Assembly: GCA_020847855.1 (NCBI GenBank)
Contig: JADLBH010000025.1
Location: 1-64,000, forward strand
DNA: 64,000 bases
Origin: Fimbriimonadaceae bacterium
GTDB taxonomy: Bacteria; Armatimonadota; Fimbriimonadia; Fimbriimonadales; Fimbriimonadaceae
Direction: 5' to 3'
Of this stretch, positions 1-64,000 are shown one piece after another. A model generated the notes under the pieces. That model saw only the letters and a program-made list of their open reading frames with translations. It was not told the origin of the DNA and did no database searches. Both the position numbers and the translations under genes were made by a program. Position 1 is the stretch's first letter. Each line of letters opens with the position of its first letter.

Positions 1-375
1 ACGCCCTGAGCGCGGACCGGATCGAGGTCGGGGGAGGCGTGTTCCTGCAGTCGATGGCCGGGGGCACACGGTTCGAGGCGGCAGGGGAGGTGCGGCTCCT
101 CGGGGCCAAGATCGGGGGGCAGCTGAGTTGCACTGGCGGGTCGTTCCAGAACGCGACCGGCGACGCCCTGAGCGCGGACCGGATCGAGGTCGGGGGAGGC
201 GTGTTCCTGCAGTCGGTGGACGGGGGCCCTCGGTTCGAGGCGGCAGGAACAGTGCGGCTCCTCGGGGCCAAGATCGGGGGGGGACTGAGCTGCGTCGGCG
301 GGTCGTTCCAGAACGCGACCGGCTTTGCCCTGACCGCGGACGGGATCGAGGTCGGGGGCGCGGTCTTGGTGCGCC
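1..375 (+). repeat. 162-bp tandem repeats inside the coding region
   Basis: The stretch beginning at base 1 recurs at 163 and, more diverged, at about 325, giving a period of 162 bp (54 codons). The first two copies are almost identical at nucleotide level over their first 50 bases, which suggests recent duplication. More copies probably lie upstream of the window. Confidence 0.85.
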
Positions 376-1226
376 GCGGGTTCGGAGCGTTTCCGTCCTT
401 TGGCGGAAACGTCTCGCTCGTGGCGGCGGAGATCGGGAGCCCTTTCCAGTGGCACGACGTCCGAGGCGTACACGGTGTGGACCTGCGCCACGCGACAGCG
501 ACGACCCTCGATTTGGGCGAGATCCACTACCCCGAGAAGTGGCAGCTGAACGGGTTCCGTTACCAGGGACTCGCCAAACCGGACCAGGCGCCCAAGGCGG
601 AGATGCTCACCCTGCTGCGCGAGTGCGACAAACAACAGTACTTCCCCCAGCCCTACCGCCACCTCTTCCGGACCCTGCGCGACGCGGGCCACGCGAGGGA
701 GGCGACCGAGGTCGCGGTGGCGATGCGCAAAGAGGCCTTCCACCACGAGCGCAAGGAGCTGACGGCTACCAAGCCCCGACTGTGGCGGCAGCGCATCGGG
801 CTCAGCAAGGCCTGGCAAAGGGTCTCGTGGCTGATCGGCTATGGCTATCGGCCCTGGCGGGCGATCGCGATCGCTGGTGCGCTGTGGGCGGTCGGGACCG
901 TCCTGTACACGTTCGCCGCGTTCGGCCCGTTCTCCGAGGTGATGGGGCCGGTCGAGGGGGACTTGCTCGCGGCGGTGCAGGCGAACCCCGGCCATGATTG
1001 GCGGGAGGGCGGCCCTCCGTTCGTCACGGGGCTCTATGCGCTGGACCGGTTCATGCCGGTGGTGGACCTGGGGCAGGCGAGCTTCTTCCGCCCTCGACCC
1101 TCGTCATGGTTCGGTTGGGTGCTCGTGGTGTACGACTGGGTGCTAATCGTGGGCGGGTGGGTGCTCAGCCTCCTCTTCGCGGGGGCGGTCTCGGGCCTGA
1201 TGCGGCGGATTGACAGCGATTCCTAG
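1..1226 (+). CDS. Membrane protein with tandem beta-helix-like repeats (5' end outside window)
   Basis: The reading frame is open from the first codon at base 3, so the true start lies upstream of the window; the GTG at 39 is internal. The N-terminal part is built of near-identical 54-residue repeats (pattern RLLGAKIGG, SFQNATG, ALSADRIEVGGG) rich in Gly and Ala, resembling pentapeptide-like right-handed beta-helix proteins. A linker with GYGYRPWRA leads into a membrane segment (nt about 860-930) and a second long hydrophobic stretch at the C-terminus (nt about 1105-1205). Proteins with this architecture are often named membrane-associated oxidoreductase in databases, but I see no redox motif here. 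Function unknown; probably repeat domain outside the bilayer anchored by the C-terminal helices. Confidence 0.75.
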   Translation, partial: ALSADRIEVGGGVFLQSMAGGTRFEAAGEVRLLGAKIGGQLSCTGGSFQNATGDALSADRIEVGGGVFLQSVDGGPRFEAAGTVRLLGAKIGGGLSCVGGSFQNATGFALTADGIEVGGAVLVRRGFGAFPSFGGNVSLVAAEIGSPFQWHDVRGVHGVDLRHATATTLDLGEIHYPEKWQLNGFRYQGLAKPDQAPKAEMLTLLRECDKQQYFPQPYRHLFRTLRDAGHAREATEVAVAMRKEAFHHERKELTATKPRLWRQRIGLSKAWQRVSWLIGYGYRPWRAIAIAGALWAVGTVLYTFAAFGPFSEVMGPVEGDLLAAVQANPGHDWREGGPPFVTGLYALDRFMPVVDLGQASFFRPRPSSWFGWVLVVYDWVLIVGGWVLSLLFAGAVSGLMRRIDSDS

Positions 1227-1237
1227 TCGGCGGGGCG

Positions 1238-1708
1238 CTAGCCGGTCCAGTGCATCTCCAGGTCGCCGTGGAGGGCCTGTATGTAGTTCAGCTGGGCCGC
1301 GTGGTACATGGTGTGGAGCGCGAGGAACGAGGCGACCTCGTAGGGGGAGCTCGGCCCGCGCGGGGTGGTGAGCTCGGCGAGCGCCCCCTCCCTACCCCTC
1401 GCCTCGACCGCCGCGATCACGGCCTCGCAGGATTCCCGAAGCTCACGGGCGCACGGTTCCTTCGCGCACATCTCAGGCGGCGCGACGACCCAGCCGTCGA
1501 ACTCGAGCGCGGCCTCCTCGCCCGCGATGCGACGGGCCATCGCCCGGTTCACCAGGGCGACCTCGTAGGTGAAGTCGTAGGCCGATCGCGACTTGCCTTG
1601 CCGAAACGCGAGCTGTTCGTCCGACATCGCGGCAAGGTCGTCCAGATAGCGCGCCATCGCGCCCTTCATAAGCTCGATCGCGCGGTCATAATGTTGTAGG
1701 TCTCGCAT
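1238..1708 (-). CDS. DinB-like superfamily protein
   Basis: A 156-residue helical protein. The C-terminal HTMYHAAQLNYIQ segment matches the conserved metal-binding His pattern of the DinB/YfiT four-helix bundle family, whose members are metal-dependent enzymes such as thiol S-transferases or are of unknown function. A possible earlier metal ligand is not obvious. The proposed ATG start (1706-1708) overlaps the start of the divergent lipoprotein gene on the other strand, so one of the two starts may be internal; Met14 is an alternative here. It is convergent with the membrane protein before it (11 bases between stops). A second DinB-like gene occurs at 22199-22630. Confidence 0.75.
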   Translation of the reverse strand: MRDLQHYDRAIELMKGAMARYLDDLAAMSDEQLAFRQGKSRSAYDFTYEVALVNRAMARRIAGEEAALEFDGWVVAPPEMCAKEPCARELRESCEAVIAAVEARGREGALAELTTPRGPSSPYEVASFLALHTMYHAAQLNYIQALHGDLEMHWTG

Positions 1709-2393
1709 GGAATCCTCTGTTCAGGGAGCCAGGTTTGCGCGGTTCGCGCTGGCGATACCCTACCTCTTGCTGGCCGCGGGGTGCGCGTTCTACGAGCCGC
1801 CCCAGACGGTCTACACCGCCCGGCCCGATGAAGTCTTGGCCCAATCCGCCGAGCAGGCGAGCGCTGACGGGACCACGGCCCCGCCTCGCGAGGGCACGCC
1901 AAGGCCGGGCTTGGAGGGCCGCCCTGGTACGGTGCCCAACACCCCAGGGCTAGCCGAACCCGCACCGACGACGGCCAACCCAGGAACCCCGGCACCGCAG
2001 ATGCCGCAGTTCGAGCCCGTCGAGCCCGCGATCTTGCAAGACCGCCTCGCCGCCATCGCCGAAGCCCTCGCGAAGTACACCTCGCAGCACGACGGCAAGC
2101 TTCCGGAGTTTACGAGCGGGGGATCGTTCCGCAGCGCGGTCGTGGCTCTGATGCAGGATGCTTCGGCGTGGCCCGCGGGCACGATGATCGTGCCTCGGGC
2201 GATCTCGGGGATGAAGCTCGACCAAATCCCGAACCGGTCGGAGACTCCCCTGCTCGTGGCAGGCCCCCTAGGAACGGACGGACGGCGCTACGGCATCTTT
2301 GCCGACCTCACGGTGAAAGTAGTGCCCGAGCAGGAGCCGGTCGCCCCACCCAGGCAGCCCTCGGAAGTCCCGCCGACCGGGGTGGACTTCTAG
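1707..2393 (+). CDS. Putative lipoprotein
   Basis: A 228-residue protein with an N-terminal hydrophobic segment ending in the lipobox LLAAGC (Cys about residue 27), so it is probably a lipoprotein. A Pro/Thr-rich low-complexity linker (residues about 60-100) separates it from a C-terminal region of unknown fold (nt 2030-2390) containing the sequence KYTSQHDGKLPEF, reminiscent of the pilin-like/type II secretion pseudopilin-derived segments found in many lipoproteins, but this is weak. The downstream epimerase gene begins 2 bases after its stop, so the two are likely co-transcribed. No function is assigned. Confidence 0.65.
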   Translation: MESSVQGARFARFALAIPYLLLAAGCAFYEPPQTVYTARPDEVLAQSAEQASADGTTAPPREGTPRPGLEGRPGTVPNTPGLAEPAPTTANPGTPAPQMPQFEPVEPAILQDRLAAIAEALAKYTSQHDGKLPEFTSGGSFRSAVVALMQDASAWPAGTMIVPRAISGMKLDQIPNRSETPLLVAGPLGTDGRRYGIFADLTVKVVPEQEPVAPPRQPSEVPPTGVDF

Positions 2394-2395
2394 AC

Positions 2396-3286
2396 TTGAA
2401 GGTACTCGTCCTCGGCGGCACTCGATTCGTCGGGCGGGCGATGGTCGAGGCGCTGCTCGGTGCTGGCCACGAGGTCGCGCTGTTCCATCGGGGCCAGAGC
2501 GGGCCAGGGCTGTTCCCAGAGTGCGAGCACATCCTCGGCGACCGGCGGGAATCGCTGGGCAAGCTGGCGGACCGGTCATGGGACGCGGTCTTCGACGTTT
2601 GCGCCTACATCCCGCGGGAAGCCCGCATGGCGGGCGAAGCGCTGGCGGCGGGCTCGAGCTGGTGCCTCCTCGTCTCAACGATCTCAGTCTATGATAACAC
2701 CGGCGGACCCGGGCCAAACGAGTCGGCGGCGGTCCTGTCGCTTGACGACCCGGCGACCGAGACCGTGGACGCGGAGACCTACGGCGGGCTGAAGGCGCTG
2801 GTGGAAGCGGAGGCGCACGAGGCGTGGGGCGATCGGCTTGCCGTGGTGCGTCCGGGGATCGTCGCAGGACCGAACGACCCGACAGACCGGTTCACCTATT
2901 GGGCGACGCGATCCGGGCCGACGCGGGTGCCGCCCAGGCTCGAGCAGCCGGTCCAGGCGATTGATGCCCGCGACCTTGCGCGGCTGTGCCTCCTGCTTGC
3001 CGAGGGGCGGATTTCGGGGACTTTCAACGCCTGCGGGGAGCAGACCACACTCGGAGGGATGCTCGCGTCGTGTGGGGTCGAACCGGTCGAGGACGCAGCG
3101 GCATGGGAGCTTGGCCTGCCGCTGGTATTGCCCGCGGACGGTTCGAGCGACTTCCTGTTCCGTTGCCCGTCCGACAGGGCCCGGGCGCACGGACTGGCCA
3201 ACCGCCCGCTCGCCGAGACCGCGGCCGATACCAGGGCTTGGTGGGAATCGCAGGGCCGCCCTCCGCTAAAGACCGAGCCCGCCTAG
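2396..3286 (+). CDS. NAD-dependent epimerase/dehydratase family protein
   Basis: A 296-residue short-chain dehydrogenase of the extended type. I place the start at TTG 2396, directly before the Rossmann motif VLGGTRFVGR (GxxxxxG) at residues 4-13; the longer upstream frame overlaps the lipoprotein. A Ser-Thr-Ile-Ser-Val-Tyr segment followed by a Tyr-Gly-Gly-Leu-Lys pair (YxxxK) forms the expected catalytic Tyr/Lys. These enzymes modify nucleotide sugars or related substrates with NAD(P), but the substrate cannot be told. Its stop codon is shared (CTAG at 3283-3286) with the convergent gene. Confidence 0.8.
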   Translation: MKVLVLGGTRFVGRAMVEALLGAGHEVALFHRGQSGPGLFPECEHILGDRRESLGKLADRSWDAVFDVCAYIPREARMAGEALAAGSSWCLLVSTISVYDNTGGPGPNESAAVLSLDDPATETVDAETYGGLKALVEAEAHEAWGDRLAVVRPGIVAGPNDPTDRFTYWATRSGPTRVPPRLEQPVQAIDARDLARLCLLLAEGRISGTFNACGEQTTLGGMLASCGVEPVEDAAAWELGLPLVLPADGSSDFLFRCPSDRARAHGLANRPLAETAADTRAWWESQGRPPLKTEPA

Positions 3287-5757
3287 GGTCCGGCCGCCAG
3301 GAGGTCGGCCCGCCTCGCCTGCCAAATGCCTCGGCCGAACGTCCCGACCGAGACGACGTTGCTCCCGGAGATCACTTGAATGTCGTTGACCACGGTCGTC
3401 GGCAGGTTCTTGCGTACGGACTTATAGGTTACGCCCGAATCCTGGGTCACATAGACTCCGAGATCGTTCGCGACCCACCACTCCTTTACCGACTTTGGCC
3501 AGAACTTGAGCGCGTTGACAGGGAGTTTCGGCAGGTCGCCGGTGACGTCTACCCATTTCCGTTGGGCCTCGGCTTTCGTGACATCGTCGCACACGAAGAT
3601 CCGCTTGGTTACGCGGTCGCGGTCTTGTCCCCCGAGAGCGACAAGCACCCGCTTGTGGTTGAGGGGATCCACCGCGATCGAGGTGACAGGCAGGCCCGCC
3701 GCGTTATCAATCGCCGGCGCCCCTTTGTCAATCCGCACCTGGGCTCCGTCGAGGTTCGGGAAGTCGCCCAGTTTGAACTTGGTGAGCCAGACCTGGCCGT
3801 CGAAGGCCCCGCTGTACACGAAGTAGCTGGGGATACGATCGTTCGTGGGCGAAGTGGCAAGGCACACGACCCTGCCCATCGAGACTGCGCCAGGCACGAC
3901 CGCCCACGCCGCGGTGCTGAACCGGAAGTAGCGCAAGCGTTCGAACGCCGTGTAGACAATGCCGGACGACCACGAGTCGAACAGGATGGGCGGGAAGATT
4001 ACGGAGCTGTCCCCTTCGCGCGGGCATGGCGATTCAAGGCGCGGGTTCTCCTTCCAGTCGTCCGAGGTGTAGAAGAAGCTGAGGCTGCGCCCAGGCAGCG
4101 CATATCCCGCGGCCGCTTGGCGCTTCGTGTCGTGCTTGCTGATGTCTACCCACCCTCCGTCCCCTAGCGAGCATGGGTTCGACCAGTTCTTGTTGGCACC
4201 GAACGAGGCGCCGAGCGCGAATGGAGTGCAGTTGTCTTGCGCCCCACCCAGCAGCTTGCCGTGGTCGGCTCCGCCCACGGCGATGTGATAGAACTGGGTC
4301 AACCCGAGCTTCGGGTCGTTCTCGCGCGTCATGTAGTTCTCGATGGTGGGCCGGAATCGGTTGTCGAACGTGACGCGGTAGATCCCGCCGTCCGACCCGA
4401 TGTAGGCGACGTTCGTCGCGGTCGGGCTGAACGTAGCGGCTTGGAAGTCGCGGTGGATCACGCTCGCCGGGGTGTCGTCGCCGCTGAACTCCTTCCATTT
4501 GCTGGCCGCTTGGTCTTCCAGGACAAAGACCTGGACGCCGCCGGCGATCACGATGTCGAGGTCCTTGCCGTCGTCGGCTTTGACCGAGCCGACGGCGAGC
4601 AGCCAGTTGTAGTAGTGCTGGTTCCAGGCTTCGGGCCCGATGTCGCCCGTGACTTCGGTCCAGCCGGCCTTGGTCTTGCCAGCCTCGTCGCTGCGCCAGA
4701 TCTTCTTGTCTCGAAAGGACATGAGGTAGACGGTGTCAGGCTTGGTTGGGGAAGCCTCGACGAGGTAGGCGTGGGTCCCGCCTGCCGCTGTGGCGGGGGT
4801 CGCGAGCTTTTGCCAGGTCTTCCCGTCGTCCCGCGAGCGTCGCAGGTCGCTGGAGTTGAGGGAAGTCGCGTAGTAGTACCGTCGGCCGGTTGCGGCGCTG
4901 AGCGCCCCCGTGGCCAGGTCGAAGAAGTTCTCCTCGTCGGCGACCGCGCGCTTCCACGCTGTCCCGTCGTAGCGCCAGAGCCCGTTGGGGTTCTTGCCGC
5001 TAGCGAGCGCGTTGCCGTGGCATACGGCGGCGAGGGCCCCTTCGGCGTCTTGCAAGGGCGCGATGGCGTTGACATGGCCTCCGTGCCGGATCGTCTCGCC
5101 CGCCGCGGTCAAAGTACCGAACTCGGCGTTCCCGGTTTGCGCCCAAGTCCCCGCAGTCTTGTCGAAGATGTAGACCCCGGACGTACCGAACGTGTTTCCT
5201 GGGATGAAGAACGGTCCGATACTCTGGGCGTTGTGCGCATCGCCCGTCCCAAGGTAAAGGCGGTTGCCTTTGCCTGCCAGCGAACCCACCATAAGCATGG
5301 GGAAGAGCTGGTCTGCGAAGGGGGTCCAGACCGTGTTTTGCGTGCCGCGCCAAACGCCGCCAAACGACCCTCCGAGATAGACGGTCGGGTTCGCCCCTGG
5401 CTCGACGGAGATTCCGTTGACCCGGCCCGAGATCGGCTTCGTGCCGTAATAGTTCGCGCTCGGGACGTTGAGGTTTTTCGGGCCTGCGTAGACCCAAGCG
5501 TCGGCTTGGGGCTGCGCCACGAACGAGCCTGCCCGCGGCGGCGACTCGGCCCTCCACGCGTCCAGGATCTGGCCGTAGTCTACGACGCCGCGCTTGTCAC
5601 CCCGGAGCGACAGCCAGTACTGAAGCCCGTCTTGCGCGGTGGGGCCGGCATGGACAGTCGGCGAGGGAGCAACCGTCGGGGCACGCGGGACGGCGAGCCA
5701 CACAGCGCCCGCCAGAGCGACCGCTGCGCCAAGGGCTATCCACTTGGTGTTCCTCAC
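3283..5757 (-). CDS. Large secreted BNR/sialidase-like repeat protein
   Basis: An 824-residue protein with an N-terminal membrane/signal segment (residues 6-25) and GTG start. The segment GRVNGISVEP...VYLGGSFGGVWR (residues about 105-140) is typical of WD40/YVTN/BNR-like beta-propeller proteins of the VPS10/sialidase type, and SDGG/DDGKTW-type Asp-box-like pieces (SRDDGKTW, DSGVTY) recur through the protein. Such propellers may bind or cleave glycans or be structural; no catalytic site is visible. It follows the PEP-CTERM gene with no gap (stop 5758 next to start 5757), so the two are probably one operon encoding envelope or extracellular proteins. Confidence 0.75.
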   Translation of the reverse strand: MRNTKWIALGAAVALAGAVWLAVPRAPTVAPSPTVHAGPTAQDGLQYWLSLRGDKRGVVDYGQILDAWRAESPPRAGSFVAQPQADAWVYAGPKNLNVPSANYYGTKPISGRVNGISVEPGANPTVYLGGSFGGVWRGTQNTVWTPFADQLFPMLMVGSLAGKGNRLYLGTGDAHNAQSIGPFFIPGNTFGTSGVYIFDKTAGTWAQTGNAEFGTLTAAGETIRHGGHVNAIAPLQDAEGALAAVCHGNALASGKNPNGLWRYDGTAWKRAVADEENFFDLATGALSAATGRRYYYATSLNSSDLRRSRDDGKTWQKLATPATAAGGTHAYLVEASPTKPDTVYLMSFRDKKIWRSDEAGKTKAGWTEVTGDIGPEAWNQHYYNWLLAVGSVKADDGKDLDIVIAGGVQVFVLEDQAASKWKEFSGDDTPASVIHRDFQAATFSPTATNVAYIGSDGGIYRVTFDNRFRPTIENYMTRENDPKLGLTQFYHIAVGGADHGKLLGGAQDNCTPFALGASFGANKNWSNPCSLGDGGWVDISKHDTKRQAAAGYALPGRSLSFFYTSDDWKENPRLESPCPREGDSSVIFPPILFDSWSSGIVYTAFERLRYFRFSTAAWAVVPGAVSMGRVVCLATSPTNDRIPSYFVYSGAFDGQVWLTKFKLGDFPNLDGAQVRIDKGAPAIDNAAGLPVTSIAVDPLNHKRVLVALGGQDRDRVTKRIFVCDDVTKAEAQRKWVDVTGDLPKLPVNALKFWPKSVKEWWVANDLGVYVTQDSGVTYKSVRKNLPTTVVNDIQVISGSNVVSVGTFGRGIWQARRADLLAAGP

Positions 5758-6612
5758 TTACTTCCTCCTGCGAACGACGAGGAGCAGAAGTGCCCCGAGC
5801 GAGGCAAGCAATGCGGGCTCGGGTGCGGCGAGGCCGCTGAAGCCGGAGCCGCCGATACCGTTGAATACGCCGATCTGCGCGGGCATATGGAGCGTCCCTT
5901 GGATTGTCGCGCTGTAGAGGGAGTTGGAGCCCGCGATCACGCTCCCCGGGCCGCCGGTCGCGATGTAGACCGTGCCGTCGTCGGCTTGGGCCATGCCTCC
6001 TACCTCGCCTACGGCGCCCGGCCATAGGTCGGCTTGGACCACGGTCCCGCTTCCCGCATCCACGTGCTGAACCCTCCCGGATTCCCGGTCGAGGCCGAAC
6101 AGCACCTCGGCGTCGGTCGTGCCGAGGGTCCAGCCGTTGATGTCGTAGTCGCCCGAGAGTGTCCTTTTGTCGGACACTGCGCCGGTTCGCACGTCGAGCT
6201 TGAACATCCCAGGGTCGCCGGCATCGAGCAGGCCGGAGCACCAATATTCGTAGCTGTTGGGTGCGGTCGGGGCCATTGCGCCCTCGAACACGAACGTCCC
6301 GGCATCGAGGCCAAGGGGCCGGATCTCCGTCGCGCCCGCCGTCTCAGGGTTGATTTTGTAGGTCTTCGCGGCGGTCCCGGTCGAAAAGCCGTACAGGAAC
6401 CCGTCGGGGCCCATCTGGATGTCCGCCATGAACGGGATCCGCGTCGCGCCGATGCGGGTGACAGCAGCATTCGAGGGGTCAATCCTGTAGAGGTCGCCGT
6501 TATCCCACAAGATCCCATAGAGGTGTTGAGAAGCTGCGGCCAACGGGATCGCGAGCAGCGTTGCTGCGGCTCCTAGGCGAAGCACTTTTCGGGAGGCGAG
6601 TCGGTAACGCAT
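5758..6612 (-). CDS. PEP-CTERM sorting domain protein
   Basis: A 284-residue secreted protein: signal peptide (residues 1-27, AAAS cleavage region), a beta-rich region with WD/NHL-like repeats (MGPDGFLYGFS, MAQADDGTVYIATGG), and the C-terminal AAPEPALL - hydrophobic helix - RRRK tail that defines PEP-CTERM proteins. These are recognised by an exosortase (EpsH/XrtA type) and placed in the envelope or exopolysaccharide; no exosortase is in this window. The upstream sequence has a purine-rich AAGGCAGG just before the ATG and a TAGGAT hexamer at plus-strand 6631-6636. First gene of a pair with the BNR protein. Confidence 0.85.
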   Translation of the reverse strand: MRYRLASRKVLRLGAAATLLAIPLAAASQHLYGILWDNGDLYRIDPSNAAVTRIGATRIPFMADIQMGPDGFLYGFSTGTAAKTYKINPETAGATEIRPLGLDAGTFVFEGAMAPTAPNSYEYWCSGLLDAGDPGMFKLDVRTGAVSDKRTLSGDYDINGWTLGTTDAEVLFGLDRESGRVQHVDAGSGTVVQADLWPGAVGEVGGMAQADDGTVYIATGGPGSVIAGSNSLYSATIQGTLHMPAQIGVFNGIGGSGFSGLAAPEPALLASLGALLLLVVRRRK

Positions 6613-6696
6613 CGTCCTGCCTTCTAACAGATCCTACCACGCTAGTAGTGTTACTGCTATCGAATGTGGATTTCTTAGCCAGTGTTTCGTTTTCGA

Positions 6697-6900
6697 CTAC
6701 TTGGCAGGAGAAGCCCAGCACTTGCGCATCAAGATGCCGATCACGATGGTCATCAGGCTGCCCTTGGGCACGTGCTCTGCGTTCGTCAGCATGACTACGG
6801 CGAGCGAACCGGAGACGCAGAACCAAATCAGATCCCGTAGCTTGGCGGGAGACTGTCTAGCTGACGATCCCCAGCGGCTTCGCCGTCTTCCACCCGCCAC
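6697..6900 (-). CDS. Possible small membrane protein (hypothetical)
   Basis: A 67-codon frame in the gap between the PEP-CTERM gene and the GH109-like gene, overlapping the end of the latter by 44 bases. It contains one or two hydrophobic segments (around FCVSGSLAVVML and LMTIVIGILM) and ends CWASPAK. The overlap makes the listed start doubtful and no better start or ribosome site is visible; Met37 would remove the first helix. Included because the 245-base gap otherwise holds nothing and the sequence looks protein-like; it may be spurious. Confidence 0.3.
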   Translation of the reverse strand: MAGGRRRSRWGSSARQSPAKLRDLIWFCVSGSLAVVMLTNAEHVPKGSLMTIVIGILMRKCWASPAK

Positions 6901-8230
6901 GGGTGAAGTCGGGCACGTCCACGCTGCGACCCCGCGAGGCCACAGAGACCTCGCTCAGGGTGCCGACCGAGGTCCATGCGGCCCCATCGTAGACGCTCTG
7001 GTCGAGTGGCAAGCCCTCGCGCAGGCACTGCACCGCGCGCCACCACATGACGAAGTCCATGCCACCGTGCCCGGAGCCCTTGGCGAGCTCGCCGACCTTG
7101 GCCCAAAGCGGGTGCTCGTAGCGCTCGTAGAACGCTTTGAGCTCATCGCCTTCCTGCCACTGGTCGGTCGAGGGCGAGCGGCCCTCGATGACGCACCGGT
7201 TCGGGAAGCCGCCCCAGACTCCCTTGGTGCCTTGGAGCAGATTGAGGCGGTTATAGGGCCGCGGGAGCTGCTCGTCCCACTGCACCATGAGCGTGCGCCC
7301 TCGGACGGTGCGGACGATGGTCGTATTGATGTCGCCGCAGACGAAGGGCTTTTGGTTCCACTTGTGCTCCGGCGGAAAGTGCTCCTTAGCATAGGCTGCC
7401 CGTGCCCGACTGTTCGAGCTCACCGAGGAGAGGAAGTCGAAGCGGTCGCCCCGGTTGATGTCCATGTATTGAGCGACCGGACCGAGGCCGTGGGTCGGGT
7501 AGAGGTTGCCGTTTCGCTTCTGGTAGTGGACCGTGCGCCAGGAGCCGGTGCCTCGCTCGACCTCGTTCATCTGGCCCCGCAGGTCGTGGATGTAGGCTCC
7601 TTCCCCGTGGAGGATCTCGCCGAAGACGCCGTGGGCCACCATATTGAGCACGAGCAACTCCTCGCGCCCGTAGCAGACGTTCTCCAGCATCATGCATTGC
7701 TTTTGCGTCCGTTCCGCGGTGTCCACGATGTCCCAGCACTGGTCGGTCGTCATCGCCATCGGGACTTCGACGAAGGCGTGCTTGCCCGCCTTCATGGCGG
7801 CAATCGCCATGCGAGAGTGCTCCTCCCAGGGCGTGGCGATCACGACCGCGTCCAAGTCGTCGCGGTCCAGCATCTTCAGGAAGTGGTCCTTGCCTTGGGT
7901 GAAGATCTCGGGGCTGGGTCTTCCCGCGTCCGTACACTGTTTGGCGGCGCGGGCAGCCCAGTCCGGATAGAGGTCACAGATCGCCTTGATCTCCACGCCG
8001 TCGAGCTTGAGGAGGTCGCCCACGTGCCCGCTTCCCCGAGCCCCGACGCCGATCATGCCGAACCGAACTTTGCTCATGGGGGCGGTCGCGAAGGCATCGA
8101 GCGACTTTGCGCCCCGTGGTCGGGCCCGCTCTTGGGGCAAGGCGGCGGCTGCAATCGGCAGGGAGAGAGAGATGCCTGCGCTCGCTGCGCGGCCCAAGAA
8201 CTGTCTGCGATCCATATCTGAGGACATCAC
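6857..8230 (-). CDS. GH109-type Gfo/Idh/MocA oxidoreductase-like glycosidase
   Basis: A 457-residue protein (or 456 from ATG 8227) with a Tat-type signal (DRRQFLGRAA) and a Rossmann domain (GMIGVGARGSGH). The segments EVPMAM, LENVCYGREELLVLNMV and GNLYPTHGLGPVAQYMDINRG match my recollection of glycoside hydrolase family 109, NAD-dependent alpha-N-acetylgalactosaminidases that use a hydride-transfer mechanism; the PTHG His is a likely active-site residue. It would act on a GalNAc- or related glycan outside the cytoplasm. It lies 6 bases after the dop-like gene on the same strand, so the two are probably co-transcribed. Confidence 0.8.
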   Translation of the reverse strand: MMSSDMDRRQFLGRAASAGISLSLPIAAAALPQERARPRGAKSLDAFATAPMSKVRFGMIGVGARGSGHVGDLLKLDGVEIKAICDLYPDWAARAAKQCTDAGRPSPEIFTQGKDHFLKMLDRDDLDAVVIATPWEEHSRMAIAAMKAGKHAFVEVPMAMTTDQCWDIVDTAERTQKQCMMLENVCYGREELLVLNMVAHGVFGEILHGEGAYIHDLRGQMNEVERGTGSWRTVHYQKRNGNLYPTHGLGPVAQYMDINRGDRFDFLSSVSSNSRARAAYAKEHFPPEHKWNQKPFVCGDINTTIVRTVRGRTLMVQWDEQLPRPYNRLNLLQGTKGVWGGFPNRCVIEGRSPSTDQWQEGDELKAFYERYEHPLWAKVGELAKGSGHGGMDFVMWWRAVQCLREGLPLDQSVYDGAAWTSVGTLSEVSVASRGRSVDVPDFTRGGWKTAKPLGIVS

Positions 8231-8236
8231 ACCATG

Positions 8237-9697
8237 TTAGCCGAGAAGGGCATCGGCTTCGCTTGCATAGGTTTGGAAGGGGTCGGGCATTTCGAGGTAC
8301 CGGCCCCGGTCGAGCGTCACCCCGGACCAATCGAAGAGGTATGCCGACCGCCCCTCGCCCTTGACTACGGATCGAACGAGCTTGCTCCGTCCCAGGGCGC
8401 GCGTGTCGTTGGGCGGATCCACCTGGGCCAAGGCGATGTTCGCCTCGCTCACGATCCTTCGGCAATCTATGGCGTGGAAGAGGGACTTCGCTGGGTCAAT
8501 GTTGTGATACTCCAGGTCCACGGAGTGCAGGGCGGGATCGTCCCAGCCCACCCCCGCATCCTCCCGATAGGCCTCGAGGACGTGCAACTTTGCCACCCAG
8601 TCGAGCCTATCGCCGAGCTGGAGGGGATCGGCCGAGAGTTGGTCCAGCACGGACTCCCACTCCGTCAAGATCCAGTCGGTCTCCTCCGACTCCCCTCGAA
8701 AGCCGAGCGCCAAGCTCAAGAACTCGCGTTGGTAGTCCACGGCACCGATGCTCGTCCCGTCGGCCAGGCACACCGGCCATCGGTACGAACGGTCTCGGCT
8801 CACCTGTCGGAGGGCGACGAGAGGCCGGTCCAGGATCAGCCTCTCGGGGATTCTCCCTTCCTCTGCGAGGCGGAGCACGAGCGAGGTCGTGCCCACCTTG
8901 AGCGCCATCGCATACTCCGACTGGTTGGCCTCGCCGAAGAGCAGGTGAAACCGGTTCATCCCGTCGTGCGAGTAGAAGTGCTCCCACTTCGGGTTGATCA
9001 GGGCCCGGTTGAACCGAACCCGACTCGCAACGGTCTTCAGGATGTGGTCCGCTCGCTGGCTGAGTTGGAACTCGACCGAATCGTCCGGAAGCGCGTGATA
9101 GATTTGACTGACCCAGATGTAATCAATCGGGTTTGCGGAAACCGCTCCGAGGTTGGGCCTTCCCGTGGCCGCGAGGATGTGCCCACCGACCCTGCCTGTC
9201 CCAGCGAAGATCTGGCGCGTCACGAGAAAGCCGATCACGCCAGGGGTCCGGGCTGAGATGAAGTCCTCGTCCATCTTGACGAGGTAGTTCTCGTGACAGC
9301 CGAACGTGTGTCCCCCAAAGTGGTCGATGCTGTTGTTGTACACGTCCACCACGTCCCGAACGCCGAGGTCTTGCAAGGAACGTACGATCAGCCTTTGCCC
9401 GGCGCGATCTTGGGCGACCAAGTCGCGCAAGGATCGGCACTCCGCCGTGGCGTACTCGAGGTGGCTCCCCACGGCGTCAATGTACAAACGCCCCCCGTTC
9501 ATCAAGAAGCCGCCGGACTCGGCAGGCTCAAAGACCTCGTCTCGAGCGAGCAGGTCTATCGCCCCTAGCTTCAGGTCGTGGAAGACGTGGTCCTTGATCG
9601 CTTCCACGGCGCCCTCTGGTGCGCCATAGCCCGGCTGGACCAGGGTGCCGAACTCGGTCTCGATGCCTATGATGCGGTCTGCGGCGCCTCGCGCCAT
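8237..9697 (-). CDS. dop: Pup deamidase/depupylase (Dop) or Pup ligase (PafA) family
   Basis: A 486-residue carboxylate-amine-ligase-like enzyme. IETEFG (residues about 12-17) is the Mg/ATP-binding Glu motif; GGRLYIDAVGSHLEYATAE (about 69-87) carries the catalytic Asp; GCHENYLV, GFLVTRQ, FQLSQRADHI and KVGTTSLVL are conserved family blocks. DWVAKLHVLEAYR and the DPxxxxxxLDW context resemble Dop more than PafA, and there is an insertion before the GGRLYID motif, where Dop has its extra loop. Dop activates Pup by deamidating its C-terminal Gln and removes Pup from proteasome targets. No Pup, proteasome subunit or Mpa gene lies in this window. Dop versus PafA is my judgement from motifs. Confidence 0.85.
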   Translation of the reverse strand: MARGAADRIIGIETEFGTLVQPGYGAPEGAVEAIKDHVFHDLKLGAIDLLARDEVFEPAESGGFLMNGGRLYIDAVGSHLEYATAECRSLRDLVAQDRAGQRLIVRSLQDLGVRDVVDVYNNSIDHFGGHTFGCHENYLVKMDEDFISARTPGVIGFLVTRQIFAGTGRVGGHILAATGRPNLGAVSANPIDYIWVSQIYHALPDDSVEFQLSQRADHILKTVASRVRFNRALINPKWEHFYSHDGMNRFHLLFGEANQSEYAMALKVGTTSLVLRLAEEGRIPERLILDRPLVALRQVSRDRSYRWPVCLADGTSIGAVDYQREFLSLALGFRGESEETDWILTEWESVLDQLSADPLQLGDRLDWVAKLHVLEAYREDAGVGWDDPALHSVDLEYHNIDPAKSLFHAIDCRRIVSEANIALAQVDPPNDTRALGRSKLVRSVVKGEGRSAYLFDWSGVTLDRGRYLEMPDPFQTYASEADALLG

Positions 9698-9702
9698 GCC
9701 TC

Positions 9703-9708
9703 ATTCTA
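9703..9708 (-). promoter_or_regulatory. -10-like hexamer of the dop-like gene
   Basis: TAGAAT on the minus strand, five bases before the ATG at 9697. There is no ribosome-binding site, so the transcript would be nearly leaderless. Confidence 0.5.
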
Positions 9709-9737
9709 GTATGGACCGAGTCCCTAACGCTGGCCTG

Positions 9738-9753
9738 CTTGCACCCTTGCACC
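9738..9753. repeat. Tandem 8-bp direct repeat between dop and hrcA
   Basis: CTTGCACC occurs twice in direct tandem (9738-9745 and 9746-9753) in the short divergent region. The first copy would sit about 16 bases upstream of the hrcA hexamer TAGGCT and could include its -35 element (TTGCAC). No CIRCE inverted repeat is visible here. Confidence 0.6.
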
Positions 9754-9760
9754 AGTACAC

Positions 9761-9766
9761 TAGGCT
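9761..9766 (+). promoter_or_regulatory. -10-like hexamer of hrcA
   Basis: TAGGCT five bases before the GTG start at 9772, with TTGCAC at 9739-9744 as a possible -35. Supports GTG 9772 as start and a short or absent leader. Confidence 0.5.
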
Positions 9767-9771
9767 CACGA

Positions 9772-10785
9772 GTGAGCGAACTCAGCCCACGCAAGAAAAG
9801 AATCCTCGAGGCGGTGGTCGTCGAGTACGTCCAGGCGGGCGAGCCTGTCGCCAGCGACGTGGTCGTGAGGAAGTACGAGCTCGGGGTCCGCGGGGCGACG
9901 GTGCGGAGCGAGATGGCCGAGATCACTGAGCTTGGCCTTCTGGAGAAGCCGTACTCGAGCGCCGGTCGGATCCCAAGCGACAAGGGATACCGCTACTATG
10001 TGGACCAGCTGATCGTGACGAGGCCGCCGACCCACCCCGAGAAGCGGAAGATCGGGGAGGCCACGAGCGAGGAGGACACGCTCAACAACTTCTTGGCGAG
10101 CACGGCCCGCGCCCTCGCCCATATTACACACCTGCTCTCGGTCGCCACCGTGAACCGGAACCGCGAAGCCCGAGTCCGCCACCTGTTGATCACGGGCTTG
10201 AGCCCTGGTCGGTGCCTGCTCGTGATGGTGATGGAGAACGGCCATGTAGAGAACCGCATGGTCGAGACCCCGGTCGAGACCGACCTCACCCACATTGCGG
10301 CCGTGAACGAGGCGCTCGCCAGGGCGTGCAAGGACCGTTCGCTTCGCGAGCTCGCTGTTCTCTCGGTGCCTAAGGGCTTGGACAAGCTCGCGACCGCGGT
10401 CGCATCGGCGACGATCGGGGCCGTGAAGGCCGCAGCCAAAGAACTCCAACAAGGAAAACTGGTGGCCGAAGGACACGAGTTCGTCCTGGCTCAGCCCGAG
10501 TTCATTCGTGAGGAAGAGGCTGCCCGCGAAGTCCTTGACGGGATTGAGGACGAGAATGCGATCCGGGCCTCCCTCGGTCGGACCGGCATCTCGATCGGCT
10601 CGGAGAACCCTGACAAGCGCTTTCGGCGGCTGACTGTGATCCAAGCGCCTTTCAAGGTGGGCGGCCAGGACACCGGAGTGCTGGCCCTGATCGGCCCCAC
10701 CCGGCTCGAGTACGACCGCGCCATCTCGCTCCTCGATTTCACGGCCAAGGCCCTGGGCGCGGCCCTGGACGACCTCACCGCTTAG
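9772..10785 (+). CDS. hrcA: Heat-inducible transcription repressor HrcA
   Basis: A 337-residue protein from GTG 9772. The N-terminal winged helix (LSPRKKRILEAVVVEYV, then SSAGRIPSDKGYRYYVDQL at residues about 58-77) and the C-terminal GVLALIGPTRLEYDRAISLLDF block are typical of HrcA. HrcA binds CIRCE inverted repeats and, with GroEL as co-repressor, represses heat-shock genes; a degenerate CIRCE lies upstream of groES at 49295-49321. Unlike the common hrcA-grpE-dnaK order, no chaperone gene follows. The upstream in-frame codons back to 9739 are probably untranslated. The TAG stop overlaps the stop of the convergent LolA-like gene (TTAG at 10782-10785). Confidence 0.9.
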   Translation: MSELSPRKKRILEAVVVEYVQAGEPVASDVVVRKYELGVRGATVRSEMAEITELGLLEKPYSSAGRIPSDKGYRYYVDQLIVTRPPTHPEKRKIGEATSEEDTLNNFLASTARALAHITHLLSVATVNRNREARVRHLLITGLSPGRCLLVMVMENGHVENRMVETPVETDLTHIAAVNEALARACKDRSLRELAVLSVPKGLDKLATAVASATIGAVKAAAKELQQGKLVAEGHEFVLAQPEFIREEEAAREVLDGIEDENAIRASLGRTGISIGSENPDKRFRRLTVIQAPFKVGGQDTGVLALIGPTRLEYDRAISLLDFTAKALGAALDDLTA

Positions 10786-11504
10786 GAGGCGTCGAAGAGC
10801 GAGGTGGCAAGCCCGGTGTTCACCTTCACGTTCTGGTAGGCGGTCGAGCCTGCGAACTTTCCTTCGGCGTTGTTCACGGACACCTTTCGCGGAACATAGA
10901 TCCCGCCAACCGCCTGGAGATCGGAGTACGTGAACGTGGCCATCAAGTAGCCGCCAAGTTGGGAGTACCACTCGCGCTTGGGGGTGTACTTCCGTTGAGG
11001 ATCCACCCAGACGCGGTTGCGGCTCGTATCGTCGAGCGAGGGAAGGTACGTAAGGTCGAAGACGAGACACCCTTTTAGGTCGCCGCGCGACTCGGTCCTG
11101 ACGAACTTTGCTTGGAACAGTCCCTTGAACAGCGATGGCGTCAAGAGACCGAAGTCCAGCGGGGTCTGGCGCTTTCCGGGCGCCTTGCTCAAGTCCTCCC
11201 GCTGCCGGAGCCCCGTCCTGGGAACGGAAACGAGCCTCTTCGTCCCGTTCACGATGTAGAAGATCTTTGTATCGTCCACGACCGACTCCATCCGCAGCAT
11301 CATCGGCTCTTTGAGCCAAACATTGGACGAGGAGAACCGGTAGGAGACCGAGAAGTCCTGGTTGATCTTCTTCAGCTCGGACTGCTTGGCGCTGAGGACC
11401 TTGGCGGTGAAACTGAGGTCGCGGAGCCCTGGCTGCACATAGTCGGTGATCGAGGGTTCGGCCGCGGGCGCGACCATAGCGGCGAGAGCGAGAACCGGTC
11501 CCAT
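10782..11504 (-). CDS. LolA-like outer-membrane lipoprotein-sorting protein
   Basis: A 240-residue secreted protein starting at ATG 11504, with a short signal peptide (hydrophobic VLALAAMVAPAA). The body is beta-rich with blocks such as EPMMLRMES, VNGTKRLVSVP, VFDLTYLP and RVWVDPQRKYTPKREWY, the pattern of the LolA/LppX half-barrel fold that shields lipoprotein acyl chains in the periplasm. The longer frame upstream (to 11558) lacks signal character and would overlap the promoter region of the divergent gene. Fits a diderm envelope; sequence similarity to true LolA is weak, so the cargo is not known. Confidence 0.65.
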   Translation of the reverse strand: MGPVLALAAMVAPAAEPSITDYVQPGLRDLSFTAKVLSAKQSELKKINQDFSVSYRFSSSNVWLKEPMMLRMESVVDDTKIFYIVNGTKRLVSVPRTGLRQREDLSKAPGKRQTPLDFGLLTPSLFKGLFQAKFVRTESRGDLKGCLVFDLTYLPSLDDTSRNRVWVDPQRKYTPKREWYSQLGGYLMATFTYSDLQAVGGIYVPRKVSVNNAEGKFAGSTAYQNVKVNTGLATSLFDAS

Positions 11505-11587
11505 ATGTAGTGGAGACGTTTCAGATTGCCCGGTGGCACGCCGGGCCCAGGCCATCACGGGCGGCCCCTGCTGTCACAATAGGGACC

Positions 11588-12565
11588 GTGAACCTGGACC
11601 GGCTCGAAGCCCTGATGGGATCCAAGGCGTCCCGCCAGGAGCGGCAGGCACGACTTCGGCCGATGGGGTCCGTCGAGGTGGTCACGGTCGCGTTCGAGGT
11701 CTGTCAACAGAGCGCGATCGTCGCGTTCAAAGCGAGCGCCGGGCCCGTCATCGCCGCGCTTGCCACGTTGCTCTTCGTCGTTGAGGTGGCGGTACCGGTC
11801 GCCTTGTTCACGCCTCGCAACCGACCCGTGGATCCCTTCGCCCCCCTGCTCGCGGTGGGCGCGGCGGGGATCGTGTGCGTGGTCATCGCCGCCTGGGTCT
11901 ACTCTTCCGTCATGGACACGGTCCTGCCGATCGCGGCGCGACACCTGACCGGCGAGGCGCCCCCTGCCAAGAGAGGCTCGTTCGGCACGGCCCTGCTCGG
12001 GTCGTCGCTCCTGCTCGGCCCGTTCTTTGGCGGCCTGTTCTTGATCTTCTTGAGCGACATCGCCTTCGTCGGCAAGCAGGGGGTCCAAGCCTCGATCGGG
12101 GTCTATGGCTTCTTGCTGATCGCTTTCGGTGGGCTTGCTTGGCTGTTCGGATTGCAGGCGCTGAGCCTTTCCCCCGTGGCCGCGCTCGTGGAAGGGGCCG
12201 GGCCCTTCCGCTCCCTCGTGAGGGGCTTTGCCCTAGGGAAGCGAACTCGTGGAAACACCGGGAGCCCCATGACCTTGATGGGCGTGTTCCTCCTGGTGCT
12301 CGCCATCACGGGTCTCTCCGGCGCCCTCCTACTCTATGCCCTCATCCCAGGAGAAGCCCTTGCCGCCACCCCCTTGGGATCGAAGGGCTCGGAGCTTCTC
12401 ACCTTGTCGGTAAGCCTCCTTCCCTTCCTCGCCGCAACCATGGCGGTGCCCCCGCTGTGGGCGAGTTGTGCCGTGGTGACCTACTTTTCTCGCCGAATCG
12501 CGGTGGAAGGCTACGACATCGAGGTCGTCGCACGCGAAATGGGGATGCTCCATGACAAGGGCTAG
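11588..12565 (+). CDS. Polytopic membrane protein, first gene of DUF4129/DUF4350 operon
   Basis: A 325-residue integral membrane protein with about six transmembrane segments (nt about 11730-11800, 11840-11920, 12000-12070, 12105-12165, 12285-12350, 12400-12490). I choose GTG 11588 because the frame before it is not hydrophobic or conserved-looking; CACAAT sits seven bases upstream. A cytosolic N-terminus with RQERQARLRP precedes the first helix. It overlaps the next gene by 14 bases, so translational coupling is likely. I do not recognise the family with certainty; membrane proteins in this position commonly accompany MoxR/DUF58/DUF4129 clusters. Confidence 0.7.
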   Translation: MNLDRLEALMGSKASRQERQARLRPMGSVEVVTVAFEVCQQSAIVAFKASAGPVIAALATLLFVVEVAVPVALFTPRNRPVDPFAPLLAVGAAGIVCVVIAAWVYSSVMDTVLPIAARHLTGEAPPAKRGSFGTALLGSSLLLGPFFGGLFLIFLSDIAFVGKQGVQASIGVYGFLLIAFGGLAWLFGLQALSLSPVAALVEGAGPFRSLVRGFALGKRTRGNTGSPMTLMGVFLLVLAITGLSGALLLYALIPGEALAATPLGSKGSELLTLSVSLLPFLAATMAVPPLWASCAVVTYFSRRIAVEGYDIEVVAREMGMLHDKG

Positions 12566-13349
12566 CCTCGCGCTTCTGTTCTCGCTAGCCGCGGCCCAGT
12601 TGGCTTGTGCGCAGCACGATCCCCCCGAGGAGCTGGTGCCGGGGACCACGCCCTACAAACAGATGGCGGCCGCTCGCGACAGCCTCCGCCAACCGCCTCC
12701 GGGTCCGGACTCGAAAAAGAAGGCGCAAGAGATCCTGAGCGCCAGCAAGTATCGTGACCCGGGCGCGGTGGAGCCCAGGGAGCTGCTCAAGTCCACGAGG
12801 GGCGGGGCCCAGGGGTTCTTCGAGAGGCTCGGGAACGCGATCGGCCGGCTCATCGGCTCCCTTTTCACAACGAGCGGGCCTGGAGGTGTCCTGCCGGTGC
12901 CACCTTGGGCCTGGATGGGCATCGTCGCCATAATGGTCGCTGGCTTTGTCATCGCTTGGCTTCTCGATCGCAAGGGCAAAGCCCGCCTTGCCGCCGACCT
13001 CGTCGAGTCGGGGGAGGAGGGCCTCACTGCGGACGAATGGCTCGACCGGGCCGATATCCTCGAGGGCCAAGGGTTCCACCGAGACGCTTTTCGGTGCCTT
13101 TACGTCGCCTTGCTCGTGAGGCTCTCCGAGTTCGACATCGCCCCGTTCCGCAGGTACGAGACGAATTGGGAGCACGTACGGAGGGCCGAGCAGAGCTCTC
13201 GCTTCCCCAAGATGCTGGACCTCCGAGGCACCACGCGGCACTTTGACGAGTACTGGTACGGGCGCAAGCCCATCAACAAGGATGAGGTCGCGGTCCTCCG
13301 AAACCTCTACATCCGGGCTTATCGGACCTTGGAGGGGAGGGCGGTGTGA
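12552..13349 (+). CDS. DUF4129 domain protein
   Basis: A 265-residue protein: signal peptide (residues 1-20), periplasmic region, one transmembrane segment (nt about 12905-12960, WAWMGIVAIMVAGFVIAWLL), then a cytosolic helical domain. The C-terminal block with GFHRDAFRCLYVALLVRLSE and RHFDEYWYGRKPI, followed by an aromatic/basic tail, is the DUF4129 signature. In many bacteria this domain is encoded with MoxR ATPase, DUF58 and transglutaminase-like proteins. Here it sits between a membrane protein (14-base overlap) and a DUF4350 gene (GTGA overlap), but no MoxR or DUF58 gene follows. Confidence 0.8.
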   Translation: MTRASLALLFSLAAAQLACAQHDPPEELVPGTTPYKQMAAARDSLRQPPPGPDSKKKAQEILSASKYRDPGAVEPRELLKSTRGGAQGFFERLGNAIGRLIGSLFTTSGPGGVLPVPPWAWMGIVAIMVAGFVIAWLLDRKGKARLAADLVESGEEGLTADEWLDRADILEGQGFHRDAFRCLYVALLVRLSEFDIAPFRRYETNWEHVRRAEQSSRFPKMLDLRGTTRHFDEYWYGRKPINKDEVAVLRNLYIRAYRTLEGRAV

Positions 13350-14509
13350 AGGGCCGGACGCCCTTCCTAGTGTGGCTCGTCGTGGCAGGACTGGCGCTGG
13401 TGGCGGCTTCGGTATGGGAGTTCCAAGCCGAGTTCGAGTCACGACCCGTGACCTCGAACCCCGGCCCCAGCGGCACCGAGGGCCTTGCCCAGTTGCTTCG
13501 GCAGAGCGGCTTCCCGGTGCGGATTGAACGTTCTGCCCGCTACAAGGCGAGGCGTGGCGAGGTGGTGGTCGCGATCGCCCCGACCTATAGCAACCCCATG
13601 GCCGAGTTCTTCCAAGCGGTGGAGGAGGGCCAAGGCACGAACGATCCGGACCCTGAACCGTCCAGACTCTTACAAACCTTGGCGCGAGCGGCCAACGGAG
13701 GGGCGACCGTGGTCTACGCCGAGGTCCCAGAGAGCTTGGACGACGCCTACGACTCTGTGAGCACCGCCAATGTCGAGTCCAAGTTCCCGCAGGAGCGAGA
13801 GTTCAAAGTGTCCATGAGCAAGGATGCGGACGACCCTGACGAGAGCTGGGTGGCGAACTCACAACCCTACGACTGGTTCAACCACGATAGGGTCGGCTGG
13901 TGGGTGCAAGTCCGTATCATGGGCAAGGGCCGCGCCGTGATTGTCGCGGACGGGCTCTCCGCGACGAACCGCTATCTGGATGCCTCGGACAACGCGGACT
14001 ACTGGGTCACGATGCTCGCCACCCTGGGTGGACGCGAGAACGGTGTCCTCTTTGTGGACGCCCTGGGCGGCGACGAGAGCACTCCTTCCCTGCTCGCCTC
14101 CCTGGGACCGTGGGCGGTGGCCGCGCAGTGGCACGCGCTGTTTGTCTTCGTCTTGGGAGTGTGGTGGCTCGGCCAGCGCTTCGGGTCGCTGCTGCCGAGC
14201 GTGGTGCGGGACGTCACTTCGAGGGCGACCACGGAGGCACTGGCGACCGTCCTAGCCGCGGGCCGGCAGTACGGCACCGCCGCGCGGATCATCGCGAACA
14301 ACCGCCTGATCGCGATCCGCAGGGCCCAAGGGTTACCGCCCTCGACGACCCCGCAGCACGTCCTGGCCACAGCCCCCACTTCGGTGGCGGAGCCGCTGGC
14401 CCAGGCCCTCGCCCTCCCTGACCGTGCCAAGGCTGCGGCGGCTCTGAGCCTCGTGAAGCAGTTCGACGAGGCCATTGTCGCGACCAATGTTCTGCGTTTC
14501 AGGCAGTAG
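13346..14509 (+). CDS. DUF4350 domain protein
   Basis: A 387-residue membrane protein that starts with GTG overlapping the previous stop (GTGA). A signal-anchor helix (residues about 6-25) is followed by SNPGPSGTEGLAQLLRQSG and a Rossmann-like periplasmic domain typical of DUF4350, with a second transmembrane segment (nt about 14135-14180, WHALFVFVLGVWWLGQRFG) and a cytosolic C-terminal helical region. DUF4350 proteins accompany DUF4129 and MoxR genes and may take part in assembling or regulating an envelope complex; the function is not established. Its TAG stop forms the first three bases of the promoter hexamer of the next gene. Confidence 0.8.
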   Translation: MKGRTPFLVWLVVAGLALVAASVWEFQAEFESRPVTSNPGPSGTEGLAQLLRQSGFPVRIERSARYKARRGEVVVAIAPTYSNPMAEFFQAVEEGQGTNDPDPEPSRLLQTLARAANGGATVVYAEVPESLDDAYDSVSTANVESKFPQEREFKVSMSKDADDPDESWVANSQPYDWFNHDRVGWWVQVRIMGKGRAVIVADGLSATNRYLDASDNADYWVTMLATLGGRENGVLFVDALGGDESTPSLLASLGPWAVAAQWHALFVFVLGVWWLGQRFGSLLPSVVRDVTSRATTEALATVLAAGRQYGTAARIIANNRLIAIRRAQGLPPSTTPQHVLATAPTSVAEPLAQALALPDRAKAAAALSLVKQFDEAIVATNVLRFRQ

Positions 14510-14512
14510 AAT
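14507..14512 (+). promoter_or_regulatory. Leaderless promoter hexamer overlapping a stop codon
   Basis: TAGAAT followed by exactly six bases and ATG 14519. The TAG at 14507-14509 is also the stop of the DUF4350 gene. Confidence 0.55.
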
Positions 14513-14518
14513 CTACCC

Positions 14519-14878
14519 ATGGTTGCAAGATGGGCCTCAATCGTGCTAGCGCCCCTTTGCGTGTGCGCGACCGCGCAGAGCCCGGCTCCGAGCGTGGACA
14601 TGGGCAAGGCACGTTCGGCCTACGAGGCGGCGATGGCGGCCAAGCCCAGCCAGAAGGTCTGTGATGCCTGCATTTGGTGGCACAAGGTGGAGGCGGCGCT
14701 CAATCTTGCGAACAGCTTTATGTACTCCCCCGACCTTGCGCCCAAGGACAAGTATCCAGCCGCCCTCCGGCTCTATCGCGCCGCGCTCAAGCTCGACCCT
14801 TCGCTCCGCGAGGCCGAGGTCGGAGCCGAGACCATCGTCTCCATTTATAAGGGCATGGGCCGCGAAGTTCCGGAGTAG
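14519..14878 (+). CDS. Small secreted protein with TPR-like region
   Basis: A 119-residue protein with a signal peptide (residues 1-19, ending ATAQ). The rest is helical: a motif with two Cys (KVCDACIWWHKVEAALNLANSF) and an LYRAALKLDPSLREAE stretch typical of a tetratricopeptide repeat. Probably a periplasmic or secreted adaptor of unknown partner. It begins 9 bases after the DUF4350 gene and ends 6 bases before the next, but carries its own TANNNT hexamer. Confidence 0.65.
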   Translation: MVARWASIVLAPLCVCATAQSPAPSVDMGKARSAYEAAMAAKPSQKVCDACIWWHKVEAALNLANSFMYSPDLAPKDKYPAALRLYRAALKLDPSLREAEVGAETIVSIYKGMGREVPE

Positions 14879-14884
14879 GCAGGC

Positions 14885-16759
14885 TTGACAGACCAGCGCG
14901 ACCCGACGACCTCGGCCCAGATCGAAAGGTTCTCCCGATACCTGGCGCTCGCGGCGGTGTTTCTCGCGGGACTTCCCACGCTCGTCGGGCTCATCTCGAC
15001 ACCCCCTGGCTCGACCTACCTCGGGCACCAGCTCAACCTGGACGACCAGATGGTCTACGCCGCATGGATGCACCAGGCGATGTCGGGCCGTGTCCTGTTC
15101 GAGAACCTCTTCACCACCGACGCCCAGCCCTCCCTCACTTTCCACCTCTTGTTTCTGCTCATGGGTTGGCTGGCGAAGGTGATCGGCATCGTAGGCTCGA
15201 TGATCCTGACGAGGCTTGTGCTGACCTATGGGTTCGTCCGACTCTTCGGCAAGTTCCTCGTGGAGCTCGGGCTCCCGGTCTTCACGGCCAAGTTCGCGAT
15301 CACGATGGCTTGCTTCGGGGGAGGGGTGGGCTATCTCATGTGGGAGCGCTTTGGCGAGGCGGCACGGCATGCGCCTGCTTGGCTGGCAGCGATCACCGGC
15401 GGGCGCGCCCCAATTGACGTGTGGCAGCCCGAGGCCTTCGTCTATCCCTCGATGCTCACGAACGCGCTCTTCATGGCATCGCTTTGCTTGATCGTGGTCG
15501 TGCTCCGGCAGGTATGGCGGGCCCGCGAGTCGTGGTCGGCGGTGCCGCTGGGGGCGATCGCCTACTGCGCCCTCATGAACATCCACAGCTACGATGCGCT
15601 GTTGTTGTTCATGGTGGTGGCGGTGTGGCTTGCGGGACTCCTCGCCGCCAAGCAGGCGACGCTTGCTTGGTTTGCGCGGATCGCGGTGATCGGACTGGGG
15701 GCCGTTCCGGCTGCGGGCTGGTTTCTTTACGTGTTGGCCCGCGACCCCGTCTTCCAGGCGCGAGCGGCCACTCCGACCTTCTCGCCCAGCTTCGCGCAGG
15801 TCGCGCTGGGCCTGCTCCCCTCCATCGTCCTAGCGGTCGTGAGCCTCTTAGTCACCAAGACTGGCAAGGGACGGATCGCGGGAGTGATCAGCGTGGTTCT
15901 GATGGTGGTCCTCTGGGTCGCGCTTCCTGGCGGGACCGAGGCGATGCAGCTCGATCCTGTGACCTGGGCCGTCTTCTTCGCGGCGGTGGTGGGAACGGTC
16001 GTGCTCGCCGTCGGGCAAGACCCCGCGAAGACGATGCTGCTCTCGTGGGCCCTGGTGGCAATGGTGGCTCTCTACTTCCCCGCCATGTTCCAGCGGAAGC
16101 TCTCCATGGGCCTCATCGTGCCCTGGGCGACCTTGGCCGCGTTCGGACTGGCCTCGGTCATCGAGCGCGTGGATCGTAGCGCACGGAACATGGTGGCCGC
16201 GCTCGGTCTCGTCGTGGCCTGCGCCTCTTCCATCCTTTGGCTCCAGCGCGAGATCTCCTTCCTTCGCGACGACGTGTCGAGAACGTCGGTACACTCGGTG
16301 TACTACTCGCGGGATGCCACGCGCATCCTCGCCAGGCTCTCCGCTGTCCCTGGAAGAAAGGTGGTGCTCGCGATGCCGGGGGTCGCCAACGCCGACGGCC
16401 CTGCGGACTTTGGACGGCCCATCATCACGGATCTGAACCCAGTGCTCTCCGGGATGGCGGGGGCGACCACCTTCGCGGGCCACTGGAGCGAGACCCCTCA
16501 CTACTCAAAGCGAAGGAACCGTTTGACCGCCTTCTTCCTCGCGCAAACCCCGGTCCAGGACCAAGAGGCGCTCCTTGCCGAGACTGGCGCCGACTACATC
16601 GTGCAGCCCAACCCGGATGCATTCCGGAGCGTGGAGAGCAAGGATGGGGCGAGCCTGCTCGCCGATCTCAGCCGGTTCGGCACCAAGGTCTACGATGGGA
16701 GCCAGCTGTGGCTCATCCAAGTCCGGCAGCCGCCGACCCCGGCTCGGCAGGCGGAGTGA
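14885..16759 (+). CDS. Polytopic membrane protein, possible GT-C-type glycosyltransferase
   Basis: A 624-residue integral membrane protein with roughly 11-12 hydrophobic helices and a C-terminal soluble domain (nt about 16300-16750). A first extracytoplasmic loop contains LDDQMVYAAWMHQAMSGRVLFENLF, where the Asp-Asp pair resembles the acidic motif of GT-C fold enzymes (ArnT/PMT type) that use lipid-linked sugars; this is suggestive only. The start is TTG 14885, six bases after the previous stop, without a clear ribosome site; a later start is possible. Its last 47 bases overlap the convergent VanW gene. Confidence 0.65.
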   Translation: MTDQRDPTTSAQIERFSRYLALAAVFLAGLPTLVGLISTPPGSTYLGHQLNLDDQMVYAAWMHQAMSGRVLFENLFTTDAQPSLTFHLLFLLMGWLAKVIGIVGSMILTRLVLTYGFVRLFGKFLVELGLPVFTAKFAITMACFGGGVGYLMWERFGEAARHAPAWLAAITGGRAPIDVWQPEAFVYPSMLTNALFMASLCLIVVVLRQVWRARESWSAVPLGAIAYCALMNIHSYDALLLFMVVAVWLAGLLAAKQATLAWFARIAVIGLGAVPAAGWFLYVLARDPVFQARAATPTFSPSFAQVALGLLPSIVLAVVSLLVTKTGKGRIAGVISVVLMVVLWVALPGGTEAMQLDPVTWAVFFAAVVGTVVLAVGQDPAKTMLLSWALVAMVALYFPAMFQRKLSMGLIVPWATLAAFGLASVIERVDRSARNMVAALGLVVACASSILWLQREISFLRDDVSRTSVHSVYYSRDATRILARLSAVPGRKVVLAMPGVANADGPADFGRPIITDLNPVLSGMAGATTFAGHWSETPHYSKRRNRLTAFFLAQTPVQDQEALLAETGADYIVQPNPDAFRSVESKDGASLLADLSRFGTKVYDGSQLWLIQVRQPPTPARQAE

Positions 16760-18164
16760 CGGCCGGGGGTTCGGCCGAGCCGCCAACGGGCACGGGTGCC
16801 TTCACCGCGGGCTTGGCGGGCTTGCGCGCGCTGGAGTTCCTTCGAATGATCGTCGGCCCTCCGGAATAGATGGACTCGAACGTCTGCACGCGACTCTTGC
16901 CGGCGGGGTCGGTCACTGTGCGGGTCGTGACTGCCTTGGAGCCGGAGCCTCCTCGATCCTCGACTCGAGACGTGCCTGGGGCCAAGCCCTTGTCCTCGAC
17001 GTACTTGACGCCTCGCGACCAACTCGAGACCGTGCTCTGTGAGATCTCGACCTTCGGCTTCGCCGCCTTGGTCCCCAGAACCGTGAACGTAATCTTCCCC
17101 TTGGCGACCGAGGCGCAGAGGGCGATGGGGAAATCGTACGGGTTCTTGAGCGCGAGGTCAGGAAGTGGGAAGCTCACGGCAGCATCGCGGCCACGCGGGA
17201 CGTAGGGTACAGGGAGCGAGTGCGGCGAGCGCGAGGCGATGTCGAGTCCTCCGAGCAGAGCTGCGTTGAAAAGGGTCGTGCTCACTTGGCAGATCCCACC
17301 GCCGACATCTACATCGTGGCGGCCCGCGACGTAAACGCCCGCGACCTGGTAGCCCTTCTCCTGAGTCCTGCGTCCCAAGAGCCCGTTGAAGCTGAACGTC
17401 TCCCCCGGCATGAGGACCGTCCCGTCAATCCTCGCTGCCGCTACCCGAATGTTTCCCGCTCGGGGGCGGTTGCCTTCCGAGAAGCTTGTCGTGAACGTCC
17501 CGATCGCACCGTCAATCTTGGCGAGGTCCTCGGGAGTGACGGCCGTGGCCGCGGGGACAAGCGGGAGGCGTGCAGGCTGGTCGGCGAGCAAGGCTTCGGA
17601 GACCGAGGCGAGCATGCCGTCCACGTCCAGCTCGAGCCCGGCGTCCTCGAACGTTCGCTCGATCTGGCCGCGCACGAGGCGGACCCGTGCGGGCTTTTTC
17701 CTTCCCAAGGCGGCACGCACCGAACTCGCCAAAGGCTCAAGCTTGCCTCTCTCGATTCTCAGCACGGGAAGGATCGTGTTGGCCTCGGGCTTCTCGGCAT
17801 CCAAGCGCTCGCGGAGCACGCCCAGCACACCTTGAAACGGAACCCGGGCCAGGGTGCCCTCGCGATCCAAGGAAAGTCCGAGCTCGGCGACCGAGCGCAC
17901 CGAGCCAAAGGGCTTGCCATCGTGCTCGAACGTGATCTTTCGTTGGGCAAAGTCCGCCCACTTCTTCTCCAGAAGGCTCTCAACCTCGGCACGGTTGCTC
18001 CCCCCGGCGTCCATGCCCCAGACCAGCGTCCCGACCGGGGCCACCGGCTCGAAGCGGGCCGAGAACACCCCGCTGAAAACGAGCAGGGCCGCGCCCCCGG
18101 ACCCCATTGCCATCCAGACCCGTGAGCGCGCAGCCTCCTTCCGGGGCTTCTGCTTCGCTTTCAT
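16713..18164 (-). CDS. VanW family protein
   Basis: A 483-residue secreted or anchored protein. I choose ATG 18164 (MKAKQKPRKEAA) before the single transmembrane segment (MAMGSGGAALLVFSGVF). N-terminal half: repeated peptidoglycan-binding-like domain of the YoaR/VanW type. The VanW domain has ARIDGTVLMPGETFSFNGLLG, YQVAGVYVAG and GGGICQVSTTLFNAAL, ending with NPYDFPI. A Pro/Ala-rich tail follows. VanW proteins occur with vancomycin-resistance genes and in spore-formers, and their role in cell-wall biology is unknown. No van genes are nearby. Confidence 0.88.
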   Translation of the reverse strand: MKAKQKPRKEAARSRVWMAMGSGGAALLVFSGVFSARFEPVAPVGTLVWGMDAGGSNRAEVESLLEKKWADFAQRKITFEHDGKPFGSVRSVAELGLSLDREGTLARVPFQGVLGVLRERLDAEKPEANTILPVLRIERGKLEPLASSVRAALGRKKPARVRLVRGQIERTFEDAGLELDVDGMLASVSEALLADQPARLPLVPAATAVTPEDLAKIDGAIGTFTTSFSEGNRPRAGNIRVAAARIDGTVLMPGETFSFNGLLGRRTQEKGYQVAGVYVAGRHDVDVGGGICQVSTTLFNAALLGGLDIASRSPHSLPVPYVPRGRDAAVSFPLPDLALKNPYDFPIALCASVAKGKITFTVLGTKAAKPKVEISQSTVSSWSRGVKYVEDKGLAPGTSRVEDRGGSGSKAVTTRTVTDPAGKSRVQTFESIYSGGPTIIRRNSSARKPAKPAVKAPVPVGGSAEPPAVTPPAEPGSAAAGLG

Positions 18165-18246
18165 TCCGTTGCTCAAGGGGTTAGACGGTGCCGGGTTCCC
18201 GTTTGGCGTCCGAGACCCAGGAATGGATTCCGGTATTCTGGCTTCC

Positions 18247-19125
18247 ATGCCTGGGCTCGTATGGTTCAACGGTTGCACCACTCCGCTCGAAGACGCGCAA
18301 GTGCCCGCGGCGGACCATGCCCACCTCTATGGGGACGGGCTGTTCGAAGGGATCCGGATCTATGGCCGCAAGGTCTTCAAGCTCGACGAGCACCTAGACC
18401 GGCTCTACCACGGCTGCCGGGCCCTGAAGATCGGGATGGAGCTCGACCAAGCCAAGCTCCGGGCGATCGTTCTCGACACCTGCCGCAAAGCGGACATCTC
18501 CGATGGCTACATTCGCCTCAACGTGACCAGGGGCACGGGCCTCGGGCTCGATCCGCGGGCCGTGAAGACCCAGGCCAACGTCATGGTCATGGTCAGTTCC
18601 CTCGCGCTCTATGCGCCCGAGATGTACGAGACGGGTCTCCAGGTCGTGACGACGGCCTGGCGGGTCATCCCTCCCGACTCGCTCGACCCTCGGATCAAGT
18701 GCATTGGACGCTATGCGTCCAACATCCAAGCCAAGCACGAGGCGAACCGGGCGGGCGCGGGCGAAGGCTTGATGCTCAACGCCCAGGGCCACATCGCCGA
18801 ATGTACGGGCGACAACCTGTTCCTCGTTCGCGGCGGCGTGGTCTCGACCCCCCACCCGTCGTGCGGCATCCTGCAAGGGATCACGCGCGACACGATCATG
18901 GCCCTGCTCCGAGCCGAGGGAGTGGAAGTCGTCGAGACATGGCTTACCACCTACGACGTGTATCGGGCCGAGGAGGCCTTCCTCACCGGCACCGCGGCGG
19001 AGGTGATCCCGATGGTGGGCCTGGACGGTCAACCTATCGGCGATGGAAAGCCCGGCCCCATGACCAAGCGTGCGATCCAGCTCTTCCGCGGCCACATTGG
19101 TTCCGGCGTTCCCTTCGACGCGTGA
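18247..19125 (+). CDS. ilvE: Branched-chain amino acid aminotransferase (class IV)
   Basis: A 292-residue fold-type IV PLP enzyme. HLYGDGLFEGIRIY (residues about 24-37), the PLP lysine in PRIKCIGRYASNIQAKHEA (about residue 158) and the IAECTGDNLFLV and EAFLTGTAAEVIPM blocks are characteristic. It transfers amino groups between Val/Leu/Ile and 2-oxoglutarate; D-amino acid transaminase or 4-amino-4-deoxychorismate lyase are related alternatives, but EGIRIY and the length favour a branched-chain enzyme. TATTCT lies seven bases upstream of the ATG at 18247. The next gene overlaps its stop (GTGA). Confidence 0.88.
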   Translation: MPGLVWFNGCTTPLEDAQVPAADHAHLYGDGLFEGIRIYGRKVFKLDEHLDRLYHGCRALKIGMELDQAKLRAIVLDTCRKADISDGYIRLNVTRGTGLGLDPRAVKTQANVMVMVSSLALYAPEMYETGLQVVTTAWRVIPPDSLDPRIKCIGRYASNIQAKHEANRAGAGEGLMLNAQGHIAECTGDNLFLVRGGVVSTPHPSCGILQGITRDTIMALLRAEGVEVVETWLTTYDVYRAEEAFLTGTAAEVIPMVGLDGQPIGDGKPGPMTKRAIQLFRGHIGSGVPFDA

Positions 19126-19397
19126 GAATCTGGCTCACCGACGAGCTTGGAACCCGGCCCGCCGACCTGGCGGGCTTGGCTCGCAAGACGGGCAGCACGA
19201 GGCTGGATCCGCTTCTGCTCGCGCTCGTGCGCAAGCCGACCCCTGGGGCGCCTTGCCCCGCCTGCGGCTGGACCCGCGAGCAGTATCGCAGCACGGGCCT
19301 CCTGGGTTGCCCACTCTGCTACGAGGTCTTTGCGGTCGGCGCCCCGGCTGAACCGCTTCCGCCCTCGGGCACGTCTTCTGAGGGTGGGATCGGGTAG
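19122..19397 (+). CDS. Small McsA-like zinc-binding protein
   Basis: A 91-residue protein starting at a GTG that overlaps the ilvE stop by four bases. The core CPACGWTREQYRSTGLLGCPLCYEVF (residues about 43-68) has two CxxC pairs spaced as in the zinc modules of McsA/YacH, the activator of protein arginine kinase McsB, where the sequence CPxCG...GxLGCxxCY is typical. It lacks the second zinc module and the UvrB/UvrC domain of McsA. The N-terminal 40 residues (DELGTRPADLAGLARKTG) are unassigned. It may be a regulator of a protein kinase or an isolated zinc domain with another partner. Confidence 0.7.
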   Translation: MRIWLTDELGTRPADLAGLARKTGSTRLDPLLLALVRKPTPGAPCPACGWTREQYRSTGLLGCPLCYEVFAVGAPAEPLPPSGTSSEGGIG

Positions 19398-19398
19398 G

Positions 19399-20205
19399 GT
19401 GACCTTCGTGCTGAAGCGATTTGTCCATCTTCTAGCTACGATTTGTGTGCCTGCCGCTTTGTTCGTCGCATCGGGTTGTGGCGGATCGGGCGGTGGGGTC
19501 GTGGTCGGCAAGAACCCGTTCGTGATCTTCGTGAACGCGTCCTCCAATGCCGGGACCCTCCTTTTCTCGTTGAATGACGAGCCCAAGGGCGGCAACCTTG
19601 CCCCGCTCAAGTCCTCGGCCCCTGTCCAGGTCGAGTTCATCAGCAACGAGGACGGCGGCTACGATGTCGCGGTCGAGGCGACCGACCGCAGCGACATCTT
19701 CGACTCGCAGGTCAACACCTTCGACCGGGACAGTTCGACCGTGGTGGCGGCGTTCGGTCTCAAGGCCTTCGGCGCCGAGGACGAAAAGCGGCTCCGCCTC
19801 GCGATCCTCTCCGTGGACAGGACCGCGCCGACCGGCAACCGAGCCCGGTTCATCGTGCTCCACGGTTACAACCTCATGGCAGGTTTCGACACCCCAGCTA
19901 TCAACTTCCTCAGTGCCGACCCGACCGATCCGGACAACCTGGACAACCCGCAGTTCTCGCTCACCGACATCGAATACGGCACGGTTCGCGCCATCGAGGT
20001 GGACGTGGACCCGAACCCGGCCAACCACCTGGTCTGGGTCGTCCGGAGGGCGGACGCGGAGGCAAGGCTGAGCACACCGGTCGCCCCCAACCCAGCGATC
20101 AAGGCCGGAGGGATCTATCTCGTGATCGTGAGCGGGCTGGAAGACGCCGACGCCGACACGCGCGACGCCACAGTGACCTTCGTTCCCATCCCGCCGAACG
20201 AGTAG
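19399..20205 (+). CDS. Putative lipoprotein, DUF4397-like
   Basis: A 268-residue protein with a signal peptide and lipobox VASGC (Cys about residue 25), then a Gly-rich spacer. The next part, FVIFVNASSNAGTLLFSLND, resembles the DUF4397 beta-sandwich domain found in secreted bacterial proteins, and the rest is beta-rich with Asp-rich loops (DPTDPDNLDN). Function unknown. Start GTG 19399 is one base after the stop of the McsA-like gene, so it ends a three-gene operon starting with ilvE; GTG 19408 is an alternative. It is followed by a strong hairpin with a T-tract. Confidence 0.6.
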   Translation: MTFVLKRFVHLLATICVPAALFVASGCGGSGGGVVVGKNPFVIFVNASSNAGTLLFSLNDEPKGGNLAPLKSSAPVQVEFISNEDGGYDVAVEATDRSDIFDSQVNTFDRDSSTVVAAFGLKAFGAEDEKRLRLAILSVDRTAPTGNRARFIVLHGYNLMAGFDTPAINFLSADPTDPDNLDNPQFSLTDIEYGTVRAIEVDVDPNPANHLVWVVRRADAEARLSTPVAPNPAIKAGGIYLVIVSGLEDADADTRDATVTFVPIPPNE

Positions 20206-20237
20206 CCCACCCGCCAAGATACCGGGGTATGATCCTT

Positions 20238-20269
20238 GACACTGCGCCCCCATGGGCGCAGTGTCTTTT
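20238..20269 (+). terminator. Rho-independent terminator at the edge of the ECF gene
   Basis: Perfect 12-bp stem (20238-20249 with 20254-20265), four-base loop and TTTT tail. It ends the ilvE operon. It lies only three bases before ATG 20273 of the sigma factor gene, and a TATGAT hexamer sits just upstream (20228-20233), so it could also form the 5' end of the sigma mRNA. Confidence 0.85.
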
Positions 20270-20272
20270 CCG

Positions 20273-20818
20273 ATGCCGCCTAGCCCCCGCGACGAGTCCC
20301 AAGCCGAGAAGCGGTGGCTACAGGCCCTCGCCAGAGGGGACGAACGCGCCCTCGCCGCGATCTATGAGATCTACGGGGAGAAGATCTATCGGTATGCATA
20401 CCGGATGCTGGGAAACCGCAGCGACGCCGAGGACGCGACCGCCGAGACCTTCCTGCGAGTCCTGCGCAAGGCGGGCGAGCTCAGGGCGGACGGGGCCTTC
20501 AAGACCTGGCTGTTCCGGATCACTCGGAACCTCTGCATTGACAAGATGCGGCAGCACCGCCTGCTCGAACTTCCTGGCGATGCGCACTATAATGGGACTG
20601 AGGAGCGGGCCGCGCTCAAGGTGACCGTCCACCAAGCCTTGGACGAGTTGCCTATCGAGTACCGGGAGCCGCTCATCCTGTGCGACCTGGAGGACGTCTC
20701 TGCCAAGGAGGCTGCGGCCACCCTGGAGATCAGCGTCCCGGCACTCAAGTCGCGGCTGTACCGCGGACGGAGGGCGCTCCGGGAGCGACTGGGCGGGTCA
20801 ATGGAGAAACTATCATGA
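20273..20818 (+). CDS. ECF-type RNA polymerase sigma factor
   Basis: A 181-residue sigma-70 family protein. Region 2 has YGEKIYRYAYRMLGNRSDAEDATAETFLRVLRKA (residues about 31-64) and region 4 the helix-turn-helix EVSAKEAAATLEISVPALKSRLYRGRRALRERL-like segment near the end. I prefer ATG 20273 over ATG 20252, because 20252 lies inside the loop of the terminator hairpin. It overlaps the following small gene by four bases (ATGA) and may be co-transcribed with dnaN. Such factors are usually held inactive by an anti-sigma factor, possibly the next gene. Confidence 0.85.
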   Translation: MPPSPRDESQAEKRWLQALARGDERALAAIYEIYGEKIYRYAYRMLGNRSDAEDATAETFLRVLRKAGELRADGAFKTWLFRITRNLCIDKMRQHRLLELPGDAHYNGTEERAALKVTVHQALDELPIEYREPLILCDLEDVSAKEAAATLEISVPALKSRLYRGRRALRERLGGSMEKLS

Positions 20819-21090
20819 ACGAAACCTTGGAGCGACTACTCGATCTTTATGCCGGGGAGGAGCTGGACGAGGAGGCCCGCGAAGGCTTCTTGCGCGCCAT
20901 CCGGGAGGACCCGAGTCTCCTGGGTCGGGCGAAGGACCTGTGCCGAGTCGTCGAGATCCTGCACTCCGACCCGGGCCCCGAGTTCACGGAAGAGACCAGT
21001 ACGAGAATCCTTCTTCAGATGCAGCTGCGGGGTGCGACCCTCGGCCCTGCCCGTCCGTCCCCAGAATACCAATGGCCGCTCCCACTATAA
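20815..21090 (+). CDS. Small acidic protein, possible anti-sigma factor
   Basis: A 91-residue protein that begins with ATGA overlap after the sigma factor. Its first 45 residues (LLDLYAGEELDEEAREGFLRAIREDPSL) look like the N-terminal part of anti-sigma factors, but there is no HxxxCxxC zinc motif and no membrane helix. A cytoplasmic anti-sigma role is inferred from position only. It ends 11 bases before dnaN. Confidence 0.55.
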   Translation: MNETLERLLDLYAGEELDEEAREGFLRAIREDPSLLGRAKDLCRVVEILHSDPGPEFTEETSTRILLQMQLRGATLGPARPSPEYQWPLPL

Positions 21091-21101
21091 CCAGACCGAC
21101 A

Positions 21102-22202
21102 ATGAACCTCTCCTGCGACAAGAAGGCATTCCAAGCCGCCCTGAACATCGCCTCCGCCGCGACGAGCCAGCGGACCGCCCACGTGTACCACCAGTCCATC
21201 AGAATCGTCGCCGAGGACGCCAAGCTCACCCTGACCGGCAATGACGGTGAGATGTGGGCGACCGCCTCGTGCCCGGCCGAGGTCGGGGATCCGGGCGAAA
21301 TCTGTGTGCAGCAACGGCTCCTGGCGGAGATCGTCGGAGTCTTGCCCGAGGGAACGCTCGAACTCGAGCTCCGAGGCACTCAACTTTGGCTCCGGCTCGG
21401 CCACGGAGAGTGGCTGCTCACGACCTTCCCGGCGGACGAGTTCCCGCCCGAGCAAACCGTGTCCGAAGGCGCCTCGCTCACCCTGCCCATGGGCGAACTG
21501 AACGCGGCCGTCGAGAGCGTGATCTATGCTGTCTCCGACGACTCCAGTCGGCAGCACCTTACGGGAGTTCTCTTCCAGTACGACGGTAACGAGCTCTCCC
21601 TCGTAGCCACCGACACCCACAGGCTCGCGGTGAAGCGCCTGCGGCGCGAAGGGATCGGCAACAACGTGGACGCCATCGTCCCCGCCAAGGCGCTCCGCGC
21701 GATCAAGCAACTACCCGTGGACGCCGAGACCGAAATCGTGCTCAGGCTCGATTCTGAGCGGCTGAGCGTGGACGTTGGCTCGGCCAGGGTCGTGACCCAG
21801 CTCCTCAGCGGCCAATATCCAAGCTGGGAGCGCGTCGTGCCGCGAGAGTTCACCCGGCAGTGGACCGTGGATCGCAACGAGCTACTCGACAACGTCCGCC
21901 GAGTCCTGGTCATCGGGAAGGACAACGCAAACCGGATTCGCTTCAGCGGCAAGGACGACCGTGTGATGATCAGTGCCCGGAGCGAGGATCGTGGAGAAGC
22001 CAACCAAGAGATCCCCGCGATCAGCCGGAACGGGGACGTTGAGATCGCCTTCAACGGCCGCTACATCGTAGACGCGCTCATGGCGATGCCGGGCGACGGA
22101 GTCGTAGCGGAGCTCACCGAGCCTTCCCGGCCCGCGGTCATTCGCCCCGCGGAAGGCGGCGAGGACCGCTTCTGCGTGGTGATGCCCATGGCACTGAGCT
22201 AG
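21102..22202 (+). CDS. dnaN: DNA polymerase III sliding clamp (beta subunit)
   Basis: A 366-residue protein, the usual length. It has three repeated clamp domains with blocks AAVESVIYAVSDDSSRQHLTGVLFQ (domain 2), VATDTHRLAVKR, LLSGQYPSWERVVP and the C-terminal FCVVMPM. It forms the dimeric ring that tethers polymerase III (DnaE at 44294 here) to DNA. The start MNLSCDKKAF at ATG 21102 matches the family; the upstream frame is shadow. Unusually it follows an ECF sigma factor and its possible partner rather than dnaA, and dnaA/recF are not in the window. Its stop forms a CTAG shared with the convergent DinB-like gene. Confidence 0.93.
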   Translation: MNLSCDKKAFQAALNIASAATSQRTAHVYHQSIRIVAEDAKLTLTGNDGEMWATASCPAEVGDPGEICVQQRLLAEIVGVLPEGTLELELRGTQLWLRLGHGEWLLTTFPADEFPPEQTVSEGASLTLPMGELNAAVESVIYAVSDDSSRQHLTGVLFQYDGNELSLVATDTHRLAVKRLRREGIGNNVDAIVPAKALRAIKQLPVDAETEIVLRLDSERLSVDVGSARVVTQLLSGQYPSWERVVPREFTRQWTVDRNELLDNVRRVLVIGKDNANRIRFSGKDDRVMISARSEDRGEANQEIPAISRNGDVEIAFNGRYIVDALMAMPGDGVVAELTEPSRPAVIRPAEGGEDRFCVVMPMALS

Positions 22203-22630
22203 CCCCGGTCTGCCTTCTCGATCTTGCGCAGTGCGTTGCACTGCCCCAGGTGGTAGGCGGCGTGGATCGCGATCTTCATGAGCGTGTCGAGGGACTTTTC
22301 CTCAAGGGAGTCCACCTGCAAAAGGGCTAATTGGTAGGCGGCCCGGAGCCCTTCAACGAACTCTCGTCGGTCGGAAGGCCACTCGCCGGGCCGAGCTGCG
22401 CGGAAGTCCTCGCGGCACACTTGCCTCCAATCCTGAAGCGGCCCCAGCCCGAGGCTCCCGAGCCACAGTCGTTGCCAACGGCATGCATGGGCGAGGTTGG
22501 TCGCGAGGGAGTACGGCACGCCTGGAACCTGACGGAGCGCCGCATCTTCCCTTACACGTAGTGCGCCGGAAGGGGTGGGGATGTCCCAACCCTCCAAGAT
22601 CTGCTGAAGCATTCGGGCGACCGGGTGCAT
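22199..22630 (-). CDS. DinB-like superfamily protein
   Basis: A 143-residue helical protein. The His in NLAHACRWQRLWL (about residue 48) and the C-terminal HAAYHLGQCNALRKI block (about residues 122-136) give the three-His metal site of the DinB family. The function in this family is usually unknown; some are thiol-transferases or stress proteins. It is a different subgroup from the 1238-1708 protein. A TAGGCT hexamer lies exactly six bases before the ATG. Confidence 0.8.
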   Translation of the reverse strand: MHPVARMLQQILEGWDIPTPSGALRVREDAALRQVPGVPYSLATNLAHACRWQRLWLGSLGLGPLQDWRQVCREDFRAARPGEWPSDRREFVEGLRAAYQLALLQVDSLEEKSLDTLMKIAIHAAYHLGQCNALRKIEKADRG

Positions 22631-22636
22631 GGTTTC

Positions 22637-22642
22637 AGCCTA
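22637..22642 (-). promoter_or_regulatory. Leaderless promoter hexamer of the DinB-like gene
   Basis: TAGGCT on the minus strand, then six bases, then ATG 22630. No ribosome-binding site between them. Confidence 0.5.
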
Positions 22643-22708
22643 CCGTCCTGGGCACACTAAACCCCAGGAACCAGGAGCCGTCAGAACCCAGTACCCTGAG
22701 GCAAGGAC

Positions 22709-23374
22709 ATGACACTTACCGCGCTCACCACCCTCATCGCCGCCGTCACGACCACCGGTCTCGGCCTCGTCGCTAACCTACAAGAGAAGGTGCCGGGCAC
22801 ACCGGGCGCGAAGGCTGGGATCGCCAGGAAGGCAGGCAAACACGCACTGATGGGCCGGTTTTCGGAGGAGATCGGGCTCACCGATGGCCAGAAGGCGCAA
22901 ATCCAGGCTCTCCGAGAGAAAGCCAGGGCCGAGATGCAAGGCCTCGGATCCCAAGGCAGCCCGGATGCGAGGCGCGCAGCTTGGAAGGAGATGCGCTCCC
23001 AGTATCGTGAGCAGTTCCAGAACATCTTGAGCCCGGATCAGAAGGCCAAGCTCGAAGCGCTCAAGGCAGAGACCAAGGCAAAGATGGCCGAGCGAAGGGC
23101 TGCATTCGAGAAGGAGCTCGGGCTCACCGAACTCCAGAAGGCCGAGATCGCACGGCTCAAGGCTGAGATGAAGTCGAAGGTGACGGAGTTCAAGTCCAAG
23201 GGCACGCTCGACCGGAAGGCGATCCGGGCCGAGATGCAGAGTTTCCGAGCCAAGCTGGACTCCGTGCTCACCGCCGAGCAAAGGGCGAAGATCGCGGAGG
23301 CGCGAAAGTCTAAACACGGGAAGCGGTCTCGAAAAAGCTCCGCCCACGGCACCTCCCGACCGGTCAGCGTTTAG
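22709..23374 (+). CDS. LTXXQ-repeat (Spy/CpxP-like) periplasmic protein
   Basis: A 221-residue secreted protein with a signal peptide and an almost fully helical, highly charged body. Four LTxxQ-like motifs (LTDGQKAQ, LSPDQKAK, LTELQKAE, LTAEQRAK) at a spacing of about 45-55 residues match the Spy/CpxP chaperone fold. These periplasmic proteins sense or bind misfolded proteins and metal stress. The tail is basic (KHGKRSRKSS). The start at ATG 22709 is preceded by an AAGGA ribosome site (one of the few in the window) and a TACCCT hexamer. Confidence 0.7.
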   Translation: MTLTALTTLIAAVTTTGLGLVANLQEKVPGTPGAKAGIARKAGKHALMGRFSEEIGLTDGQKAQIQALREKARAEMQGLGSQGSPDARRAAWKEMRSQYREQFQNILSPDQKAKLEALKAETKAKMAERRAAFEKELGLTELQKAEIARLKAEMKSKVTEFKSKGTLDRKAIRAEMQSFRAKLDSVLTAEQRAKIAEARKSKHGKRSRKSSAHGTSRPVSV

Positions 23375-23392
23375 CCTGCCGTGCAGTGCGGC

Positions 23393-23420
23393 GAGTAGCG
23401 GCCCCTCTGGGGCCGCACTC
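23393..23420. terminator. Hairpin between convergent genes
   Basis: Eight-bp GC stem (23398-23405 with 23409-23416), extended by GAGT/ACTC with one bulged base. It lies between the LTXXQ gene and kdsB, whose stop codons it separates. The T-tract is poor on both strands, so it may act as a bidirectional terminator or as a weak one. Confidence 0.6.
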
Positions 23421-23422
23421 AT

Positions 23423-24148
23423 TTACCCTCGTTGCTGAAGGAGGACTCGGACGGCGTCCGCCTGCTCTGGCGTGTCCACCGCGACCGGTGTCGCCTCGCC
23501 CTTGCTCATCCTGATCCGAACCCCGTGCTCGAGGAAGCGCAACTGCTCGAGGGATTCCGCGATCTCGAGCGGGGTCTGGCTCCATGTGGCGAAGGCTTGG
23601 AGGGCCTCGCGACGGTAGGCATAGAGGCCAACGTGCTTTTTCAGAGGTTCGACCCTAGGGTTCCGCGCGAACGGTACCGGATAGCGACTGAAATAGAGCG
23701 CAAAGCCATCGAGGCCGGTCACAACCTTGACCACGTTAGGATCATCTTCCTCGCCTTCGCCTATCTCGCCATAGACCGAGCCCATCGCGATGGAAGCGTC
23801 CTCGAGCAACGGGTGGGCGCAAGCGGCGATGCTCGCCGGTGCGACCAGGGGCTCGTCGCCCTGGACGTTGACGTACACGTCCGCCACGACGGTTTCTGCC
23901 ACCTCTGCGATCCGGTCCGTCCCGGTTGGGCACTCATGCGAGGTGAGCACCGCCTCGATCCCCATGGATCCACAAGCCTCCCTGATTTCCATGTCAGGCG
24001 TGGCTACGATTACGGTGTCGGCGACGCCCGAAGCCTCGGCGGCTTCAGCAACCCAGGCGACCATGGGCTTGCCGCAGAGATCGGCGAGCGGTTTTCCAGG
24101 GAAGCGGGTGCTCCCCATTCGGGCAGGTATCACGATGGCGCACCTCAC
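23423..24148 (-). CDS. kdsB: 3-deoxy-manno-octulosonate cytidylyltransferase
   Basis: A 241-residue nucleotidyltransferase. IPARMGSTRFPGKPLADLCG (residues about 7-26) is the CTP-binding motif, VNVQGDEPLVAP the metal-binding Asp motif, and KHVGLYAYRREAL the KDO-site block. It makes CMP-KDO for lipopolysaccharide core synthesis in the cytoplasm, so the organism should carry KDO-containing LPS. The start is GTG 24146-24148 with TATCCT exactly six bases upstream. The aquaporin gene upstream ends 18 bases before it. Confidence 0.92.
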   Translation of the reverse strand: MRCAIVIPARMGSTRFPGKPLADLCGKPMVAWVAEAAEASGVADTVIVATPDMEIREACGSMGIEAVLTSHECPTGTDRIAEVAETVVADVYVNVQGDEPLVAPASIAACAHPLLEDASIAMGSVYGEIGEGEEDDPNVVKVVTGLDGFALYFSRYPVPFARNPRVEPLKKHVGLYAYRREALQAFATWSQTPLEIAESLEQLRFLEHGVRIRMSKGEATPVAVDTPEQADAVRVLLQQRG

Positions 24149-24154
24149 GGGCGC

Positions 24155-24160
24155 AGGATA
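24155..24160 (-). promoter_or_regulatory. Leaderless promoter hexamer of kdsB
   Basis: TATCCT on the minus strand, six bases before the GTG start. Confidence 0.5.
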
Positions 24161-24165
24161 CTTCC

Positions 24166-24825
24166 CTACGCCGCGGGCTCAGGGACGGCGGCGGGGTCGT
24201 CTTGCTCCTGAATCTTGAAGACTGCGGCCGCCACTAACGCGCCGACGAGCGGACTGACGATATAGACCCAAAGATCCCTCCAGGAGGCACCGAGGTCGGT
24301 GCCGGTCAGAGTCAGCCCCAGGCCGACCGCAGGGTTGAACGAGCCGCCCGAGTAGGGGCCCGCGGCATAGGCCCCGGCCAAGACGGTGAACCCGATTGCC
24401 AGACCGTACATCCAGTTCCCCGAGGTCTTCTTGCTACAGGCAACGTTGAGCACCACGATCACGAGGGCGAACGTGAAGAGCGCCTCGACCCAGGCCGCAG
24501 AGGTCAGCTTGACGCCTGGCCCTGGGGCGAGCCCGACCCCGTGCCCGACCAAGGAGTAGCCTGCGTAGCTCCCGACGCACCCGCCAACAAGCTGCGCGAA
24601 GACATAGGGGACGAAATCTTTGCCAGGGAGCTTCCCTGCCACGACAGCAGCCAGGGACACCGCCGGGTTATAGTGCCCGCCGCTCACGTGGCCACCCATG
24701 TACACCATCACCATCAAGATGCACCCGATCGCCACCGGTGCCATTGTCCCGGCACCGTTCACCGAGAGAACGATGGTCATGACGAGGAACATCGTCCCAA
24801 TGAATTCGGTCAGAAGCTTCTTCAT
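24166..24825 (-). CDS. Aquaporin / MIP family channel
   Basis: A 219-residue membrane protein with six helices. The two NPA boxes are GGHYNPAVS (about residues 49-57) and GGSFNPAVG (about residues 162-170), which fold into the pore half-helices. It conducts water or small solutes across the inner membrane. The spacing is that of the water-specific AqpZ/plant-like group rather than of GlpF, where NPA boxes are followed by an Asp. The selectivity-filter residues cannot be assigned by eye. TAGGGT lies exactly six bases before the ATG. Confidence 0.88.
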   Translation of the reverse strand: MKKLLTEFIGTMFLVMTIVLSVNGAGTMAPVAIGCILMVMVYMGGHVSGGHYNPAVSLAAVVAGKLPGKDFVPYVFAQLVGGCVGSYAGYSLVGHGVGLAPGPGVKLTSAAWVEALFTFALVIVVLNVACSKKTSGNWMYGLAIGFTVLAGAYAAGPYSGGSFNPAVGLGLTLTGTDLGASWRDLWVYIVSPLVGALVAAAVFKIQEQDDPAAVPEPAA

Positions 24826-24831
24826 CCAAGC

Positions 24832-24837
24832 ACCCTA
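24832..24837 (-). promoter_or_regulatory. Leaderless promoter hexamer of the aquaporin gene
   Basis: TAGGGT on the minus strand, six bases before ATG 24825. Confidence 0.5.
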
Positions 24838-24877
24838 TCTCCGAGGACGCTCATGACGGCACAATGGGAGCGACCCG

Positions 24878-25717
24878 TTGGAAACTACGCGATTTGCCCC
24901 GAGCCCGACCGGCTACCTTCACCTTGGCCACGCCTTCGCCGCTTGGGTAGCGCGACAATTGGGGCACCGCATGCTCGTGAGGATCGAGGACATTGACGGC
25001 ACACGCTCCAGTGAGGCGTTCACGCAGGCGATCCTGGAGGATCTAGCTTGGCTGGAGATCGCATGGGACGGCGAGGTCGTGCGGCAGAGCGAGCGGATGG
25101 AGGCATACCGATCAGCGGTCGAGAGCCTGCAGTCCCAGAGTCTTCTCTACCCGTGCTTCTGCACGCGCAAGGAGATTCATGCATCGGTCGAGGCCCCTCA
25201 CGGCCCTGCCGGATCCATCTACCCAGGCACATGCCGGGAGCGCACCCCTGCCGAACGAAACCGCCTTGTACGCGAAGGGAAGCCCTACGCCCTACGGCTC
25301 GATGTCGGGGCTTGCAAGTTGCCCCCCCTCTTCTGGGAGGACTGGAACGGGAAGCGACACACCACGGAGCCGTACCGGTTCGGCGATTTCGTCGTGGCCC
25401 GCAAAGAGACCCGGACCAGTTATCACCTCGCGGTCGTGGTGGACGACTCCTGGCAGGGCGTGAGCCTGGTCACGCGGGGTAAGGACCTAGAGGAGGCCAC
25501 CCACGCGCAGTCCGTCCTCCAGCACGTTCTCGGGATCGCTCCGCCTCGCTATCTCCACCATCACCTCGTGACGGACAAAGAGGGGAGGCGGCTAACCAAG
25601 CGGGATGGCGATACGGCGATCCGGCTCCTGCGCGAGCGAGGCTGGAGCCCCGAGCGGGTCTGGGCCGCGGTCGAGCGAGGTCTGGGTCGTCCTAGGCGGA
25701 GTGTAACGGGAACCTAG
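24878..25717 (+). CDS. gluQ: Glutamyl-Q tRNA(Asp) synthetase
   Basis: A 279-residue glutamyl-tRNA synthetase-like protein without an anticodon-binding domain. [15 protein letters not shown] contains the HIGH-type motif, RLTKR the KMSKS-type motif, and a zinc site is formed by YPCFCTRKE and YPGTC. GluQRS charges glutamate onto queuosine 34 of tRNA-Asp. A full GluRS would be about 470 residues, so the length supports this call. TTG 24878 is the best start because the sequence immediately enters the RFAPSP motif. Its last 26 bases overlap the convergent glyA. Confidence 0.88.
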
Positions 25718-26957
25718 CGCACAGATCCTTGACCTTGGCACGGACGCTTTGCAGGGCGATATCGTCCTCTCTTCCTTTCAGCGCTTCCGAGACCCATGCA
25801 GCGATCAGCGCCATTTCTTGCTCTTGCATGCCGCGGGTGGTCACGGCAGGGGTGCCGAGCCGAATGCCCGAGGTTACGAAGGGCTTTTCCGGATCGTTGG
25901 GGATCGCGTTCCGGTTCGTCGTGATGTGAACGCTGTCGAGGACGGTCTGGGCGAGCTTGCCGGTCACGCCATAGGACCTCAGGTCCACGAGCATGAGGTG
26001 CGAGTCCGTCCCCCCAGAGACGATGCGGAAGCCCCGCTCTGTCAATGCCGCCGCGAGCGCCTGCGCGTTCTTTTTGACTTGGGCCGCATAGAGCTTGAAC
26101 TCAGGCATGAGAGCCTCGTGGAACGCCACCGCCTTGGCCGCGATCGCATGCATGAGGGGCCCTCCTTGCAAGCCAGGAAAGACGGACATTCGGAGCGGCT
26201 TGTCCAGTTCCTCGTCATCGTAGAGGAGGATGCCGCCCCTGGGCCCGCGAAGCGACTTGTGGGTCGTGGACGTGATGACCTGGGCGTGCCCCACGGGCGA
26301 AGGGTAGACGCCACCCGCGATCAGCCCCGCGTAGTGGGCCATGTCGCACATGTGGAGGGCCCCGCACTCGTCAGCGACCCTGCGAATGAAGGCGAAGTCG
26401 AACTCGCGAGAGTAGGCGCTGGCACCGCTCAGTAGGATCTTGGGCCTGGCCTCGTTGGCGAGCTTGCGCATCCCATCATAGTCAATCGTCTCGTCCTCCT
26501 TGAGCCCGTAGCTGACGATGTCGTACATCTGGCCGCTGAAGGCGACCGGCGACCCGTGGGTGAGGTGTCCGCCGTCGGCAAGACTCAGCCCCATGAGCCG
26601 GTCCCCTGGCTTGAGGAGGGCATGGTAGACCGCCATGTTCGCCTGTGCCCCGCTGTGCGGCTGGACGTTGGCAAACCGAGTCCCGAAGAGTCGGCAAGCG
26701 CGCTCGATGGCGAGCTCTTCGACCCTGTCCGCGTTCTCGCAACCCCCGTAGTACCGCTTCCCGGGATAGCCTTCCGCATACTTGTCGGTCAAAACCGACC
26801 CCATCGCCTCGCGCACGGCCGAGCTGGCGACGTTCTCGCTGGCGATCAGTTCCAAGCCTTGCTCTTGGCGTGCGGTCTCCGCCTGGAGGGCGGCGGCGAC
26901 CTCAGGGTCCACCTGGGCGAGCGCGGTTTGTCGGTCTGCGCGTGTTGCGAGCGGCAT
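25692..26957 (-). CDS. glyA: Serine hydroxymethyltransferase
   Basis: A 421-residue fold-type I PLP enzyme. [30 protein letters not shown] and [13 protein letters not shown] (with the PLP lysine about residue 235) are diagnostic. It interconverts serine and glycine with tetrahydrofolate, feeding one-carbon metabolism in the cytoplasm. Length is normal. TAGACT lies exactly six bases before the ATG and there is no ribosome site. The divergent sugar ABC transporter genes start 43 bases away. Confidence 0.96.
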
Positions 26958-26963
26958 CGCACT

Positions 26964-26969
26964 AGTCTA
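26964..26969 (-). promoter_or_regulatory. Leaderless promoter hexamer of glyA
   Basis: TAGACT on the minus strand, six bases before ATG 26957. Confidence 0.55.
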
Positions 26970-26987
26970 CCGAGGGTCGGCCACGGG

Positions 26988-26993
26988 TAGAGT
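26988..26993 (+). promoter_or_regulatory. -10-like hexamer of the ABC binding-protein gene
   Basis: TAGAGT seven bases before ATG 27001. Back-to-back with the glyA hexamer in a 43-base divergent region. Confidence 0.45.
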
Positions 26994-27000
26994 CCCGGAC

Positions 27001-27978
27001 ATGAGGTCGAGCCTTCTCTTCCTTCTCTTCGCCGCCGTCGGATGCACCTCGGGATCGAGCCCCACCTCCGGCACAGACGCCCCCGAGAAGACGCTCCGCA
27101 TCGCCGTGATTCCCAAAGGCACGACGCATGAGTTCTGGAAGACGGTCCATGCCGGGGCCGCCGAAGGCGCGAAGAACGCAGGAGTGGAAATCATCTGGAA
27201 AGGCCCGATCAAAGAGGACGACCGAGAAAGCCAGATCAAGACCGTGGAGGACTTTATCGCCCAGAAGGTGGACGGCATCGCTCTGGCCCCGCTCGACGAC
27301 ACGGCTCTGCGGCAGCCCGTCCTCGAGGCGCAGGACGCCGGAATCCCGGTTTTGATCTTCGACTCCGCCCTCAAGCACGACGACATTGTGAGCTTCGTCG
27401 CCACCGACAACCACGCAGGCGGCATGATTGCGGGCGAGGAGATGGCAAGGTTACTGGGTGGCAAGGGCAAGGTGATCCTCCTTCGCTACCAGGAGGGTTC
27501 GGCCAGCACGACGGAGCGCGAGGAAGGATTCTTGCACGCCATGAAGGAGGCAGGGATGGAAGTGCTCGTTTCGAACCGGTATGGCGGGGCCACGGTCGAG
27601 TCAGCCCAGACCGAGGCGGAGAACCTGATCACGCGCTTCCGCCAAGGTTCCGACACCCTCGCCGCACAAGGCATCTTCTGCCCGAACGAATCCACGACGT
27701 TTGGGATGCTCAGCGCGTTGCGCGGTGCCGGTCTCGCTGGTAAGGTGGCCCTGATCGGCTTCGACGCCTCGCCCAAGCTGGTCGAGGCTCTGAAATCGGG
27801 CGAGGTGAACGGGCTGGTCGTCCAGCGGCCGTTCGAGATGGGCAGGCTCGCGGTGGAAAGCCTGGCCGCCAAGCTCCGCGGGGAGTCGCCGGAGGCGCGG
27901 ATAGATACCGGGGCGACCCTTGTCACTGGCGAAAACATGAAAGAGCACACCGAACTCCTCGATCCGCCCAAACTGTGA
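27001..27978 (+). CDS. Sugar ABC transporter substrate-binding lipoprotein (RbsB-like)
   Basis: A 325-residue lipoprotein: signal peptide with lipobox AAVGC (Cys about residue 15), then a periplasmic binding protein of the ribose/xylose/galactose type (Peripla_BP_4). Blocks include IPKGTTHEFWKTVHAGA, VDGIALAPLDD, GIPVLIFDSA, FVATDNHAGG and KVALIGFDASP. It delivers a pentose-like sugar or related ligand to the permease in the next gene (GTGA overlap). The ligand cannot be told from sequence. Confidence 0.88.
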   Translation: MRSSLLFLLFAAVGCTSGSSPTSGTDAPEKTLRIAVIPKGTTHEFWKTVHAGAAEGAKNAGVEIIWKGPIKEDDRESQIKTVEDFIAQKVDGIALAPLDDTALRQPVLEAQDAGIPVLIFDSALKHDDIVSFVATDNHAGGMIAGEEMARLLGGKGKVILLRYQEGSASTTEREEGFLHAMKEAGMEVLVSNRYGGATVESAQTEAENLITRFRQGSDTLAAQGIFCPNESTTFGMLSALRGAGLAGKVALIGFDASPKLVEALKSGEVNGLVVQRPFEMGRLAVESLAAKLRGESPEARIDTGATLVTGENMKEHTELLDPPKL

Positions 27979-28931
27979 GCCAGGGTCGCGGTCTCGCCTT
28001 CCTCGGCCTCGCGTGGGCAACGATCTTCGTTGCCTTCGCCACGGCGACCGGTTGGGACCGTTTTGCCTCGCCCGACAGTCTACAGAACCTGTTACGCCAA
28101 GCGACCATCGTCTCCATGGCCTCGATCGGCGCGACGTTCGTTATCGTTCGGGGTGCGATTGACCTGAGCGTGGGCTCGTCCGTTGCCCTCGTGACGGTGG
28201 TCACGGCGGCGGTGCTGCGCGATGGGGGCCATCCGGTGCTCGCGGCCGTTTCAGGCGTCGCCACTGCCGTCATGGTCGGTGGCCTCAACGGGGGACTGGT
28301 ACGCGCCCAGCGGATCAGCCCGTTCATTGCAACTTTGGGGACGCTCTTGGTCGTCCGCGGGCTTGCAAAGGGCCTGGCCCAGGATCAGAAGATTGACGCC
28401 CCGCTGAGCATGCTGCGCTGGCTCACGGCGAAAGTGCCCGCAGGCTCGTCCTGGATGCTGGTCCCGCCTGGGGTCTGGATCACCCTCGCATCGGCCGTGC
28501 TCGCGGCCGTCGTCCTGAAGCGCAGCGTGTTCGGCCGGAATATCGTCGCGAGCGGATCGAACGAGACCGCGGCTCACATGGCGGGGATTGCCACGGGTGC
28601 AAGCATGGTCGGTGCGTTCTTGGTAGGAGGGCTTGCGGCCGGCATGGCGGGGCTCTTGCAGTTCTCTCGCCTGACGGTGGGAGATCCCACCGTCGCGGTC
28701 GGTCTCGAACTGGACGTGATCGCTGCCGTAGTGATCGGCGGGGCCTCTCTCTCAGGAGGACGAGGATCGGTCGCCGGCAGCCTGCTCGGCGCGCTCGTCA
28801 TGGCCACAATCCGCGCGGGGTGCTCCCAATGGGGCCTGCCGAATTGGGTGCAAGAGATCACGACGGGCGCGATCATTGTCCTGGCGGTCGCCCTGGACCG
28901 GGTTCGCGCCCGCGAGCCCGTACAGATATAA
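27975..28931 (+). CDS. Sugar ABC transporter permease (RbsC-like)
   Basis: A 318-residue integral membrane protein with 8-10 helices. VIVRGAIDLSVGSSVAL, NGGLV, SPFIATLGTLLVVRGLA, GRNIVASGSNETAAHMAGI and VIGGASLSGGRGSVAGSLLGAL are the conserved BPD_transp_2 blocks. It forms the channel for the ligand of the adjacent binding protein. The matching ATPase (RbsA-like) is not in the window. Its TAA stop is embedded in the TATAAT hexamer of the next gene. Confidence 0.9.
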   Translation: MSQGRGLAFLGLAWATIFVAFATATGWDRFASPDSLQNLLRQATIVSMASIGATFVIVRGAIDLSVGSSVALVTVVTAAVLRDGGHPVLAAVSGVATAVMVGGLNGGLVRAQRISPFIATLGTLLVVRGLAKGLAQDQKIDAPLSMLRWLTAKVPAGSSWMLVPPGVWITLASAVLAAVVLKRSVFGRNIVASGSNETAAHMAGIATGASMVGAFLVGGLAAGMAGLLQFSRLTVGDPTVAVGLELDVIAAVVIGGASLSGGRGSVAGSLLGALVMATIRAGCSQWGLPNWVQEITTGAIIVLAVALDRVRAREPVQI

Positions 28932-28932
28932 T
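28927..28932 (+). promoter_or_regulatory. TATAAT promoter hexamer overlapping the permease stop
   Basis: A perfect -10 consensus, exactly six bases before ATG 28939. The permease stop codon TAA is at 28929-28931, inside the hexamer. No -35 consensus is visible. Confidence 0.6.
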
Positions 28933-28938
28933 CCCGGC

Positions 28939-29934
28939 ATGGCGGGCGGTCTCCTCGACGAAGCGGCAGGGATCGAGCGTCCCGCCGCATCGTGGAGACC
29001 CACGCCCCACGCTTCAGAAAGGATGGGAACCGCCTATACCGAGGCCGTTTGGCAACGTGCCATCGCCTGGTTCTTCTGGGTCTCAGGAATGACGTACCTC
29101 TTCCTGATCGCCCGCCCGACCGCGCTTTCCGGGTATGCCGGAGCCCCGGAGGCGGCGATGATGGCGCACATCAAGGCGCTCATGATGGCGGGGGCTGGGC
29201 AGGTCGCGCTCCTCCTGCTCTATGGGAGGCTCCGCGACAACATTGACATCGGGCCAGGGATCGTGCGGGTTCAAGCGAGGGTTCCCGACCCTCACGCGTG
29301 CCGGTGCCGACTCCGCGTCCTGAAGGACGGGGTCGTTACTGGGATGGACGAAGGCTTCCTCTGGCTCGACGACGGAACCCTGTACTTCAAAGGGCTTCAG
29401 ACCGCCTTCCGCCTCAACCCCGACGACCTCCTCCCGGTCTCCAAGTGGAATAAGAACGACCGGATCCTGGCCGACCCCACGATTGCCACCGATCTGACGA
29501 GGCTCGCACTGGCCGAACCCGGTCGCCAGCTCGAGGTCCACTACGTAGAGCCGTTCGACGACCATGAGGCACGACGCCGGATCTCTGACTTCCGCCGGGC
29601 CCTGCATGCGTGGCTTCGCGAACCCGTGCCGTCCTCCTTGGAGTCCTTGCTCCCTCCCCGGGGAGTACACCCGAGCCTTCTCGCGGTCGGGCTCTTCCGC
29701 TACGAGGCTGTTTTCGCGGGCGGGCTCATGATCGCAACCAGCATCGTGACGTTCCTGATCACCCCGCAAGGCCCGAGCCTCAACCCCGGAATGGCCGCCC
29801 TGAGCGCGATCGTGGACATCGCTTCGGTGGTCCTCGTTGCCATCGGGATCAAGCTGGCCTGGTCCCAGTGGCGCGCGAACGTGGTGCGCTCCAGGATCGC
29901 CCAGCAAGAGGCCCAGTCCGGGTTTTTCCTTTGA
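28939..29934 (+). CDS. Hypothetical membrane protein
   Basis: A 331-residue protein with two hydrophobic segments near the N-terminus (nt about 29060-29120 and 29160-29220) and two near the C-terminus (nt about 29700-29760 and 29790-29860), separated by a large soluble domain rich in charged residues (nt 29240-29640). No family is recognised. The start ATG 28939 is set by the TATAAT hexamer. Met29 (MGTAYTEAVW) is an alternative internal start. The gene lies between the ABC permease and an ECF sigma factor but seems to have its own promoter. Confidence 0.65.
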   Translation: MAGGLLDEAAGIERPAASWRPTPHASERMGTAYTEAVWQRAIAWFFWVSGMTYLFLIARPTALSGYAGAPEAAMMAHIKALMMAGAGQVALLLLYGRLRDNIDIGPGIVRVQARVPDPHACRCRLRVLKDGVVTGMDEGFLWLDDGTLYFKGLQTAFRLNPDDLLPVSKWNKNDRILADPTIATDLTRLALAEPGRQLEVHYVEPFDDHEARRRISDFRRALHAWLREPVPSSLESLLPPRGVHPSLLAVGLFRYEAVFAGGLMIATSIVTFLITPQGPSLNPGMAALSAIVDIASVVLVAIGIKLAWSQWRANVVRSRIAQQEAQSGFFL

Positions 29935-29959
29935 ACCCTTGAAGGGCATTGCGACACTC

Positions 29960-30481
29960 ATGGACGAGCCGACCATGACCCAAGCCCAAATTCATGCCGC
30001 TGCCCACGGGGACCGTGAGGCGGCAGCCCACTTGGTCCGCCAGCACTACGCGGACGTGTTCCGCTTCTGTGCCCGCAGGATCGGTCACGACCTCGCGGCC
30101 GACGCGGCCCAGGAGACATTTCTGACGATGACAAGGAGCCTGGCGAGATTTGAAGGCAGATCCGATCTGCGCACGTGGCTCCTCGGTATCGCCTACCGTC
30201 ACTGCCAATCCCTTGCCCGGAAGGCGCGCAGGGAGCCTTCCCCGATAGACGCCTCGCTCGGCCGGGAGCCCATGGCTGGATCGTCGTGCCCGATCGAGGC
30301 GACCGCGGTCCGCGACGCCCTGGGCAAGCTCTCGGCGGAGCATCGCGAGGTCGTCCTCCTTCACGAGGTGGACGGCCTGACGTACTCGGAGATCGCGCAG
30401 ACCCTCGGTATTCCAGTAGGGACGGTGAAGAGCCGCCTCTACCACGCCCTAGCGGCCATGCGCCGCACGTTGGAGGCCTAA
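29960..30481 (+). CDS. ECF-type RNA polymerase sigma factor
   Basis: A 173-residue sigma-70 family protein. Region 2: VRQHYADVFRFCARRIGHD, AADAAQETFLTMTRSL, then RSDLRTWLLGIAYRHC. Region 4 helix-turn-helix: TYSEIAQTLGIPVGTVKSRLYHALAAMR. ATG 29960 and ATG 29975 are both possible starts. The next gene, a membrane anti-sigma-like protein, begins 2 bases after its stop, which is the usual arrangement for a regulated ECF pair. The signal sensed is not evident. Confidence 0.85.
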   Translation: MDEPTMTQAQIHAAAHGDREAAAHLVRQHYADVFRFCARRIGHDLAADAAQETFLTMTRSLARFEGRSDLRTWLLGIAYRHCQSLARKARREPSPIDASLGREPMAGSSCPIEATAVRDALGKLSAEHREVVLLHEVDGLTYSEIAQTLGIPVGTVKSRLYHALAAMRRTLEA

Positions 30482-30483
30482 AG

Positions 30484-31680
30484 ATGAACGCACGCGAAGA
30501 CATCAAAGCGTATTTGGACGGAGAACTGACGCCCGACCAGGCGGCAGTCGTAGAGAGACTTCTGGCGAGTGACAGCGACGCCCAGGCCGAGGCTCAGAAG
30601 TTCCGCGAGATCGGAGAAAGCCTCCGATCCTTGGCGCGAGGATCCGCGGCCCGCGGCTTGGAAGAGACCATCGCACGGGTCACAAAGCCCAAGCGGGTTC
30701 TCTGGCCCGTTGCCGGTGCGGTCGCGGCGGTGGCCCTGCTCGGAATCCTCGGGCCGAAGCTCACCGGCCAACCCGAGTTCTTTGGAGAGTCGGGCGGATC
30801 GCTCAGCGTGAGCCGTATATTCTCTAAGGAGAGTTCCGCGGAACCCTCGATGGCTGACAAAATCACGGCTCAGAGCGTGTTGGAACGCGCCGGATCGGTT
30901 GAAACCAAGTCGCGCTCCCCGTTGCCGAGCAACGCCAACTCGGACAAAGAAAGGGCGGAGCTGAGGTCCAGCGTCACCGGTAACGGGAGACCCGACGAGC
31001 CTCCCCCGATCCTGGGCGGGCAAAGGGACATCATCCGGAACGCCGACCTCGCGGTGAACGTGAAGGACGCCCCGAGCGCGCTCGCGGAGCTGCTCCGCTC
31101 GACCGAGGCACTGGGTGGATACTTCGAGAACTCGAACTTGGTAGTGGACCAAGAGCGCCCGGTCGCCACCGCGACGCTCCGAATCCCGAGCGAGCGCTTC
31201 GAGGCGGCCGTCAGCATGATCCGCGGCCTGGGATCGATCCTCCGCGTGAACATCGCGGGTCAGGACGTGACCGCCCAGATCGTGGACTACGGGGCCAGGG
31301 CAAGGGTCCTCGCCAACGAGGAGCAGTCGCTCATCTCCATGCTGCGAAGCGCGCGCAGCACCGGCGCGATCCTGGAGATCCGGCAACGGCTCGCCCAGGT
31401 CCGCGCTCAACTCGAGAGCTATAACGATCAGCTCAAGACGCTCCAAGAGCTCTCCTCGCTCAGCACGATCTCGGTCGAGCTGAGGCAAGACCTCAAGGCC
31501 GGGGACGGGATGGACCCGGAAGACTGGTTCGGCAAGACCATGGCGGTCGCGGTGAGCGCACTTGCCTCGGTGGCGAAGGTGGTCGTACAGGGCTTGGTCT
31601 ACGTCGTGATCCTTTCCCCGATCTGGTTGCCCGTGGCCCTGATCGGCCGCTGGTACGCAAGGCGCCAGCCGAAGCCCTAA
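30484..31680 (+). CDS. Anti-sigma-like protein with DUF4349 domain
   Basis: A 398-residue protein in three parts: a short N-terminal helical segment typical of anti-sigma factors (IKAYLDGELTPDQAAVVERLL), a membrane helix (residues about 75-96), and a C-terminal DUF4349 domain. DUF4349 has RDIIRNADLAVNVKDAPSAL, a coiled-coil-forming region (VRAQLESYNDQLKTLQELSS) and two hydrophobic C-terminal helices. No zinc Cys/His motif is present. Encoded directly after the ECF sigma factor, so it probably sequesters it and passes an extracytoplasmic signal. The combination of both parts in one protein is noteworthy. Confidence 0.75.
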   Translation: MNAREDIKAYLDGELTPDQAAVVERLLASDSDAQAEAQKFREIGESLRSLARGSAARGLEETIARVTKPKRVLWPVAGAVAAVALLGILGPKLTGQPEFFGESGGSLSVSRIFSKESSAEPSMADKITAQSVLERAGSVETKSRSPLPSNANSDKERAELRSSVTGNGRPDEPPPILGGQRDIIRNADLAVNVKDAPSALAELLRSTEALGGYFENSNLVVDQERPVATATLRIPSERFEAAVSMIRGLGSILRVNIAGQDVTAQIVDYGARARVLANEEQSLISMLRSARSTGAILEIRQRLAQVRAQLESYNDQLKTLQELSSLSTISVELRQDLKAGDGMDPEDWFGKTMAVAVSALASVAKVVVQGLVYVVILSPIWLPVALIGRWYARRQPKP

Positions 31681-31690
31681 TGCCCCTCGT

Positions 31691-31723
31691 GGCGGGCGTG
31701 CCATACTTCTTGGCTCGCCCGCC
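31691..31723 (+). other. Long hairpin upstream of rpsD
   Basis: GC-rich inverted repeat: 8 bp, one T-T mismatch, then 3 bp (31691-31702 with 31712-31723) around a 9-base loop. No T-tract follows. It lies 55 bases upstream of the rpsD start, within the 97-base gap after the DUF4349 gene. It could be a terminator without a T-tract, or part of the rpsD mRNA leader, where S4 autoregulation occurs in other bacteria. Confidence 0.5.
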
Positions 31724-31777
31724 CGTGGCGCCCGTAGGGTCGCCGCGAAGCGAAACCAGAGGAACGGCTAGAACAGC

Positions 31778-32386
31778 ATGGCGACTTATCGAGGAAGAAA
31801 ATCAGACATCAGCCGCAAGGTCGGCTTCAACATTTGGGGGCACGCGAAGTGCCCGAGCACCAAGCGCCCCTATCCGCCCGGACAGCACGGCCCCAACCAG
31901 CGCGACCCGCGACGGTCGGAATACGCCGAGCAGCTCCTGGCCAAGCAGGTCGTACGCAGGTACTACGGCATGCTCGAGAAGCAGTTCTCGCGGACCTTCA
32001 CGAAGGCCGCCCGCATGCACGGCAACACGGGCTTGAACTTTCTCCGGCTCTTGGAGCTTCGACTCCAGACCCAGGTATACCGCCTCGGTTACGCTCGCAC
32101 CATTGATCAGGCGCGGCAGCTCGTGGGCCACGGTCACGTCACGGTGAACGGCAAGAAGGTGGACATCCCCAGCTATACGTGCAAGGTCGGTGACGTGATC
32201 GCCTTGCGTGAGAAGGGGGCGAGCAAGGACATCGCGAAGCGGAACAACTACGAAGGTGCCCCCGTGCCGGTTTACCTTGAGCCCGATGTGGCCAGCATGA
32301 GCGGCAAGATCGTAGCCCTGCCAGAGCGGGAGGACTTCCCCAAGTTCTTCCAAGAGCAGAGCGTCGTCGAGTTCTACGCCCGCTAG
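31778..32386 (+). CDS. rpsD: 30S ribosomal protein S4
   Basis: A 202-residue uS4 protein. [45 protein letters not shown] is the S4 RNA-binding domain (residues about 88-134), and the N-terminal [10 protein letters not shown] stretch and the FSRTFTKA segment are conserved. Only one Cys remains in the N-terminal region, so it is a C-minus form without a zinc site. It binds 16S rRNA early in small-subunit assembly. It is encoded alone, not with the rpsM-rpsK-rpoA cluster. A strong terminator lies 32 bases after its stop, inside the convergent trpA. Confidence 0.95.
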
Positions 32387-33171
32387 GCCAGCGTCGCCTG
32401 TTTCATCTCCCGGACATAACGGGCAAGGGTCTCGCGCCCTTGCCCGTTTTTCCATTCGCGGCAGACCAAGTCTACGATCGGTGATCCCACTATCGCACCG
32501 TCGGCAAAGGAAACGACTTCGCGGACGTGCGACGGGTTGCTCACCCCGAAGCCGACATAGACCGGCTTCGGGGTCTCCCGGCGGAGCCTGGCAACTAGGC
32601 CTTGCGCATCCGACGAGATCTCCATGCCCGAACCCGTGACGCCCGTCCTGGAGAGGGCGTACACGAAGCCGAGGCTCGCCTCTGCTACCGTACGTAACCG
32701 TTCGTCCGTACATGTCGGCGCGGCGATGAAGACGGTGTCAAGTCCCGCCTCCAGGCTGAGCCGACGCCACTCCCCCGCCTCGTCCGGGAGGAGGTCGCAG
32801 ACGATGCTCCCGGAAATGGCTGCTGAAGCGGCGTCCTGCGCGAGTCTTTCCAGACCGTAGGCGAGCATAGGGTTCAGGTACCCCATCATTAGGATGGGGA
32901 CGCGGTCGAATCCTCGGACGGCCCGGAGCACGTCGGTAAGCCTCGTGCCCGCTCCGAGCGACCGGTTTGAGGCGGCCTGGATCGTCGGCCCGTCTGCAAT
33001 GGGGTCACTGAAGGGGATGCCGAGCTCGATCACGTCGGCACCGGCGTCGGCCAGGGTTTCCATGATCGCGGGTAGCTCTTCCAGGGAGGGGTCGCCTGCG
33101 GTGACAAAGGCGACGAGGGCCTTCGCCCCCTCGTCTCGCGCCTGATTCGCCCAGTCCGCGAGCCGTGCCAC
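32383..33171 (-). CDS. trpA: Tryptophan synthase alpha chain
   Basis: A 262-residue TIM-barrel enzyme. [21 protein letters not shown] (residues about 44-64, with the catalytic Glu and Asp) and [22 protein letters not shown] (phosphate site) are diagnostic. It cleaves indole-3-glycerol phosphate to indole for the beta chain. The usual neighbour trpB is absent here, which suggests dispersed trp genes. The start is GTG 33171, 3 bases after the preceding gene. The rpsD terminator at 32419-32451 lies inside its 3' coding end. Confidence 0.93.
32419..32451 (+). terminator. rpsD terminator embedded in trpA
   Basis: Perfect 11-bp stem (32419-32429 with 32437-32447), 7-base loop, then TTTT. On the plus strand it is a classic rho-independent terminator for rpsD. 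Its sequence simultaneously encodes residues near the C-terminus of TrpA on the minus strand. Confidence 0.85.
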
Positions 33172-33174
33172 GAA

Positions 33175-33849
33175 CTAGCAGCCCACGCCGGCCATTTCCA
33201 GGCTCGACTTGAGGTCGCTGTAGAGCGATCCATAGATGGCCCTTCGCTCCGCCTTGGAGAGCCCCTTCGTCTCCTGGACGATCTGGAAGAACAAGGAGCG
33301 GATCCCCAGAATCGCCTTCTTGGCGTCCTCGCTCGGCCTGCGGTCGGGGAGAAACGGCTCGTCCATCTCCTTGGCGGTGTCGTCCACGATGCCTTGGGCG
33401 CTCGCAAGGGTCTTCCAGATTTCCGCCTGGTCCGCACCGGGCCCGAGTTTGGTCCTTCCCAGGAGCTGAGCGGAGACCTCCTCCACGTCGGCAGGGATCC
33501 CTGCGTACACCGGGTTCCACATCGTGCCCCCGCCGGAGAACGCGAACCCAAGGTCAGTGGTGAGCACGTAGTACCGCTCCGTAAGCGGCCGGAGCCTCTT
33601 GACAACGCCCGCGTGCTTGGGTGCGTGCTTCGCCACCCAATCGTCGTTCAGGGAGCGCAAGGCTGCCCCATAGGAGACCTCTGCGTCGCACATCGCGGCG
33701 GTCGAGCTGCCGTGCTTCGTGCTGAATGCGTCCACGAACTTGGCGCGGCCCATGGTTTCGACCTGTGCCGGGGCCAAGCCTAGCCAATCGTGTTGGGCCT
33801 GTGCCGCGCAGAGTCCGGGCAAGAGGGCAAGAACGACCAAGGCTCTCAT
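33175..33849 (-). CDS. Secreted protein of unknown function
   Basis: A 224-residue protein with a signal peptide (LVVLALLPGLCAAQAQ). The start ATG 33849 overlaps the stop of the upstream lipoprotein gene (ATGA), so I reject the longer frame. The rest is helical and mixed, with no recognised domain; it has a Cys in the AAMCDAEV segment and ends in AGVGC. It lies 3 bases before trpA and appears to be in the same operon, but a functional tie to tryptophan synthesis is not evident. Confidence 0.65.
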   Translation of the reverse strand: MRALVVLALLPGLCAAQAQHDWLGLAPAQVETMGRAKFVDAFSTKHGSSTAAMCDAEVSYGAALRSLNDDWVAKHAPKHAGVVKRLRPLTERYYVLTTDLGFAFSGGGTMWNPVYAGIPADVEEVSAQLLGRTKLGPGADQAEIWKTLASAQGIVDDTAKEMDEPFLPDRRPSEDAKKAILGIRSLFFQIVQETKGLSKAERRAIYGSLYSDLKSSLEMAGVGC

Positions 33850-34685
33850 CGCCCGGCACCGGTCTTCGCCTTCTCCTCGGTCTTGGGCTTTTCTGCAGCC
33901 CTCTTCTTTCGTTCCTCTTCCTCCTTCTTGCTGAACTCCGCCTCCTGCGCCTGATACTCGGCATCGGAGATCGGCTCCAAGCTTTCGTCCATGGTCTGGG
34001 TGAAGGTGCTGTGGAACTTCATCCCGTCCTGGTCCACGACCGACACGATCTCGGACTTGATGAGCCTGCCGTTCTTGGGGTCGAACCACGCCGTCATCTT
34101 CGTCTTGCCCGAGGTGCCGCTGGGGACGTCAATCACGACCTTCGCGGTCTCCACCCCCGCGACCTTCTCCATTTTCTCCAGCTTGGCTTTTGCGGGTACG
34201 TCCTGCGGGAACGGCTTGTACTCCCAAGTCGAGCCCACCGAGACGGGTTTTTCCGGAAAGAGCCCGTTCAGGGTGTTCGTCAACGGGTCTTGGACGGCGT
34301 CTTGGCGCAGGAACTTACGGCGGGGGTCCACCTGGTATTGCTGGAACTCGATGCCCTTGGCGAGGTACTGGGCGGCGTCCGACTTGCCAAAGCCCTGCCC
34401 GGTCGCGCTCAGAGGCTTGTTCCAGGACTTCACGGTGATCTTCTTCGGCCCAGCTTCCGACACTGTCACGGTCATGGTGCCAGTGACGTCCATCGAGCTG
34501 GGCGCCAAGAGGTGCTTGGGCCAGGTCTTGGGATCCTTGACCCCGGAAGGGTCGCTCTTGGCGGCGAGGACGTATTTGTAGTTCACGGTCGTGCCCGCAG
34601 GGTCGCTATACCGGAAGGTGTACGAGCCCGATTGGCATCCAGCAAGAAGGATCGTGAGCGCACAGAGGAAGGGCGTGGGCCGCAT
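33846..34685 (-). CDS. Putative lipoprotein
   Basis: A 279-residue protein with a signal peptide and lipobox LLAGC (Cys about residue 17). The body is beta-rich, with blocks such as GTMTVTVSEAGPKKITVKSW, VSVGSTWEYKPFP and MTAWFDPKNGRLIKSE that resemble DUF6263-like extracytoplasmic domains (tentative). The last 50 residues are a highly charged Glu/Lys-rich helix (EAEFSKKEEEERKKRAAEK). TATAAT on the minus strand (34694-34699) is eight bases before the ATG. Confidence 0.65.
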   Translation of the reverse strand: MRPTPFLCALTILLAGCQSGSYTFRYSDPAGTTVNYKYVLAAKSDPSGVKDPKTWPKHLLAPSSMDVTGTMTVTVSEAGPKKITVKSWNKPLSATGQGFGKSDAAQYLAKGIEFQQYQVDPRRKFLRQDAVQDPLTNTLNGLFPEKPVSVGSTWEYKPFPQDVPAKAKLEKMEKVAGVETAKVVIDVPSGTSGKTKMTAWFDPKNGRLIKSEIVSVVDQDGMKFHSTFTQTMDESLEPISDAEYQAQEAEFSKKEEEERKKRAAEKPKTEEKAKTGAGR

Positions 34686-34693
34686 CGCCCTTC

Positions 34694-34699
34694 ATTATA
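34694..34699 (-). promoter_or_regulatory. TATAAT hexamer of the lipoprotein-trpA operon
   Basis: Perfect -10 consensus on the minus strand, eight bases before ATG 34685. The leader would be one or two bases, though a GAAGGG purine run lies in it. Confidence 0.5.
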
Positions 34700-34711
34700 G
34701 GCTTGCTTGGC

Positions 34712-35377
34712 TCAGGTGCCCGAGGTCAAAGCGTCTCGGAGCTCCTCCGCCTGCGCTACTGGGACCATGGCGACCACGGTGTCCCCGCCGGCGAAGACGG
34801 TCTCGCCGCTCACGGTCATGCCCGTCCCATCTCGCGAGAGCCAGACCAGGAACGTGTCCGTGGGGAGACTGATCTCCCGCACGGCCTTGCCCACGAAGGG
34901 CGAACGATGACTCAACACGGCCTCGACGACCTCGACGTGACCTTGGTGCAGGGCGCCGACGGGCACGACGTCGTCGGTCTCCAACTGCTGATCTATGAGG
35001 TTGAAGATCAAACGGGTCGCGCTCACGGTGTCGTCAATCCCAAGGTCCTTGAAGACGCTTTCGTGCTCCGGGTCGTTGACTCGGGCTACGACTCGTTCCA
35101 CGTTCCATTTTCCCTTCGCGAGTTGGCTGACGACGAGATTGTCCTCGTCCTCCCCAGTGGCCGCGACCACGACGTCCGCCCTTCCAAACCCGGCCAACTT
35201 CTGAACGTGGAGCTCGCAACCGTCACCGGAGAGGATGTACTGATCCCCGATCGTCTCGGACAACTTCACCGCCTGCCTGGGATCCTTCTCCAGCAGTAGC
35301 ACCTCGTGCCCTCGCGCGATCAGGCGCTTCGTGAGTTGAAACCCGACATTCCCACCTCCCACCACGATCACATACAT
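34712..35377 (-). CDS. TrkA/KtrA-type potassium-transport regulatory protein
   Basis: A 221-residue protein with an RCK N-terminal Rossmann domain (MYVIVVGGGNVGFQLTKRL, ending ATGEDEDNLVVSQLAK) and a C-terminal RCK_C domain (VEVVEAVLSHRSPFVGKAVREISLP, about residues 145-215). Such proteins form the NAD/ATP-binding gating ring of Trk/Ktr potassium channels. No TrkH/KtrB channel gene is in the window. It is the last gene of the ECF-glnD operon and starts two bases after the preceding stop. Confidence 0.88.
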   Translation of the reverse strand: MYVIVVGGGNVGFQLTKRLIARGHEVLLLEKDPRQAVKLSETIGDQYILSGDGCELHVQKLAGFGRADVVVAATGEDEDNLVVSQLAKGKWNVERVVARVNDPEHESVFKDLGIDDTVSATRLIFNLIDQQLETDDVVPVGALHQGHVEVVEAVLSHRSPFVGKAVREISLPTDTFLVWLSRDGTGMTVSGETVFAGGDTVVAMVPVAQAEELRDALTSGT

Positions 35378-35379
35378 GG

Positions 35380-35832
35380 CTAGATCCTCAACTCCTCGAC
35401 AAGGACGTTGTACTCGTTGATCGGGCGGAACGGGGCGTCCACGAGGTGGTCAATGCAGAGCCCTGCGATCAAGGCGCTCGCATTGATGCAGTAGAGCCCC
35501 ATCTCGCGGTAGGCCTCGGCGCGGACCGGGTCGGCCACTTTCACCATCACTTTGCTGACTCGGAAGCGTTTCTTGACGACCTGGGCCGCCATAAGGTTCG
35601 TGTTGTCCCCTCGGGTCATGGCGAGGAACGCGTCGCACTGGGCGACCCCTGCCTTCTCGAGGACGTCCATGTCCAGCCCGTTGCCGATGACGATCTCGGC
35701 CTCTGGCTTCTTGCCCAATCGCCGAAGTGCGTCGGGCGATCTCTCGATCACTGTGACCTCGTGGCCACGCGAGGCCAACATAAGGGTCAGGGCTGCCCCG
35801 CTCCTGCCACATCCCAAGACGACGACTTTCAT
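35380..35832 (-). CDS. TrkA N-domain-only protein
   Basis: A 150-residue RCK_N protein (MKVVVLGCGRSGAALTLMLA, then CDAFLAMTRGDNTNLMAAQV), lacking the RCK_C domain present in its neighbour. The start ATG 35832 overlaps the glnD stop (ATGA). The tail (APFRPINEYNVLVEELRI) is not a truncation by frameshift that I can see. The pair of a full-length and an N-domain-only RCK protein suggests a hetero-oligomeric gating ring for a potassium channel encoded elsewhere. Confidence 0.85.
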   Translation of the reverse strand: MKVVVLGCGRSGAALTLMLASRGHEVTVIERSPDALRRLGKKPEAEIVIGNGLDMDVLEKAGVAQCDAFLAMTRGDNTNLMAAQVVKKRFRVSKVMVKVADPVRAEAYREMGLYCINASALIAGLCIDHLVDAPFRPINEYNVLVEELRI

Positions 35833-38192
35833 CGCGCCGCCGAGGATACCATCGCCTCCTCGATGTCCCGTGCCACTTCGATCCGCTCCAGGCGGGCCCC
35901 TCCGACGCCGTTCAGGTAGAAGCTCGCCGTGCCCAGACCGGCCCATTGGCCGATCCTTGCGGTGAGGATGTTCCATCCGCGCTCGGCGATCAATCGGCTG
36001 AGCCGATAGGGCATTCCCCTTCCTCGTTGGGTCCTCAGCTCCAGGATCGCGGGGTCGCCTTCGGTGAAGGTGTAGCGAAGGATCGGCTCGCGAACGCTGG
36101 GATCCTTGCCTCGCGAGCGCAAGAGGTCCTCGACTTGCACCGCCCCGCCCAACACCTCGGTGAGGGCGGCCCGGAGCTGATGAACGGTCGCGCTGGGCAC
36201 GGGCCTTCCGCCGAAGCTCAGGGTGAAGCGATCCAATAGGATCTTCGGGTCGCCGTCCTTCGTAGCTGCACGGATGTCGTGGAGGCTCACGTCGAAGGCG
36301 TAAAAGACCCCCAAGATCCGGCTGAGGTGCCCCGGTTCGTCCTGGGCGGCCACCGTGACCTGACTCACTTGGACGTCGTGAAAGTGGACGCACTCGATCA
36401 CCGGGCTCCCCTCGGCGGCGGCGAGGACCATCTCGAAGTCCTGGCGAGCTTGGGCGGCACTGGTGGAGACCACATACTGGGCGGGCATCGAGTCCACGAA
36501 GCGGACGATCTCCTCCTCCGGAGCGTCCGTAGTCCCTACGCGGGAGGCGAGCCTTGCCCTTGCATCCTGTACCGAGAGGGCCTGGGTGCGCTCGCCCTGC
36601 ACCAGGTCGAGGGTCCGCCGATAGAGGTCTAGAACGAAGTTCTCCTGCACCGGGGTCCAGATCCCTTCTCCTACGGCGCTCACATCGGCCCAAGTGAGCA
36701 GGGATAGGTTGGCAAGCCGGAGCGGCGTTTTGACTAGGTCGGCGAACGACTGTACGGTCTCGGGCCGCGCTACGTCGCGAGTCCTGACCACCTCCGACAT
36801 GGAGAGGTGCTCCCGCACGAGCCAAGAAACGAGTTCGCTGGTCTCGGGGAGAAGGTCGAGCCGTTCGCAAACTTCGATCGCGATCCGTTCGCCGACGAGG
36901 CTGTGGGGCTCGTTCGGATACAGTTTGCCGACATCGTGCAAGAGTGCCGCGACCACGAGCGGCCGCCTGTCCGAGACCTCCGAGGCGACGTTGGCCAGGA
37001 ACCCGACCCCCGGAACGTTGTCGAGGTTTTCAACGACCCGGAGGGTGTGCTCGAAGACGGTGAAGCTGTGGCTCGCATCCCCCGGATACAGGGTTCGGCA
37101 GGCTGTCAGTTCCGGCAGGAGTTCCTGCAAGAGGCCGCAACGGTCCCACGCGCGGAGGACCGGCGCACCGCCGTCCAGCGAGCGCATCACTTCCCGCCCG
37201 CTCACGGTCGGGCGGAGGGCGGCCTTGATCCGGGGGACACCGATGCCCAGTCGAACCGCCAATGCGACCCCGACGGCGGCCGAGCCTAGCGTAGCCTCGC
37301 GGTCGAACCTGACCGCACCGCGGTGGGCCTCTACGCCGTGCGCTAGCTCGAAGCCCGCATAACGGAGCTCTTCCACGGTCTTCTCGAAGTGCTCGGCGAG
37401 CACCGACATCGCTCCCGCGACCTGCGAACCGAGCTCTGCTGAGCTCACACCCAGCCGATCCGCTACCGACGCCCGCCTGCTGTCGTCCATAACGTCCATA
37501 CACCGCCCTGCCTCCATGTGCAACAGGTTCCGAACGCGGACGAGGAAGTCGTACGCGACCGGGATTGGTGCCTTGCGCTGGCCCAGCGCGATCCTGATCC
37601 ATTGAGCGGCCTGAAACGAGCGTAGTCCCCCTGCCCCTTCCTTGAGGTCGGGCCGGACGAAGTACGGGGTGCCATGCGTCTTGGACTCCTGCGCCTTGCG
37701 CTCGTCCAACTTCTTCAGGACAAACTCAGCCACGGGGATGCTCGCTAGAAGCTGGTCGTGGAGCCCTTGCCACCGGACGCCGGAGCCAGCGAGCGGCCTT
37801 GCGTCCATAAGAGTGGAGATCGAGGTCGAGTCGAGCCCCGCGACATCGTTCTCCGTCACCATCTGGTACCCGATGCGGAGCCCTAGGGCCTCGACCGCTC
37901 CTACCAAGGCTCGGAACAGCGACTTCACCGCCGGACTGGTGTGCGCCAGCTGCTTTTGCTCCGGTATGACCACGAGGTCCACGTCGGACCAAGGGGACAG
38001 CTCACGGCGGCCATAGCCACCGGTGGCGGCGAGGCCCACGTCGGCGAGCACCGGGTGCTCTCCCACCTCGGTTCGGTATGCCTCCAAGATCGCAGCGTCC
38101 ACGAAGTCCGTGTGGGCGGAGCACCATGCGAGGCCCTGCGGGTTCCGGCGCAGTTCGTCGAGATACTCGGTGCGCTCTTTCTTCGGATTCAT
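35829..38192 (-). CDS. glnD: GlnD-type PII uridylyltransferase / uridylyl-removing enzyme
   Basis: A 787-residue protein. The nucleotidyltransferase motif GGYGRRELSPWSDVD is at residues 58-72 (catalytic Asp70/Asp72). An HD hydrolase domain (HTLRVVENL, ALLHDVGK) is at about 375-430. Two C-terminal ACT domains follow (VTVAAQDEPGHLSRILGVFYAF, and an ELRTQRGRGMPYRLSRLIAE segment). GlnD modifies the PII nitrogen sensor according to glutamine. It lies in an operon with an ECF sigma factor and TrkA-type proteins (ATGA overlaps on both sides), not with glnB or other nitrogen genes, so it might serve another signal. Confidence 0.9.
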   Translation of the reverse strand: MNPKKERTEYLDELRRNPQGLAWCSAHTDFVDAAILEAYRTEVGEHPVLADVGLAATGGYGRRELSPWSDVDLVVIPEQKQLAHTSPAVKSLFRALVGAVEALGLRIGYQMVTENDVAGLDSTSISTLMDARPLAGSGVRWQGLHDQLLASIPVAEFVLKKLDERKAQESKTHGTPYFVRPDLKEGAGGLRSFQAAQWIRIALGQRKAPIPVAYDFLVRVRNLLHMEAGRCMDVMDDSRRASVADRLGVSSAELGSQVAGAMSVLAEHFEKTVEELRYAGFELAHGVEAHRGAVRFDREATLGSAAVGVALAVRLGIGVPRIKAALRPTVSGREVMRSLDGGAPVLRAWDRCGLLQELLPELTACRTLYPGDASHSFTVFEHTLRVVENLDNVPGVGFLANVASEVSDRRPLVVAALLHDVGKLYPNEPHSLVGERIAIEVCERLDLLPETSELVSWLVREHLSMSEVVRTRDVARPETVQSFADLVKTPLRLANLSLLTWADVSAVGEGIWTPVQENFVLDLYRRTLDLVQGERTQALSVQDARARLASRVGTTDAPEEEIVRFVDSMPAQYVVSTSAAQARQDFEMVLAAAEGSPVIECVHFHDVQVSQVTVAAQDEPGHLSRILGVFYAFDVSLHDIRAATKDGDPKILLDRFTLSFGGRPVPSATVHQLRAALTEVLGGAVQVEDLLRSRGKDPSVREPILRYTFTEGDPAILELRTQRGRGMPYRLSRLIAERGWNILTARIGQWAGLGTASFYLNGVGGARLERIEVARDIEEAMVSSAAR

Positions 38193-39712
38193 CGAGTCAG
38201 GTAGTAGTTTGGTTCCTTCAAGAACTGCCTGTAGAGGACTTCCGTAAGATTCGTATCAGCGACAACGAGGAACGGGGTGAGCCCGACGGTTGCGCTGAGC
38301 GCCACGACCGCCAGGGCTCCGCCGAACGTCTTCATGACGATGGGAAGGACGGCGATCGCCCGATACCCGCTGAGGAATCCCAAGACGGGAGCGACGAACG
38401 CCACGAGGGAGACTTCGAAGAACAGGGCCTGCTGGATCGCCTCGGGATTCAACCCGGCAGACGAAACCCAAGGCGCGAGCGCGGATCCAGCGGCCGTCCA
38501 CGTCACCATCGCGAGGGGGAACGTCGCCGAGACCAACACTGCGAGCGCCCAGAGCGACGATCTCAGCGCGAACGTCGGAACCACCGGGGTGCCATGCTTC
38601 ACCCGCTCGGGGGTCACGCCAAAGCTGGAGACCACCAGGGCGGCCCACAAGGCCGGAAACGGGAGCCCGCAGGCGGCATAGACACCGACCCCGAGCACCA
38701 CGGCCAAGAACCCGAGGATGGGCACGGGCGGAGGGCGGCTCGGTTCGAATCGCCCGAGGATGATTCCCGCACCCAAGAAGAGCACACCCATCAGTCCCAC
38801 GGTCGCGAGGCCGGTGGGAAGGGCGACGACCAGCACCGAGAGCAAGGTGAACCAGGTGAAGTCCTCCCTCGCTTTCAAGGGATTCACGAACACGTGCCAT
38901 GCGTCGTTCTCGGCGAAGGACGTCGCAGCCCAAACCGCGTCCTCGCCTCGGCCCGAGGCGCTCAGGCGGTCGAAGAGTTCCCCACGCCATCTCGCGATCT
39001 CTCGGGGCTCGTTCCCGGTCCTCACGGGCACGCGGTCAATCATCGCGGCCCCTTCTGCGGCCCCTGCCGAGGTTCTGGCGCCGCCTCGGAGCAACACCCC
39101 GTTTCTAAGCTGGGTTATGCTCGCCTGTGGATCGTCCTGTGCCAGGGGCGCGATCGCAAGGCCGGTACGACCGATGAGGATCGGTAGGGCCTCGCTCCGG
39201 TAGCTCTTGGCTAACGCATAGTGCCAGGCCATCACGCGGCCGCTCTCGTTCTTGAGCCCTTGCAGAAGCGGCCGGAGCCGATCCGTCTCAAAGTCGTCCC
39301 AGCGGAGTCGGTTCCCCGCTCGCCTCCAAGCGTCGAGGACCTGGGCGTCCACCTTGCCTGACTCCCGCCATCGGAACGCGGCCTCGGCCTGGGGCCACAT
39401 GGCGTTGTTCGGGTCTTGGAGGCCCGCCCCGGCCGCGAGGTTGGCGAGCACGGCGGACTTTTCGGGCCCGATCTTCCGTCCCGTGAGCTCGTACTCGGCC
39501 CCGACCTGGAGCCAGAGCGCGGTCTCTGCCAAGGTCTTGGGAGGTTCAAGCTCGGGGATGTTCTGAAAGAGTGCCGGCGTGGTGTCGAGGAATCGGAGGT
39601 AGGCGCTCCGTTCAAGGGAGCCCAGAACCATCGGGCGGGTGACAGGGTGAATCGCAAGCACTACCAACGAGCCCGCAAGCGCGCCGAGGGCGGCGCGCCG
39701 GATCGCCGTCAC
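38189..39712 (-). CDS. Hypothetical polytopic membrane protein
   Basis: A 507-residue protein. An N-terminal signal-anchor helix is followed by a helical extracytoplasmic domain (residues about 30-270, TPR-like spacing, RMRRAGN-type Arg clusters), then about six transmembrane segments (residues about 285-490). No family is recognised. It overlaps the anti-sigma gene upstream and glnD downstream by four bases each, so it is certainly part of this operon. It could be the sensor or a transport protein linked to the sigma-anti-sigma pair. Confidence 0.7.
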   Translation of the reverse strand: MTAIRRAALGALAGSLVVLAIHPVTRPMVLGSLERSAYLRFLDTTPALFQNIPELEPPKTLAETALWLQVGAEYELTGRKIGPEKSAVLANLAAGAGLQDPNNAMWPQAEAAFRWRESGKVDAQVLDAWRRAGNRLRWDDFETDRLRPLLQGLKNESGRVMAWHYALAKSYRSEALPILIGRTGLAIAPLAQDDPQASITQLRNGVLLRGGARTSAGAAEGAAMIDRVPVRTGNEPREIARWRGELFDRLSASGRGEDAVWAATSFAENDAWHVFVNPLKAREDFTWFTLLSVLVVALPTGLATVGLMGVLFLGAGIILGRFEPSRPPPVPILGFLAVVLGVGVYAACGLPFPALWAALVVSSFGVTPERVKHGTPVVPTFALRSSLWALAVLVSATFPLAMVTWTAAGSALAPWVSSAGLNPEAIQQALFFEVSLVAFVAPVLGFLSGYRAIAVLPIVMKTFGGALAVVALSATVGLTPFLVVADTNLTEVLYRQFLKEPNYYLTR

Positions 39713-40134
39713 CGATGGATCGTGAACCCAGAATCAGGGATCACAGGAAGCTCGACGCGACGGGCCTCGCGTCCTTCGAGGACGGCGGGCTTGGGGTCAG
39801 GTCGGAACGCGAGGACCTGGATCAAGGCCAGGGCCGCGATACCGGCCAGGGCCGCGCCCACGAACGCCGGGCTCCAATACGCGAGCGTTCGGGCACCTCG
39901 ATCCAGCCGCACTCGCCGCAAGAGCTTCTCGTCGAAGTCGTGCGAGGCGTCAATGTTGGAAGCGGACGCACGGAGCACGGCTCGCACCTGCAGGTCCGCC
40001 GCCTCGTCGGCCGCACATTCCGGGCACGCCAGCCAATGCTCCTGGAGCCAAGCCTCCTCAAAGGCGCTGAGCGAGGAGATCGCCCGCTTTTGGCGCAGGC
40101 GGCGACACTTGTGGCACGGGTCGTTGAGTATCAC
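39709..40134 (-). CDS. Membrane anti-sigma factor with zinc-finger motif
   Basis: A 141-residue protein. HWLACPECAADEAADLQVRA (residues about 33-52) has the HxxxCxxC signature of zinc-binding anti-sigma domains (ZAS/zf-HC2); an N-terminal CHKC pair precedes it. One transmembrane helix (residues about 86-108) follows. It should hold the ECF sigma factor encoded just upstream, whose stop it overlaps by four bases (ATGA). The short C-terminal periplasmic tail has a Pro-rich segment. Confidence 0.8.
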   Translation of the reverse strand: MILNDPCHKCRRLRQKRAISSLSAFEEAWLQEHWLACPECAADEAADLQVRAVLRASASNIDASHDFDEKLLRRVRLDRGARTLAYWSPAFVGAALAGIAALALIQVLAFRPDPKPAVLEGREARRVELPVIPDSGFTIHR

Positions 40135-40688
40135 GACTCCTTCGTCGCCTCCACCCAGAGGGCCCTGAACCGCTCGCGGGCGGCGTGCAACCGGGATCGA
40201 ACTGTACCGACCGGCACGTTCATCGCGCTCGCGACCTCCTCATAGCTCATCTGTTCCATCTCGCGGAGCACCAGAGTGAGGCGGAGGCACGGCGTGAGCT
40301 GCTCCAAGAGCCGCTCCACGACGACGCGGGTCTCCACGCCCGGCCCTCCCGACGGCTCGGCTCCGTCCACGATGCCGGGCTCGGGCCGCCTCGAACGGAG
40401 CCGATCCATGCAAAGGCGGACACAAATCTTATAGAGGTAGCTGGCAAAGGCCCGGTCGTCCCGCAAGCGGTGAATCTCGCGGAAAGCCTTGATGAAGGCG
40501 TCCTGAGCGACGTCCTCAGCCTCGTGGGAGTCTCGCAGGGCGTTCGCTGCGACACGGATGATCCTTCGGCGGTGCCGGCCGATGATCGCGGTCATCGCCT
40601 CTTCGTCCCCTTCGCGAAGGCGCGCAACGAGCCTGAGCTCGGCCGAGCGCGCTTCCGCGGCTGTGGTCGCGGTCTGGAAACTAGCCAT
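40131..40688 (-). CDS. ECF-type RNA polymerase sigma factor
   Basis: A 185-residue sigma-70 family protein from ATG 40688 (MASFQTATTAAEA). Region 2: IIGRHRRRIIRVAANALRDSHEAEDVAQDAFIKAFREI. Region 4 helix-turn-helix: SYEEVASAMNVPVGTVRSRLHAARERFRAL. TACAAT (minus strand, plus 40702-40707) lies 13 bases before this ATG with an AGAGG site between, which is why I prefer it over the upstream ATG 40703. It is the first gene of the sigma/anti-sigma/membrane/glnD/TrkA operon. Confidence 0.85.
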   Translation of the reverse strand: MASFQTATTAAEARSAELRLVARLREGDEEAMTAIIGRHRRRIIRVAANALRDSHEAEDVAQDAFIKAFREIHRLRDDRAFASYLYKICVRLCMDRLRSRRPEPGIVDGAEPSGGPGVETRVVVERLLEQLTPCLRLTLVLREMEQMSYEEVASAMNVPVGTVRSRLHAARERFRALWVEATKES

Positions 40689-40701
40689 CGCCTCTGGGCC
40701 C

Positions 40702-40707
40702 ATTGTA
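40702..40707 (-). promoter_or_regulatory. -10-like hexamer of the ECF-glnD operon
   Basis: TACAAT on the minus strand, 13 bases before ATG 40688. The divergent LptD-like gene starts on the other side. Confidence 0.4.
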
Positions 40708-40756
40708 CTACAGACGCATGCGCGAAGTCGCGAGTTCGCACGGTAACTTGGGGCGA

Positions 40757-42274
40757 ATGCTCCCTGGCCCCTATGTTCCGGCAAAGTTGCCGGCCCCTGC
40801 GGTCGAGGCACCCATCCGGCAGCAAGCCAAGCTCGACGAGACCCTCACCGTCGAGTACATGGAGGCTGCATTCGACTCGGCCGCGAACGTATGGACCTTC
40901 AGCGGCGGGGTCAAGGCCAAGTACGGCCCGACCGTGCTGACCGCTCCCCGACTCGTGATTGACATGACGAACGGCAAGGGGACATCGGAGGGTGGGGTCG
41001 AAGTGACCGATCCCGAGGGCTCGTTGCACTGCGAGGTCTTCGAGTTCCGCTGGCGCGAGAAGACCGGGCACGCCACGGGCGCGACGATCCAGATTGATCA
41101 GAACCGCTTTCTGGCGCGGGAGGTGAGCGTCGAACCGGGCTTGTGGGAGCTCCAGGACGTGAGGGCCGCCTTCACCCGCACCGGAGAGTCCAACGTGTGG
41201 CTCCAGGCATCGAGCGTGACGATCCGACCAGGGATAGACGGGGTCGCCCGGCACGTGTACCTGGAGGCGTTAGGAAAGAAGATCGGGCCGATCCCTCGCG
41301 TGGCCTTCCAGCTCCGGAAGCGCATCAAGGGGCTCGGCCTCCCGTCCATCACGAACCGGCGCGGCGTCGGCGTCGGCGTCACATGGGACGCTGGAATCCC
41401 CCTGGGCGACCATGGCGTGGCGAACGTGTTTTGGGAGACGTTCCCGCGACAGTCCCCAGGTTATGGCCTCGGCCTCGCCTTCAGCCCGCTCGATCCCGGC
41501 ACCCCGAACCCGATTAGTCCAACCAGCGACTTGGGAGAGCGCTTTTCCGAAGGCTGGTTCGACAGCGTCACGGTCGCCCGGCCCGAGGACGAGGAGCGGG
41601 ATCTGCGTAACCCACGGCTGAGCTATGGCGTCGGATCGTTCTGGAACCGAGGCACCGTGGCTCGGAGCCCGGACGCCACCGATGTCAGCAAGCGGATTGA
41701 CCTCGTCTATGAGATCGGGGGGAACGCAGGAGGGTTCGGGTATGTCGCCCGAACCGCCCTCCAGAGCGTCCGGCCTGACTCCGCGACCCCCTTTCGCGAG
41801 AGGGCCTTGGTCGGCGGCACGCTCTCACTCCCCCCCCTTAGCTTCGGCGACGACTTGGCGGTGCGCTCGCGGGTGGATCTGTTCGGCACCGGGAGCCGGT
41901 TCGGCGCCTTTGGCTTCGCACGGGCGGAGGCAGGCCTGGTGTACTGCCCGAACCGTGATTTCGCGATGGGAGCGGCCTATGTGGCTGGTGGCGAGGCGGG
42001 GAGGGCCGACTTCGGCTATGACCGGCTGGGCTCGAAGTCCGCAGTCCATCTCCGGGCCGACTACAGCCGAGGGCCCTACACGTTCCGGTACCTCGCCAAG
42101 TACGACACGGCGACCCGGCTCTGGTACGACCGTGAGTTCGAGCTTGCGATCGTGGCCGGGCCCTTCGAGCCGTTCCTCCAAGTGCGCCAGTTCCCGAGCG
42201 AGACGAGGCTGGGGGTCCGGTTCCGGATTGACGGCCTGCGCGACCGGATCCAGCAGCGCAAGCAGGACCGCTAG
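40757..42274 (+). CDS. LptD/OstA-like outer-membrane assembly protein
   Basis: About 505 residues. The N-terminal OstA/LptA-like domain (AAFDSAANVWTFSGGVKAKYG, VIDMTNGKGTSEGGVEVTDPEG) is a beta-jellyroll that carries LPS in LptA, LptC and LptD. The remaining 350 residues show alternating beta-strand segments (GVGVTWDAGIPL, GYGLGLAFSPLD, HLRADYSRGPYTFRYLAKYD) and end in a strand, as in an outer-membrane barrel. Start uncertain: ATG 40757 has TAACTT seven bases before it, but ATG 40718 and TTG 40703 are in frame. None gives a clear signal peptide, which is odd for an outer-membrane protein. Confidence 0.7.
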   Translation: MLPGPYVPAKLPAPAVEAPIRQQAKLDETLTVEYMEAAFDSAANVWTFSGGVKAKYGPTVLTAPRLVIDMTNGKGTSEGGVEVTDPEGSLHCEVFEFRWREKTGHATGATIQIDQNRFLAREVSVEPGLWELQDVRAAFTRTGESNVWLQASSVTIRPGIDGVARHVYLEALGKKIGPIPRVAFQLRKRIKGLGLPSITNRRGVGVGVTWDAGIPLGDHGVANVFWETFPRQSPGYGLGLAFSPLDPGTPNPISPTSDLGERFSEGWFDSVTVARPEDEERDLRNPRLSYGVGSFWNRGTVARSPDATDVSKRIDLVYEIGGNAGGFGYVARTALQSVRPDSATPFRERALVGGTLSLPPLSFGDDLAVRSRVDLFGTGSRFGAFGFARAEAGLVYCPNRDFAMGAAYVAGGEAGRADFGYDRLGSKSAVHLRADYSRGPYTFRYLAKYDTATRLWYDREFELAIVAGPFEPFLQVRQFPSETRLGVRFRIDGLRDRIQQRKQDR

Positions 42275-42338
42275 CCAGGCACTACAGAGCGCTGAGGCGT
42301 CCCGTGCTGGCGCACCGAGCCAGGTAACTTCCCTACCG

Positions 42339-44237
42339 ATGCCGACCCGCTTGGATGCCCGTGCGTGCCGCGACTTTGGGCTTTCGTCCAGGCTGGAATG
42401 GATCCTCACGAACGGGATCGGCGGCTATGCGATGGGGACTGCGTGCGGAGCGAACACCCGCAGGTACCACGGCCTCCTCGTTGCCTCTCTGGACAGCCTC
42501 TCGGCGCGCATGGTGCTCCTTGCCAACCTTGAGGCGCACGTCACGGTGAACGGCGAATCGTTCGGGCTGAGCACCAACCAGTACGTCGGGGCGATTCACC
42601 CCAAGGGCTACTCTCGGCTGGAGTCGTTCCGGGCTGGTGACTCCGTGGAATGGGTCTATGCGATCGGCTCCGAGAGGATCGTGAAGCGGCTCCGGCTGCA
42701 CCCAGGCCACAACGGTTGCACGGTCGAGTACCGGAACGAAGGGAACGAGGCCATCGCGCTGACCCTCCGGCCGCTCGTCTGCCACAAGTTCTATCACGAG
42801 AACTTCCGACTCACGGACTTCTACCCGCAGTTCCTGGTCTTCCCAGAGGGAAAGACCATCCTGAGTCATAGGGACGTGAGCCTGACCCTCGAGCACCCTG
42901 GTGCCGACCGCACGCCCACGACGGGATGGTACTACCGATTCGAATATGGCCGGGAGGCAGAACGTGGCCTCGACGCCATTGACGACCTCTACTGCCCCTG
43001 CGAGCTTCGCTACGTCCTCGGAGCCGGCGAGACGGCGACCCTCGTCGCCTTTGAGGGCGAGAGTCCCGGATCGCCGGGGGAAGATGGGGAGATCCTGGCC
43101 GTGGACGGGCCGGTCGAGCACGAGTTGGAGCGCGCGGCCGAAATGTTCCTTGTGAGGGTGGGAGACGAGCCTGGGATCCTTGCTGGCTTCCCATGGTTCA
43201 CCGAGTGGGGCCGGGACACCGCGATCTCCCTTCCGGGCCTTTGTCTCTGCACGGGCAAGTACGAAACAGCCCGAGGCATCCTGCGAAGGTTGGGCCGCGC
43301 GATGAAGGACGGACTCGTGCCAAACCGTTTCCCGGACAAGTCCGCACAACCCGAGTACCACACCGCCGACGCGACCCTCTGGTTCGCCAACTCGATATGG
43401 CACACCATATCGGCAGACTGGGACGAACTCTTTGCCCGAGAGGCCCTGGGCTGGCTACGCGAGGTCGTGCGGCACCACACCGCAGGCACCCAGTTTGGCA
43501 TCAAGGCCGACCCAGAGGACGGACTGCTCAGCCAGGGTGCGCCGGGCTACCAGTTGACATGGATGGACGCCAAGGTCGGCGACCGGGTCGTCACCCCTCG
43601 GCACGGCAAGCCAGTCGAGATCAATGGTCTCTGGATCAACGCGCTCCGAGTGACGGCCAAGATCGCCGGCCGGTTGGGTGAGGGCGACGATGGCTGCGCC
43701 GCTCTCGCTGACCGAGCCTCCGCCTCGTTCGAAGAGAAGTTCTGGAACGAACGAATCGGCCACTACCTCGATACGGTCGAGCCAGACGATGCCAGCCTGC
43801 GGCCCAATCAGGTTCTCGCCTTGGCGCTCCCGTTCGGGCCGAGCCACTCCGGGCACGCGGTGCGAGCCCTCGAGCGCGTGCGCAACGAGCTGCTCACCCC
43901 CAACGGGCTTCGAACCCTCGCCCCTGGCTCCCCAGGCTATCACGGACGCTATGAGGGCCCCCTGGCGGAGCGGGACGCCGCCTATCACCAAGGCACGGCC
44001 TGGCCCTGGCTGCTCGGCCCTTATATCTCGGCGACGCTTCGGCACCGGGGGGCGATCGAGGAGTGCGAGCGGTTGCTCGGCAGGATCAAAGTGTGGCTCT
44101 CGGAGTATGGCCTCGGAGGGATCGCCGAGGTCTATGATGGGGATACGCCGCAGTTCGCGAACGGTTGCCCTTGGCAAGCGTGGAGCGTCGCGGAGGTCCT
44201 TCGGGCCTTGCACGAGGTGAGGGGAGCGAAGCGGTAG
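42339..44237 (+). CDS. Amylo-alpha-1,6-glucosidase (glycogen debranching enzyme)
   Basis: A 632-residue protein from ATG 42339. N-terminal GDE_N domain: EWILTNGIGGYAMGTACGANTRRYHGLL. C-terminal (alpha/alpha)6 GH133 domain: AGFPWFTEWGRDTAISLPGLCL, DGLVPNRFPD, YHTADATLWF, QGTAWPWLLGPY and EVYDGDTPQFANGCPWQAWS. It removes alpha-1,6 branches during glycogen breakdown in the cytoplasm. The frame upstream of 42339 is a shadow of the LptD-like gene. It shares a theme with the alpha-glucan cluster at 59.8-64 kb. Confidence 0.92.
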   Translation: MPTRLDARACRDFGLSSRLEWILTNGIGGYAMGTACGANTRRYHGLLVASLDSLSARMVLLANLEAHVTVNGESFGLSTNQYVGAIHPKGYSRLESFRAGDSVEWVYAIGSERIVKRLRLHPGHNGCTVEYRNEGNEAIALTLRPLVCHKFYHENFRLTDFYPQFLVFPEGKTILSHRDVSLTLEHPGADRTPTTGWYYRFEYGREAERGLDAIDDLYCPCELRYVLGAGETATLVAFEGESPGSPGEDGEILAVDGPVEHELERAAEMFLVRVGDEPGILAGFPWFTEWGRDTAISLPGLCLCTGKYETARGILRRLGRAMKDGLVPNRFPDKSAQPEYHTADATLWFANSIWHTISADWDELFAREALGWLREVVRHHTAGTQFGIKADPEDGLLSQGAPGYQLTWMDAKVGDRVVTPRHGKPVEINGLWINALRVTAKIAGRLGEGDDGCAALADRASASFEEKFWNERIGHYLDTVEPDDASLRPNQVLALALPFGPSHSGHAVRALERVRNELLTPNGLRTLAPGSPGYHGRYEGPLAERDAAYHQGTAWPWLLGPYISATLRHRGAIEECERLLGRIKVWLSEYGLGGIAEVYDGDTPQFANGCPWQAWSVAEVLRALHEVRGAKR

Positions 44238-44293
44238 TCCGGCGGGTGCGATCTGCCCCACCGGTGCGTCATCATGTAGGAACCACCCGTCGC

Positions 44294-47200
44294 ATGCCCC
44301 GACCCTTCGTCCACTTGCACAACCACACCGAGTACAGCCTCCTTGACGGGGCGACCCGCATCTCGGACGTGGTGCCGCTCGCCAAGCAGTTCGACATGCC
44401 TGCCGTAGCCATCACGGACCACGGCGTGATGTTCGGCTGCATGGAGTTTGCCCTGGAGTGCGAGCGTCATGGGGTGAAGCCGATCCTGGGAATGGAGGCC
44501 TATGTCTCGCCCAAAGGGATCGGGGACCGCTCGACCCGGGAGGAGAAGAGCACCTACCACCTGTTGCTCCTGGCGAGGAACGAGGAAGGGTATCGAAACC
44601 TGTGCCGGCTCCATTCGATCGCCGCTCTCGAAGGCTTCTATCACAAGCCCCGCATTGACCACGACCTGCTGAGGAACCACTCCAAGGGGCTCATCGGTTC
44701 CACGACCTGCATAGGTTCCGAGGTGAACCAGGCCCTGCTCCAAGACGACTACGACGGAGCCCTCGCGATCGCCCGAATGTACAAGGAGATGTTCGAGGAG
44801 GGCGCGTACTTCGTCGAACTGCAAGACCACGGGATAGACAAGCAGCGAAAGATGAACCAAGGCCTGGTTCGGATCGCGAAGGAACTCGATCTTCCCCTCG
44901 TCGCGACGAACGACAGCCACTTCCTCTGCAAGGAAGGGGCCGAGGCCCACGACGTGTTGCTCTGCGTGGGCCTAGGCAAGCTCACCTCGGACGCCGACCG
45001 GCTCCGGTTCACTCGGAACGAGTACTTCAAGTCGTCCGACGAGATGGCGGAGCTGTTCCCAGACCATCCCGAGGCGATCGAGAACTCTCTGAGGATCGCG
45101 AACATGGTGGACTTCCAACTGAAAGGCTCGCGCAACGTCATGCCCGAGCCCGAGATGCCGGAAGGTGCCGATGCGGCCGGGTATCTGCGGGAGTTGGCGC
45201 GGAAAGGCCTGCGCGACCGCCTCCCGCGCTGTGAGGACAGTGCCCACGAGCGCTTGGAGTACGAGCTTGGCGTAATCGGTCAGACCGGGTTTGAGAACTA
45301 CTTCCTTCTCGTGAGGGAGTTTGCCGAGTTCAGTCGCAAGCAGGGCATACAGTTCGGCGTACGAGGTTCGGCCGCAGGATCCTTGGTCTCTTATGCGTTA
45401 GGCATTACGGACATCGACCCGCTGGAGTACGATCTAACCTTCGAGCGGTTCTTGAATCCTGAGCGTATTTCCATGCCTGATGTGGACATGGACTTCGAGG
45501 ACGCCCGTCGAGACGAGGTGATCCGTTGGGTCACGGAAAAGTATGGCAAGGATCGCGTAGCGCAAATCGTTACCTTCGGTACTTTGGGCGCGAAAGCGGC
45601 AATTCGGGACACCGCCCGCGTCTTGGGTAAACCGCCGATCGAGGCGGACAGGATTTGCAAGCTCATCCCAACGGCCCCAGGAATGACGATCGAACTCGCG
45701 CTCGCGGAGTTCCCTGACCTGAGGGAGCTTCTCGCCAAGGATGCGGAGGCGAGAAGGATCGTCGAGACGGCCAAGTCCATCGAGGGTCTGTCGAGGCACA
45801 GCGGGGTTCACGCCGCAGGGGTCGTGATCTCCGGTCAGCCCCTAAGCGAGCTCGTTCCCCTATACCGGTCCACCGATGGCATGCCGGTTACCGCTTATGA
45901 CATGGGCATGCTCGAGAAGCTCGGGCTGCTCAAGATGGACTTCCTTGGGCTTAGTAACCTTACAGTCTTGTCCAAGGCCATGGAGCTGGTTTCTGCCACG
46001 CGGGGTCAACCTTTTACCGTGGCCGACATACCGCTCGATGACGAAGCCTCCTATGCGATGCTAGGGAGGGGGGATACTACGGGTGTTTTCCAACTCGAGT
46101 CCGGCGGAATGCGCCAGGCGATCGCCGCGGTCAAGCCACAGAACATTCGAGAACTGGCCGCCCTCATCGCCCTCTTCCGGCCAGGCCCGATCGCCCATAT
46201 CGGCAGGTTCGCCTCCAACAAATTCGGCCGTACCGAGATCGAGCTCCTGCACCCTTTGATGGAGCCGATCCTTCGCGAGACGTTCGGCATCATCGTTTAC
46301 CAGGACCAGGTGCTCAAACTGGTGCAGGCCCTAGCCGGATTCTCGCTCGGCAAAGCCGACATTCTCCGCAAGGCGATGGGTAAGAAGGACGCGTCCGTGA
46401 TGTCCTCCATGCATCGCGAGTTCTTGGAGGGGTGTGCCGGTCGCTCCATCGAGGCCACCACCGCCGAGGCCGTTTGGAACTTGCTTCTTCCCTTCGCGGG
46501 TTACGCCTTTAACAAGGCCCACGCGGTCTGCTATGCCATGCTCGCCTACCAGACCGCCTACCTGAAGGCGAACTTTCCTGTCGAGTATATGGCGGCCCTC
46601 CTCACGGTGTTCCAGGTGAAGGAGGACCGAATCGGGGTGCTCGTCGAGGAGGCAAGGAGGATGGGCATCCCCGTGCTTCCGCCCGACGTGAACGCTTCGG
46701 GCGTGAGCTTCCAATTGGAAGACTCCGAGGGGGCGGTCGCCATCCGATTTGGACTAGCCGCCATCAAGGGAATCGGATTCGGGCTTGTCTCTAAGATCAT
46801 TGAAGAGAGATCGAACGGAAGCTATGACCATATCTTCGAGTTCGCGGAGAGAACTCGTGAGTTCGGCCTGAGCCGTACGGCCTTAGAGGCGCTAGTGAAG
46901 GGGGGCGCGCTAGACCTGATCGTTCCGAACCGCCGGACGGCGATGGATAGCGCTGAAGCGGCTCTTGTCTATGCGGACGCCACCAGACGGCGTCGGCTCG
47001 GTGGTCAGGACTCCCTCTTTGGGGAGTCGTCAGAACTGGCGGTGAGCTACCCGGACATCCCCCCCTCAGACCCTTACACCCGCGCCGAGACCCTCGCGAT
47101 CGAGAAGGAGGTGCTCGGCATCTATGTTTCGGACCATCCGTTGCGAGGATACGACCGCATTCTGCGAGAGGAGGCGACGGTGACGGCCGCTCAGATCCCC

Positions 47201-47788
47201 GATCTCGACGATCGTGCCCGAGTGGTCATGGCGGGTGTCATCGCGAACATTCGAGAGATCACGGTCAAGAAGACAGGCGAGAAGATGGCCTCGCTTATGT
47301 TGGAAGATTTTACCGGGCAGGCCCCGTTCATCGTTTTCGCTAAGACGTATCAGAAGTTTAGCGGACTGCTCCAGCGCGATCGTCTCGTCAGGATTTCCGG
47401 CAATGTGAGCCATCGTGAGCGCAACGGAGAGAAGTCCATCGAGGTGGCCGCCTTCGAGGTCTCGGCCCTGCAGGAGCCCAGCCCGACCGAGCTCGACGCC
47501 GAGCCCGGCCCTGGCAAGGTGGTCGTCACGCTTCGCTCGGCCACCAAGCCCGAGCTCACGCAGCTCCGCGAGGCCCTTTCGAAGCATCCGGGCAGCTTCG
47601 CGGTCGAGCTTCGGTTCGAAGGGGAGAGGAGCCGGGTCGTCCAGCCGCTCGATCGCGTCGAGGCAGGGGAGGCCCTGCATCACGCGATCGTCGGCGCCGT
47701 CCCTTCGGCCACCGTCGAAGTCGTCGAGAACATGCTTCAGCGGATGGGCCCGTCCGCCGAAACTCCCGTCGCGGCAGGACGTCTGTAA
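44294..47788 (+). CDS. dnaE: DNA polymerase III alpha subunit
   Basis: A 1164-residue replicative polymerase of DnaE type. PHP domain: FVHLHNHTEYSLLDGATR and AITDHGVMFG. Polymerase active site: RISMPDVDMDFEDARRDEVIRWV (residues about 393-413, catalytic Asp pair). HxH block and FGTLGAKAAIRD, then GVHAAGVVIS, LIALFRPGP and GYAFNKAHAVCYAML. An OB-fold (VVMAGVIANIREITVKKTGEK) lies near residue 975. Start ATG 44294 begins MPRPFVHLHNH; no upstream promoter hexamer is evident. The acidic/variable C-terminus ends at 47788 and the next gene starts eight bases later. Confidence 0.96.
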   Translation: MPRPFVHLHNHTEYSLLDGATRISDVVPLAKQFDMPAVAITDHGVMFGCMEFALECERHGVKPILGMEAYVSPKGIGDRSTREEKSTYHLLLLARNEEGYRNLCRLHSIAALEGFYHKPRIDHDLLRNHSKGLIGSTTCIGSEVNQALLQDDYDGALAIARMYKEMFEEGAYFVELQDHGIDKQRKMNQGLVRIAKELDLPLVATNDSHFLCKEGAEAHDVLLCVGLGKLTSDADRLRFTRNEYFKSSDEMAELFPDHPEAIENSLRIANMVDFQLKGSRNVMPEPEMPEGADAAGYLRELARKGLRDRLPRCEDSAHERLEYELGVIGQTGFENYFLLVREFAEFSRKQGIQFGVRGSAAGSLVSYALGITDIDPLEYDLTFERFLNPERISMPDVDMDFEDARRDEVIRWVTEKYGKDRVAQIVTFGTLGAKAAIRDTARVLGKPPIEADRICKLIPTAPGMTIELALAEFPDLRELLAKDAEARRIVETAKSIEGLSRHSGVHAAGVVISGQPLSELVPLYRSTDGMPVTAYDMGMLEKLGLLKMDFLGLSNLTVLSKAMELVSATRGQPFTVADIPLDDEASYAMLGRGDTTGVFQLESGGMRQAIAAVKPQNIRELAALIALFRPGPIAHIGRFASNKFGRTEIELLHPLMEPILRETFGIIVYQDQVLKLVQALAGFSLGKADILRKAMGKKDASVMSSMHREFLEGCAGRSIEATTAEAVWNLLLPFAGYAFNKAHAVCYAMLAYQTAYLKANFPVEYMAALLTVFQVKEDRIGVLVEEARRMGIPVLPPDVNASGVSFQLEDSEGAVAIRFGLAAIKGIGFGLVSKIIEERSNGSYDHIFEFAERTREFGLSRTALEALVKGGALDLIVPNRRTAMDSAEAALVYADATRRRRLGGQDSLFGESSELAVSYPDIPPSDPYTRAETLAIEKEVLGIYVSDHPLRGYDRILREEATVTAAQIPDLDDRARVVMAGVIANIREITVKKTGEKMASLMLEDFTGQAPFIVFAKTYQKFSGLLQRDRLVRISGNVSHRERNGEKSIEVAAFEVSALQEPSPTELDAEPGPGKVVVTLRSATKPELTQLREALSKHPGSFAVELRFEGERSRVVQPLDRVEAGEALHHAIVGAVPSATVEVVENMLQRMGPSAETPVAAGRL

Positions 47789-47795
47789 CCTAGCG

Positions 47796-48488
47796 GTGAC
47801 GGTCCTTGCAGCCCTCTCGTTCGGCCTTGCGTCGCTCGCGGCGGATCGCGACCCATTCGATCTCTACCTGTGCGACATCAACATCCTGCAGGACAAGGCA
47901 ATTCAAGCTGAGATCAAGGTGGACGAGGCACAGCGAGCCAAGCTGAACGAGCACGCCGCCTGGTTCGATAAAGAAGCCAAGCGCATCGAGCTCGAAGCTG
48001 CGCCCGACAGTAGGGTCGAGGTCTTGCTCAAGGCCCGTGCGGTGTTCAAGTCGAGGGTCTTGGACAGCTTGACGGACCCCCAAGTGAAGCGGCTCGCCCA
48101 ACTCAGCCTCCAAGCGATGCAGATCGTTGCCGTCCTCGACCTGGAGGTCGGTAAGAAGCTCGGCTTCACCGAGACGCAGCAGAGGACGCTGTTCGACGCA
48201 TGGAGGAAGACCGGGAGCGCGGTCGCAGGCGCCTTGGCAAAGGTTCGCCAGCCGATCGTGGACAAGTACCGGGCGAAGAAGGCCGACTCCGACGGCGAGC
48301 GCAAGGCGCTCCAGGCCGAGATGAACAAGGAGATCGCAGAGGCGGACAAGTCCGTGGATGCTGAGATCCAGGGCTACAAGAAGGACTTTGAGGCGGTGGT
48401 CTCCAAGACCCTTACGGAAGGGCAGAAGAAGGAACTGGAGCGCCTTAAGGGTCCGCCGATGGCGAAGCCTAAGTCCGGCGATACCTAA
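47796..48488 (+). CDS. Secreted LTXXQ-like helical protein
   Basis: About 230 residues from GTG 47796 with a signal peptide (AALSFGLASLAA). The body is helical and charged, with motifs VDEAQRAKL, LTDPQVKRL, FTETQQRTL and LTEGQKKEL that resemble the LTxxQ signatures of Spy/CpxP-type periplasmic proteins. It follows dnaE by 7 bases, with TAACCT four bases before the GTG. The C-terminus overlaps the convergent SdpI-like gene by 20 bases. A related protein lies at 22709-23374. Confidence 0.65.
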   Translation: MTVLAALSFGLASLAADRDPFDLYLCDINILQDKAIQAEIKVDEAQRAKLNEHAAWFDKEAKRIELEAAPDSRVEVLLKARAVFKSRVLDSLTDPQVKRLAQLSLQAMQIVAVLDLEVGKKLGFTETQQRTLFDAWRKTGSAVAGALAKVRQPIVDKYRAKKADSDGERKALQAEMNKEIAEADKSVDAEIQGYKKDFEAVVSKTLTEGQKKELERLKGPPMAKPKSGDT

Positions 48489-49092
48489 GCGAGTACAAGA
48501 CCGGGCCCAACGCCCAGACGGTCAGCAAGGCAAGCTGGATCCAGAAGGACGCGCCTGCCAGGGTCGCGACGAGCCCGACGAGCGCCACCGCGACCATGAA
48601 CTTCGCGGCCCAGCGATGGGTGCCGTCCCACGCCTGGTCGCTACCCAGCGTCCAGGGTGTCCGGATACCCATCAAGCTGTTTCGGCGAATCTTTCCCATC
48701 ATCCGTCCAACGAAGGCGAAGAGCAGGAACATGGCGGCCATGATCCCTTGGGCCACCATGTCGCGACCGAGGGCAGCCTCCACCATGAGCCATTCGAGCC
48801 AGGCGAAGAACGCGATGAAGGCTACGATCGTCTGCCCGAAGGCGACAGCGAAGGGAGCGACCCGCCGGGCTTGACTCGGGAGCGCCGCTAGGCCCGCGAT
48901 GAGGACCAAGAGGAAGATCTGTACGATCGGGGCGAACCACAACAGGAAGGCCTTGCCAGCCCAGCCATCGGGCTTTCCCGCGACTCCCCAGTGGACAGGC
49001 ACCACATCCGGCAATGCGGAATACCTCGCCAAGCCGAAGAGGAAGGTCGCGAGGATGATGAGAAGGCAATAGACGATGTGTCTGCGCTTCAT
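48469..49092 (-). CDS. SdpI/DUF1648 family membrane protein
   Basis: A 207-residue protein with about six helices. The N-terminal helix is followed by [24 protein letters not shown], the DUF1648 motif, and the C-terminal part has [33 protein letters not shown], the SdpI motif. In Bacillus, SdpI is an immunity protein and signal transducer for the SdpC toxin; most relatives have no known role. Start ATG 49092, with GGGAG upstream. The preceding frame to 49164 lacks the features. Confidence 0.88.
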
Positions 49093-49287
49093 TCTCGTTC
49101 TCCCACAAATCCGCCCGGGGACCAAGCCACCGACTCCCTTCGCGGCACCCGAGTCCACGTCCACAACAGACTCACGAGCGCCAGACTTCCCACCGCCTCG
49201 ATCCTTCCTACCCTGGTATACGAGTGTCGGGTCGCGCCAGGTTGCGCGGCGGTCCTAGAACTCTCTAGGCCGACCGGCCCGAGGCGG

Positions 49288-49321
49288 CTGACGATTGGCA
49301 GTCTCGGCGGTATATTGCTAA
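49288..49321 (+). promoter_or_regulatory. groES promoter with a degenerate CIRCE element
   Basis: CTGACG at 49288-49293 (-35-like), 17 bases, then TATATT at 49311-49316 (-10). An inverted repeat with the CIRCE layout overlaps it: TTGGCAGTC (49295-49303), nine bases, TATTGCTAA (49313-49321). Each arm matches the consensus arms at 7 of 9 positions. HrcA, encoded at 9772-10785, is expected to bind here. An outer GATTGG/CCAATC repeat (49293-49298, 49322-49327) adds symmetry. Confidence 0.65.
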
Positions 49322-49374
49322 CCAATCCAGCTGGCATTTCGAGCACCTGCTGGTACTTCAAGGAGACAAACAGA

Positions 49375-49719
49375 ATGACCATCCAACCCCTTCATGATCG
49401 GATCGTTGTCACCCCTGCCGAACAGGAGGAGCGCACGGCAGGCGGGATCATCCTGCCAGACACCGCGAAAGAGAAGCCACTGCGCGGGGAGGTCCTCGCG
49501 GTCGGCCCTGGCAAGACGCTGGAGAACGGTACCGTGGCCAAGATTGACGTCAAGCCCGGCGACACCGTGCTTTATGGCAAGTACGCGGGCACCGAGGTCA
49601 CCGTCGAAGGTGTGGACTACGTGATCCTTCGGTCCGACGACGTGCTCGGCGTTCTCACCGGGGGCGGCGCCAAGGCGTCCAAACCGGCCAAGAAGGTAGC
49701 CGTAGGGGCGAAGAAGTAA
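49375..49719 (+). CDS. groES: Co-chaperonin GroES
   Basis: A 114-residue Cpn10 protein. [27 protein letters not shown] contains the mobile loop, and [17 protein letters not shown] and DVLGVL are conserved. A basic tail ([15 protein letters not shown]) extends beyond the usual end at about 95 residues. It caps GroEL in the ATP-driven folding cycle. The ribosome site AAGGAGA is nine bases before the ATG, unlike most genes here. Its stop overlaps the groEL start by one base (TAATG). Probably repressed by HrcA. Confidence 0.95.
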
Positions 49720-51320
49720 TGGCGGCCAAGAACCTTGCCTTCAGGAACGACGCCCGGAAGCGGCTGGAAGCGGGCGTGGACAAGCTGGCCAATGCGGTGA
49801 AGGTCACCCTCGGGCCGAGGGGCCGCTACGTCGTGCTCGAGAAGAAGTTCGGCTCGCCGCAGATCATCAACGACGGCGTGACCATCGCCAAGGAGATCGA
49901 GGTCGAGGAACGGTTCGAGAACATGGGCGCGCAACTCATCCGCGAGGTGAGTAGCAAGACCAACGACATCGCCGGGGACGGGACGACCACTGCGACCGTT
50001 CTCGCCCAAGCCATCTATAAGGAAGGGGCGAGGAACGTGGCCGCGGGCAGCAACCCGATGCAGATCAAGAAGGGCATCGAGCAGGCTGTGGACTACATCG
50101 TCGCAAACCTCGACAAGGCAAGCACCCCGGTCAAGGGTCTGAACGGCATGACCGAGGTGGCTACCATCAGTGCCAAGGATCCTGTCATCGGTGGCTTGGT
50201 CGCCGAGATCATCAACACCGTCGGCAAGGACGGCGTGACCACGGTCGAGGAGTCCAAGACCGCGGAGACCACGTTCGAGATCGTAGACGGCCTCCAGTTC
50301 GACAAGGGTTACCTCTCCCCCTACTTCGTGACGGACCCGCACCGGATGGAGGCAGTCTTCGAAAACCCGCTCATCCTCTTCCACGAAAAGAAGATCAGCA
50401 GCGTGCAAGACATCGTGCCGCTGCTCGAGAAGGTGCTCCGCTTGGGCAAGCCGCTCATCATCGTGGCCGAGGACCTCGAGAACGAGTGCCTGGCGACCTT
50501 GGTGCTGAACCGGCTCCGAGCCAACCTGCCCGTGGCCGCCGTCAAGGCTCCCGGCTTTGGCGATCGGCGCAAAGCGATGCTCGAGGACATGGCAATCCTC
50601 ACCGGTGGCCAGTTCGTGAGCGACGACCTGGGTATGAAGCTGGAGAACGTGACCCCCGACATGCTCGGGAGCGCGAAGAAGGTCGTCATTACCAAGGACA
50701 CAACCACGATCGTGGGTGGCGGAGGCAAGAAGTCCGAGATCGAAGGCCGCAAGAGCCAGATCCAACGCCAGATCGAGACGACCGACAGCAACTACGACAA
50801 GGAGAAGCTCCAGGAGCGGTTCGCGAAGCTGAGCGGCGGCGTAGCGGTCATCATGGTCGGCGCAGCCACCGAGACGGCCCTCAAGGAGCGAAAGGCCCGC
50901 ATCGAGGACGCCCTCGCCGCGACCCGAGCCGCACTCGAAGAAGGGATCGTGGCCGGAGGCGGCACCGCCCTCATCAAGGCGGCCCAGGGCATTGAGAAGA
51001 TCAAAGCCGAGGACGACGCCGAGATCGGGATCAAGATCGTCGCCAAGGCGATCGAGGCTCCTCTCCGCACAATCTCGGAGAACGCAGGCGCGGAAGGGTC
51101 CGTCGTCGTGGACAAGGTTCGCGAAGGCAAGCTCGGATTCAACGCGGCGACCCTCCAATACGAGGACCTCATGAAGGCCGGAATCGTGGATCCGAAGAAG
51201 GTTGTCCGAACTTGCCTTCAGAACGCCGCGTCCATCTCGGCCCTGCTGCTGACGACCGAGGCCGCAGTCGCCGAGGCGCCGCAAGAAGAGGACGAAGGAC
51301 ACCACCACCACGACCACTAG
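49719..51320 (+). CDS. groL: Chaperonin GroEL
   Basis: A 533-residue Cpn60 protein. [42 protein letters not shown] and [14 protein letters not shown] are diagnostic ATP-binding and equatorial-domain blocks. The tail ends GHHHHDH with acidic residues before it instead of the Gly-Gly-Met repeat common in GroEL. It forms the folding chamber with GroES and acts as co-regulator of HrcA. A terminator hairpin follows. Confidence 0.97.
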
Positions 51321-51340
51321 GCGCAACGCTTGCGCCCACC

Positions 51341-51383
51341 ACGGCTCTCCTTTCCCTTTGCAGGGGAGGGGAGCCTTCTCTTT
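51341..51383 (+). terminator. groES-groEL terminator
   Basis: GGCTC (51341-51345) pairs with GAGCC (51369-51373) at the base of a longer imperfect stem, followed by a TTCTCTTTTT tract. It lies 21 bases after the groEL stop. Confidence 0.75.
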
Positions 51384-51417
51384 TTCCGTTGCCGACTAAG
51401 CCATACTCACCCTTCCG

Positions 51418-52002
51418 ATGCAGCGGAACCGCATGGAGGCCTTTAGCGACGGGGTCTTCGCCATTGCCATCACCATCCTTGTTCTGGAGCTCAAGGTGCC
51501 CCACGAGGTCGGCTGGCCCGCGCTCGCTGGTCTCAAGAACGTGTTCCTCAGCTATGTCATGAGCTTCTTGTTCATCGGGCTCTACTGGAACAACCACCAC
51601 CACCTGGTGCACACAGTGGACCGAGTGACAGGGCGGATCCTCTGGGCGAACCTCCATATGCTCTTTTGGATCTCGCTGATCCCGTTCGTCACCGCTTGGA
51701 TGGGTGAGAACGACTTTGCCAACGTACCTACCGCGTTGTATGGGGTTGTGATGCTGTTCAGCGGTACAGCATATAAAATCTTGCAGACCGCGATCATTCG
51801 CGAGCACGGAGATACGCACAAACTAGCGGTCGCGATCGGGAAGGACTTCAAACTCCTGGCTTCTTTGACGATCTACGCGATGGCGATCCCGACGAGCCTT
51901 TTTTCTCCTTGGCTCGCTTTCATGCTCTATGGAGTAGTCGCATTGATCTGGTTCATCCCGGATCGCCGCATCGCTTCCCAATTCAGGCCTCCCGAGGTAT
52001 AA
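51418..52002 (+). CDS. TMEM175-like potassium channel (DUF1211)
   Basis: A 194-residue protein with about six helices. MQRNRMEAFSDGVFAIAITILVLE carries the RxxxFSDG signature of TMEM175 family channels, and NNHHHLVH follows. Bacterial members form tetrameric potassium-conducting pores. The TAA stop at 52000-52002 is inside the TATAAT hexamer of the selenoprotein gene. Confidence 0.88.
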   Translation: MQRNRMEAFSDGVFAIAITILVLELKVPHEVGWPALAGLKNVFLSYVMSFLFIGLYWNNHHHLVHTVDRVTGRILWANLHMLFWISLIPFVTAWMGENDFANVPTALYGVVMLFSGTAYKILQTAIIREHGDTHKLAVAIGKDFKLLASLTIYAMAIPTSLFSPWLAFMLYGVVALIWFIPDRRIASQFRPPEV

Positions 52003-52003
52003 T
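51998..52003 (+). promoter_or_regulatory. TATAAT promoter hexamer of the selenoprotein gene
   Basis: Perfect -10 consensus, exactly six bases before GTG 52010, overlapping the stop of the TMEM175-like gene. It supports GTG 52010 as the true start. Confidence 0.6.
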
Positions 52004-52009
52004 GCAGCT

Positions 52010-53098
52010 GTGATCGCGCACCTCGTCGCCCTCATGGTGACGGACACGCTGACAGAGCGGGTCAAGTCGGTGATGCCGACGGCCGCGGAGGAGCGATGGC
52101 TCGAGATCGGCTGGCGCACCGATATCCGCAAGGCGAGGATCGAAGCCCAAGAGGCGGGCAAGCCGCTCTTCTTTTGGGTTATGAACGGACACCCCATGGG
52201 ATGTACGTGAAACAACGGACTTTGGGACCGTGCGTTCCTCTTTAGCGACCCAGAAATCGCACAACGGCTGAGAAAGGAGTTCGTGCCGGTCGTCGCAAAC
52301 ACGCACGAGGTTCAGAACGGTCAGTCGCCGGAGCGGGCCTGGTTCTTGTCTGCGGCGACCCAGGTCAAACCAGACATCGCGTCCGGGATCACCGCGCAAG
52401 GAAAGTACGTCCTAGGCGCTGAAGGTAGCGCCTATGGGTTCAACAACAACCGGAGCACCGAGCGGTTGGGCAACATGCTCGACGAAGCTCTGAAGAAGTT
52501 CCGTGCGAGCCCACCGGCCCGAACGGATATTCCCCCCTCCCATGGTCATCCTACCGGCCTCGAATGGCCCAAGGACGTGAGCGTCGTGCGCACGTTCACC
52601 CGGGTTCGGCCGCTGCCCGAGGGTTGCGACCCCATGAACGAAAACGTTGCACGAGACCACCTTTGGATCCTTCCTCAGGAAGCCGCCACCCTTGCAAAGC
52701 ACGAGTTTCCAGACAGCCTTGCCACCCGAATCTGCCGGTTCTCACTCGTGGACAATGTGCGCGGGGAGCCGGATCATTGGAAGCCCGAAGAAATCGAAAT
52801 GAGCGCGTTTTGGCCCTCGGGCGATGGTGAGTTCACGGGGATCTTCTCGATGAAGACCAAGGACGGCTCGCGCGGGATCCAGGGCACGTTGGCGATCGAA
52901 GCCTCGCTCCAAGACGGGAAGCTTGCAAGGTTCCAAGCCTACGGCAGCGCCGCGGCTTGGGGTCGAAGCACCTACACACCAGGCGAGCCACCGGGCCGCT
53001 TCCCCCTCGTGTTCGCGTTCGTCCTCGCGGACGACGAGATAGCTCGGCAAGTGGCGCCGCAAGCGGTCTTCTATGGCAAGGAGTACCTGGGGCGCTAG
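52010..53098 (+). CDS. Probable selenoprotein with thioredoxin-like motif (TGA read as Sec)
   Basis: A 362-codon frame from GTG 52010 to TAG 53098 with a single internal stop, TGA at 52208-52210 (codon 67). The frame stays intact before and after it. Flanking sequence: KPLFFWVMNGHPMGCT, then TGA, then NNGLWDRAFLFSDPEIAQRLRKEF. A Cys at 65 and the TGA at 67 sit at the end of a beta strand (PLFFWV), as in thioredoxin-fold redox motifs, and SDPE...EFVPV matches the following helix-strand of thioredoxin-like domains. Decoding as selenocysteine would give a Cys-x-Sec pair. A hairpin downstream fits a bacterial SECIS. The C-terminal 250 residues are unassigned. A pseudogene or sequencing error is the alternative. 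Its stop forms a CTAG shared with the convergent MscS gene. Confidence 0.75.
52220..52245 (+). other. SECIS-like hairpin after the in-frame TGA
   Basis: GGGAC (52224-52228) pairs with GTTCC (52234-52238, one G-U pair) around a five-base loop CGTGC. C220-T221 can pair with A244-G245 across an internal loop. The G at loop position 2 is 20 bases after the TGA, within the spacing I recall for bacterial SECIS elements (G early in a small apical loop, roughly 16-37 bases from the TGA). A competing hairpin, ACGG (52215-52218) with CCGT (52228-52231), is possible. Confidence 0.55.
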
Positions 53099-54135
53099 TC
53101 GCCCGACTTGGCCATATGGACGACCCGTTGAGGGAAAGGGAACGTGATCCCCTCTTCCTGGAACTTGTCGTGCAGCCTCCTCACCATGGAACTGCGAGCT
53201 GCGTAGAAGTCAGCCTGGCTCGCGATTGGGATCACGATCCTCAGATCCACGGCGCTCTCCCCGAGGCCTCGCCAGCGCACGCTGGGGGGTCTGGCATTCT
53301 CGTTCCCACCGAATTCGAGTGCCACAAGCCGAGCGACATCCAAGGCGGTGGACTCAACCCTCGATAGGTCGGAGCCGTACGCGACCCGAAAGTCCAAGGC
53401 GACCTCCGACTCGGGACTGGGCCGGCTCATGTTCGTGACCACCATCCCCGCCATCTTGCCATTGGGCACCACGAGCAGGGTCTGATCCAGAAGCCGAAGT
53501 TGCGTGTTCCGCCATCCGATCGACTCGATGTTTCCCTCCTGACCGGTTTCGAGTCGGACGAAGTCGCCTATGCGCAAACTCGCGTCCCAGGTCATTAGGA
53601 TCCCCGAAAAGACGGCGGAGAGGCTCTCCTGCAGCGCAAGACCGAGCACGACGCCGCCGATCGCCCCCCCTGCTAGCAAGGGTCCAGGGTTCATTCCTAA
53701 CACCCCGAGGGTCGCGAGCAGTCCGACCACGATGACCCCCGAAACCCCGAGCTTGCGCAAGACGAGCGCACGGTTCCGCGCCGCAGGGTCCATCTCGGGA
53801 AAGCCTCGCTTCACCACGCCGTAGCCCGCGTGAACCCCGCGAACCATCGCCACGGTCATCGCTAGCACGAAAACGATCGCCGTGGCCTTGTCCACAGACC
53901 GCGCCCATTCGGCCTCGAGCCAGCGTTGTGCAGAGAGGCGCAAGCCGAGGAGGACAGGAATCCAGAACAGGAGAGCCCGTGCAGGGCTCGACACGGCGGC
54001 GTCCAGCGGGGTTTGGGCGGGGCGCCGCCGGAACGCCCTGGCCACGCCATAAAGGGCAAGCCCCAGGGCGATGGCCACCCACGGTAGCCACGGCCAATCG
54101 CGCAACGCGCGAACGGCCTCGCTGTCCCAGGGCAT
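53095..54135 (-). CDS. MscS-family mechanosensitive ion channel
   Basis: A 346-residue membrane protein with about four to five helices, then the MscS beta domain. The pore-lining helix is Gly/Ala-rich (GPLLAGGAIGGVVLGLALQESLSAVFSG), followed by DFVRLETGQEGNIESIGWRNTQLRLLDQTLLVVPNGKMA, which is the classic MscS signature (residues about 190-230). It opens under membrane tension to release solutes in hypo-osmotic shock. Some members in this size range act as regulators instead. It is convergent with the selenoprotein gene. Confidence 0.9.
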   Translation of the reverse strand: MPWDSEAVRALRDWPWLPWVAIALGLALYGVARAFRRRPAQTPLDAAVSSPARALLFWIPVLLGLRLSAQRWLEAEWARSVDKATAIVFVLAMTVAMVRGVHAGYGVVKRGFPEMDPAARNRALVLRKLGVSGVIVVGLLATLGVLGMNPGPLLAGGAIGGVVLGLALQESLSAVFSGILMTWDASLRIGDFVRLETGQEGNIESIGWRNTQLRLLDQTLLVVPNGKMAGMVVTNMSRPSPESEVALDFRVAYGSDLSRVESTALDVARLVALEFGGNENARPPSVRWRGLGESAVDLRIVIPIASQADFYAARSSMVRRLHDKFQEEGITFPFPQRVVHMAKSGD

Positions 54136-54148
54136 AGCGAGAGTGAGG

Positions 54149-55792
54149 CTACCCGGTCTGTGAGACCTTCAGGTCGAGGACGTTCCACCAGGTCTGGGCA
54201 CCGGAGACCCCTGAGGTCTGCTCGGTGGTGAGCTTGAGCTCGACGCGACCGTCGTTTCGGATGTAATCGCCAGAGTTCCCCACGTCGGTGACCTGGAAGC
54301 GGCGCCGCAGCGCGTCCATCCGGTAGGCGCGAACCTGCACGAACTGGTCGTCCGACCACCTCCGGAAGGACACCCGAAGGAGGGCGCCACCTGCCGACAT
54401 CTGACCCACCGCCTCGAAACCCAGCGTCGCGATGTTGGGCGTTGTGGTCTTGAACATGGCGATGACACCGGTCTTTCCCGGCACGGCGGGCACAGGGGCC
54501 AGCTTGAGCAGGTGCTGGTCGTCTTGGACGGCGTGCCGGGCGCCCCCGGAAGCGATCCGACCGTCGGAAGCCACGACCGTCCGCAACGCGGTTCCCATAA
54601 GGTCAATCGCGAGCAACCGTCCCTGATAGTCCACGATCCAAGCCTCGCCCGAGCTGTCCACATCGAGCGAAGAAATGTTCCCGAGCGAGGCGCCGAGTTC
54701 GAGCTCCTGGGTGTGCTCGCGGATGTCAATCCCGTTCCACCGGCCCGTGCGGGAGTCGAACGCGAACTTGCACGACCAAAACCGTCCCGAGACGAAGTCA
54801 CCGTAGAAGTACCGGCCGAAGAACGGCCTCCCCAACTTGAGACCACGGTACACGTGACCTCCCGTGATCGAGGAACCCTGGGAGTGGTCGTAGACGAGCG
54901 CCGGACGCGTGTCGGGCATGAACGCCGTGGGGCCTGGGGCATAGAACATGTTTCCTTCTCGGCGAGCCCATCCGAAGTTGTGCCCGCTTTGCCCTCTTGG
55001 CACATAGTTCACCTCCTCCCAAGTGTCCTGCCCGACGTCCGCGATCACCATTGCACCGTTGCCGAGCAGCCTTAGGTCGTCGAAGCTGAACTTCCAGGGG
55101 TTGCGCAGCCCAAAGTCGAAGACCTCGGGGAGGGCAGTGATGGGCTCACCGTCCAGAAACGGGTTCGTGGGCGGTATCGCATAGTTCCGCAAGGGATCGC
55201 TCGGGAACCCGTCCGTACGGGGGTCAATCCGTAGCATCTTTCCCAAAAGCGACTGAGGGTTCTGTGAATAGTTCGAAGGGTCGCCTGCGCTACCACCGTC
55301 CCCGGTCGGCAGGTAAAGGTACCCATCAGGACCGAAGGCGATGGTGCCCGCGTTGTGGTTGAAGAACGGGCGCACAGTGCGTAGGATGTTCCGGCGACTG
55401 CCGGGCAAGGCGAGCGTCGGGTCGTTGGGGTTGCGCTGGTATCGGGCGAGCTGCATGAGCGAACCTGGAGCGGAAAAGTTCACATAGAAGTAGCGGGTTT
55501 GGGCGTAGTCGGGCGGGAAGGTGAGCCCGAGCAGCCCGCGCTCGCCCCCCACCGTGACCACCGAGCTAAGGTCGAGGAACGGTCGGCTCAGGAGCACGTT
55601 CCCTTCGAGGACCAGGATCTTGCCGCCTTGCTGCACCACGAACCTTCGCGTGGACGAGGTCGGATCTTGGATCACGGCGATCGGGGACTCAAGCCCGGTC
55701 AGGACTTCGCGAGCGCGTAGCCCGGACTGTGCCGAAGCAAAGCCGGCGAAAAGCGCGACCACGAGAAACGTAGGGGCGAAGCGCGTGCGCAT
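54149..55792 (-). CDS. Secreted PQQ-dependent glucose/sorbosone dehydrogenase-like protein (copy 1)
   Basis: A 547-residue secreted protein from ATG 55792, with a signal peptide ending FASAQ. The beta-propeller of the GSDH/HHIP type has FFNHNAGTIAFGPDGYLYLPTGDGGSAGDP, GKMLRID, ALPEVFDFGLRNPWKFSFD, VIADVGQDTWEEVN, GHNFGWARREG and FFGRYFYGDF. These enzymes oxidise sugars with PQQ in the periplasm, but many members are of unknown function. A C-terminal region of about 110 residues is extra. Homologous to the next gene, same strand, so probably a tandem duplication. Confidence 0.8.
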   Translation of the reverse strand: MRTRFAPTFLVVALFAGFASAQSGLRAREVLTGLESPIAVIQDPTSSTRRFVVQQGGKILVLEGNVLLSRPFLDLSSVVTVGGERGLLGLTFPPDYAQTRYFYVNFSAPGSLMQLARYQRNPNDPTLALPGSRRNILRTVRPFFNHNAGTIAFGPDGYLYLPTGDGGSAGDPSNYSQNPQSLLGKMLRIDPRTDGFPSDPLRNYAIPPTNPFLDGEPITALPEVFDFGLRNPWKFSFDDLRLLGNGAMVIADVGQDTWEEVNYVPRGQSGHNFGWARREGNMFYAPGPTAFMPDTRPALVYDHSQGSSITGGHVYRGLKLGRPFFGRYFYGDFVSGRFWSCKFAFDSRTGRWNGIDIREHTQELELGASLGNISSLDVDSSGEAWIVDYQGRLLAIDLMGTALRTVVASDGRIASGGARHAVQDDQHLLKLAPVPAVPGKTGVIAMFKTTTPNIATLGFEAVGQMSAGGALLRVSFRRWSDDQFVQVRAYRMDALRRRFQVTDVGNSGDYIRNDGRVELKLTTEQTSGVSGAQTWWNVLDLKVSQTG

Positions 55793-55867
55793 ACACCCCA
55801 GACGTTCCACATCCCGACGATTGCTCGGTCGCCAGGCGACGAAGCTCTCGAATCTGAGATCCGGAAC

Positions 55868-57508
55868 CTAGTCCACCGACACCGATGCGGCTTCGACGCT
55901 GAGACGCAGCGAAGAAGCGAGCAAGATGCCGTTGTACGCCATGGAGACCCGGCACTGCACGTTGCCCCCTGCGTCCACGAACTTCGTTCCATCGAGCCCA
56001 GTGGCGGATAGGGTTCCCAGTGCAGCGCCCCAGTTTCCCGTCGCAACGGACTCGAAGAGACCTGTGTTCCAGTTGCGGCACTCCAGCGTCACTGGGACGA
56101 CGAGGGCCTGGCTGACCTTGCCGGTTACAGAAACCCCGACAAGGGTACGAGAGGCTCGGTTCGTTCGAGCATCGAAGTCAACGCCTGCACGGAGTGGAGA
56201 CGTGGAGGCGAGGCGGAGGGCCTGGACGTCGAACGTCTTGCCGTCCGAAAGGAGTAAGGATCGAACCTGGCCACCGAGATAAGGGCCCTGGACGGCACGT
56301 GCGTCGGTAAGCCACGTCGTCTCTTGCCGGACGATACGGTTCACGGTCCCAGCGTAGTCAATCAGGAACATCTCCCCGGCACCGTCCACCCCGAAGGACG
56401 AAACGTTCGCAAACCCGACGCCTCCGAAGTCGGCGGTGTGGTCTCGAACGTCCATCACTGTTGCCTCGCCGGTAACCGGGTCCAGGCTCAGCCCGAGCGA
56501 CCAAGCCCTACCGGCAATATAGTCGGCGAAGAAGTAGCGACCAAAGTACTCAGGCCCAAGCTGGAGGCCCCGATACACGCCACCGCCGGTCACGGACTGG
56601 CCCAGCGTTCTCGGGTACTCGTGGATCGGGGGGGTGTGGGGCCCATAGGCGAGCGCGGTCCCGGCGTTGTGTACGAAGGTGCCTTCGAATCGCCGCCAAC
56701 CGTAGTTCCGCGCACCACTGCCCGCAGGCTCATAGTCCACCTCCTCGCGGGTGTTTTGGCCGACGTCCGCGAGCACCATCGCACCCGTGCCCAGCTTTGT
56801 CGGGTCGTCGAACGCGAACTTCCAGGGATTACGGAGCCCGAATGCCCAGATTTCTTCGAGGGCAGGTACGGGCGGGTTGTTGACGGGTCGGAACGGGTTG
56901 CTCGGAGGGATCCTGTAGTTCCTCTCAGGGTCGGTCGGGAAGTCGTCGCCCGTGGGGTCGAGCCGGAGCATCTTGCCCAAGATCTGGGTCGGTGTCTGGG
57001 CTCGGTTTCCCGGATCGCCGCTACTACCGCCGTCGCCGGTCGGGAGATAGAGGTATCCGTCCGGCCCGAACCGGATGCAGCCTGCGTTGTGGTTCGAGAA
57101 CGGCCTCAAAGTGCGGAAGATGTTGAGTCGTGTAACGGGATCAACCGTCAAGGCGTCGCCTAGCCGCGTGTAGCGGGCGAGCTGCATGAAGACGCCGGTC
57201 GTCGTGAAGTGGAAATAGATGTGCCCGGAGGTTGCGTGATCCGGGGCGAAGGCCATGCCCAGGAGTCCGCGCTCGTTGCCGATGAGCACCGGCAGGGTGA
57301 TGAGCGGCGTGGGTAGGAGCACCCCGTCCTGCACGACCCTTACGGCGCCCGACTGGTTGAGGACAAACTGGACGTTGGGCCTTAGCGGGTCTTGAACGAT
57401 CTCCACAGGGCGGTCGAAGCCCGAAACGACGGGAACAATGCTGAGCGGCTGCGCGAGCAGGGCTCGCGCAGAGAGGGTGAGTGCAAGCAAGGGCAGATAG
57501 CGTTTCAT
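55868..57508 (-). CDS. Secreted PQQ-dependent glucose/sorbosone dehydrogenase-like protein (copy 2)
   Basis: A 546-residue paralog of the gene that follows it in transcription order. Signal peptide ARALLAQ; propeller blocks PFSNHNAGCIRFGPDGYLYLPTGDGG, GKMLRLDPTGDD, EIWAFGLRNPWKFAFDD, VLADVGQNTREEVDYEP, RNYGWRRFEGTF and YFGRYFFADYI align with copy 1. The C-terminal extension differs. The 75-base gap between the copies has no terminator that I see, so they may be co-transcribed. A 6-bp hairpin (57520-57537) lies in the leader. Confidence 0.8.
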   Translation of the reverse strand: MKRYLPLLALTLSARALLAQPLSIVPVVSGFDRPVEIVQDPLRPNVQFVLNQSGAVRVVQDGVLLPTPLITLPVLIGNERGLLGMAFAPDHATSGHIYFHFTTTGVFMQLARYTRLGDALTVDPVTRLNIFRTLRPFSNHNAGCIRFGPDGYLYLPTGDGGSSGDPGNRAQTPTQILGKMLRLDPTGDDFPTDPERNYRIPPSNPFRPVNNPPVPALEEIWAFGLRNPWKFAFDDPTKLGTGAMVLADVGQNTREEVDYEPAGSGARNYGWRRFEGTFVHNAGTALAYGPHTPPIHEYPRTLGQSVTGGGVYRGLQLGPEYFGRYFFADYIAGRAWSLGLSLDPVTGEATVMDVRDHTADFGGVGFANVSSFGVDGAGEMFLIDYAGTVNRIVRQETTWLTDARAVQGPYLGGQVRSLLLSDGKTFDVQALRLASTSPLRAGVDFDARTNRASRTLVGVSVTGKVSQALVVPVTLECRNWNTGLFESVATGNWGAALGTLSATGLDGTKFVDAGGNVQCRVSMAYNGILLASSLRLSVEAASVSVD

Positions 57509-57629
57509 GGAGTCACCAGGCGCACTCAGGGGTGCGCTTGCACAGACTTTAGCGAGACAGGCCCAAGTGTTGCCACGGCTCGGGCTGAGAATCCAGTAAT
57601 TCTTGCAGGGTCCGGCGATGGGTGTGGAT

Positions 57630-57703
57630 TGGCTGCCGGACTAGGATTCGAACCTAGACGTGCGGCACCAAAAACCGCTGTCCTACCATTAGACGATCCG
57701 GCA
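57630..57703 (-). tRNA. tRNA-Gln (anticodon TTG)
   Basis: A 74-nt cloverleaf on the minus strand. Acceptor arms TGCCGGA (57697-57703) and TCCGGCA pair fully; the T arm with GGTTCGAATCC and a D arm with GTCTAATGGTAGGAC are present. The anticodon loop is TTTTGGT, giving TTG at 34-36, read as Gln (CAA). Discriminator is G and the CCA end is encoded in the genome. Confidence 0.93.
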
Positions 57704-57770
57704 GACCGCGCAGGGATCGTACCCTGCGCCCGCGAACGGTCGTGGAACGTGGCCCGGTAAGATCAACGTC

Positions 57771-58613
57771 GTGCCCCAAAGACCTTTCGAGGAGAGCATC
57801 GTCACCAAGTTCGAAGGGAGGATGGACTACGCGGGCTATCTTTACCTCGACCGCCTTTTCGACTGCCAGCACCCGCTCTCCGACCCGCCGCACCACGACG
57901 AACAGCTCTTCATCATCCAGCACCAAACGAGCGAGCTCTGGATGGCTCTCGTGGTCCATGAGCTGAGAGCGGCGATCCGTTGGATTCAAGGGGACCGCCT
58001 CGATCCTTGCTTCAAAATCCTGGCGCGGGTGAAGCACGTCCAGCGAATGCTCTTCGAGCAGTGGAGCGTTCTTGAGACCCTCACTCCCACCGAGTACTTG
58101 GAGTTTCGGCACGTCCTCGGCAACGCAAGCGGCTTCCAGTCCTACAAGTACAGGCTCGTAGAGTTCCTTCTCGGCAACAAGGATCGAGACGCGGTCGCGG
58201 TCTTCCGGCACCGACCGGAGATTCAGGCGGAGGTCCGATCCGCACTGGAGGCCCCTTCCATCTATGACGAGTTCCTGCTCCACTTGCGACGGAGGGGCCA
58301 CGCCATACCCCCCGAGATCGCCGAGCGAGACTTCTCGGAGCCACGCGAGAGCAACGAGGATGTTGTTAAGGTATTTGCTGAAATCTATACAAATCCGCAC
58401 CGTTCATGGGACGCGTACGAGATGGCAGAGAAGCTCGTGGACGTGGAGGAGCAGTTCCTTCTCTGGCGGTTTCGGCACATGAAGACCGTGGAGAGGGTCA
58501 TCGGCTGGAAGAAGGGTACGGGCGGGAGCAGCGGTGTGCCTTTCCTTCGGCGGGCCGTGGACCAAAGGCTGTTCCCAGAGTTGTGGGACGTACGCACGGT
58601 TCTTGGCAAGTGA
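57771..58613 (+). CDS. kynA: Tryptophan 2,3-dioxygenase
   Basis: A 280-residue heme enzyme. [34 protein letters not shown] carries conserved His residues and the QTSELW block, and [18 protein letters not shown] and [39 protein letters not shown] are typical of TDO, including a proximal heme His in the RFRH segment. It opens the indole ring of tryptophan to N-formylkynurenine. GTG start 57771 has TAAGAT seven bases upstream. Overlaps the kynureninase gene by four bases (GTGA). Confidence 0.95.
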
Positions 58614-59815
58614 GCACGGAAGCTCTCAGATCATGGAGTGAGGCCTTCCTCGCCAAGGAGGTTCGGCCCCGGTTCTCGCGAGCCTTGGCGGCAGAGAAAG
58701 CCCGCGGCGAGGTCTACCTTGCGAACCATTCCCTCGGGCGGATGCCGGATGCCGCAGCGAGCCTCGTGGCCGAAGGGCTCGATGCTTGGCTCGACCCGGA
58801 ATCCGCGTGGGACGCATGGGCTACTGCCTCGGAAAGGTTTCGGAGCCTCACAGCACGGCTCCTCGGAAGGGCCGACGCTCACGCAGTCGTGCCCAAGACC
58901 TCTGCGGGCCAGGGGCTGCGCGCCGTTCTGAACTCCTTCGGCGACGAGGGGCCCGTGCGCGTGGTGACAACGACGGAGGAGTTCGACAGCATAGACTTCG
59001 TTCTGCGAAGGTATCGCGACATGGGCCGGGCGATCGTGGACTGGGTCGAGCCGACCGCGGCCGAGGGTGCGCTCCCCTTGCTCGAAACCCAGCCGATCTG
59101 CGAACGGATCTCCCAGGGCACCGACCTCGTCGTGCTCTCCCATGTGTACTTCCAAACCGGTCAGATCCTCCCCGGCCTCGAAGAGATCGTGACGCAGGCG
59201 CACGAGCGTGGTGCCCTGATTCTGCTAGATATGTACCATTCCTATGGCGTATTGCCTGTATCTTTCGACGACACAAAGGTAGACTTTGCCATTGGCGGCT
59301 CGTACAAGTACCTCCGCGGCGGGCCCGGCGCCTGTTGGCTCGCCCTGGGCAAAGAGGTGCTCGCCAGCCGTCGCACGACCCTCGATACCGGCTGGTTCGC
59401 GCGGGAGGACGTGATGGGCTTTACCCGCGGCGACGAGCAAAGGGCCGCGACCGGTGGCGACTCATGGCTCGAATCTACGCCGCCCGTTCTCACCCCGTTT
59501 CTGGCCCTCCCTGGACTGGAGCTGGTCCTAGAGCTCGGCGTCCCCGCGATTCGGTCCCATAGCCTCGGGATCTTGGATCGGTGGCGAGCGGCCTTGGAAG
59601 GGAGGGGCGTGCCGATCCACCGGCCCAAGGAGCCGAGCGCGTGGGGAGCCTTCGCAGTCGTGACCACCGACGAACGGCTCCATGCCCCCGCCCTTCGTGC
59701 CCTTGGCGTCATCACAGACAGCCGCGGTGGGTTCCTTCGCTTCTGCCCGGACATCCTCACGAGCGAAGACGACCTCGAGACCGCGGCCTCCCGCGTCGGT
59801 ACGCTTCGGGCCTGA
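58610..59815 (+). CDS. kynU: Kynureninase-like PLP enzyme
   Basis: A 401-residue class V aminotransferase-fold protein. [12 protein letters not shown] at the N-terminus, [17 protein letters not shown], and [19 protein letters not shown] with the PLP lysine (about residue 232) are typical of kynureninases. It would cleave kynurenine to anthranilate and alanine, the step after formamidase. GTG start overlaps the kynA stop. No kynurenine formamidase gene is next to the pair. Anthranilate could be returned to tryptophan synthesis. Confidence 0.82.
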
Positions 59816-59859
59816 CGTCCCCAGCGACCACACGAGACGCGCACAATCCACTCTTCGCG

Positions 59860-62181
59860 ATGCAGTTCACAAAGTATCCGCACCCGGCCAACTTCGCCTT
59901 TGTTGACTCCTTCGACGAGTCCACCGGGATCGCTCGAGTGGCACAGCAAGAGGTGAGGATCGAGGTGCGCTCCTTCGCCGGGGGCGTTTCTCATGTCCGA
60001 GTCGTCGCGCCGGAGATCTGGACCGAGCACCCACACTTGGCGGCACTCACCGAGCCGCGCCCGGCAAGCTCTGCGCTCCTGGGTGTGGAGCAAGGTTTCG
60101 ACCTCGTCGTTCGCAACGAGTCTGGCGAAGAGGTCTTGCGCTCCAGGCCCGGGCAAGGGTTGGGGCTCCAAGGCGAGGCGAGCGTCTTTCAGTTCGAGGT
60201 TCCCGAGAACGCGCGGTTCTACGGGATGGGGGAGAAGCTCTTTGGCAGGATCGAGCTCTCGGGCATTCGGACTTGGTTCTGGAACACCGACGTTTGGAGC
60301 GACTTCCATTGGGCGCAATGGAACGAGCACCCCAGCGACCCGCCCTACTGCTCCGTGCCCTACGTCGCCTGCGACCTCGGAGGCCAGTGGGTCGGCTTGC
60401 TCATGCACAACCCTGGCCCGGTCTTCGTAGAGACGCCGGGGCGAGACGACTCTCGGGTGTTCGTCGAGTGGCAACGTACCTCGCGCGACCTGACGATGGG
60501 CTCAAAGCTCGGCGAGCCCAACCTTTGGTTTGTGACCGATCGCAGTCTCGCGGGCCTTACTCGCAAGTTGCAGACCCTGGTCGGCGTCGTCCCGGTGCCC
60601 CCTCTTTGGTCGCTCGGCTTCCACCAGTCGCGCTGGGGCTATGGTGGCGCCAAGGACCTGGCCGAACTCGACCGCAAGCTGAAGCAGTATGCAATCCCGT
60701 GCGACGGTCTCTGGCTCGACCTGGACTACATGCGCGGTTTCCGCATCTTTACGGTAGATCAGGACCAGTTCCCGGACGGGGTCCTTCCGGTCGCCGAGGA
60801 AGTCGCACAAAACGGGAGGCGCATCGTGCCCATCCTCGATCCCGGTGTGAAGCGCGAACCGGGCTTGAGCCTGTTCGAGGAGGGCTCGTCCGGCGGGATG
60901 TTCTGCCAGAACGAGGCGGGCGAGCCGTTCGTGGGTCTCGTGTGGCCGGGGGAGACCGTCTTCCCTGACTTCACCATGCCCAAGGTTCGGGAATGGTGGG
61001 CGGCGCACGTACGTGATCTCATGGATCAAGGATTCGGTGCCTGCTGGGTGGATATGAACGACCCATCCACGGGGCCAGTCGAGCCGGACGGCATGCTCTT
61101 TCGCCAGGGGACCGAGCCGCATGCGTTGCACCGGAACCAGTACTCGCTCGGGATGCAGATGGCGACCGTGGACGGCATGACCCAAGCTCGGCCCGAGGAA
61201 CGACCGTTTCTGCTCTCTCGAAGTGGCTGCACAGGGAGCTCCCGCTACGCCGCGATCTGGACAGGGGACAACGTCTCCAACGAGTGGTACTTGCGCTCGG
61301 CGATTCCGACCCTCTTAGGGATGTCGCTGAGCGGCCTACCCTTCTGCGGACCCGATATCGGCGGGTTTGGCGGGGACGCCGACGAGGAGACGATGGTGCG
61401 CTGGTTCCAAGCCGCGTTCCTCTTTCCCTTCTTCCGGAACCACACCACGGCCGACAGCCGCAACGAGGAGCCATGGGCATACCGTGCCCCGGTGCGAAAG
61501 TTGCTCGCGCACTTCGTGCGGCTTCGCTATCGCATGATGCCCTACTTGTACAACCTCTTCGTCCAGCACGCGACGACGGGCGACGCGATCCTTCGCCCGC
61601 TCTGCTATGAGTTCGATTCCGGGGATCTCGCGGAAGTCTGCGACCAGTTCATGGTGGGGCCGTCGGTGCTCCAAGCCCCGGTGCTGACGCTGGGCGAGCA
61701 CTCTCGGCCACTCGTCCTCCCAGGGGACGCCTCATGGATGTGCCTGCGGACGGGCCACTGGCGCGAGCCTGGGGTTCACACGGTCCGCACGTCCTTGGCG
61801 ACCACTCCGGCCTACTTGCGGCAAGGAGCCGTGCTCCCCCTGACCGTCCAGGAGCCGCGAACGGTCAGGGGCGACCACAGCGATGTGGCCTTCCTCCTCG
61901 CCGCGCCTCCGGGCTGGAAGGGCGAGACCGCGTACGAGTATGTGGTGGACGATGGTCTCAGCCGCGACCACGATGGGGCACAGCAAAGCAAGGTGCTCGT
62001 GAGGGCGGAAGGGGACGGCAAGCTGGTTCACGTGCGGTTCACGCAGACTGCCGATGGCTTCGGGCCGGTGCGATGTCGGGCTTGGCTGCCCCTAGGGGTC
62101 GTCGGGGCCGGGCTCACCGAAGGCGAGGAGACGACGGTCCGGCTCACCGGCTCAGGCTTCCGCGTCCAAGCCCTGTCGTGA
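59860..62181 (+). CDS. GH31 family alpha-glucosidase
   Basis: A 773-residue cytoplasmic enzyme (no signal peptide) from ATG 59860. The N-terminal beta-sandwich is followed by the catalytic barrel: FHQSRWGYGG, DGLWLDLDYMRGFRIFT, FPDFTMP, then GACWVDMNDPS with the nucleophile Asp about residue 398, and LSRSGCTGSSRYAAIWTGDNVS with the acid/base Asp region. GLPFCGPDIGGFGG and FFRNHTT are conserved. It hydrolyses alpha-1,4- or 1,6-linked glucosides from maltose-type sugars. The WxDMN motif has Asp where most GH31 enzymes have Glu after it. Confidence 0.9.
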   Translation: MQFTKYPHPANFAFVDSFDESTGIARVAQQEVRIEVRSFAGGVSHVRVVAPEIWTEHPHLAALTEPRPASSALLGVEQGFDLVVRNESGEEVLRSRPGQGLGLQGEASVFQFEVPENARFYGMGEKLFGRIELSGIRTWFWNTDVWSDFHWAQWNEHPSDPPYCSVPYVACDLGGQWVGLLMHNPGPVFVETPGRDDSRVFVEWQRTSRDLTMGSKLGEPNLWFVTDRSLAGLTRKLQTLVGVVPVPPLWSLGFHQSRWGYGGAKDLAELDRKLKQYAIPCDGLWLDLDYMRGFRIFTVDQDQFPDGVLPVAEEVAQNGRRIVPILDPGVKREPGLSLFEEGSSGGMFCQNEAGEPFVGLVWPGETVFPDFTMPKVREWWAAHVRDLMDQGFGACWVDMNDPSTGPVEPDGMLFRQGTEPHALHRNQYSLGMQMATVDGMTQARPEERPFLLSRSGCTGSSRYAAIWTGDNVSNEWYLRSAIPTLLGMSLSGLPFCGPDIGGFGGDADEETMVRWFQAAFLFPFFRNHTTADSRNEEPWAYRAPVRKLLAHFVRLRYRMMPYLYNLFVQHATTGDAILRPLCYEFDSGDLAEVCDQFMVGPSVLQAPVLTLGEHSRPLVLPGDASWMCLRTGHWREPGVHTVRTSLATTPAYLRQGAVLPLTVQEPRTVRGDHSDVAFLLAAPPGWKGETAYEYVVDDGLSRDHDGAQQSKVLVRAEGDGKLVHVRFTQTADGFGPVRCRAWLPLGVVGAGLTEGEETTVRLTGSGFRVQALS

Positions 62182-62212
62182 ATTTTTCATCCACCTCGCG
62201 AAAGTGCTCGTG

Positions 62213-62232
62213 TATACTGTGAATACGTATTC
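62213..62232 (+). promoter_or_regulatory. Promoter and LacI-type operator of the regulator gene
   Basis: TATACT (62213-62218) as -10, directly followed by a perfect 12-bp palindrome GAATACGTATTC (62221-62232) with the central CG typical of LacI-family operators. The expected transcription start (about 62225) is inside the palindrome, so binding would block transcription. It lies 45 bases before the TTG start of the regulator. Confidence 0.65.
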
Positions 62233-62276
62233 CCTACGAAGAGAATGCGCATTTCGCCGAGGAGTGTGGACGAACA

Positions 62277-63293
62277 TTGAGGCCCACGCAGGAAGACATC
62301 GCCCGACTGGCACAAGTGAGCCAAGCCACCGTTTCGCGCGTCCTGAGCGGTGACGAGAGGGTCGTCCCGGAGATTCGCGCCAAGGTGGAGCGGGCCGTCG
62401 AGGAGGCGAAGTACCGTCCGGACGCCCGGGCCCGCTCCCTGAGGAACCGCACGACCGGGATGATCGGCCTCGCGATCCGGCGACCGCCGGGCGGATTGAG
62501 CGGCGACCCGTTCTATACAAGTCTCATCTCGGAGATCCTCGACAATCTGGCCGGAACCGGCTACCGGCTCGCCTTGCACACCGTGCCAGCGCAGGAGCCG
62601 CACTGGCCCGTCTACGACGAGTTGCTGCGGAGCCGCACAGTGGACGGGCTCGTCCTGGTCGAATCTGAGGCGGACGACGAGCGCCTCCGCAACCTCCATG
62701 AGGACCACTTCCCCTTCGTTCTCATTGGCAACCCGTTGGGGATGGAGGTGGCCAGCGTGGATAACGATAACGTGAAGGCTGGTTTCCTAGCCACATCCCA
62801 CCTCATCGAAAACGGCTTTCAGAAGGTCGCGATGCTTGCCGGCCGTCGCGGTATCACCGTGAGCGACGACCGGATCGAGGGATACCTTCAGGCCATCGGG
62901 CAAAGCGGAATGCCGCCCAACATTTGGCACTCTGACTTTGGCCCACAGGCGGCGTACGAAGTCTCCTTCGAGGCCCTCTCCCATGGCGATCTCGTGGATG
63001 GGATCGTCGTGCTCGACGACTTCCTTGCCTTGGGAGTGGTGAACGCCGCGCGTGCGCTCGGCCGCACGATCCCCCACGACCTCGGGTTGGTCAGCTTCAA
63101 CGACACGCCGCTCTGTAGCGTGCTCGCGGGCGGCCTCACCTCGGTGAGCCTCAACATGCCGGAACTGATCCGGTCGGCGATCGGCACCTTGCTCCCCGCC
63201 GCGCGTCGGCAAGAAGCCCCCGCGCCTGGTCGCGTGATCGTCCCGGCCCACCTCGTCGCGCGCGGGTCCTCGGTCAGAGGAGGTCAGGCATGA
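62277..63293 (+). CDS. LacI-family transcription regulator
   Basis: A 338-residue protein. The N-terminal helix-turn-helix and hinge are TQEDIARLAQVSQATVSRVLSGDERV and KVERAVEEAKYRPDARARSLR (residues about 3-60). The effector domain is of periplasmic-binding-protein type (GLVLVESEADD, VDNDNVKAGFLATSHLIENG, DGIVVLDDFLALGV). It probably controls itself and the neighbouring alpha-glucan genes in response to a sugar. The start is TTG 62277. It overlaps the GH13 gene by four bases (ATGA). Confidence 0.92.
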   Translation: MRPTQEDIARLAQVSQATVSRVLSGDERVVPEIRAKVERAVEEAKYRPDARARSLRNRTTGMIGLAIRRPPGGLSGDPFYTSLISEILDNLAGTGYRLALHTVPAQEPHWPVYDELLRSRTVDGLVLVESEADDERLRNLHEDHFPFVLIGNPLGMEVASVDNDNVKAGFLATSHLIENGFQKVAMLAGRRGITVSDDRIEGYLQAIGQSGMPPNIWHSDFGPQAAYEVSFEALSHGDLVDGIVVLDDFLALGVVNAARALGRTIPHDLGLVSFNDTPLCSVLAGGLTSVSLNMPELIRSAIGTLLPAARRQEAPAPGRVIVPAHLVARGSSVRGGQA

Positions 63294-64000
63294 CGATCCT
63301 GGCCCTCCTCGCCGCATCGGTCCTCCAAGCCGCCAAGGTCGAGGTCGCCTTCACCTACGAATCGGCGAGCGCCAAGACCGTCCACCTCGCCGGGAGCTTC
63401 AACAATTGGAGCACGACCGAGACGCCTATGGAACGGCGACCAGGGACGAACACCTGGAGCCGCACCCTCTCCCTTCCCACCGGGAAGTATTGGTACAAGT
63501 TCGTCCTGGACGGCGCCACGTGGGTGACGGACCCGCGGGCCCAGCGGCAGGAGGACGACGGGAACGGGAACACGAATTCTGTGGTTCTCGCCCTTCCACC
63601 AGGCTATGAGACCCCCGCCGCGAGGAACGACGGTGCCACCACCCAGGGAGCGATTCGGCACGAGTTTACGACCCGGTATGCGAACCTGGATGGGGGCGAG
63701 GCCTCGCTCAAGATCGAGGCACGGGCGGGCGATCTCGAGTCCGTCACCCTCGTCCTCGACGGTAAGGAAGTGCCTATGCGCATCGCCGGTGCGGACGACT
63801 TCACCGAGTGGTACTCCGCCACGTTCCCCGTGAAGCCGGGCGCACGCTCCAACTACTACTTCAAGATCGTGGACGGGCCAGCCTGGACGCTCGGAGAGTC
63901 CGGCTTGAAGCGCGGGGCCACGCCAGGAGACAACTACTCCGTAGTGTGGGAGCCAAGCCTGTTCCCTTCCACGCCGAACTGGGTGCAGGACTCCGTCTTC
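63290..64000 (+). CDS. GH13 alpha-amylase/neopullulanase-like enzyme (3' end outside window)
   Basis: The gene runs off the window; 237 codons are visible. A signal peptide (ALLAASVLQAA) leads into an AMPK1/CBM48-like glycogen-binding domain (VHLAGSFNNWS, TGKYWYKFVLDGATWVTDP, residues about 30-85). A second beta-sandwich follows (SVTLVLDGKEVPM, SNYYFKIVDGPAW), like the N-domain of neopullulanases. The last residues PNWVQDSVF are the usual entry to a GH13 barrel. It should degrade starch or pullulan outside the cytoplasm, feeding the GH31 enzyme. Confidence 0.85.
   Translation, partial: MTILALLAASVLQAAKVEVAFTYESASAKTVHLAGSFNNWSTTETPMERRPGTNTWSRTLSLPTGKYWYKFVLDGATWVTDPRAQRQEDDGNGNTNSVVLALPPGYETPAARNDGATTQGAIRHEFTTRYANLDGGEASLKIEARAGDLESVTLVLDGKEVPMRIAGADDFTEWYSATFPVKPGARSNYYFKIVDGPAWTLGESGLKRGATPGDNYSVVWEPSLFPSTPNWVQDSVF

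Follow-up and report, generated by a model that had tools for sequence, protein, structure and literature searches.

Closest Described Systems

The nearest catalogue entry to the family described here is VPGUxxT (NF041382/NF041383), a group of (seleno)proteins that are likewise thioredoxin-like, and its two models were the only selenoprotein models to touch the family (best E-values 0.01 and 0.0044, 3 of 56 members each). The protein under study was rejected as a VPGUxxT protein, with 12.7 bits against a cut-off of 275 for NF041383, GCTU in place of VPGU, and a C-terminal domain left unmatched. The CxU thioredoxin-like Sec.1 group (PF13192) of a 2026 catalogue (PMC13188914) has in common with the family a Cys-x-Sec motif and a thioredoxin-like description, and matches to PF13192 were found in none of the 56 members. 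By fold, the closest proteins are the DsbD gamma domain, DsbH, ERp18/AGR and Thioredoxin_7-type proteins (3f9u, 1sen, 3ph9, and 2fwe), which share the thioredoxin fold (Z about 9–13.6). In the predicted structure, selenocysteine (Sec) occupies the position of their attacking Cys, whereas CxxC is absent, the partner Cys lies at -2 and not +3, and an extra C-terminal domain is present. Thioredoxin_7 (PF13899) gave weak matches in 4 of 56 members (best E-value 0.0064) and none for the protein itself.

Apart from the weak NF041383 match, no family in Pfam, NCBIfam (June 2026) or PHROGs covered the protein, in keeping with the suggestion of the initial annotation that the family may be undescribed. 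None of the 119 families/subfamilies in PMC13188914 was recognized as this family. Main-text literature on the motif and on selenoproteins of Armatimonadetes or Planctomycetota yielded no description of it. A recent groundwater survey, as cited in a review, contains unvalidated selenoprotein candidates, and it is possible that the family is already listed in a supplement or another paper.

Glycine reductase selenoprotein A (GrdA) was once thought to be the sole selenoprotein without Cys homologues, but a 2025 paper (PMC12013277) reports such homologues for it and states that no known selenoprotein now seems to lack them. According to its authors, deep-Sep may filter out families that lack Cys homologues (PMC12013277). 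The present family, unlike GrdA, has nearly none. We know of no sequence relation between the two.

Reading Frame and Redox Motif

The window, i.e., the whole stretch of 64,000 nucleotides that was analyzed, comes from a Fimbriimonadaceae bacterium. The features of the locus were as follows:

51998–52003, + strand: TATAAT, -10-like hexamer of a probable leaderless promoter, ending 6 nt before the start codon
52010–53098, + strand: gene for a predicted selenoprotein of 362 residues, starting at GTG and ending at TAG, with TGA decoded as Sec
52013–52039, + strand: short hydrophobic N-terminus (residues 2–10), probable export signal
52091–52513, + strand: predicted thioredoxin-fold domain (residues 28–168)
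52202–52210, + strand: putative Cys65-Thr66-Sec67 redox motif (TGT ACG TGA)
52224–52238, + strand: SECIS-like hairpin, stem 52224–52228/52234–52238, loop 52229–52233, assigned by comparison with relatives
52577–53035, + strand: predicted C-terminal beta-rich domain (residues about 190–342)

The frame ran from GTG 52010 to the TAG at 53096–53098 with a single in-frame TGA at 52208–52210. The initial annotation had described one TGA in an otherwise intact frame of 362 codons, and this was borne out, the halves on either side aligning over their full length with homologues at 31–53% identity. The Cys that it had placed two residues before the TGA was likewise found (codon 52202–52204, followed by a Thr codon at 52205–52207), the motif around the TGA being MNGHPMGCT-U-NNG. 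The CxxC, UxxC or CxxU motif of classical thioredoxins was absent from the protein, which has C-T-U with Gly at +3. TGA closed 21 of the 59 open frames of at least 300 codons in the window, a count that includes non-gene frames, and is thus a normal stop codon there. On the - strand, two tandem long ORFs at 54149–57508 (553 and 546 aa) were alike (NHNAG, GPDGYLYLPTGDGG) and are probably duplicated sugar-dehydrogenase-like genes.

Selenocysteine Machinery

The host genome (2.5 Mb, 97% complete) encodes the complete Sec machinery. The search for selA, selB, selD, and selC proposed in the initial annotation recovered all four: tRNA-Sec (G000:C10:21851-21941) at 69.5 bits against a cut-off of 47, and, each above its cut-off, SelB at 316.9 bits (covering positions 2–580 of 581), SelA at 434.6 bits, and SelD at 361.8 bits. 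The SelD locus (G000:C10:43359-44279, L152) contained an in-frame TGA of its own, in CAGUAGKL, a known Sec site of SelD; the genome therefore holds at least one other selenoprotein gene besides that of the window. A profile search found no second copy of the window family in the host genome.

Among 101 Armatimonadota genomes, in which tRNA-Sec was scored as present at a match above 60 bits, 30 had both a TGA homologue and tRNA-Sec, two a TGA homologue only, 30 tRNA-Sec only, and 39 neither. The TGA homologues tracked tRNA-Sec across this panel (Fisher p = 7e-7, kinship of the genomes being ignored). Both TGA-only genomes (G053 and G078) were incomplete assemblies, each with a SelB match. A strong tRNA-Sec was also present in 15 of the 16 carriers reached via motif-scan loci, among the matches listed.

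Conservation of the TGA and Spread of the Family

Homologues occurred in 38 of the 101 genomes (100 relatives and the host genome), most with exactly one in-frame TGA, and the TGA fell at the identical codon in every aligned TGA locus of the panel. The motif was then scanned for across 84,980 species genomes with the third base of the Sec codon free, so that TGT/TGC (Cys), TGG (Trp), and TGA were equally permitted; the pattern itself dictates conservation of the residues that it fixes, but not of the TGA. At least 116 stretches were obtained, and among the matches listed all 80 loci read had TGA and none had Cys. With duplicates removed, TGA stood in 99 of 99 distinct contexts read. According to record titles, the carriers among the matches listed were Planctomycetota, Armatimonadota, Chloroflexi, Marinimicrobia, and Latescibacteria, so that the family would span at least five bacterial phyla. 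One further locus (L065, on JADZEW010000008.1, 469,815 bases) is titled Methanoregulaceae archaeon, but its contig agrees in length and in the motif of the family protein with G011:C8, which belongs to an Armatimonadota genome of the taxonomic family of the window; the archaeal title is probably wrong.

A family profile in which Sec was modeled as Cys, so that Cys forms were not penalized, was run against the phyla to which four carriers belong and gave 160 matches with one in-frame TGA, a count in which TGA positions were not checked one by one. Planctomycetota had matches in 85 of 294 genomes (∼29%), with one TGA in 112 of 132 matches. In the phylum of the Chloroflexi-titled carrier 11 of 400 genomes were positive (15 TGA matches), in that of the Marinimicrobia-titled carrier 14 of 245 (13 TGA matches), and in that of the Latescibacteria-titled carrier 18 of 64 (28%; 20 TGA matches). 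Within Armatimonadota, 58 of 291 genomes (20%) carried the family, some as distant homologues. Among gene neighbors, no partner was common beyond close relatives, and none was conserved in a way that pointed to a function.

Cysteine Forms and Loss of Selenocysteine

Homologues with Cys in place of the TGA, usual for selenoproteins though not obligatory, had been expected to support a Sec reading, and they hardly exist: Cys stood at the Sec codon in none of the 99 distinct contexts. In the phyla of the four carriers, most non-TGA profile matches did not reach the Sec codon, and six that covered it (L180–L185) had no Cys in the motif, with Ser in one, Asp in one, Asp or Glu in one, and remodeled loops without Cys in three. 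The sole Cys-bearing paralogue (L016 in G070) had a rearranged motif, PSCDDCNAP. Two Armatimonadota genomes (G034 and G045) had Ser at the Sec codon and had lost the partner Cys; both lacked a tRNA-Sec match exceeding 60 bits and a SelB match exceeding its cut-off. The Ser-carrying G034 also had a full-length SelB-like match below the cut-off (187 bits; G034:C146:31813-33609), possibly a remnant of a lost Sec system. A third genome (G005) combined an Asp copy with tRNA-Sec and SelB. The initial annotation had held that a non-Cys residue at this codon would speak against Sec; such copies do exist, but Ser in genomes without a clear tRNA-Sec and Asp in the Sec-using G005 are better read as loss of activity. 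More distant thioredoxin families (L158–L161, L164) had Cys at the position equivalent to Sec67, which supports a catalytic role for this residue.

Adjacent family copies, one with the TGA and one without a redox residue, were seen at G462:C321, G412:C37, and G501:C104, and their sequences suggest pairs of active and inactive paralogues. A related family with Cys directly before Sec (RCUGG; L165, L166, L185) occurred in other Armatimonadota and one Planctomycetota genome, the non-Sec Asp copy of L185 adjoining an RCUGG-type gene. One copy (G117:C93:71444-72412) had four internal TGA and one TAG and is apparently decaying. We regard it as reasonably probable that the family is large, Sec-dependent, spread over at least five phyla and essentially devoid of Cys counterparts, and that loss of Sec leads to inactive Ser, Asp or Glu relatives.

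Hairpins Downstream of the TGA

The hairpin, noted in the initial annotation as SECIS-like, consisted of GGGAC (52224–52228), the loop CGTGC (52229–52233), and GTTCC (52234–52238), with five base pairs of which one is G-U. The bSECIS model calls for a loop of 3–9 nt with G within its first two positions, a stem of 4–16 bp, and 16–37 nt between UGA and loop (PMC13188914), and the hairpin fits this geometry with a loop of 5, a stem of 5, G at loop position 2, and a TGA-to-loop distance of 18 nt. It does not reach the energy limit of the same model (MFE ≤ -7.5 kcal/mol), at -3.7 kcal/mol alone and -5.4 kcal/mol for the constrained fold of the 46-nt context, of which it was not the MFE fold (pair probability 0.02). 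Since a subset of putative bSECIS elements fail the published model (PMC13188914), this limit is not a strict requirement.

Anchored at the TGA, the family sequences align without gaps. How often every possible helix occurs was compared with shuffles in which synonymous codons were drawn from the same gene. Of 13 non-redundant close relatives in the subgroup of the window (A1), 12 kept the hairpin, where shuffles averaged 5.7 (p about 0.002; the helices were chosen by scanning the same data, which makes these p-values a little too favorable, those for B1 the least), and one two-sided change, G-U to U-A in L012, preserved the pair. A helix was found in 4 of 5 A2 sequences (shuffle mean 0.32), while B2 had a helix in 7 of 11 (0.93) and a second hairpin in 6 of 11 (0.66). 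The clearest case was B1 (NNGVIAR), in which a stem at +17..22/+28..33 was present in 17 of 18 non-redundant genes against a shuffle mean of 0.36, and the hairpin-forming Arg codon was AGR in 18 of 19 genes compared with 35 of 645 other Arg codons of the same genes (p = 1.5e-20). Hairpins thus exceeded synonymous shuffles in all four subgroups, B1 fitting the bSECIS loop pattern best, and there is RNA-level selection on the post-TGA hairpins of these subgroups. Global MFE downstream of the TGA was far less sharp than this position-specific test and only mildly positive (mean z -0.42 versus -0.07; window +1.2). The proposed hairpin, weak in isolation, gains weight only from the relatives, from which we infer the SECIS of the window gene.

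N-Terminus and Promoter

A hydrophobic N-terminal stretch was present in 79 of 92 family members (window value 2.7), and lipobox-like sequences in five of the 92, which together make a location in the cell envelope likely. The TATAAT at 51998–52003, which overlaps the TAA of the upstream ORF, had been taken in the initial annotation as showing that the whole frame is expressed. The hexamer is indeed there and the relatives fit a leaderless start, but alone it is weak and is no proof of expression. A TANNWT hexamer began 10–16 nt ahead of the start codon, most often at -12, in 12 of the 29 members, ∼29 times above the upstream background; this placement points to leaderless transcripts and favors GTG 52010 as the initiation codon. 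Hexamers of the -10 type about 12 nt before starts were seen at 51998–52003 in the window and in L002, L004, L006, L009, L015, L021, L022, and L027, and leaderless transcription may be common in the group to which the window belongs.

Predicted Structure and Chemistry

The AlphaFold2 model, built with 56 sequences, had a mean pLDDT of 94 and a pTM of 0.90. Comparison of its residues 28–168 by VIA-align gave a Z of 13.6 to 3f9u (rmsd 1.9 over 107 residues), with further matches to ERp18, AGR3, DsbH, and the DsbD gamma domain, so that the thioredoxin-like character first proposed from the sequence is backed by the modeled fold. In the model, Sec67 immediately precedes helix 68–77. It aligned with the first Cys of CTNC in a DsbD-like homologue (L164), the second Cys of which corresponds to Gly70. 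The partner Cys shifted to -1 in L030, L165, L166, and L191 and was lacking in L186 (R-T-Sec); with its position varying, Sec is the more constant element.

The C-terminal domain, in which the initial annotation had recognized no known domain, was predicted alone with a pLDDT of 94.6 and reached a best VIA-align Z of 5.4. De novo barrels, START-like, nitrobindin-like, and outer-membrane proteins were tied at this value, and because of the tie no relation is claimed. Foldseek gave no confident match for the whole model or for this domain, and a PDB sequence search with the window protein returned weak matches only.

In the mechanism we propose from the comparative evidence, SelB with Sec-tRNA-Sec would read UGA 52208–52210 as Sec67, aided by the hairpin just downstream. 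Sec67 would then sit at the N-terminal end of the active-site helix, in the place taken by the attacking Cys in DsbD-like CxxC proteins, with Cys65 as the probable resolving thiol and a Cys65–Sec67 selenenylsulfide presumably formed in the catalytic cycle. The C-terminal domain probably binds a substrate or partner. The product is likely a thioredoxin-fold selenol oxidoreductase of the cell envelope that carries a beta-rich domain at its C-terminus, and we see about an even chance that its reaction is peroxide or disulfide reduction in the cell envelope.

Alternative Readings

We hold with high confidence, a confidence that leaves the substrate aside, that the window gene encodes a true selenoprotein in which TGA is decoded as Sec within a thioredoxin fold. 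This interpretation, already put forward in the initial annotation, draws on comparative data, namely the TGA conserved across phyla, the machinery, and the co-occurrence with tRNA-Sec. Against it weigh the weak hairpin of the window, the near absence of Cys homologues, the Ser, Asp, and Glu copies, and a partner Cys that is not universal. Were the TGA an ordinary stop, the locus would yield a product of 66 residues, a separate protein of 271 residues from GTG 52283, or both, or it would be a pseudogene or sequencing error; TGA does end 21 of the 59 long ORFs and a downstream start is available. A stop is nevertheless very improbable with a TGA invariant over at least five phyla, flanks conserved as one fold, co-occurrence with tRNA-Sec and RNA-level selection on the hairpins, and neither a decayed gene nor an error is expected to recur at one codon. 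The thioredoxin-like relatives with Cys at the equivalent position (L158–L161, L164) would suit a UGA decoded as Trp, Cys or Gly instead of Sec, whether through suppression or through a variant genetic code. This too has a very small probability, as TGA terminates other ORFs of the window, the Sec pathway of the genome is complete and includes the TGA-containing SelD, the distribution follows tRNA-Sec, and the hairpins match the bSECIS loop pattern, B1 best.

A selenoprotein with chemistry other than thiol-disulfide or peroxide reduction, e.g., a dehalogenase-like reaction or a handling of metals or metalloids of which sulfur is incapable, is rather unlikely. It would explain why Cys hardly ever takes the place of Sec and why Sec gives way to non-redox residues, which suggests a reaction that Cys performs poorly, and a C-terminal domain without a clear known relative would suit it as well; yet nearly all members combine a thioredoxin fold with a Cys close to Sec, as is usual for redox proteins, and nothing specific indicates another substrate.

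Significance

Read as selenoproteins, the members of this family would be, on present sequences, a near exception to the view that all known selenoproteins have Cys homologues. In annotations, their genes probably appear truncated or broken in two. Current selenoprotein searches rely largely on pairs of Cys and Sec forms, and the family apparently lies outside the catalogues, possibly for that reason.
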